From a virus: a stretch of DNA of 26,851 nt. The position numbers and the translations under genes are program-made. Shown in pieces: positions 1-26,851 of this stretch. Numbering within the stretch: position 1 is the first letter of the stretch; each line of letters opens with the position of its first letter. The notes below the pieces were generated by a model, which had not been told where the DNA came from, made no database searches, and worked only from the letters and a program-made list of their open reading frames with translations. The stretch spans positions 1 to 26,851 of the IMG/VR virus record IMGVR_UViG_3300038455_000032; one strand, written 5' to 3'.

Positions 1-22
1 GCGCACTTAGCCTGGGGCCCGC

Positions 23-43
23 GCGTTTTTGCGGGGAAAACGC
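23..43. other. Perfect 7-bp hairpin in the leader region
   Basis: GCGTTTT at 23-29 is the exact reverse complement of AAAACGC at 37-43, with a 7-base loop. No T-run follows, so it is not a typical intrinsic terminator in the + direction. The surrounding 1-135 holds no gene I can support. One frame entering from the left edge stops at 55-57 and another stops at 129-131; either could be the tail of an upstream gene. Confidence 0.4.
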
Positions 44-135
44 ACGGATGGCCCTAGGACGCGATATGAGCGCCTTTGCCGCCAGGGGTGCCCAAGGGCT
101 GGGCGGGAACCTGAAAGCGTGCGAGGGTTGAAGCA

Positions 136-369
136 ATGACGCTCACGAAGCTCGTTTTCCGCCAGCCGCTTATCGTCGAATCCCAAACGAAGGGCGCAAT
201 CGCCGCGAAGGAAGGATGGGCGTTTGCATATGACGCGGAGACATCATGCTGGATCGCGCGCAAGAGCGCGCACGGGGGCGCGCCCGACCTCGTGCTGCTC
301 GTGCCGCGCGAGCTCGCGCACGCGGAAGGCGAGGACGAGCCGGCGAAGAGGCGCGAGAAGGCGGCATGA
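136..369 (+). CDS. Small hypothetical phage protein, 77 aa
   Basis: Unrecognised. The ATG follows a purine-rich GAGGGTTGAAG stretch that can act as a ribosome binding site. The first half looks like a small beta-rich fold (LVFRQPLIVES, GWAFAYDAET, CWIARKS) and the last 15 residues are highly charged. The stop overlaps the next start as ATGA at 366-369, so translation is probably coupled. It is first of four small genes ahead of the terminase. A small-terminase role is conceivable from position, but nothing in the sequence shows a DNA-binding domain. Confidence 0.6.
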   Translation: MTLTKLVFRQPLIVESQTKGAIAAKEGWAFAYDAETSCWIARKSAHGGAPDLVLLVPRELAHAEGEDEPAKRREKAA

Positions 370-866
370 GCGTAGCGCGCAAGATCGTCGACAAGCTTCG
401 CCGCAAGTCGAAGCTCGAAGCGCCGACGCCTGCGGAACACGATGCTGAATGGCAAGCGAAGAAGCGCGCAGACCCGCTCATGGTCACGCAGATCTACGAG
501 GAGTGGCATGACCGGCAGCCCGAGCGCTATCACCAGGCTACGCAGACGAACGCGCCGGATGCGTCCGAGCGCGAGCGACAGAAGCGGGACATGGTACAGC
601 TTCACGCGATGCTCGGTCAGCGGTGCGATCGCGTGCTGCGCCAGCAAGGATTGCGCGTCGTGCGCGTTGTCGACGACGGCTATGGGCAGCACATGATCCT
701 GCACGTGCGCGACACGTACGGGCGGCCGTTCGAGGCGAAACTGAACTACGAGTCAGCGCAGCATCGGACGCGCACGAAGGGCGTATCGCTCGTCGATTCG
801 CTTGTTGCCGAGCTCGTGTCGGAGATCGAGAAAGCGCGGAAGCGCTATCACGAGCGAATGCAGTGA
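366..866 (+). CDS. Hypothetical phage protein, 166 aa, charged and helical
   Basis: Unrecognised. The open frame extends upstream to 246, but I place the start at the ATG at 366 because it forms an ATGA overlap with the preceding stop and the upstream part is antisense-like Arg/Ala sequence inside the previous gene. The N-terminus is basic (MSVARKIVDKLRRKSK). A charged middle part follows (QIYEEWHDRQPERYHQ), then a beta-rich segment (LRVVRVVDDGYGQHMILHVRD) and a C-terminal helix rich in Glu, Lys and Arg. It may bind nucleic acid or be a packaging accessory protein. That is inference from charge and position only. Confidence 0.65.
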   Translation: MSVARKIVDKLRRKSKLEAPTPAEHDAEWQAKKRADPLMVTQIYEEWHDRQPERYHQATQTNAPDASERERQKRDMVQLHAMLGQRCDRVLRQQGLRVVRVVDDGYGQHMILHVRDTYGRPFEAKLNYESAQHRTRTKGVSLVDSLVAELVSEIEKARKRYHERMQ

Positions 867-898
867 TTCTGGTCTGGTGGTCAAACCAAGGTGCCGCG

Positions 899-1102
899 AT
901 GGGAAAACCATGGTGGGTACAGCGACCGGGGTCCGAGCCGGAACGCGCCGCGTTCGTGCGCATCAAGGGGCACGCGGTGACGCGAGTGAAAGACGACGGG
1001 TTCCTGCACTTGTCCGATGGGCCGCGCGGCATCATCGCGGTTGACGGTGAGGTGTTCTGTGAAGAAATCCAAACGCCGCTGGATATCGAAAAAGATCGGT
1101 AA
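899..1102 (+). CDS. Small hypothetical protein, 67 aa
   Basis: Unrecognised. I chose ATG 899 because CAAGG at 887-891 sits about seven bases upstream. A GTG at 863 in the same frame overlaps the previous stop as GTGA and would add 12 residues, so it is a real alternative. The protein is probably a compact beta fold: AFVRIKGHAVTRVKDDGFLHLSDG followed by GIIAVDGEVF. Its last 43 bases overlap the next small gene in another frame. Confidence 0.55.
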   Translation: MGKPWWVQRPGSEPERAAFVRIKGHAVTRVKDDGFLHLSDGPRGIIAVDGEVFCEEIQTPLDIEKDR

Positions 1103-1175
1103 GCTCCGCAATGAAGGTAAGCCGGTCAAGCAGGCCGCTGCCATCGCATACAACATGGCCCGTAAACGCAAGTGA
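1059..1175 (+). CDS. Very small basic protein with KLRNEGKPVKQAAAIA motif, 38 aa
   Basis: This short GTG-started frame is preceded by GGTGAGGTG at 1046-1054, a good ribosome binding site at close spacing. The product is almost entirely Lys/Arg plus a helix and ends in MARKRK. Small basic proteins with the pattern KLRxEGKPxKQAxAIA are, from memory, scattered through many phage and prophage genomes with no known function. It starts inside the preceding gene and its stop overlaps the GTG of the terminase frame (GTGA at 1172-1175). Nucleic-acid binding is plausible from charge alone. Confidence 0.55.
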   Translation: MKKSKRRWISKKIGKLRNEGKPVKQAAAIAYNMARKRK

Positions 1176-3025
1176 CCTGCTCCCACGGCCTCGATGAGTA
1201 CGATTGCGCGATATGCATCGGGGAGAAGCTCCGCAGGGCGCGCAGCAAACGAAAGGACGTGAAGCATGATCCGCCGGGGAGCAGCGAAGCGAGCGTGGGT
1301 GCAGAAGCAACGGGACGAGCGGGAGCAGAACAAGCAGCTCAAGACGGCAGGCAACGTGGAGCGTTCGAAGGGCTCCGGATCGAGCAGCCGGCGCAAGCTG
1401 CACCGAAGCGACGCGGCGGCCGGCCGCCGAAGAATCAGCGAGTACTGAACGCGCCGCTGATCGGGGTTGCGCCGCCGACTTGGTTCGCGCGTCCGGTGAT
1501 TGAGCCGTTCGATGACTTCTCGCTCGAGAATCTGCTGACGCATCCGGATGCGTTCGGACTCGAGAGCGCGACGCCTCTTCAGCGTGCGATCTGCCGCGTG
1601 AGCGACGGGCTTCCGCTCGGTGATCTCTGGGACGACGAGACGGTGCGCGGCGGATTCGGTGGCGTTCGCCCGCCCGAGGGACCGCTCAAGGAGCTCCTGA
1701 TTACGTGCGCAATCCGCTCCGCGAAGACCATGATCGCCGCAGCGAAGGCGATCCAGATGGCGCGCAAGGCGGACGTCACGGGCACTGTGCCGGGCGATGA
1801 GATTCGAATCCCGCTCGTGTCTACGGAGAAGGATCAGGCGCACGCGCTGATGTCGCACCTCGTTGCGGTTATGCGCAAGCCGCGCTTCTCGGAGATCCTG
1901 GCGTGCGACCCGCGCTACGACACCGTGCAGGTGACGCATGAGAGCGGTCGCATGATCGAGATCAAGGTAGTAGCGCTCTCGAGGTACGCCACAACGCTTG
2001 TCGCGCGCTGGCTCGCCGGCTGCGTGTTCGACGAAGCTCCGCGCATGGCCGGGCTCGAGGACGGCATACGCAATCTGAGTGAATCATTGAGCTCGATTCG
2101 TGGCCGCATCCTTCCGGGTGGACAGATACTCGAGATCGGTTCGCCCTATGCGCCGTACGGACCGATCTGGCAGACGCACCGCGACCACTTTGGCAAGCCG
2201 ACGAGCACGATCGTTGTCGTCAAGGGTCGTGGCCCGTGGATGAACCCAGTGAAGTGGACGCCGGAAGCATGCGAGGCGTTGCGCATCGCGGACCCGCGCG
2301 CGTACAAGACCGACGTCGAGGGCGAGTTCGCTGACCCCGATAACGCGCTGATCGGTTCCGTCGCCATCGAGCGCGCATCGCGAAAGCGTGACGGGGACCA
2401 GTCTGGCCAGTTCTACACGGCCGCGCTCGAGCCGGGTGTGCACACGCCGACGTGGACGCTGTCCGTGCTCACGTGCACCGGTCGGCGCAACGGACGCGAC
2501 ATGTACGCTCTGAGCAAGGCGCGCGAGTGGGTCCCGCGACCAGGCGAGAGCATCTCGCCCGAGGCGACGATGCGCGCCATCGCGGAGATCGTTAGACCGC
2601 TCGGCGTACAGACGCTGTTCACTTCTCAATTCGCTAACGACACGCTCTTGCGCGTTGCGCTCGACGCTGGGCTCGGCGTCGTGCCGCTCACGGTGTCGCA
2701 TGAGCAGCGCTTCGAGCTCATTGACCAGCTCCACTATCTCGTGGCCGACGACTATCTTGCGTTGCCGCCGGACGCGGAGGACGTGAAGCGCGACCTTCTA
2801 AGCGTGACCCGGCGGCGGACCGTGCAGGGCGTGACCCTCGAGTTTCCCGAGGGCATGGGCGGCTACGTGCGAACGCTCGCGCTTGCGCTGTCCGTGCCGC
2901 CAGCGCCGCCCGAAAAAACAGGGCCGGCGCGGGACCCGATGCTCGCCGAGCACTTGGCGATGCTGGACCGACGACGGGCCGACCATTGGGGCACGATGGC
3001 GCGTAGGATTGCGGGCGTGGTATAG
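1172..3025 (+). CDS. terL: Terminase large subunit (DNA-packaging ATPase), 617 aa
   Basis: This is the motor that pumps DNA into the prohead through the portal. Visible ATPase motifs are a Walker A-like CAIRSAKT at residues 179-186, a Walker B CVFDEA at 284-289 and the coupling motif GSPYAPYGP at 323-331. The family's usual core starts near residue 90 (RVLNAPLIG), so about 90 residues are extra. Residues 1-33 contain C3-x-H5-x6-C12-x2-C15, which could bind zinc, and 35-85 is a low-complexity linker. The GTG at 1172 is the earliest start and overlaps the previous stop. G/C at third positions is high over 1172-1266, falls over about 1266-1400, then rises again, so a later start cannot be excluded. 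In the C-terminal nuclease-like region (about 415-575) the expected acidic metal ligands are not where the family normally has them. Confidence 0.9.
   Translation: MTCSHGLDEYDCAICIGEKLRRARSKRKDVKHDPPGSSEASVGAEATGRAGAEQAAQDGRQRGAFEGLRIEQPAQAAPKRRGGRPPKNQRVLNAPLIGVAPPTWFARPVIEPFDDFSLENLLTHPDAFGLESATPLQRAICRVSDGLPLGDLWDDETVRGGFGGVRPPEGPLKELLITCAIRSAKTMIAAAKAIQMARKADVTGTVPGDEIRIPLVSTEKDQAHALMSHLVAVMRKPRFSEILACDPRYDTVQVTHESGRMIEIKVVALSRYATTLVARWLAGCVFDEAPRMAGLEDGIRNLSESLSSIRGRILPGGQILEIGSPYAPYGPIWQTHRDHFGKPTSTIVVVKGRGPWMNPVKWTPEACEALRIADPRAYKTDVEGEFADPDNALIGSVAIERASRKRDGDQSGQFYTAALEPGVHTPTWTLSVLTCTGRRNGRDMYALSKAREWVPRPGESISPEATMRAIAEIVRPLGVQTLFTSQFANDTLLRVALDAGLGVVPLTVSHEQRFELIDQLHYLVADDYLALPPDAEDVKRDLLSVTRRRTVQGVTLEFPEGMGGYVRTLALALSVPPAPPEKTGPARDPMLAEHLAMLDRRRADHWGTMARRIAGVV
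1266..1448 (+). CDS. Possible overlapping small gene inside the terminase N-terminal region, 60 aa
   Basis: This ATG frame runs wholly within the terminase frame. It has AAAGGA at 1252-1257, eight bases before its ATG, and over 1266-1400 its third positions are much richer in G/C than those of the terminase frame. The product is a basic, helical protein (MIRRGAAKRAWVQKQRDERE, then Ser/Arg-rich). Either this is a genuine gene and the terminase begins further downstream, or it is a by-product of an Ala/Gln/Gly-rich linker. I cannot decide from sequence alone. Confidence 0.3.
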   Translation: MIRRGAAKRAWVQKQRDEREQNKQLKTAGNVERSKGSGSSSRRKLHRSDAAAGRRRISEY

Positions 3026-3034
3026 GATCGCAAG

Positions 3035-3352
3035 GTGTCAAGAGCCAAGCAGTTAGGTCAAGAGGGCCTGGAGCTCGCCGACCGCATGCGAGCGAAGGGC
3101 GTGCGTCGCATGGTGCTTGACCCGGAGGGCCGGCTGCTCGAGATCGAGCTCGATGCACCGAATCCGTTCGCCGCGATTCCGGACGACGCCGTCGACCGCA
3201 TCATCGATGATGCGCGATATGCGCGCAAGGATCGCGACGAGTCGTTGTGCGCGATATGCCAGGAGCAGCCGAAGGGCCATCCGCTAAACCCGCAGCTATG
3301 TCGCGGGTGTGCGTTGAAGGTCGGTGGCGTGCAGGGATTGAGCGATGGCTAA
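3035..3352 (+). CDS. Small protein with four-cysteine zinc-ribbon-like motif, 105 aa
   Basis: Not recognised as a named family. It starts at GTG 3035, nine bases after the terminase stop, and runs eight bases into the portal gene. Residues 1-60 are helical and charged with a short beta element (RRMVLDPEGRLLEIEL). The C-terminal third carries C72-x2-C75-x13-C89-x2-C92, a spacing typical of small zinc ribbons. Its place between terminase and portal suggests a packaging or head-assembly accessory role, but no function can be claimed. The CAIC piece also occurs in the N-terminal extension of the terminase. Confidence 0.7.
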   Translation: MSRAKQLGQEGLELADRMRAKGVRRMVLDPEGRLLEIELDAPNPFAAIPDDAVDRIIDDARYARKDRDESLCAICQEQPKGHPLNPQLCRGCALKVGGVQGLSDG

Positions 3353-5402
3353 GTGGGGACCGCGGCCGCGCACGACGCAAGGCAAGCAGATTCGTAAGAT
3401 AGCGAAGGCGAAGCGGGCAATCTCGGAGCGATTCTGGGACCTCCAAGAATACAACGCGGATCAAGCCGCTAGCATCGGCTGGGACACCGTGCAGCGACTG
3501 TGGAAGAAGCAGGGCCAGCGCCGGCTGCTCGAGGCGACGGATTACTTACAGCTCTACTTCGGCAGCGGGAGATACCACCCATACGGGCGCAGCTACGGCA
3601 ATCCGCTGATCTACGATGTCGACCCGCCGAGTCAGAATCTAGTGCAGGCGCTGACCGACACGATCGTCGCGATGCTGTTCCGCGAGCAAGTGCGACCGTT
3701 CTACCTGACCACGAAGGGCGACGGCCAGCTCCGCGAAAAGGCTCAGGCGATGAGCCGCGTCAATGAAGCCATCTTCCGCGAAGTTGGCGTATGGGATGCG
3801 CTCGGACTCGATACGCTGTTCGACGGGCACATCTACGATGGCGGGGTGACGCAGTGGTATCCGGACTACGCGAACAACGACGTTTGCGCGGACCGCACGC
3901 CGCCGTGGGAGATGATGACGCTCGAGCTCGAGGGCAAGCGTCCGCGCCAGTTCTTCCGCCGCGCACTCGTGCCACGGGACAAGCTCACGAGCTTTTACAG
4001 CGGCGACGATGATGCGCTTGACGCGATCGAACGTTGCGGCGCAGCGTCGTATCAGGACGTAGGGCTCGAATCATGGGACGACGATCTCGCTGACATGGTC
4101 GAGGTGTGCATGCTCTGGCACCTCCCGAGCATGCGCGTCGACCGTTCGAGGCCCGAGGCCTTCGGTGTGGACGAGGACGGGGACGCCGTGCCATATCGCG
4201 AGTGGGGCCACGATGGCGTGCATCTCGTGTGCTGCGAGCACGGTTTGCTCCAGCTCGATGCGGTGCCGTACGCCTATCCGCCGTTCGCTTTCTTCCTTCC
4301 GATGCGCAAACCGAATGAATTCTGGTCGCGATCAGTGCCGGAGTCGATCTACGCCGAACAGACGACTTTGATTCGCATGAACGCGCGGCTCGAGGAGATC
4401 CTGCACCTCTGGGCGCGCCCGCTGCTCTACGTGTGGTCGCAGGCGCGCCTGAACCCGAACAAGGTCACGAATGCGCTCGCGTCGATCATCGAGGGCAACG
4501 TACCCGCGAACCAGGCGATTCAAACGATCGCGATGAATGCTGTGCCGAACGAATACTTTCAGCGCATCCGGGATATCATCGACGGTGCGAAAGAAAAGCT
4601 CGGTATCAGCGAGCAGAGCATGCGCGCGAATCGGCAACCCGGCATCGAGCACGCGCCGGCGTATCAGCATCTTCAGGATTTGGAAAACATCCGGCAGACT
4701 CCGCGATTCCGTGCATGGCAAGAGTGGCATGTGCAGGGCGGGCGCCGCGTGACAGACGCGGTCCGCATGCTCGCGAAGCGAAACCCGGACTACTCCGTGA
4801 TCTGGGGAGAGTCGAAGGATCTGCGAGAGTACAAGTGGGCTGACATCGATCTGCCTGATAACAAGTTCAGGATCACGACATGGGGCACCAATCTCTTGCC
4901 GCAGACGCCGAGCGCCAAGATCGCGCGGCTCGCCGAGATCGTTCGGAGCGGCGCATTCACGCCGGAGCAGGTCAAGCTTCTCACCACGACGTTTATGGAA
5001 TTTCCGGACATCGAAGCGGCGCTCGGCGACGTGGATGCGCAAGAGCGCAACATCGAAAACAAGCTCGAGGCGCTCCGTCGTGGCGCGAAGTTCGTCGATG
5101 CGATGCCGCATCAGTATATGAACCTCGCGCTCGCGAAGCTGAAGGTCGTGGACAAGCTGAACGCGCTCGAGGCGGACGGCTTCGACGAGTCGAAGCTCGA
5201 GCTCTTGCGTCAGTTCTATTTCGCGGTCGACCAGCTCGAGAAGCGACAGGCTCAGGGCGCAGCCGCCGCGGGAGCCGGCGGATTCGATCCGCTTGCTCCT
5301 CCTCCGCCCGAAGGTGGCGAGCCCGCTGCTGAGCCTGCTTTGCCCCCCGGCGGAGCTCCGCCGGCTGAATTGTCACCAGCGCCGCAAGAGGTAGCGGCAT
5401 AG
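3345..5402 (+). CDS. Portal protein, 685 aa
   Basis: The portal forms the dodecameric ring at the capsid vertex through which DNA enters and leaves. Length is close to P22-type portals (about 725 residues) and larger than most siphovirus portals. The call rests on position between terminase and scaffold/capsid genes, on portal-like segments (QNLVQALTDTIVAMLF, SVPESIYAEQTTLIRMNARL), on a wing and stem of long helices, and on a helical C-terminal part ending in a Pro/Ala-rich tail (about 640-685) that is probably disordered. ATG 3345 overlaps the upstream gene, pointing to translational coupling. No protease or head-morphogenesis fusion is seen. Confidence 0.88.
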   Translation: MAKWGPRPRTTQGKQIRKIAKAKRAISERFWDLQEYNADQAASIGWDTVQRLWKKQGQRRLLEATDYLQLYFGSGRYHPYGRSYGNPLIYDVDPPSQNLVQALTDTIVAMLFREQVRPFYLTTKGDGQLREKAQAMSRVNEAIFREVGVWDALGLDTLFDGHIYDGGVTQWYPDYANNDVCADRTPPWEMMTLELEGKRPRQFFRRALVPRDKLTSFYSGDDDALDAIERCGAASYQDVGLESWDDDLADMVEVCMLWHLPSMRVDRSRPEAFGVDEDGDAVPYREWGHDGVHLVCCEHGLLQLDAVPYAYPPFAFFLPMRKPNEFWSRSVPESIYAEQTTLIRMNARLEEILHLWARPLLYVWSQARLNPNKVTNALASIIEGNVPANQAIQTIAMNAVPNEYFQRIRDIIDGAKEKLGISEQSMRANRQPGIEHAPAYQHLQDLENIRQTPRFRAWQEWHVQGGRRVTDAVRMLAKRNPDYSVIWGESKDLREYKWADIDLPDNKFRITTWGTNLLPQTPSAKIARLAEIVRSGAFTPEQVKLLTTTFMEFPDIEAALGDVDAQERNIENKLEALRRGAKFVDAMPHQYMNLALAKLKVVDKLNALEADGFDESKLELLRQFYFAVDQLEKRQAQGAAAAGAGGFDPLAPPPPEGGEPAAEPALPPGGAPPAELSPAPQEVAA

Positions 5403-5414
5403 AGGAGTCCCGTC

Positions 5415-6626
5415 ATGCGCCAGTCAATCACCTTCAGATCTTCGTCGAACGGATCCGCTGCGCCGAGTGCTGCGCCTACGCCTGAAGCCCCGGCCGCCGG
5501 AAAGGCGACGGCGGCCGAGGGCTCCGAAGCAACCACAGCTCCGCAAACCGAGGCTACGCCGGATACGACTGACGCTCTAGTAGACGCGATGCTCGGGAAC
5601 ATGGGCGAGATCGCGAGCCGAGCGGAGCCTGACGAGCCCGAAGGTGCTCCCGACCCGAATGCCGAGCCGGAGACCGAGACGTCAACCGAGACCGAGACGG
5701 AATCGGAAGCGAAGGCCGACGACGCGGAGCCCGCCACGCCGGAGCCGCAATACGATGATTTCGCGGACGACAAGCCGTGGACCGCTGAGCGGTTGAAGGC
5801 CGGAGCGAATCAGCTACGGACGGCACGTCGCGAGCTCCAGAACTGGTACAACTCGCTCACGGCGCGCGACGAGCGACGCGAGAAGCAGCAAGAGAAGCTG
5901 AACACCGAGAAGCGTGAGTTCAAGGTGTTGAGCGAGCGGCTAGCAGTCGACGTCAATGCGCTCTTCAACGGCACGCCAGCTCAGAGCCTCGAAGCACTCG
6001 CGCGCATCCGCGGCAAGTCAGCGGAGCAGGCGTACGAGGAGCTGAGCTATGCGATTCTCGGCAAACGCAAAGCGGGTGCCGATGCCCCTGTCAACGACGA
6101 GACTCGCCAGCTTCTCGCCAAGATCGTCGAGCGGCTTGATGCCCAGGACGCGCGACTCGAGGAAAGCCGCAAGGCTAACGAGAGTGATGGCGCGATCCAA
6201 TCATGCTTGCGCGAGGCACCCGAAACGTGGCCGCTCGTGGCCGCGTCCGCGGAGAAGGACCGGAAGGCCGGGCGAGACCTTGTAGCGATAGTAAAAGCCG
6301 TGATTCGGAGCAATGGATGGGAGGCGCTTGACATCGACTCTGTTTTCGATAAGCTGGAACGCGAGCTGCGAAAGCAGCAGAGGATGGCCTCGGGCGAGCC
6401 GACAAGTCGCCCCGCCGGCTCCGGGCCGGGCGCGGAACGGGAACCCGCAGTAAAAAGCCCGAAACAGCAGGCGCAGAGTCGACCTGGACGGACCGTGACC
6501 CCAGCTCTCTCGACCGAAAGCGGCGGACGCCGAGTCAAGCCGCGGACGGAAAAAGAGAAACGCGACGCCTTCGCTAGAGCGGTTCCAGATAGCATTCTAG
6601 ACCAGCTGGCCAACTTCGGCGGCTGA
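5415..6626 (+). CDS. Scaffold-like head assembly protein, 403 aa
   Basis: The position between portal and major capsid protein and the architecture fit a scaffolding protein that guides procapsid assembly and is then released or degraded. Residues 1-118 are low-complexity and very acidic (runs of Glu/Thr/Pro). Residues about 125-175 and 230-255 are strongly coiled-coil-like (TARRELQNWYNSLTARDERR). A basic stretch near 370-385 (RRVKPRTEKEKRD) resembles the coat-binding ends of known scaffolds. GAGGAG at 5402-5407 gives a strong ribosome binding site for ATG 5415. No Ser-His protease motif is visible, so it is unlikely to be a fused protease-scaffold. Confidence 0.75.
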   Translation: MRQSITFRSSSNGSAAPSAAPTPEAPAAGKATAAEGSEATTAPQTEATPDTTDALVDAMLGNMGEIASRAEPDEPEGAPDPNAEPETETSTETETESEAKADDAEPATPEPQYDDFADDKPWTAERLKAGANQLRTARRELQNWYNSLTARDERREKQQEKLNTEKREFKVLSERLAVDVNALFNGTPAQSLEALARIRGKSAEQAYEELSYAILGKRKAGADAPVNDETRQLLAKIVERLDAQDARLEESRKANESDGAIQSCLREAPETWPLVAASAEKDRKAGRDLVAIVKAVIRSNGWEALDIDSVFDKLERELRKQQRMASGEPTSRPAGSGPGAEREPAVKSPKQQAQSRPGRTVTPALSTESGGRRVKPRTEKEKRDAFARAVPDSILDQLANFGG

Positions 6627-6655
6627 ACCCCTGGTCCCAATCGAGCGATGCGCGT

Positions 6656-6670
6656 CGGGAAGGACTCCCG
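6656..6670 (+). promoter_or_regulatory. Hairpin presenting the capsid ribosome binding site in its loop
   Basis: CGGGA (6656-6660) pairs perfectly with TCCCG (6666-6670) around a five-base loop AGGAC. The Shine-Dalgarno AAGGA (6660-6664) therefore lies mostly in the loop, eight bases before the GTG start of the major capsid gene. This is the only intergenic stretch longer than 40 bases between 5403 and 8007. A role in setting capsid expression is inference. Confidence 0.35.
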
Positions 6671-6672
6671 CC

Positions 6673-8007
6673 GTGAACACGATCGCATCTCTCGTCCAGG
6701 CTTTCGCAGGAGCCGACTGGCTCGGCTTGCTCGCCCTCGTCCTCTTGCTGTTCCCATTCCTCGGAACTACGGCGACTGCGACCAATCAAGTCGCGCTGCT
6801 CCGGCGCATGTACGACGAGGACGTCGAGACGCCGTTCTATCAGGCGTCGAAGCTCTACCAGATTTGCCGGAAGGATACCGAGTTTCGCGGCGAAGACCGG
6901 ACCGTTGTCGTGGACGTCGCGCCGAGTGCGGGCGGTTCCGCTGACTTCGCCGAAGCGCTCGCGAACCAGGCCGCACCGGAGCAGGTGCGGTTCGCGATCC
7001 AGCACCGGAACGAGTATCAGGTCTACACGATTCAGAACTCATTGATTGCGCGAGCCAAGGGCAAGGGCGCAATCGTCGACATTCTGAAAGACGGCCTCGA
7101 CAAGGGTCGCTACGCATTCGCGCGTCAGATGGCCCGCAGCATCTGGGGCAACCAGGGCGGAGCGATCGGTCAGCTCGCTTCGACCGTTACGCTAACCACG
7201 AACGTGCTGAGCTTCCGCAACCGATCGGACATCGCCGGGCTCGAGAAGAACATGCAGCTCACATTCGCGAGCGACGACGGGTCAGCGCTCTCACCGGCCG
7301 GCACCCGCGATAACAACAAGAAGCTCCGCGTGGACTCGGTCAACCGCCCCGCGAACACGGCTCAGTTGTCGGCCAACCTGAACACGGTTGCCGGCATCAC
7401 GGTCAACGACTTCGTTCATCGGTCCGGCGACTACGCGAACAAGATGAACGGCAAGAAGGCGTGGACGCCGCCGACCGACCCGAGCCCCGGGGAAAACTTC
7501 AACGGCATCGACCGGACCACGAAGGACGTCTCACGTGTGTCCGGCATCCGATTCAACGGCAACGGTCAGAATAAAGTGATGACTCTGATCGACGCGGCAG
7601 CCGAAGGGCAGCTCGCGGGCATGGGCAGCGATCCAGGCAGCAAGGGCGAGTTCTACATCGCCGTCTCGCCGATCGAGTATGCGGACCTCCAAAAGGACCG
7701 CGAATCGCTCCGCGAGATTCACGTCGAGGCGACCGAGACCGGCATCGGCTTCGATGCGCTCATGCTGAACAGCGCGATCGGAGAGGCAGCGATCTTCAGC
7801 GAGGTCGACGTTCCGAAGGGGTTCGTCTGGATGTTCGACGAGGCGAACTTCTGGTTCCGCACCGCCGGAGAGTGCCCGATGCTGGCCGTAAACGAAAACG
7901 GCTCGCTCCTGATCAGCGCAACGCAAGACGCTCGGCAGGGGCGGCTGGCCTGCTACGGCAACACGACGGACGAAAACCCCGGTCACTCCGTGATCGGCAC
8001 CTGGTAA
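6673..8007 (+). CDS. Major capsid protein (HK97-fold type), 444 aa
   Basis: The main shell protein. From residue 32 the sequence looks like capsid proteins of many podoviruses: TTATATNQVALLRRMYDED, then a substrate-like beta segment, the long spine-helix region (VDILKDGLDKGRYAFARQMA) and the GNQGGAIGQL turn that commonly follows it. GTG 6673 has AAGGA eight bases upstream. The unusual part is residues 1-31: WLGLLALVLLLFPFL (16-30) would span a membrane, and most relatives begin near the TTATATNQ segment. Third-position G/C is high throughout this leader, which supports its being translated. No ATG lies closer to residue 32; a TTG at codon 25 is the only nearby alternative. Confidence 0.88.
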   Translation: MNTIASLVQAFAGADWLGLLALVLLLFPFLGTTATATNQVALLRRMYDEDVETPFYQASKLYQICRKDTEFRGEDRTVVVDVAPSAGGSADFAEALANQAAPEQVRFAIQHRNEYQVYTIQNSLIARAKGKGAIVDILKDGLDKGRYAFARQMARSIWGNQGGAIGQLASTVTLTTNVLSFRNRSDIAGLEKNMQLTFASDDGSALSPAGTRDNNKKLRVDSVNRPANTAQLSANLNTVAGITVNDFVHRSGDYANKMNGKKAWTPPTDPSPGENFNGIDRTTKDVSRVSGIRFNGNGQNKVMTLIDAAAEGQLAGMGSDPGSKGEFYIAVSPIEYADLQKDRESLREIHVEATETGIGFDALMLNSAIGEAAIFSEVDVPKGFVWMFDEANFWFRTAGECPMLAVNENGSLLISATQDARQGRLACYGNTTDENPGHSVIGTW

Positions 8008-8020
8008 AAGGAGCACGATC

Positions 8021-8539
8021 ATGAGTGCAGTACGAGAGTGGATCAAGCGACTCGGCGGTGCGGATGGCCAGGATGCCGGCGGTGCGGTCGGCGGGGCTCA
8101 GCCTCCCGCCCAACAGGCCGTGGAAGACGACGGATTCGACATCATCGTCCCGTTCGTCAAGTCGACCGCCGACGGCATGGCCTCTACGACAACCGCGGAT
8201 ACGAAATTCTTCACGAACCCGTTCAACTTCTCGCTGCGCGTGGAGGATTGGGTCGTCAATCCGGATGCTGCCGTGGCAGTCGACCCAACCGACTACGTGC
8301 AAGTGCGCGTGACCGTGGACGATGGCGCGGCCGGAGCCAAGAACATCGCAGCCGAAATCGATTCGCGCACGGGTCAGGGCGGTGGATGGTCAGCGGGTGT
8401 GCTCAAGCGATTCTTCACTCGCAACGCGGCGAACTGCACGATCTTGCCGGGTGCGAACGCCTACTTCGCGATCGCAAAGGCCGGCGCAGGTAAGGTCGTT
8501 CCGGTCAGCACTTACTCGCTCCGGCTCCGCAAACTCTAA
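8021..8539 (+). CDS. Probable head decoration or minor capsid protein, 172 aa
   Basis: Not a recognised family. AAGGAG just before ATG 8021 is a strong ribosome binding site, consistent with a highly made virion protein. The first 11 residues are amphipathic and basic, 12-35 are Gly/Ala/Gln-rich and flexible, and the rest is beta-rich (FNFSLRVEDWVV, DYVQVRVTVDD, STYSLRLRKL) like a jelly-roll or Ig-like domain. Placement directly after the major capsid gene suggests a protein that coats the shell. That role is inferred from context. Confidence 0.7.
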   Translation: MSAVREWIKRLGGADGQDAGGAVGGAQPPAQQAVEDDGFDIIVPFVKSTADGMASTTTADTKFFTNPFNFSLRVEDWVVNPDAAVAVDPTDYVQVRVTVDDGAAGAKNIAAEIDSRTGQGGGWSAGVLKRFFTRNAANCTILPGANAYFAIAKAGAGKVVPVSTYSLRLRKL

Positions 8540-8541
8540 AG

Positions 8542-8553
8542 GGGGCTCGCCCC
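8542..8553 (+). other. Short intercistronic hairpin
   Basis: GGGG (8542-8545) pairs with CCCC (8550-8553) around CTCG, directly after the stop at 8537-8539. There is no T-run, so it is not a convincing terminator. It lies upstream of the AAAAGGAG ribosome binding site of the next gene and might stabilise the upstream message or be incidental. Confidence 0.25.
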
Positions 8554-8572
8554 AGAAAAGGAGAGCCACCAG

Positions 8573-8983
8573 ATGGATCGCCTCGGTCGGAAAAACCTGC
8601 AGACCCAAGGTCTGCGAGGGCCGGTTCTGAGCGTCATGCAAGGAACCTTCACTTCGGGAGCGGCTCCAACCGTCACCGAAGACGCAGAGAATCTCCTCGG
8701 AGATACTGCGCAGGGCACGGCACCGGTGCGCGATGCGGCCGGGCTGTTCACGCTCACGTTCAACGGGCTCTTCGGTAACACACCGAAGCCGATGTTTCAG
8801 TACATCGCGAACGCGAGCAACCAAGATATCACGTTTCAGCTCGTGGGCTTCACTGCGAGCCCGTCTACCAACAAGACGGCGATGCAGTTTCGCACGAAGG
8901 CTGCTGCCGTCGACACGGACCCTGCGACCGGATCGGGATGGATCTTGTTCCTGCTCTGGGACGACGTGAGACTGAGCGCGTAG
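8573..8983 (+). CDS. Small head-associated structural protein, 136 aa
   Basis: Unrecognised. AAAAGGAG lies just upstream of ATG 8573. The protein is Thr/Ala/Asn-rich with alternating hydrophobic strands (LFTLTFNGLFGN, DITFQLVGFTASP, GWILFLLWDDVRL), as expected for a beta-sandwich virion protein. It carries no signal peptide or membrane segment. Like its neighbours it sits in the head block with a strong ribosome binding site, so a capsid decoration or head-fibre base role is the best guess. Confidence 0.65.
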   Translation: MDRLGRKNLQTQGLRGPVLSVMQGTFTSGAAPTVTEDAENLLGDTAQGTAPVRDAAGLFTLTFNGLFGNTPKPMFQYIANASNQDITFQLVGFTASPSTNKTAMQFRTKAAAVDTDPATGSGWILFLLWDDVRLSA

Positions 8984-8996
8984 GAAAGGAGCCACG

Positions 8997-9215
8997 ATGC
9001 CGAAAGAAGGTGGCCTGCTCGCGCTCATAACGGGCGGCAAGGGCAAGCCCGAGGATGACGACGAGATGAGCAGCGGCGGGAAGGTAGCCGCTGCCCGTGA
9101 CATCATCGCGGCCGTAAAGAGCGGCGACGCACGGGCGCTCGCGGACGCGCTCGATGAATTCCGGTCCGCGCCGAAGAGGATGGCGCCGGAGGACGAGGAA
9201 GACGAGGACGAGTGA
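8997..9215 (+). CDS. Small acidic-tailed protein, 72 aa
   Basis: Unrecognised. It follows a strong GGAAAGGAG ribosome binding site. It has a Gly/Lys-rich start, a central helix (KVAAARDIIAAVKSGDARALADALDEF) and a highly acidic C-terminus (PEDEEDEDE). The helix pattern AAxxIIxAVKSGDAxALAxAL resembles small phage head proteins of unknown function that I recall from other genomes, but I cannot name the family. The stop overlaps the next GTG as GTGA (9212-9215). Confidence 0.6.
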   Translation: MPKEGGLLALITGGKGKPEDDDEMSSGGKVAAARDIIAAVKSGDARALADALDEFRSAPKRMAPEDEEDEDE

Positions 9216-9643
9216 CCTGGGGCGACTGCGATGACTGCCAGAATCCACTGGCTGTGCACTTAGATCCGAACACCGGCGGGCAAACAGTCACCGCCGGAAC
9301 AGACGGATTTGTGCTTTTCGCGGGAGGAGTAAATTCCAAGAGCATTCTGACCACTGAGACTGGTCAGTACATCATCGTGTTTTTCACGGTCACGCGCTCG
9401 AATACGAGCGCGGCTGGTGCAGGGCGTTACGAGGTCTGGATTGACGGGGCATGGGTCGGAGCTTCTCATGGCGCGATCATCTTGACGGCCGATCAGGAGC
9501 AGGCAACTTACACCGGCTTTCAGCGTTTGCAGATTGCGACCAATGGCTCGCACACTGTGCAAATCCGATGCTTCGCGACCACCGGTGACGAAGTTCTCGT
9601 GAGTCCAATGAGTCTGATGATCATGGGGGCAGAAGCGGCCTAA
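9212..9643 (+). CDS. Beta-rich virion protein, 143 aa
   Basis: Unrecognised. It starts at a GTG overlapping the previous stop. The first ten residues contain C6-x2-C9. The remainder reads as a jelly-roll/carbohydrate-binding-like beta sandwich: GQYIIVFFTVTRSN, GRYEVWIDGAWVG, GFQRLQIATNGSHTVQIRCFAT. This pattern of strands with exposed Asn/Thr loops is common in phage surface and receptor-binding domains. Its position between head proteins and the adaptor leaves open whether it decorates the head or the neck. Confidence 0.6.
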   Translation: MTWGDCDDCQNPLAVHLDPNTGGQTVTAGTDGFVLFAGGVNSKSILTTETGQYIIVFFTVTRSNTSAAGAGRYEVWIDGAWVGASHGAIILTADQEQATYTGFQRLQIATNGSHTVQIRCFATTGDEVLVSPMSLMIMGAEAA

Positions 9644-9649
9644 AAGGTA

Positions 9650-10432
9650 ATGCAACTTGTCACCCTCGACCAGATTGAGACGGACGCGCGGCTTTACGCT
9701 GATCAGCGTGCGACTAGCGGAGCTTCTGCGCAGTTCATAGACCAGACCGAAGCGCGGCGTCTAATCAATCAGCATGGCCGCAAGTTATACGACCTTTGCA
9801 TCCTCGCGCGTCCCGAGTTCTACGCGATCGAGCTCCGAGCGACGCTGAATGATCCGACACTAGGCGCGTGCGTGTCTGGGCGGCGGCTCTTTATCCCGAT
9901 GCCGCAATGCCCACCGTTCTACTTGCTGCTCGGTCTTGAGATCGTGTGGACCCCTACCAACATCGAGCCCATAGAAGAGATCCGGGCAGCCGACAGTTAC
10001 CGTTACGAGTCAACGGGAATCTGGGGTCAGTGGGAGAGCAAAGGCTACGTACTCGGCGGCGCGCTCGATGGCGATGGCGAAGGCGTCTACGTTGCACCTG
10101 GTCCGCCGGGGCTAGATGGTACAACCATCCGTTGTCGCTATGTGCCGGCATGGCAAGATCTCGGAGCCAAAAACTGCAAGAACTGCGACAACGATTCTTT
10201 CAACGCCGTGAACGGATGGGACCGACTGCTCGCATACAGCGTCGCGCGTGAGATGCGCGGTATCATGCGCGCGCAGGAAGACCCGTGGCTCGAGCGCGCA
10301 TATGCCGAAGAGAAGGACCGCATCGAGACAATGGCTCGCGAGCGCAACGCGCAAGAGCCGCTCGAGATTCGTGACGTCGAACCGCGCTACGGACCTCGCT
10401 TCCGCTGGCCACGCTTGCCGGGTGCACCCTAA
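9650..10432 (+). CDS. Head-tail adaptor, P22 gp4-like, 260 aa
   Basis: Proteins of this type bind the portal ring after packaging and receive the tail. The evidence is position plus layout: an N-terminal helical segment (LDQIETDARLYADQR, FIDQTEARRLINQHGRKLYDL), a beta-rich centre, and the hallmark C-terminal pair of helices with many charges (GWDRLLAYSVAREMRGIMRA, then ERAYAEEKDRIETMARERNA) followed by a Pro/Arg-rich end. The centre also has a C176-x2-C179 pair. AAAAGG lies immediately before ATG 9650. The last base of the stop is shared with the next ATG (TAATG). Confidence 0.65.
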   Translation: MQLVTLDQIETDARLYADQRATSGASAQFIDQTEARRLINQHGRKLYDLCILARPEFYAIELRATLNDPTLGACVSGRRLFIPMPQCPPFYLLLGLEIVWTPTNIEPIEEIRAADSYRYESTGIWGQWESKGYVLGGALDGDGEGVYVAPGPPGLDGTTIRCRYVPAWQDLGAKNCKNCDNDSFNAVNGWDRLLAYSVAREMRGIMRAQEDPWLERAYAEEKDRIETMARERNAQEPLEIRDVEPRYGPRFRWPRLPGAP

Positions 10433-10602
10433 TGCCCACGACGCTTAAACAAATGATGATTCCGCAGATGCCGGTCAAGCAGCCGGGGCAGCCACTGTCG
10501 GACCGCGTGCGCGCGCTCGAACAATGGGCTCGGCAGATGACCGAGTGGGCTCAGTTCACGCAGCAGGCATTGCAGGAATTCGCTAAACAGGCAGGCGTCT
10601 AG
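10432..10602 (+). CDS. Very small helical protein, 56 aa
   Basis: Unrecognised. The ATG at 10432 overlaps the adaptor stop, and the stop lies one base before the start of the collagen-like gene. Residues 1-22 are Met/Pro/Gln-rich and probably extended. Residues 23-53 form a single helix rich in Gln, Trp and Phe ([20 protein letters not shown]). Its tight coupling to the fibre gene suggests a small partner or chaperone for it. Confidence 0.55.
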
Positions 10603-10603
10603 G

Positions 10604-11344
10604 ATGGCCCTAACGCGCATATTCCGCGGCATCCAAGATGCGATCGATTACCTCTACGCGCACGGTGCGTTGAATGTCGACGTGAACATCACGACGCTGC
10701 AGGGTCAGGTCGCGACCGCGATGAACGACATCAAGTCGTTGCTCGCGCGCCCTCCGGGCACGGACGGACGAGACGGAGCCGACGGCGAGATGGGACCGCC
10801 GGGCGCAGCGGGGGCCGCCGGACCAGCCGGAGCGGCGGGAGCAGCCGGGCCGATGGGGCCGCCGGGAATTGACGGTCAGGAGGGTCCCGAGGGGCCGATG
10901 GGGCCGCCGGGGCCGCAGGGTCCACAGGGACCGGCAGGCGGCGGTGGGGGAGCTTCGGCGACGACTGTCGAGAAAGACCTCGGCTCGACGCCAGTCTTTC
11001 GCGGCACGTTTTCGATCACGGATGCTGCTATCAGCGGCACGAGCAAGGTGCTCGTCTGGCAGGCGCAGGGGCCCTACACCGGCAAGGGGACGCAAGCGAG
11101 CGACGCCGAAATGGATCGCGTGGAGATCGCGTACGTCCAGCCGGCTGCAGGTAGTGCGCTTGTTGGCTGGCAAACTCCGGCGACGTATTTCGAGATTCCG
11201 TATGCGCTGCAGCCGGGCGACCAAGGGAGACCAAACAGCGTTATCGGCGCGGGCGCTCAGCGGCGAGAACACGAGATGGTGCAACGCGCGCGGCGGGGCA
11301 GAGTGCGCGGGAATATCAAGTTTCATTACGTGGTGTTCGCATGA
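10604..11344 (+). CDS. Collagen-like fibre protein, 246 aa
   Basis: Three regions are visible. Residues 1-49 are helical with hydrophobic heptads ([26 protein letters not shown]) and could form a trimeric coiled coil. Residues 52-111 are an uninterrupted run of 20 Gly-X-Y triplets, as in collagen triple helices. After a Gly-rich hinge, 118-246 is a beta-rich head domain ([45 protein letters not shown]). Such proteins form slender trimeric fibres on phage heads or tails. Its position between adaptor and nozzle genes fits a tail or neck fibre; a tail-needle role is less certain. The stop overlaps the next ATG. Confidence 0.8.
10757..10936 (+). repeat. Twenty Gly-X-Y collagen triplets
   Basis: The segment encodes residues 52-111 of the fibre protein as consecutive G-X-Y codons, with Pro or Ala common at X and Y ([12 protein letters not shown]). 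DNA repeats such as GGGCCGATGGGGCCGCCGGG recur within it at 10848-10867 and, slightly altered, near 10890-10909. Length change in units of nine bases by recombination is therefore possible. Confidence 0.85.
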
Positions 11345-11616
11345 AGAAGATCGGCCAGCCGCTCGGGGTGTTTGAGGACCGCGCAACGGCGCACTTCGGC
11401 CTGGAGTGGGCGATTGCTGAAGGCTACCCGTATGCCGAATGTCGCGAATCGGGAGACGGGACGGTTGAGGTCTGGTCTGGCCCTGCTCGGCTCGATGATT
11501 GGCAGGGCGAGGCGACGCCACCCGAGCAGCTCGCGCAGGCGCAGCCGTTGCAGCTCAAGCTCTCAGACGATGACGTGGCACGCATCGCGGCTGCTGTTCG
11601 CAAGGCGGCAGGCTGA
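11341..11616 (+). CDS. Small hypothetical protein, 91 aa
   Basis: Unrecognised. It overlaps the fibre gene stop (ATGA at 11341-11344). Residues 1-50 look like a small alpha/beta fold ([31 protein letters not shown]). A Pro/Gln linker follows, and the protein ends in a helix ([17 protein letters not shown]) of the kind often seen at the ends of phage accessory proteins. It sits in the fibre/neck block, but no specific role can be assigned. Confidence 0.55.
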
Positions 11617-12317
11617 TGGCCTTTTTGGAAGGCGTCGTCGGCGGCCTGGTCGAGTCGGGCGTTGCAGCCGCGGCGCCGCTCCACATCACGAGCAAACCGA
11701 TCTCGTACGGCTCGCTCGGTCACTACCGGATCCAGGCTACAACGGGCACGCTGGCCGCTGCGCTCGCCGCTGGCACAGCGAGCGCGGGCCACGTGTTCGC
11801 GTTCCGTTGGGGCGACGCGACGCGCTTTGCCATCATCACGAAGCTGAAAACGCGCTTTCTGCCGCTTACTCCGTTCACTGCCGCGACGCTGACCGACCAC
11901 ACCAGCTTCGACGCTTTCATCGTGCGCACCTACACGGCGTCGCACACGGGCGGAACGGCGCTCACGCCGACCGGCAACAACGCCAAGATGCGCACGTCGA
12001 TGGGCACCTCGCTCGCGACGGACGTCCGCATCTCGACGACTGCTGCGCTCGGCAACGGAACGGAAACCTTTGACGCTTTCCCATTCGCGCAGTCGCTCCG
12101 GAAGGGCAACCGCGTAAACCCGGCAGCGGCAACCGAGGAAGTCATCATGCCGACGTTTGACGGCATGGAGCTCGACTTCTACATGGCCGACGGCGACCAC
12201 CCCATCGTCTTGGCGCAGAACGAAGGGATCGTGATTCGTAACCGAACAGTCTGGCCGGCGGCAGGAACGGGGATTCTCTCCGTTTCGATTGGCTGGGCCG
12301 AGGTGACCGCGTTCTAG
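11616..12317 (+). CDS. Probable tail or neck structural protein, 233 aa
   Basis: No named family recognised. The ATG overlaps the previous stop as TGATG. An Ala/Gly/Val-rich start (EGVVGGLVESGVAAAA) precedes strand-rich sequence: LGHYRIQATTGTLAAALAAG, GHVFAFRWGDATRFAIITKL, DAFIVRTYTASH, LDFYMADGDHPIVLAQNEGI. The motif of alternating strands ending in EGIVIRNRT followed by SVSIGWAE is what I would expect from a phage structural beta-sandwich. It is probably exposed on the virion, since it lies between the fibre and nozzle genes. Confidence 0.6.
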   Translation: MAFLEGVVGGLVESGVAAAAPLHITSKPISYGSLGHYRIQATTGTLAAALAAGTASAGHVFAFRWGDATRFAIITKLKTRFLPLTPFTAATLTDHTSFDAFIVRTYTASHTGGTALTPTGNNAKMRTSMGTSLATDVRISTTAALGNGTETFDAFPFAQSLRKGNRVNPAAATEEVIMPTFDGMELDFYMADGDHPIVLAQNEGIVIRNRTVWPAAGTGILSVSIGWAEVTAF

Positions 12318-12325
12318 GGGAAATC

Positions 12326-12694
12326 ATGTCGCATACAACGCTCGTAGCAGACCCGCAAACGATGCTCCTCCTGAGCTCTACGCCCGCCGAGTTGAACTAC
12401 TCGCAGAGGCGCATCTTCATGGCTCCTTACACGGCCTGTCGCGCTCAGTTCTACGAATCGCTCGGCTCGTCGGCGATCGAGCTCCGCGTCGAGTACCTAG
12501 ACGAAAACATGCAGTGGGCGGAGCTGACGCCGTGGGCGGCGGGCTCAGCCGGGAACGGTAACGTCCTTCGAACCTCGGACGAGGTCGATCTTCCCTGGGA
12601 GGAACCGAAGGCTGATGCGCGGGTGCGCGTCGTCGCGCGAGGAAACGGTCTCCTCTCGCCGATTATCCGAATGGTGTCGCTCGAGGTGAAGTGA
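12326..12694 (+). CDS. Small structural protein, 122 aa
   Basis: Unrecognised. AGGGGAA just before ATG 12326 is a fair ribosome binding site. The sequence is strand-rich (AIELRVEYLDENMQWAEL, DARVRVVARGNGL, IIRMVSLEVK), suggesting a single beta-sandwich domain without signal peptide. The stop overlaps the following GTG (GTGA at 12691-12694). It belongs to the neck/tail group by position only. Confidence 0.58.
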   Translation: MSHTTLVADPQTMLLLSSTPAELNYSQRRIFMAPYTACRAQFYESLGSSAIELRVEYLDENMQWAELTPWAAGSAGNGNVLRTSDEVDLPWEEPKADARVRVVARGNGLLSPIIRMVSLEVK

Positions 12695-13023
12695 ACATGT
12701 CAGTCATCAGCAAAAGAGTTTACGGCCCCACCGGTCTGCCGAACAGCGCGGCCACGCGGTACACGGTGCCCGCCAATACCCGGGCGATCGTCCGCCACAT
12801 CCACATTTCGAACACCAGCGCAGGCCCGGTCAACTTGACGATCAGCGTCGGAGCGGACGCGGCCGGAACGCGAATCTTTGACGCTTACCCGGTTCCCGCG
12901 TCATCGGTGCTGGACATCTGGGGCCCGTACACATTGACGGCTGCCGAAATCATTCAAGCGTTCGGCAGCGTGAACGGTCAGCTAACGATGACGATAATCG
13001 TGGATGAGATGCTAGAAGCGTGA
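12691..13023 (+). CDS. Small beta-sandwich phage protein, 110 aa
   Basis: I recognise the general pattern from many phage and prophage genomes but not a name: YTVPANTRAIVRHIHISNTS, then strand-rich sequence with AAGTRIFDAYPVPASSVLDI and a closing MTIIVDEM. Such proteins are single beta-sandwich domains of unknown function near tail genes. GTG 12691 overlaps the previous stop; ATG 12697 two codons later has GGTGAAG upstream and may be the true start. Its own stop overlaps the GTG of the nozzle gene. Confidence 0.65.
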   Translation: MNMSVISKRVYGPTGLPNSAATRYTVPANTRAIVRHIHISNTSAGPVNLTISVGADAAGTRIFDAYPVPASSVLDIWGPYTLTAAEIIQAFGSVNGQLTMTIIVDEMLEA

Positions 13024-16000
13024 CCCTCGCTCCCCGCCGCACATCGATATCTCTCGACGGCAGCCTAGCGCAGCACGTCGCGCCCGAAGTTGTGCGGCCT
13101 CCGTATGTGCGGCGCCTCGTAAATGCTCGGTGGAATAAAGAGGGCCAGATCGCGAAGCGACTCGGAACCACAAATATTCCGAATGTCCGATTCGACACGG
13201 GGCTTGCGTTCACTGAGAGCAAACGTCTGTTCACGCGCGAGAGTCAACTCTTACATGTCGACGGACACTTTATTGATTCGCGCGTAGACCCGACAGCGTC
13301 CGTATGGAAGCGTCTAGACCGCGTGCCCGAGGCACTGCTAGACCGCTTTCCGGTGCACGCCGAATACTCGGCGACCGGGAATCTGACGAATGCCTACATT
13401 GCATACGCGGGTTCATATCTCTGCGTTGTGTACGAGGATCAAACCTCGCACGCGATCACGGCCATCGTCATCGACGCGGATCGCGACTCGGTCGTCAAGA
13501 TCCAGACGCTCGAGGGCACCGGTCGCTATCCGCGCGTCATTGGTCTTGATGGCGACTTTATTGCGATGTGGGTATCGACGTCTGTAGATCGCCTGCGCGT
13601 GTCCAAGCTGACCGTTAGCACACTGACCTGGAGCGCACCAGCGAACCTGCTCACTGACATCCAGGCGGATGAGACGAGTTGGGACACAGTGCCAGACGAC
13701 AATGGCGGCGCATTCTTCGTCGTCTACGTCAACGACTCAGGACAGCTCGACGTCAAACGCTTCAACAATTCGTTGTCGCAGACGCATGCCGCACTGAATC
13801 AGCGAAGCGGGAAATCGGTCCTTAACGTCGCGATCCATGAAGAGGGCTCCCGGGTCTATGTCGCTCTGCAAAACGATACAGACAATGCGATCGAATGCAT
13901 CGGCTATGTGAGCACCGACCTGACATCAGGTTTCGCGGTGCAGACCATACAGGCGCTTGCCGGCAACCCATTCGGATCGATTACTGTCGGATCGCGCACC
14001 GCAACCGATGCATGGATCGTGTGGGAGCTTGCGTTCAGCGTAGCGACTCCTCCGACGAATCAATCGGCGATTCAGTGGAAGACGATCAGCAGCACCGGAA
14101 CGGTCACGGCTACGTTGCACGAGACGCGCAACTGCCAGCTCGCCAGCCGCATCTTCCGCATCGACTCACATTCTTATGTGACCATAAACACTGCGGCGGC
14201 GAGCCCAGAGGAATACGGACTCTGTCTTATAGAGCTCGGCAATAGTTACACGGCCTCCACGGATTATCGCGCGCGCCCCGTGGCGCGATGGGCTGACGCT
14301 GAGCTGTATGATCCATTCGGGTTCAATCACCTGTCCGGCATTGGGTACGACGGTAACTTAACCTTTTGGTCCGCGTTCGCAATGAAGGATTTTGAGAAAC
14401 CAGGCACATCGCGTGGAGTCAGCATTGAGTACACCCGCATGCGAATGGGCGATCCTCGGGGACCTGGGGGCGGCATCACGCGGTGGCAGTGCATTGAGTC
14501 GCACCGCGGCGCAATGATTCCGGCAGGCTTTCCGCATGCATTCGACGGCGAGCGCGCCTTTGAAGCTGGCTTCTCATGGTATCCGTGGGTGCAGCACTCG
14601 TCGCTGATCGCCGGCGGGTCGCTCCCGTTGAACGAGGAGCAAGAGTACCTACTCTGTTACGTTTACACCGATGCGATTGGCCGTGTGTGGCGTTCGACGC
14701 CGAGTGTGTCGGTTGTACTAACCCCAACCGTAGGCGGAACGCAAACCGTACGACTCGCGGTCCCTCATTACACCGTGAGTTCTATGCATGACGTGGACGT
14801 CCTCGATCTGTCTAGCAAGTTCAAGAACCCCGTGGGAATCGAAGTCTACAGACGAAACAATACAACCTCCGCCAATGGACCATTCATCCGGATTCTGACC
14901 GTCGTTGGCGGCGGCCCCCAGCTCAGCGTGCAGCCATGCGACCCGTTATCCACAGATTTTCTTCTAATAACTGATACGGGATTGACTGACGCAAACCAGC
15001 CTGAGCTTTACACGACAGGCGGAGTCCAGGAGCACGAAGTTCCGCCGCCGTTCGCGTTCATGGTGGCGTTCGATGGTCGCGTACTCGGGGCAGACAGGCG
15101 CACCGTATGGCCATCCCAGGAATTGGTGGCGCGCGAGGGAGTCTTTTGGAACAGCGAAAATAGCTTCCGCGTTGATGAGGACGGCGACATCACGGCGTTT
15201 AGCGTTCAAGACTTTTCATGCATCGTGTGGAAACGTAACGGCATCTACTATTTCCAGGGTTCTGGCCCAGACGATACCGGTATCAACTCCGCATACACAA
15301 CTCCTGTGCGCGTGTCGACCGATGATGGGTGCATCGAAGCGCGAAGCGTCGCGTTAACGCCTGTCGGCACATTCTACCAGTCCGAGCGCGGCATCATGCT
15401 GTTGGACAGGCAATTCAACACGGATTACATCGGCGCTCCCGTCGAAGATGAACTCGCCGCGTTCCCCGAAATCTGCGCTGCCACTGTTGTCACCGAAGAG
15501 AGCGAGGTGCGGTTCTGGTGTCGCGGAGTAGATGACGCCATCTCTGACTTTCGCATGCTCGTGTACGACTACCAGCGTAAACGCTGGTGCGTGCGACGCT
15601 ATTTCTTCGACGGTGAATTCAGTTACGGAGGAGCGATTACTGCGCTCGTGCATCGCGGTGATTACATCTGGGCGCGCACGTCAGGCAAAATCTTCCGTGA
15701 GACAGACGCCAAGTTCAGCGACTTTGACGGAGCGACGGATCTGTATGTCGAACGCGACTTAGAGACTGCCGATCTGGCGCTCGACGGCTTCGCTGGCTTT
15801 CAGCGTATCTGGTATCTGACGCTCACCGGCAAGGCGCTCTACTCGGATATTCTCGAGGCACCATCGATTGTCGTCGAGGTCTATACGGATCATGCCGCAC
15901 AGGACTCGACACCAATCGTCACCTACACCTTTTTGCCGCCGGTCATTGCGGCGCAGTCGGCACGGTTTCCGCTGATGCAGCTGCGGATGGGTCCACTGCC

Positions 16001-16157
16001 GACGGCCGCGCAAAACAGCCAGGCTATTCGCGTGCGAGTGCGGGAGCTCGAGGTTCCGTCCGACACATTCAACGAGGGCGTTGCGTGGACGAGCTTGATG
16101 CTAGAATATGGCGTCGAGACGGGCCGCGGTCGTTTCCCTGCGACCCAGAGGGCGTGA
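13020..16157 (+). CDS. Large tail nozzle/stopper-like protein, 1045 aa
   Basis: This is the largest gene of the window. I call it a nozzle or stopper protein of the P22 gp10 / T7 gp12 type, which plugs the portal-adaptor channel and forms the tail tip. The N-terminus has the typical opening (YVRRLVNARWNKEGQIAKRLGTT). Repeated strand-turn units through the body suggest a large beta-propeller. About residues 740-800 contain the characteristic stretch with GINSAYTTPVRVSTDDGCIE and GTFYQSERGIMLLDR. At 1045 residues it is about twice P22 gp10 (about 470) and larger than T7 gp12 (about 790), so it carries extra domains. It starts with a GTG overlapping the preceding stop. A combined nozzle and receptor-binding role is possible but not shown. 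Confidence 0.65.
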   Translation: MTLAPRRTSISLDGSLAQHVAPEVVRPPYVRRLVNARWNKEGQIAKRLGTTNIPNVRFDTGLAFTESKRLFTRESQLLHVDGHFIDSRVDPTASVWKRLDRVPEALLDRFPVHAEYSATGNLTNAYIAYAGSYLCVVYEDQTSHAITAIVIDADRDSVVKIQTLEGTGRYPRVIGLDGDFIAMWVSTSVDRLRVSKLTVSTLTWSAPANLLTDIQADETSWDTVPDDNGGAFFVVYVNDSGQLDVKRFNNSLSQTHAALNQRSGKSVLNVAIHEEGSRVYVALQNDTDNAIECIGYVSTDLTSGFAVQTIQALAGNPFGSITVGSRTATDAWIVWELAFSVATPPTNQSAIQWKTISSTGTVTATLHETRNCQLASRIFRIDSHSYVTINTAAASPEEYGLCLIELGNSYTASTDYRARPVARWADAELYDPFGFNHLSGIGYDGNLTFWSAFAMKDFEKPGTSRGVSIEYTRMRMGDPRGPGGGITRWQCIESHRGAMIPAGFPHAFDGERAFEAGFSWYPWVQHSSLIAGGSLPLNEEQEYLLCYVYTDAIGRVWRSTPSVSVVLTPTVGGTQTVRLAVPHYTVSSMHDVDVLDLSSKFKNPVGIEVYRRNNTTSANGPFIRILTVVGGGPQLSVQPCDPLSTDFLLITDTGLTDANQPELYTTGGVQEHEVPPPFAFMVAFDGRVLGADRRTVWPSQELVAREGVFWNSENSFRVDEDGDITAFSVQDFSCIVWKRNGIYYFQGSGPDDTGINSAYTTPVRVSTDDGCIEARSVALTPVGTFYQSERGIMLLDRQFNTDYIGAPVEDELAAFPEICAATVVTEESEVRFWCRGVDDAISDFRMLVYDYQRKRWCVRRYFFDGEFSYGGAITALVHRGDYIWARTSGKIFRETDAKFSDFDGATDLYVERDLETADLALDGFAGFQRIWYLTLTGKALYSDILEAPSIVVEVYTDHAAQDSTPIVTYTFLPPVIAAQSARFPLMQLRMGPLPTAAQNSQAIRVRVRELEVPSDTFNEGVAWTSLMLEYGVETGRGRFPATQRA

Positions 16158-16161
16158 ACCA

Positions 16162-17586
16162 ATGCCGTACGATGACAATGACGCCGGCCTACTCGAGACC
16201 GTGGGGCGCGCTGCCATCGGCAAGACGAATTGGCGCGTGGACCGGCCGAAGGATTTGCCGTACGGAAAGCGTCGCGAGGCCGACTATGCACTATCGGGAC
16301 AGACCCGCGGCTATCAGACTGAGCTCGGTACGGCAATTCAAGATCGAGCGCTCGGCAGGGCAGGTCCGAGCGTGGCTGAAAAGCAGATGCAGCAGGGTCT
16401 CGCCGGAGGCCGCGCTGCTATCGCTTCGAAGGTAGCCGGTGCGCGAGGTTTGAGCCGCGGCGCGGCGCAGCGCGCCGGCATTCGAGGCACGGCGGATCTG
16501 TCGGCGCAGACGAATCAGCAGACTGGTCTATTGCGCGCCCAAGAGACTATCGGGGCACAACAGCTCGCGCAGCAAAACTGGCAGGCGCAACGCCAGCAAG
16601 ACTTGCTCCAGCGCGGATATTCGATCGACGAAGCGAACGCGCTCATGAATGCGCAGCTGAAATCGGAAGACATTAATGCGCGTATCGCCGAAGGGAACGC
16701 GCAGCGTGCGCAGGGTCCAGCGATGGCCGGCATCGGTGCGATCGCTGGCCTCGCGGCCGGACTGTCTGACATTCGGGCCAAGGAGATTCTCTACTCGGAT
16801 TACTCAGAGAAGGAGATGTACTCCGATTTCAACGACAAGCAGCCGGCGCAGCCATCGGCGTTTAACGGAGACACGTACGCCAGCAAGAGCTTGATGCCGT
16901 ATAAACCGGATGCGCCATTGCCGGCGGGCACCGTTTTACAGCCGGCGACCACGACCCCGATCACGGATGCATCGCTCAAGGTGCAGCCCGCGACACCCGT
17001 GGAGGATCCGGCGCAGAAGAGTCGTCTGGAACAGGCTATCCAGGCAGGCGCCCAGACGGGAGCTCAGGCTGGAGGCGGCGGGCAAGGCGGAGGCGGAGGC
17101 GGAGGCGGTCTGCTCGCTGGACTGCAGCTAGGTTCGATGCTCAGCGACTTCGTGGCCAAGGAGATCGATCGCCGTGAATCATCGAAACGAAACCTCGATC
17201 CAATCGACCCGGTCACCTACCGATACAAGCCCGAGTCCTCTGCTCGAATGGCAGGCGAGGAAACTCAGCGCGCGAATCTCCGCGCTCAATTGTTCAGTGG
17301 AGCGCCGCTCTCGCAAACCGAAGCCGATACCGTCGGAGGGGCCGTGTACGCTGATAAGCGCCAGCCACGAGACGGAATCGTTGCCCAGCAACTTGCTCAG
17401 TCACCAGGCTACCGCGAAGCGGTTGTCGGAACACCGGCGGGCCTTGCGGTCCAGCGCGACCGCGCGCTATCGCAGGCTCTGCATGACTTGGCTGGGGTGA
17501 ATCAACGAGTCGATGCGCTCGAGGACGATCGCGCCGGTAAGCGTCGCGCTCGGCGCGAACCGATTCGCAAGTCGCTCGGTATGTAA
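16162..17586 (+). CDS. Virion protein with S74-like (intramolecular chaperone) C-terminal region, 474 aa
   Basis: The frame opens at 16108 inside the nozzle gene. ATG 16162, four bases after that gene's stop, is the natural start. Residues 1-200 are helical, rich in Gln/Ala (AQQLAQQNWQAQRQQ), like internal virion proteins. At 202-208 is SDIRAKE and at 328-334 SDFVAKE, each matching the Ser-Asp...Lys core of peptidase S74 domains. A Gly-rich linker (304-316) lies between them. The second copy continues with DPVTYRYKP (349-357), then GIVAQQLAQSPG and a closing helix ALHDLAGVNQRVDALE, in the order usual for S74-like ends. The domain normally trims itself after helping a fibre trimerise. Here it sits upstream of the ejection-type genes, so an internal core or ejection protein is an alternative. 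Confidence 0.6.
   Translation: MPYDDNDAGLLETVGRAAIGKTNWRVDRPKDLPYGKRREADYALSGQTRGYQTELGTAIQDRALGRAGPSVAEKQMQQGLAGGRAAIASKVAGARGLSRGAAQRAGIRGTADLSAQTNQQTGLLRAQETIGAQQLAQQNWQAQRQQDLLQRGYSIDEANALMNAQLKSEDINARIAEGNAQRAQGPAMAGIGAIAGLAAGLSDIRAKEILYSDYSEKEMYSDFNDKQPAQPSAFNGDTYASKSLMPYKPDAPLPAGTVLQPATTTPITDASLKVQPATPVEDPAQKSRLEQAIQAGAQTGAQAGGGGQGGGGGGGGLLAGLQLGSMLSDFVAKEIDRRESSKRNLDPIDPVTYRYKPESSARMAGEETQRANLRAQLFSGAPLSQTEADTVGGAVYADKRQPRDGIVAQQLAQSPGYREAVVGTPAGLAVQRDRALSQALHDLAGVNQRVDALEDDRAGKRRARREPIRKSLGM
17086..17109 (+). repeat. GGCGGA hexamer tandem repeat (poly-Gly linker)
   Basis: Four head-to-tail GGCGGA/T units encode Gly residues 309-316 between the two S74-like serine motifs. Copy-number change by slippage in units of six would keep the frame and alter the linker length. 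Confidence 0.6.
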
Positions 17587-17588
17587 TA

Positions 17589-19484
17589 ATGGTCACCTAC
17601 GCGCAGCGCCCGGACGGCTTGCTCGACGTCACGCTCGACGACGGCCGCGTGTTACCGATGGCACTCGACCCGGCGCAGCTCCCGGGTGCGACACCAGCGC
17701 AAGCGCGACAGGGCCTATACGCCAATGTTACCGCGCGGCCGCCGGCTACCAGGGTCGGAACGGAAGGGCTCGCCGGACCGATTCAGGCGAATCCCGTTGC
17801 CCCGGGCAACGTTCAGACATTCACGACACAGGTAAACCCGGCCGCGGCTGCGCTTGCGGGCGAACCGTCAACCGACCCCGCCGACGTCGCAAAGCGCGCA
17901 GAGGCAGCGCGCATCGAGGCCAATAAGCGGCAGGCGGAAAACCTCACGGCGGTCAATGCCGCGAACGTGGCGGCCGCCCAGAATCTCGCCGCTGAGTCGG
18001 CGGGTCCGACTAGGCTCGTGTCAGCTACGGCTCAGCCCGAAGCGGCTCCAGCGGCGACTGCCGCACCCGAGTCTGAAGTCGACCGGCTCACGAGGGCGTA
18101 TCTCGCGAGCCAGCTTCAGCCGCGCGGCGGCGGTCGCCCGAAGCCTGCTCAGGACGTGCGTTCGAGCTTCACCGTCGAGCGTGAGCTGACGGGGCAGGTT
18201 AGCCCGGAGACGGCGGAGGATCTCGCGGAAGCGCGCATCGATGCGCAGCTCATGAAGCAGAAGCAAACGGACGAGCAGCAAGCCGAGAAGGCCGGGCTCG
18301 CCAAGCTTGCCGCCGAGGAAGCGGTGCAAGCGCAGGACATGATCGAGCAGACGCAGATCCGCAAAGCCGGCATCGAGCGCGACGTCTCCGAGCGCATGAA
18401 GCGGATCGATGACTCGCTTGCGAAAGCCCGGGAGCTCGCGGACCGCGGGACTGCGCGCGATCGCGTGTTCGAGGACAAGGGATGGTTCGGTCGCATTGTC
18501 GCCGGCCTCGGGCTTGCCCTTGGTCGCTTCGCGACGGGAGCCGGCGGACCGAACTTCGCTCAGCAGGTTCTTGACGAGGAAGTTGCGAACGAAGCGCAGC
18601 GGCAGAAGGACTTGGTATCGATCGGTGAAGGCGAGGGGACTCAGCTCGATCGCATGCTCAAGGTCTGGGGCACGCCGGCTGAAGCTGAGGAGATGCTTCG
18701 CCTGCAACTCAAGGAGCACGCGCTACAGAAAGCGAAGGCTTGGGCGCTCCGCTCCGGCAGCGAGCAAGTGCAGACCAACTTCGATGCGTGGCTCGCTGAG
18801 GAAGCGCTGCGCCAGCAAGAGGCGCGTGCGGCGTTCGAGCAGAAGTCGGCGGGCAAAGTTGTCGAGCAGTGGAAGCACGTGCCCGCATCGAGCGGAGGCG
18901 GAAGCGGAGCACCAGACCCGTTGAAGGCCGTGAAGCGCGCCGCGGAGTTCAAGAAGGCGATGGCCGAAGTTGCCGGAACGGCACCTGACAAGGATGCCGA
19001 AAAGCGCGCGGCTGATCTAACTGAGCGCTATGTCGAGGGTCACGGCTACGCGCCGAGCGGCACGGAGGGAGCCAAGATTCGCGGCACGCTTTCACAGCTC
19101 GATGAGGCCGAATCAATTGTGACGCGCATGCAAGATGCCAGAAAAAAGCTCCGCGAAGGCGGTAATCCCATTGATCTACGCGCTGACCTCGAGACGATGA
19201 AGGGAAGTTTGCAAACCGTTTCGAAAAACGTCGACCAATTAGGCGCGCTCGATAAGGGTTCGATCGAAGTGTCGGACCGCACGATCGGAAAGCCTGAGGC
19301 GACTATCAGCGTTGGCCTGAGCCGTGCCGGGTTCGAAACGCCAGCGGATCGTAAGCTCGAAACGTACAAGGCGACGCTAGCCGAGAAACGACGAGCGCTG
19401 ACATCCAGCTTGAGCGCAGGTCCTGCTCCGCCCGGCTACAAGCCTGCCAAATCGGCCACTCCGTCAAGCTTCACACCGAAGTAA
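17589..19484 (+). CDS. Probable internal virion (ejection) protein, 631 aa
   Basis: No named family recognised. ATG 17589 follows the previous stop by two bases. The protein is mostly helical and very rich in Ala, Glu, Gln and Lys. A Pro/Ala-rich start (1-90) precedes long helices. Residues about 225-285 look like a coiled coil (KQKQTDEQQAEKAGLAKLAA) and about 298-325 contain a Gly-rich, potentially membrane-active segment (GWFGRIVAGLGLALGRFATG). More coiled-coil segments and a Pro/Ser-rich end follow. Composition and the place after nozzle genes match P22 gp7/gp20/gp16-type proteins that leave the virion with the DNA and build a channel through the envelope. This is inference from layout. 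Confidence 0.6.
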   Translation: MVTYAQRPDGLLDVTLDDGRVLPMALDPAQLPGATPAQARQGLYANVTARPPATRVGTEGLAGPIQANPVAPGNVQTFTTQVNPAAAALAGEPSTDPADVAKRAEAARIEANKRQAENLTAVNAANVAAAQNLAAESAGPTRLVSATAQPEAAPAATAAPESEVDRLTRAYLASQLQPRGGGRPKPAQDVRSSFTVERELTGQVSPETAEDLAEARIDAQLMKQKQTDEQQAEKAGLAKLAAEEAVQAQDMIEQTQIRKAGIERDVSERMKRIDDSLAKARELADRGTARDRVFEDKGWFGRIVAGLGLALGRFATGAGGPNFAQQVLDEEVANEAQRQKDLVSIGEGEGTQLDRMLKVWGTPAEAEEMLRLQLKEHALQKAKAWALRSGSEQVQTNFDAWLAEEALRQQEARAAFEQKSAGKVVEQWKHVPASSGGGSGAPDPLKAVKRAAEFKKAMAEVAGTAPDKDAEKRAADLTERYVEGHGYAPSGTEGAKIRGTLSQLDEAESIVTRMQDARKKLREGGNPIDLRADLETMKGSLQTVSKNVDQLGALDKGSIEVSDRTIGKPEATISVGLSRAGFETPADRKLETYKATLAEKRRALTSSLSAGPAPPGYKPAKSATPSSFTPK

Positions 19485-19488
19485 CTCG

Positions 19489-22041
19489 ATGCCTGTTCCA
19501 GCAATCCGGCAAGCTCAAGCCTACACGCCAGACGGGAAACCCATCGCTTCGGAAGGGCTTGGCGCTGCGATTCAGTCAGGACAGGCGAACTTCGATGCTG
19601 ACGCCCCGGTGCACGTCCGTGACCGGCTCGGTCGCGCAGGCACTGTCAAAGGCTCGGACGTCGCGCAGCTTCTTGCTAGTGGCGGAGCACTCGAAACGGA
19701 TGAGACGCTAGCGGCTGAAGCGGCGAAACAAGAGGCTCGGAGCAAGCGGGAGGAGACGGCGCTTCGGGCGCTCAACCCGGTGCAAGCGTGGATTGGTTAC
19801 AACGAGGCGCTTCACCGCGGCGCGACAATCGGTCTGAGCGATCTTCTTTTGACGAGTTCCCTCGGTGAGGACTACCGGAAGGAAGCGGCCACACGAGCGG
19901 CGAACCCAGTCACGATTCTGCCGGAGATAGCCGGAGCGGCTGGAGCGGCCATTGCGACAGAAGCCGTATCGGGCGGAGCGGCCACGCCGGGCCTCGCGGG
20001 CACGCTCGCTCGAGGCGGCTTGCTCCCGTGGCGCATCGCTGGCGGCGCAGCTCGAGCGGGTGAGACCGTATTAGGAGGCGCAGCGAATGCGCTCCGGGCA
20101 CCTGCGTGGGGAGTTCGTGCTGCCGAGGCTGTCGGAGAGGGGGTCGGGGCTGGAGCCGTTTACGGGGCGGGGGAAGAGGTTTCCCGGGCATCCCTGCAGA
20201 ACACGCCGCTAACGGCCGAGAAACTGATCGCGGCGGCCGGCCACGGGGCAATCACTGGCGGCGTCAGCACGGCTCTGCTCGGCACCGTGGCCAAGGTGAC
20301 CAACGCAATCGGTCGAGGCGCGCTCGCCGGGGTGAGTGAAACGGGAGACATCCCGGGAGCGGTCCGTCGGTTCGCCGACAAGAATGCCATCAAAGCGCTG
20401 ACACATGGTGACGCGAAGCGATTCATGAACGAAGCCGGCTCAGAGGAGCGGGCATTGCGGATTGGTCAGAAGATTCTCGACTCGGGCGCCGACCTAACCA
20501 ATCTGAAAAAAACCGCGAAGACATTAGAGGCTCGCGTTGCTGGCGCAGAGTCCGAGATGAAAGCTGTTGCGACCGCGCTCGACGGCGCAGGCATCCGCCC
20601 GGATGTGCGCGCGATGGCCGCAACGCTCCGAGAGCAAATCGACGCATTGAAAGCGGTCCCGCTCGGTGACTACCGCGCGCTAGCCGGCAAAGTCGAGCGT
20701 CAAGTTAAGCCTCTCTTGAAAGCAATCGACAAGGGCCAAGAGTACCGCTTCGGTGAGATGCTCGACCTGCGCACGAAGCTCGCAGCCGCAACCGAGAACG
20801 CCTTGCAGCGCAATAACCCGGCGGCGGTCGAGGCGCGCAAAACACTTGCGGTGTTTGATGATGCGCTTGGCAAAACGGTGGCATCGACTTCCGATGACAA
20901 CCTTGCGGCCAACTGGCAGCGCATGGCTAGTGACCGCGCAGACTTCGGACTCGCACTGAGCGCTGCTCGCGATGGGCTCGAGCGGGACGCGAAGCCTGGC
21001 TTCAAGCCGTCCGATTTGCTCGCTGGCGGAGCGGCCTTTCTGAACGCCATTACGACGGGCGGAGCGAGTCTCGTGGGGCTAGCAGAGGGCGCTATCACCG
21101 CCAAGGCGATGCAGCTCTTGAGAGAGAAGAGCCCCGGCACCGTAGCTCGCATCGCTGACCGTATTGCGAAGCTCGACCGGCGAAGTGAGGCGGTAGTTCA
21201 TGCGCTGATCGAGGGAAACCCGAAGCTCTTGCCTAAGAGCGCACACACGAAGGCACTTGGCGAATCCGTCAAGGAAACGCATCGCGTGGCTACCGGAAAA
21301 GCCATCGAAGGCGCTCACGCCGAAGCCCCCACGCCGCGACCCGCGCGAGCAGCCGTCGGGATTGCGGCTGAGGGGAAAGCGCCCGAGCTCAAGCGCGCCG
21401 ACCTAACGAAGGATTACCAGTCGGCGGTTTCCGAAGTCCTCGAGGCAACGAGTGGTCCGATGGCAGTGGAAACCATCAAGCGCATCGGGACGGCAACGGC
21501 ACCGATAGCAAATGATTTCCCCGAGCTTGCTACCGCAATCGCTCAGCGCATTCAGCAAAATAACATCTTTCTTCGGTCAAAGGTCCCCGCTGTGATCGGC
21601 TCAGACCTGAGCCTAACACCGGGCGCGGACCCGAAATACGTGCCGCCCGGCGAGGCTGAACGCTTCTTGCGCTACCGCGACGGAGCCGAGTCATTCGAAG
21701 GCACGATCCGCGATGTGGCATCCGGCGATCTGCCGATCGAAAAGCTCGAGGCGATGCGCGCGAACTTCCCGGAGGAGTACCGGTTAATCCAGGCGCGCAT
21801 CGCGACGGCCGCTGCGGATCGCGGCAAGCCGCTCCCGTTCAAGCAGCGCCTGCTGTTGTCAGTCGCATTCGATCTCCCGACCGACCCGACGTTGACCCCT
21901 GATGGCATCGCTGGTATTCAGGGACTGTTTGCGCAGTCGGCACAGGGAGCTCCGCAGGGCATGCCGCCCGCACAGCCCGTAAACCCCAAGGTCGCGCAGT
22001 CGCACGATCTGAGCAATCAGCGAAGCCTGAGAAGCCCGTAA
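19489..22041 (+). CDS. Probable large ejection/pore protein with glycine-rich hydrophobic segments, 850 aa
   Basis: It begins four bases after the previous gene. Residues 1-100 hold a repeat-like start (DADAPVHVRDRLGRAGTVKG). Three Gly/Ala-rich hydrophobic regions follow: about 143-191 (EIAGAAGAAIATEAVSGG), about 214-282 (GVGAGAVYGAGEEVS, LIAAAGHGAITGGVSTALLG) and about 510-547 (LLAGGAAFLNAITTGG). They have small-residue spacing typical of membrane-inserting helices. Between them (330-470) are charged helices. The pattern RGATIGLSD...NTPLTAEKL recalls, from memory and without certainty, proteins of G+C-rich deltaproteobacterial (Myxococcota-type) genomes. I infer a DNA-ejection channel component. 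No transglycosylase motif was seen. Confidence 0.6.
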   Translation: MPVPAIRQAQAYTPDGKPIASEGLGAAIQSGQANFDADAPVHVRDRLGRAGTVKGSDVAQLLASGGALETDETLAAEAAKQEARSKREETALRALNPVQAWIGYNEALHRGATIGLSDLLLTSSLGEDYRKEAATRAANPVTILPEIAGAAGAAIATEAVSGGAATPGLAGTLARGGLLPWRIAGGAARAGETVLGGAANALRAPAWGVRAAEAVGEGVGAGAVYGAGEEVSRASLQNTPLTAEKLIAAAGHGAITGGVSTALLGTVAKVTNAIGRGALAGVSETGDIPGAVRRFADKNAIKALTHGDAKRFMNEAGSEERALRIGQKILDSGADLTNLKKTAKTLEARVAGAESEMKAVATALDGAGIRPDVRAMAATLREQIDALKAVPLGDYRALAGKVERQVKPLLKAIDKGQEYRFGEMLDLRTKLAAATENALQRNNPAAVEARKTLAVFDDALGKTVASTSDDNLAANWQRMASDRADFGLALSAARDGLERDAKPGFKPSDLLAGGAAFLNAITTGGASLVGLAEGAITAKAMQLLREKSPGTVARIADRIAKLDRRSEAVVHALIEGNPKLLPKSAHTKALGESVKETHRVATGKAIEGAHAEAPTPRPARAAVGIAAEGKAPELKRADLTKDYQSAVSEVLEATSGPMAVETIKRIGTATAPIANDFPELATAIAQRIQQNNIFLRSKVPAVIGSDLSLTPGADPKYVPPGEAERFLRYRDGAESFEGTIRDVASGDLPIEKLEAMRANFPEEYRLIQARIATAAADRGKPLPFKQRLLLSVAFDLPTDPTLTPDGIAGIQGLFAQSAQGAPQGMPPAQPVNPKVAQSHDLSNQRSLRSP

Positions 22042-22054
22042 TGCAGGAGGCCCC

Positions 22055-22447
22055 ATGAGCGCAACAGATCGACGGCCACCGTACGGAACGAGCGCGAGCG
22101 ACAACGATTTCAACGCGCTGAAGTTCACCTGTGACTCAACGTCGAAGGTCCACGAGATCACGAAATACAACTGGTCTGGTAAGTATGTGACGATCGTGGC
22201 GGATGGCGATGCGTTCTATGCGTTTACGCGCAATCCGTCAGCGGCCGTCGATGAGGCGATCGCGGCTACAGATGCCGGGACGAATCTGCAAGTAGGCGGC
22301 CTGCTTGTCAGCAAGGTCAAGGAGGATATCAGGCTGCCGTACTTCTCGCAGGACGGCTCGCCACCGAAACTCTACTTCGTGCGCGCGTCTGTCGGTGCCT
22401 GCAACATCTACATCAACTTGTCCGACGAGCCTGACCGCTCGGCCTAG
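22055..22447 (+). CDS. Small virion protein of unknown family, 130 aa
   Basis: A strong GGAGG lies just before ATG 22055. The sequence is strand-rich (YVTIVADGDAFYAFTR, KLYFVRASVGACNIYINLS) with no signal peptide or membrane segment. It lies between ejection-type and receptor-binding-type genes, so it may be a small tail or spike-base protein. Confidence 0.6.
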   Translation: MSATDRRPPYGTSASDNDFNALKFTCDSTSKVHEITKYNWSGKYVTIVADGDAFYAFTRNPSAAVDEAIAATDAGTNLQVGGLLVSKVKEDIRLPYFSQDGSPPKLYFVRASVGACNIYINLSDEPDRSA

Positions 22448-22449
22448 AG

Positions 22450-23208
22450 ATGGGACTCATCCGACGTCCGGGGGAGCGATTTAACCGGCGGCGGATTCCG
22501 AGCGGTGACGGGGGCGCCATCGTGTCTCCGCTCACCATCATGGGCGCTGCCACCGTTGCATGGTGGCGCTCGGACCTTGGCGTAACGATTGGGACGGGAG
22601 TCTCCCAGTGGAGCGACCAGAGCGGCAACGGTTTCCACCTGACGCAGGGAACGGGCGGCGCGCAGCCCACCTTCGAGGCTTCGGGCGGCCCCAATTCGAC
22701 TCCCTCGATTCTGTTCGACGGCTCCGACGATCGACTGATCAATGCGGCTATCGACCGCGCGGCTCCAGCCACGACGCCCACGATTATCTGGATGGTTGTG
22801 AGTCAGGTTACGTGGACGAATGGCGACCGCGTATGCGGCTTTGGCGCTGTGGCCACGCACATGAGCCTGACGCAAAACCCAGTGACGCCGCAGTGGCGTA
22901 TGTTGAACACCGTGCTCGTCAACACGAACGGAGCTCTCACGATCGGCAACTGGGGGCGGGTCGAGGCTGGATTTCTTGGTACCACGGCAGACTACCTCAA
23001 GATCATCGCGACCAACGTTGCTGCTGGCACGAGCGCCGGCAACACCGATCCGGCAGCGGGCTTCAGTCTTGGTACCGATCCGGTGGGAGGCGTGCCTGGC
23101 AATTTCCGAATCAGCGAGCTCGCGATATTCAACGCTCAACCAAGCGCCGGTCAGACGACGGCTCTCGATGCGTACGTCACGGGCCGTTACGGATCAGGAT
23201 TGGTCTGA
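22450..23208 (+). CDS. LamG/concanavalin-like receptor-binding protein, 252 aa
   Basis: Residues 37-245 read as a LamG/concanavalin A-type beta-sandwich. WWRSDLGV and VSQWSDQSGNGFHLTQ give the usual first strands, PSILFDGSDDRL the central strand, and RISELAIFN with a closing TALDAYVTGRYG helix the end. These domains bind sugars and are frequent on phage tail spikes and fibres. The N-terminus is short and basic (MGLIRRPGERFNRRRIPSG) and resembles the region after the second start of the next gene. The ribosome binding site before ATG 22450 is weak. The stop overlaps the next ATG (TGATG). Confidence 0.72.
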   Translation: MGLIRRPGERFNRRRIPSGDGGAIVSPLTIMGAATVAWWRSDLGVTIGTGVSQWSDQSGNGFHLTQGTGGAQPTFEASGGPNSTPSILFDGSDDRLINAAIDRAAPATTPTIIWMVVSQVTWTNGDRVCGFGAVATHMSLTQNPVTPQWRMLNTVLVNTNGALTIGNWGRVEAGFLGTTADYLKIIATNVAAGTSAGNTDPAAGFSLGTDPVGGVPGNFRISELAIFNAQPSAGQTTALDAYVTGRYGSGLV

Positions 23209-24782
23209 TGCGATGGCTCGTGCTTCTGCTGCTGATTCTGGCCTGCGGGGACCCGGACATGTTTGGTAGACGCGGAGGGCGGAGCAATCGGCGCGGCATC
23301 TGCGCGAGCGCCGGTAGCGGTCTGTTCCTGCCGCCGCAGTCTCCAACGTCCACGCCCTTTCCCGAGAAGTGGGACATCGGACTTTGGTACGCGGACGATC
23401 AACCTGGAGCGATAGGCGCGGACGTCGCCAGCGTCGTACCACGAATCGGAAACTATACGCTTACAGCGCCCGCGAATGCTCCGAGCCTCGAGACCTGGCC
23501 TGGGTCGACCGGCGGCAAGGCCATCTTTTTCGACAGCGCGAACAGCGAGTGTCTTCAGAGCGCAGCCGCCGGCGCTGCGTTCGCTGGCGAGGACAACCCG
23601 CTGACCATCTTTATGGTCCTTCAGGAGGTCCCGAACGGCGGGGCGGCGCAGACCATAGTCGGGTACAGCTCGAATCTGAGCACCACCCCGCGGGTCGTGC
23701 TCTTTCACGGCAACGGCAATTCCTACCGAATCCAGAAGCAGTCCACGACTGGGGTTTTTAGCTTCGTTCCGCACAGCCTACCTCGCATGATCCGTATGCG
23801 CGAGACGGGCATTGCTCAGAGCTTTGCTGTGGATGACTTCGCCGACCCTACTACGGCTGCTGTCAACGTGGGTTCTCAGGCGACAACGCACTTGACTGTG
23901 GGCGCGCAGCAGAACGGCGGGAGTATCGTCAATTTCAGCCGCTATTATCTGAAGGTGCTGGGGCTGTCCACGCAGTCATTCTCTGCGGAGGAGGAAGCCT
24001 ACTGCTATGACCTGTGGGCCGGCAATCTTGCAGACGGAATAATCTACGGACCGACAGTAGACGTGGATGTGCTGCATTGGGGCGGGCAGTCGAACGTCCA
24101 GACCTACAATGTGACGGGTGCGTTAGCCGGATTCCCGAGGTCAGACATTCGCAATTGGATCGAGTCGAACGACAACTATGTATATGTGTCGACGGCCCTC
24201 GAGAGCTTGGGGCCGAAGGATGTGGCCGGGACTTTGTATTACGGCCCATGGGTGGAGGGCAGCGCAGCGGCACAAGCAACGCTCAGCAGGCCGATGCTAG
24301 TTACGATGATCGGTGACGGGGGAACAGGCATCGCTACATGGCTCAGCAACATGGGGACGCCGTTTCAAAATCTGTACTGGCAGTGGCGCCAGCTAGCTCG
24401 CAAAGCACAAGTTAGGTTCGGCGGTAACCAACATCGGCAGACGATTTGGGTACAGGGGGAGAGCGATGCTCAGAGCGCGCCGGCAGCTGCTGCTTACGAG
24501 GCGAATCTAGGCACGCTGGCAACACAGCAACGCGCGCTCTGGGATGCCTCGATGCCGATTCATATTCTCGAACTGAACAACAACTTCACCGGTCTATCCG
24601 AGCGCGCCACGGTCAGAGCAGCACAGGCAAGCTATGTAGCGGGCGACGCGCACGCCTATCTAATCGACGTGGATGGCATGAGCGGAGGAACGATTCAGGG
24701 GGACAACCTTCACTATAATGAGGCTGGGGTGGCCGAGATCGCCGCGCTGTGCGCGCCATCGATTGTAGCGGCGGCGCCATGA
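23208..24782 (+). CDS. LamG-like domain fused to sialate O-acetylesterase (SASA/SGNH) domain, with lipoprotein-type start, 524 aa
   Basis: Residues 50-265 are a second LamG-like domain with the same layout as the upstream protein (WDIGLWYADDQ, KAIFFDSANSECLQS, PLTIFMVLQEV). Residues 285-520 are a SASA-type carbohydrate esterase: GGQSN with nucleophile S295, QGESD at 416-420, and D499-x2-H502. Such enzymes remove acetyl groups from sugars. The first 13 residues (MRWLVLLLLILAC) are a short basic start, a hydrophobic core and a lipobox Cys at 13. A second in-frame ATG at codon 18 (23259) has GGGGA seven bases upstream and gives MFGRRGGRSNRRGI, matching the basic N-terminus of the upstream protein. 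ATG 23208 has AGGA eight bases upstream. Either start, or both, may be used. The open frame upstream to 22560 is a shadow of the neighbouring gene. Confidence 0.8.
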   Translation: MRWLVLLLLILACGDPDMFGRRGGRSNRRGICASAGSGLFLPPQSPTSTPFPEKWDIGLWYADDQPGAIGADVASVVPRIGNYTLTAPANAPSLETWPGSTGGKAIFFDSANSECLQSAAAGAAFAGEDNPLTIFMVLQEVPNGGAAQTIVGYSSNLSTTPRVVLFHGNGNSYRIQKQSTTGVFSFVPHSLPRMIRMRETGIAQSFAVDDFADPTTAAVNVGSQATTHLTVGAQQNGGSIVNFSRYYLKVLGLSTQSFSAEEEAYCYDLWAGNLADGIIYGPTVDVDVLHWGGQSNVQTYNVTGALAGFPRSDIRNWIESNDNYVYVSTALESLGPKDVAGTLYYGPWVEGSAAAQATLSRPMLVTMIGDGGTGIATWLSNMGTPFQNLYWQWRQLARKAQVRFGGNQHRQTIWVQGESDAQSAPAAAAYEANLGTLATQQRALWDASMPIHILELNNNFTGLSERATVRAAQASYVAGDAHAYLIDVDGMSGGTIQGDNLHYNEAGVAEIAALCAPSIVAAAP

Positions 24783-24788
24783 AAGGAT

Positions 24789-25082
24789 ATGGGTGATGTG
24801 GTGGACGCTCGCGGAGTTTTTTCTCAGCCTCGCGGCCTCGGTTGGCTTCTGGCTCTGCTTCTCGTCGACTGTAGACCGAAGGCTCCTGAGGCTCCTCCTT
24901 ACCCTTGCGGAGAGGAGCTGATCGTGCTCCAGGCTGAGCGGGCTAGCGAGCGACGCGCGATCATCGATAGCGGAGCCTGCCGCGGCATGCTCACAGTCAC
25001 CGAGTGCCCAGCTCTCAGGCAGCTCTATGAGCGCTGGGCGAAGGTGCTGGATCGTTGGGAAGAATGCTCGTCGAAACCCTAG
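24789..25082 (+). CDS. Small Cys-rich protein with hydrophobic start, spanin-like, 97 aa
   Basis: The C-terminal part (after about 24910) clearly has coding-type third positions; the first 120 bases do not. ATG 24789 is only one base after AAGGA, so GTG 24798 or 24801 may be the real start. The hydrophobic stretch GWLLALLLVDC followed by a Pro-rich, Cys-containing segment (RPKAPEAPPYPC) resembles an Rz1-type outer-membrane spanin. However, Asp just before the Cys breaks the lipobox. The C-terminal half is helical with Cys residues (MLTVTECPALRQLYERWAKV). It overlaps a 41-residue membrane protein in another frame. Confidence 0.45.
   Translation: MGDVVDARGVFSQPRGLGWLLALLLVDCRPKAPEAPPYPCGEELIVLQAERASERRAIIDSGACRGMLTVTECPALRQLYERWAKVLDRWEECSSKP
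24796..24921 (+). CDS. Very small membrane protein overlapping the preceding frame, 41 aa
   Basis: ATG 24796 lies exactly eight bases after AAGGA (24783-24787), the best-placed start in this region. Over 24796-24910 its third positions are richer in G/C than those of the overlapping 24789 frame. The product is one hydrophobic helix (LAEFFLSLAASVGFWLCF) followed by a basic amphipathic tail (DRRLLRLLLTLAERS). Immediately ahead of the endolysin block, it could be a holin-like or inner-membrane spanin-like protein. It is shorter than known members, so the role is a guess. Confidence 0.4.
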   Translation: MWWTLAEFFLSLAASVGFWLCFSSTVDRRLLRLLLTLAERS

Positions 25083-25234
25083 AAGCACTCGAAAAGGTCT
25101 GGCAGCTCGTTAAGCCGGAGATCGAGCGCCTCGAGCCAGCTGAGCGCTGCAAGGCATGCCGTCATCTGCAGCGCAAGATTGCTGACCTGGCCGAGCAGGA
25201 CGAGGCCGAAGCGCAACTGAGGGGGCAGAGATGA
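25064..25234 (+). CDS. Very small coiled-coil protein with CxxC, 56 aa
   Basis: Unrecognised. ATG 25064 lies 19 bases inside the preceding gene, with GGGAAG upstream. The whole product is helical and charged (LEALEKVWQLVKPEIERLEP, LQRKIADLAEQDEAEAQ) with C29-x2-C32. The stop overlaps the next ATG (ATGA at 25231-25234). Third positions are mostly G or C, which supports translation. Confidence 0.55.
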   Translation: MLVETLEALEKVWQLVKPEIERLEPAERCKACRHLQRKIADLAEQDEAEAQLRGQR

Positions 25235-25440
25235 ACGGCTACGAAGCGATCGCGATCGCCGACGCCGTGCTTGCGAAGACGCTCGCGCAAGTCGACGACC
25301 CGCAGCAGCGGCAGTCCGCGGGCCGCGTGTTGATCGGGCGCATTCGCGAGATGTGCGGCATTCGACCGAGCGACAGTCAGCAGATGGCGGCAGTCAACAT
25401 CGAGACTGTGCTGCGCGGAAAGGATGATCCGACGCGATGA
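25231..25440 (+). CDS. Small hypothetical protein, 69 aa
   Basis: Unrecognised. GGGGG precedes the ATG and both ends overlap neighbours as ATGA. The protein is helical (EAIAIADAVLAKTLAQVDDP, AGRVLIGRIREMCGIRP) and soluble. Its coupling directly to the endolysin gene suggests a lysis-time role, but nothing in the sequence identifies one. Confidence 0.58.
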   Translation: MNGYEAIAIADAVLAKTLAQVDDPQQRQSAGRVLIGRIREMCGIRPSDSQQMAAVNIETVLRGKDDPTR

Positions 25441-26246
25441 AAGCCACCTACGTCCCGCCGCAGATCACGACACCTGAGCCGCACGCGGTAGCGCCCGCTT
25501 ACTTTGACGAGCTGTTGCGTCTGACGAACGGAACGCCGTCACACAAGGCGGTTGCTGTTCTTCTCGGCCAGTACGCGCTCGAGACGGGTAACGGCAAGAG
25601 TTGCTACAACTGGAATCTCGGGAATATCAAGGCGGGGACCGAGTATGATGGCCTCTATACCTGCATCCGGCTGAACGAGCGGCTGAAGCAGGCCGATGGC
25701 TCGTACGCCTACGTTTGGTTCAGCCCCGAAGGCGAGGAGCGGCCGAAGGGTAACGTCATCAAGAGCTACGACGTTCCGCCGGGGCACCCGCAGACCCGCA
25801 TGCGAGCTCACGAGACCCTGGCCGATGGCGTGAGAGCCAAGCTCGAGTTTCTCTCCAAGCCCCATTGGCGACCGGCGCTCGAGGTGGCTCTCACTGGCGA
25901 TGCTGCAGCCTACGTGACGAAGGTTCGGGCTCTCGGTTACTTCACTGCCGAGCTCGGGCCTTACCAGCGTGCCGTAGTCTCGCTGGCAGCCAAGTGGCTA
26001 CCGGTCGTACAAGGCGCAACGAGCGCGCCGCAGCCGGTCGAGGAGGATGCGCAGACGTGCAACGACATGGCCGAATGCATGCGAGTCGAGCTTCCTGACT
26101 GGCTTCGGGCGCGCGTCAACGTTCATGTCGCGCTTGGCCCGAGTCTCGACGATTACTGGGCAGAGCGTAAGCTACCGCACGACAGCGATCCAACGATGCC
26201 AGGCGTGCAGCTGCCCGACACCGAGCCTCCGAAGGGAGTCGGATGA
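25437..26246 (+). CDS. Endolysin, GH73/lysozyme-like glucosaminidase, 269 aa
   Basis: It cuts the glycan strands of host peptidoglycan at the end of infection. Residues 20-190 look like a glucosaminidase (FlgJ-type) domain: AVLLGQYALETGNGKS with the expected catalytic Glu at 49, NWNLGNIKA at 59-66, the MRAHETLADGVRAKLEFL helix and LGYFTAELGPYQRAVVSLA near 166-184. There is no signal peptide, so export must come from a holin. Residues 195-269 are a Pro/Asp-rich extension of unknown role with C208 and C214. ATG 25437 overlaps the previous stop, and the stop overlaps the next ATG. Confidence 0.8.
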   Translation: MKATYVPPQITTPEPHAVAPAYFDELLRLTNGTPSHKAVAVLLGQYALETGNGKSCYNWNLGNIKAGTEYDGLYTCIRLNERLKQADGSYAYVWFSPEGEERPKGNVIKSYDVPPGHPQTRMRAHETLADGVRAKLEFLSKPHWRPALEVALTGDAAAYVTKVRALGYFTAELGPYQRAVVSLAAKWLPVVQGATSAPQPVEEDAQTCNDMAECMRVELPDWLRARVNVHVALGPSLDDYWAERKLPHDSDPTMPGVQLPDTEPPKGVG

Positions 26247-26479
26247 GAATGTCGCACGAAATGACCGCCGAAGCGCGCCTCGAACACATCGAAGAGCAAC
26301 TAGCGGCCGTCCAAGCCACGCTCGATCTGCTGGTCAACTATATGCAGGCCGTCTCTCAGCACATGGGTCTGCGCGACCGGGTCTCGGCACTAGATGAGCA
26401 GCTCTCGACACTGCGACCAGAAAAGCGCGAAAGTATCCCGGAGCCCAAGACGGACCCGGGGTACAAGAACGGAGAGTAG
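26243..26479 (+). CDS. Small coiled-coil protein, 78 aa
   Basis: Unrecognised. ATG 26243 overlaps the endolysin stop as ATGA; ATG 26249 two codons on is an alternative. Heptad-like hydrophobic spacing runs through most of the length (RLEHIEEQLAAVQATLDLLV, RDRVSALDEQLSTL), then a Pro/Glu/Lys-rich tail. There is no membrane segment. It is a lysis-block accessory by position. Confidence 0.58.
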   Translation: MRMSHEMTAEARLEHIEEQLAAVQATLDLLVNYMQAVSQHMGLRDRVSALDEQLSTLRPEKRESIPEPKTDPGYKNGE

Positions 26480-26484
26480 CGTGA

Positions 26485-26721
26485 ATGGATCTCGCTCAGG
26501 CTCTGATGATAGCAATCGGAACGCTAGTGGGGGTGATCGGCCTGCTGTTCAAGGAGCTGAAGGCGGCTCTGGCCAGGCTCGAGAAGGAACAGGACGACTG
26601 CGAGCAGGAAAAGAAGGAGCTGAACGACGCCTTCAAGGCGGAGCTGAAGGAGCACGGCAAGGCGTACGCCCAGCTGGCCAGGGAGCATCGGGAGGCCAGA
26701 GAGGAACTCAAGACTCGCTAG
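26485..26721 (+). CDS. Membrane-anchored coiled-coil protein, inner-membrane spanin-like, 78 aa
   Basis: One N-terminal membrane helix (ALMIAIGTLVGVIGLLF, residues 6-22) is followed by an unbroken charged coiled coil (LARLEKEQDDCEQEKKELND to the end), the layout of Rz-type inner-membrane spanins and some holin-associated proteins. GGAGAG at 26471-26476 serves as ribosome binding site. A GTG at 26481 in another frame uses the same site and stays open to the window end. No Rz1-type lipoprotein is nested inside with a usable lipobox. Confidence 0.65.
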   Translation: MDLAQALMIAIGTLVGVIGLLFKELKAALARLEKEQDDCEQEKKELNDAFKAELKEHGKAYAQLAREHREAREELKTR

Positions 26722-26851
26722 CCGAGTTTGATGAGTGGGAAGAGGACACAGCCATAATCAGGCAGAAGGTGGCACACAATAAACGTATCGCAGAAGAGAG
26801 CGCTCGCGAGCTCACCGAGTATCTGCGCACGTCGCGCCCGCCACCAAAGCC
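26721..26851 (+). CDS. Partial reading frame at the window end
   Basis: After the spanin-like stop, frame 3 is coding-like to the edge: EFDEWEEDTAIIRQKVAHNK, then a charged helix and a Pro-rich end. There is no ATG or GTG in the right place. The only upstream start in this frame is GTG 26481, whose first 80 codons overlap the spanin-like gene and read as low-complexity Gly/Arg. It could be a continuation of the coiled coil after a -1 shift, a single-base sequence error, or a new gene with an unusual start. Confidence 0.35.

Follow-up and report, generated by a model that had tools for sequence, protein, structure and literature searches.

A predicted lipoprotein O-acetylesterase encoded next to a LamG-type virion protein gene in a phage genome fragment

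In phage T5 the gene that directly follows the receptor-binding gene encodes Llp, and other phages are suspected of encoding exclusion lipoproteins downstream of gpJ (PMC9586334). A Cor-like lipoprotein adjoins the tail-fibre genes of Serratia phage OS31 (PMC7556043). Llp, the best-studied phage exclusion lipoprotein, binds and jams a protein receptor. Virion deacetylases of the SASA/SGNH type that act on the acetyl groups of phage receptors are also established (PMC13123978, PMC7556043). Because exclusion lipoproteins occur beside receptor-binding genes and virion deacetylases act on receptor acetyl groups, it is reasonable to suppose that exclusion by the phage described below may be enzymatic. 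Here we describe a locus whose best reading, to which we give an even chance, is that a putative receptor-binding gene is followed, where other phages have exclusion lipoproteins of the Llp/Cor type, by the gene for a lipid-anchored SASA-type O-acetylesterase. This reading is built on observed reading frames, a signal, domains and a comparison with relatives.

The DNA analyzed here, hereafter the window, is a virus record of 26,851 bases and represents a linear fragment. On its + strand, structural genes are followed by a LamG-type gene, the esterase gene, small genes, a putative endolysin gene and a weakly Rz-spanin-like gene (Table 1). From position 10604 onward the genes are separated by gaps of no more than 13 nt, and the ATG of the esterase (23208-23210) overlaps the LamG stop codon in the sequence TGATG. 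Just past the esterase, the small frames 24789-25082 and 24793-24921 overlap one another; one has a membrane-spanning stretch, and the second, rich in Pro and Cys, contains a hydrophobic segment that ends in VDC. The product of 24789-25082 is possibly lysis-associated, and the two frames are possibly an overlapping lysis gene pair. A further frame, 26708-26851, overlaps the Rz-spanin-like gene and leaves the end of the record.

Table 1. Features of the window around the esterase gene, with the evidence for each
Feature	Position	Strand	Basis or remark
Internal-virion-protein-like gene	13020-16157	+	phrog_511, E 3.4e-8
LamG-type virion protein gene, 252 aa, directly 5' of esterase; N-terminus MGLIRRPGERFNRRRIPS	22450-23208	+	phrog_10356 virion structural protein, E 7e-13
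AGGA, candidate ribosome-binding site for the long form	23196-23199	+	8 nt upstream of ATG 23208; duplex energy -5.0
Esterase gene, long form, 524 aa, one open frame; start overlaps LamG stop	23208-24782	+	
Predicted lipoprotein signal MRWLVLLLLILA, 12 residues, hydrophobic, plus lipobox Cys13 (+2 Gly)	23208-23246	+	
GGGGA, candidate ribosome-binding site for the short form	23247-23251	+	7 nt upstream of ATG 23259; duplex energy -5.7
Internal ATG and Arg-rich peptide MFGRRGGRSNRRGI	23259-23300	+	7/11 match to LamG N-terminus; not in L002 esterase
LamG-like middle module, residues 18-276	23259-24035	+	Pairwise comparison with upstream LamG protein
SGNH/SASA (CE6-like) O-acetylesterase domain	24045-24779	+	PF03629, 48.1 bits (cut-off 24.8), E 1.5e-12
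Small Pro/Cys-rich protein 3' of esterase	24789-25082	+	ORF; no family match
Putative endolysin, weak glucosaminidase similarity	25437-26246	+	PF01832, E 0.0064, below cut-off; phrog_3513 endolysin, E 0.02
Weak Rz-spanin-like coiled-coil protein	26485-26721	+	

Translated from ATG 23208, the long form begins with MRWLVLLLLILA, followed by Cys13, GDPD, Met18 and FGRRGGRSNRRGI. The start and its AGGA eight bases upstream can be read directly in the sequence, as a first-pass annotation of this DNA had reported. That annotation also called the signal textbook-like. It does fit the lipoprotein pattern (a short basic n-region, a hydrophobic h-region and a lipobox Cys at +1) and it does end at Cys13, but the lipobox, L-I-L-A-C, is an allowed one in which the Leu at -2 is not textbook. 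Mean hydropathy of the signal is 3.24, against 2.3 for the signal of the related esterase in contig L002. When both strands of the window were scanned for start codons with at least the next 45 codons open (n=888), the lipobox pattern was matched by 23208 and by three nested starts of one antisense frame, which is Ser/Cys-rich; 23208 is the only plausible match in the window. Not one of 5,148 open starts in first-order Markov DNA matched. A chance hydrophobic run was ruled out by these two scans. Judged from its sequence, the long form is probably a real lipoprotein.

Scans of viral and genome contigs with the gene, its parts and the L002 esterase, together with tblastn of phage records, recovered L002 as the only esterase relative, and conservation therefore rests on two sequences; the portal gene, used as another route to relatives, gave no match. 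The L002 contig carries baseplate genes that by eye are contractile-tail-like, and its esterase lies beside tail genes. Its LamG gene (84% amino acid and 82% nucleotide identity to that of the window) runs through an overlapping TGATG into an esterase gene that starts at 5729. The L002 signal, MGCQGDRVKQWLTLTVAIVIAG before the lipobox Cys (also written ...VKQWLTLTVAIVIAG before that Cys), has diverged from the window's and is fused straight to the esterase, which is 48% identical to the window's within the esterase domain. DNA similarity of the LamG genes extends through the TGATG and ends there, which suggests that the esterase genes have diverged or been swapped, both still opening with a lipoprotein signal. 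At their N-terminal ends the two LamG genes are unrelated (22450-22524 in the window, 4968-5045 in L002) despite the 82% DNA identity, as if a move of the module to a phage with another type of tail brought a change of docking end.

At locus L005 the slot directly after the LamG gene encodes a trypsin-like lipoprotein (5631-6371; PF13365, E 7e-15), with a signal, MRRWLVLAFLFLLA before the Cys, much like the window's. A predicted lipoprotein gene directly downstream of a LamG virion-type, putatively receptor-binding gene is found in the window, L002 and L005; as these are 3 of about 50 distinct LamG loci, the slot is not universally filled in this way. Two further lipoprotein-like starts were seen among these loci: an apparent second small one (MRWLWLLLAFGC) at 6380 of L005, after the protease gene, and a 204-aa predicted lipoprotein (MMRWMLIIAVLAG before the Cys) at 1147-1761 of L055, about 2 kb upstream of a LamG gene.

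The esterase frame contains a second possible start, ATG 23259, which lies 17 codons after the first and has GGGGA seven bases upstream, again as first read. Initiation there would remove the signal, though not exactly, as had been claimed, since the five further residues CGDPD would be lost too. The anti-SD energy at this ATG is equalled or bettered by 10 of the 95 internal ATGs, that at 23208 by 15 of the 95, and 20-26% of random positions reach the energies of the two esterase starts. By comparison with the 95 internal ATGs, the second in-frame start has no distinctly good ribosome site. Ribosome sites were therefore rejected as a means of telling the two starts apart.

Behind Met18, 7 of the 11 residues of RRGGRSNRRGI are the same as in RPGERFNRRRI, from the N-terminus of the LamG protein. 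The claimed match has a p of about 0.05 by itself, but it is collinear with a longer esterase-LamG alignment for which p is about 1e-4. Some LamG proteins that stand alone in phages begin in a similar way, and Arg-rich LamG N-termini occur in L027 (MFLTRRRR) and L032 (MFPVSRFRGRFR); the peptide is absent from both the esterase and the LamG protein of L002. Tandem LamG genes are present in L032 (3941-5521) and L033 (3397-4977), the first of them beginning MFPVSRFRGRFRTKTFG, and parallel the window's order of LamG and then LamG-esterase.

These features can be read to mean that one gene yields two products, an envelope-anchored deacetylase from the first start and a virion protein that begins at Met18 and docks through the Arg-rich peptide it shares with the LamG protein. 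Both N-termini look purposeful, one as a signal and the other as a LamG-like Arg-rich end of the kind seen in L027 and L032, and in-frame second starts are known in phage endolysin genes (PMC6832245). Moreover, the window pair shares the peptide despite far-diverged LamG domains, and the L002 LamG protein differs at its N-terminus despite 84% identity, a pattern expected of a docking peptide specific to the virion. L002, too, has an ATG soon after the lipobox Cys (CGTEM, versus CGDPDM in the window). We nevertheless consider two products unlikely, given a second ribosome site no better than those of 10 of the 95 internal ATGs, a peptide match that by itself is at p about 0.05, and an L002 esterase without the peptide. 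What holds of the first-pass annotation's dual-form idea is a genuine signal on a phage esterase beside a virion-type LamG gene, kept in L002 though not in sequence, and a layout like that of superinfection-exclusion lipoproteins (PMC9586334, PMC7556043). By the annotation's own refuting criterion (relatives without the hydrophobic prefix or the second ATG), L002 goes only halfway toward refuting the idea: a lipobox signal and a later ATG recur there, and the supposed virion-anchor peptide is missing from both its esterase and its LamG protein.

The Arg-rich peptide opens what appears to be a middle module of about 259 residues (Met18 to about 276), compared with 252 for the full LamG protein. 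Aligned with the upstream LamG protein, the module scores 77, against 37.7 +/- 6.1 for shuffled sequences (0 of 2000 as high), and without its N-terminus it still scores 70 against 37.4 (2 of 2000); the score with the L002 LamG is 72, and BLASTP with composition adjustment on gives E 0.001. A LamG family HMM built from nine LamG proteins misses the module and hhalign comparison is weak; the module is read as LamG-like from its pairwise alignments with the upstream protein and the L002 LamG. The module and the upstream LamG protein look like distant paralogues, with modest homology. On that view ATG 23259 could be a start codon inherited from a LamG gene, and the simplest history would be that a whole LamG frame was put between signal and catalytic domain, start codon included.

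The LamG-like N-terminus could also mean that 23259 is the only start, the 17-codon prefix being a relic or coincidence. The product would then be a virion deacetylase put together in the cytoplasm and made up of LamG and esterase parts, like G7C gp63.1 or the Vi-phage spikes. SASA/SGNH domains are indeed common in virion receptor-binding proteins (PMC13123978, PMC7556043), and the Arg directly after the signal would disfavour export. However, the 888-start scan argues that the signal is not chance, independent signals occupy the same slot in L002 and L005, and the L002 gene is just signal and esterase. Because window gaps from 10604 onward are 13 nt or less, 23259 as the sole start would also leave an unusual gap of 50 nt, the largest there. 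We regard this explanation, too, as unlikely.

Export of the long form deserves separate attention. The mature protein has five Arg at +9 to +17 and a net charge of +3 over its first 18 residues, a charge tied for the highest in a set of a dozen or so lipoproteins predicted from related loci, doubtful frames included. Positive charges early in the mature protein reportedly block Sec export, and Arg is disfavoured at such positions (PMC5468347); another analysis found no charge pattern beyond +5 (PMC2638155). Going by its title, MacIntyre 1990 (a reference in PMC5468347) indicates that signal optimisation can relieve such a block, and the window's signal is very hydrophobic. The five Arg might impair export of the long form, but they neither kill nor favour the lipoprotein reading, and the possible block is the best reason for keeping the two-product idea alive.

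In the esterase part of the protein, the Pfam SASA match spans residues 359-516, and alignment with the L002 esterase widens the domain to about residue 280. The SGNH motifs GQSN, GES and DxLH are retained in that alignment. Ser295 (GQSN, 24090-24092), Asp499 (24702-24704) and His502 (DNLH, 24711-24713), which from knowledge of the family we take to be catalytic residues, are invariant between the two proteins. The AlphaFold model is too poor for firm fold claims (pLDDT 30 for the whole protein, 39 for the esterase domain); the best Foldseek matches (1zmb, 7kmm, 2apj) agree weakly with SASA.

Periplasmic SGNH peptidoglycan O-acetylesterases exist, and their existence favours what we see as the main functional rival, namely that the lipoprotein deacetylates periplasmic peptidoglycan so that the endolysin can cut it. 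The position of the gene, just 5' of the putative endolysin and the small membrane/spanin-like genes, would suit such a lysis helper. However, the SASA/CE6 matches point to polysaccharide or sialate acetylesterases, and the attached LamG-like module suggests binding of a sugar other than peptidoglycan. Furthermore, the corresponding slot of L005 encodes a protease, and the L002 gene adjoins tail genes. A role in lysis seems quite unlikely.

For the preferred reading, that of a lipid-anchored esterase acting at the surface of the infected cell, we propose the following sequence of events. A LamG-like module with its own Met and Arg-rich start would have been inserted whole into an L002-like lipoprotein esterase, between signal and catalytic domain, leaving ATG 23259 as an inherited start. 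The main product would be the long form, started at ATG 23208 through coupling to the LamG gene and expressed late, together with the tail and lysis genes. It would leave the cytoplasm through Sec, receive its lipid at Cys13 and, as the +2 Gly rule predicts, reach the outer membrane, where the anchored protein would carry both a LamG-like module and a SASA/CE6-type O-acetylesterase. There the enzyme would most likely strip O-acetyl groups from a surface polysaccharide that serves the phage as receptor, resulting in less re-adsorption or in easier departure of progeny. In other words, we infer the lipidation, location, timing, substrate and biological role of the long form, the last being superinfection exclusion or progeny release.

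A broader idea, which we hold to be a long shot, is that phages combine the gene for a LamG receptor-binding protein with one for a lipid-anchored hydrolase (an esterase in the window and L002, a protease in L005), which would rid infected cells of the receptor, and that here the same gene also yields the matching virion enzyme from its second start. The three loci, two with esterases and one with a protease right after a LamG gene, provide a concrete, testable set. In the open-access literature searched, we found no lipid-anchored phage SASA esterase and no phage protease lipoprotein beside a tail gene.

One phage hydrolase gene gives two products, the second being putative here, in the endolysins Lys170, 2638A and LysTP712, and in LysTP712 an internal start occurs together with a signal peptide; there, however, the second product is a truncated part, such as a cell-wall-binding domain, and not a differently located enzyme as proposed for the window (PMC6832245). 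The NanS-p prophage sialate O-acetylesterases are likewise SASA esterases whose late-region genes immediately precede lysis genes, but they have a DUF1737 N-terminal domain, another C-terminal domain and no link to a LamG virion protein, and the paper describing them mentions neither lipoprotein nor signal peptide (PMC10462455). A PF03629/SGNH acetylesterase among tail genes is shared with G7C gp63.1, the Vi-phage spikes, Klebsiella prophage fibres and PhiBZS1_p27 (PMC13123978, PMC7556043); those deacetylases are described as virion parts, whereas the window gene opens with a lipoprotein signal.

The genes for T5 Llp and for Cor of the T1/N15/phi80 type lie directly downstream of or beside a receptor-binding or tail-fibre gene (PMC9586334, PMC7556043), and the predicted lipoprotein gene of the window directly follows a LamG gene that may encode a receptor-binding protein. 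Unlike Llp and Cor, which are small (under about 100 aa) and non-enzymatic, the window protein has 524 aa with SASA and LamG-like parts; Llp jams its receptor, and the window protein is a predicted enzyme. If our reading is true, it could explain how sugar-receptor phages avoid sticking to infected cells and debris, and an acetyl-removing lipoprotein would be a bacterial-virus counterpart of the receptor-destroying enzymes of animal viruses.
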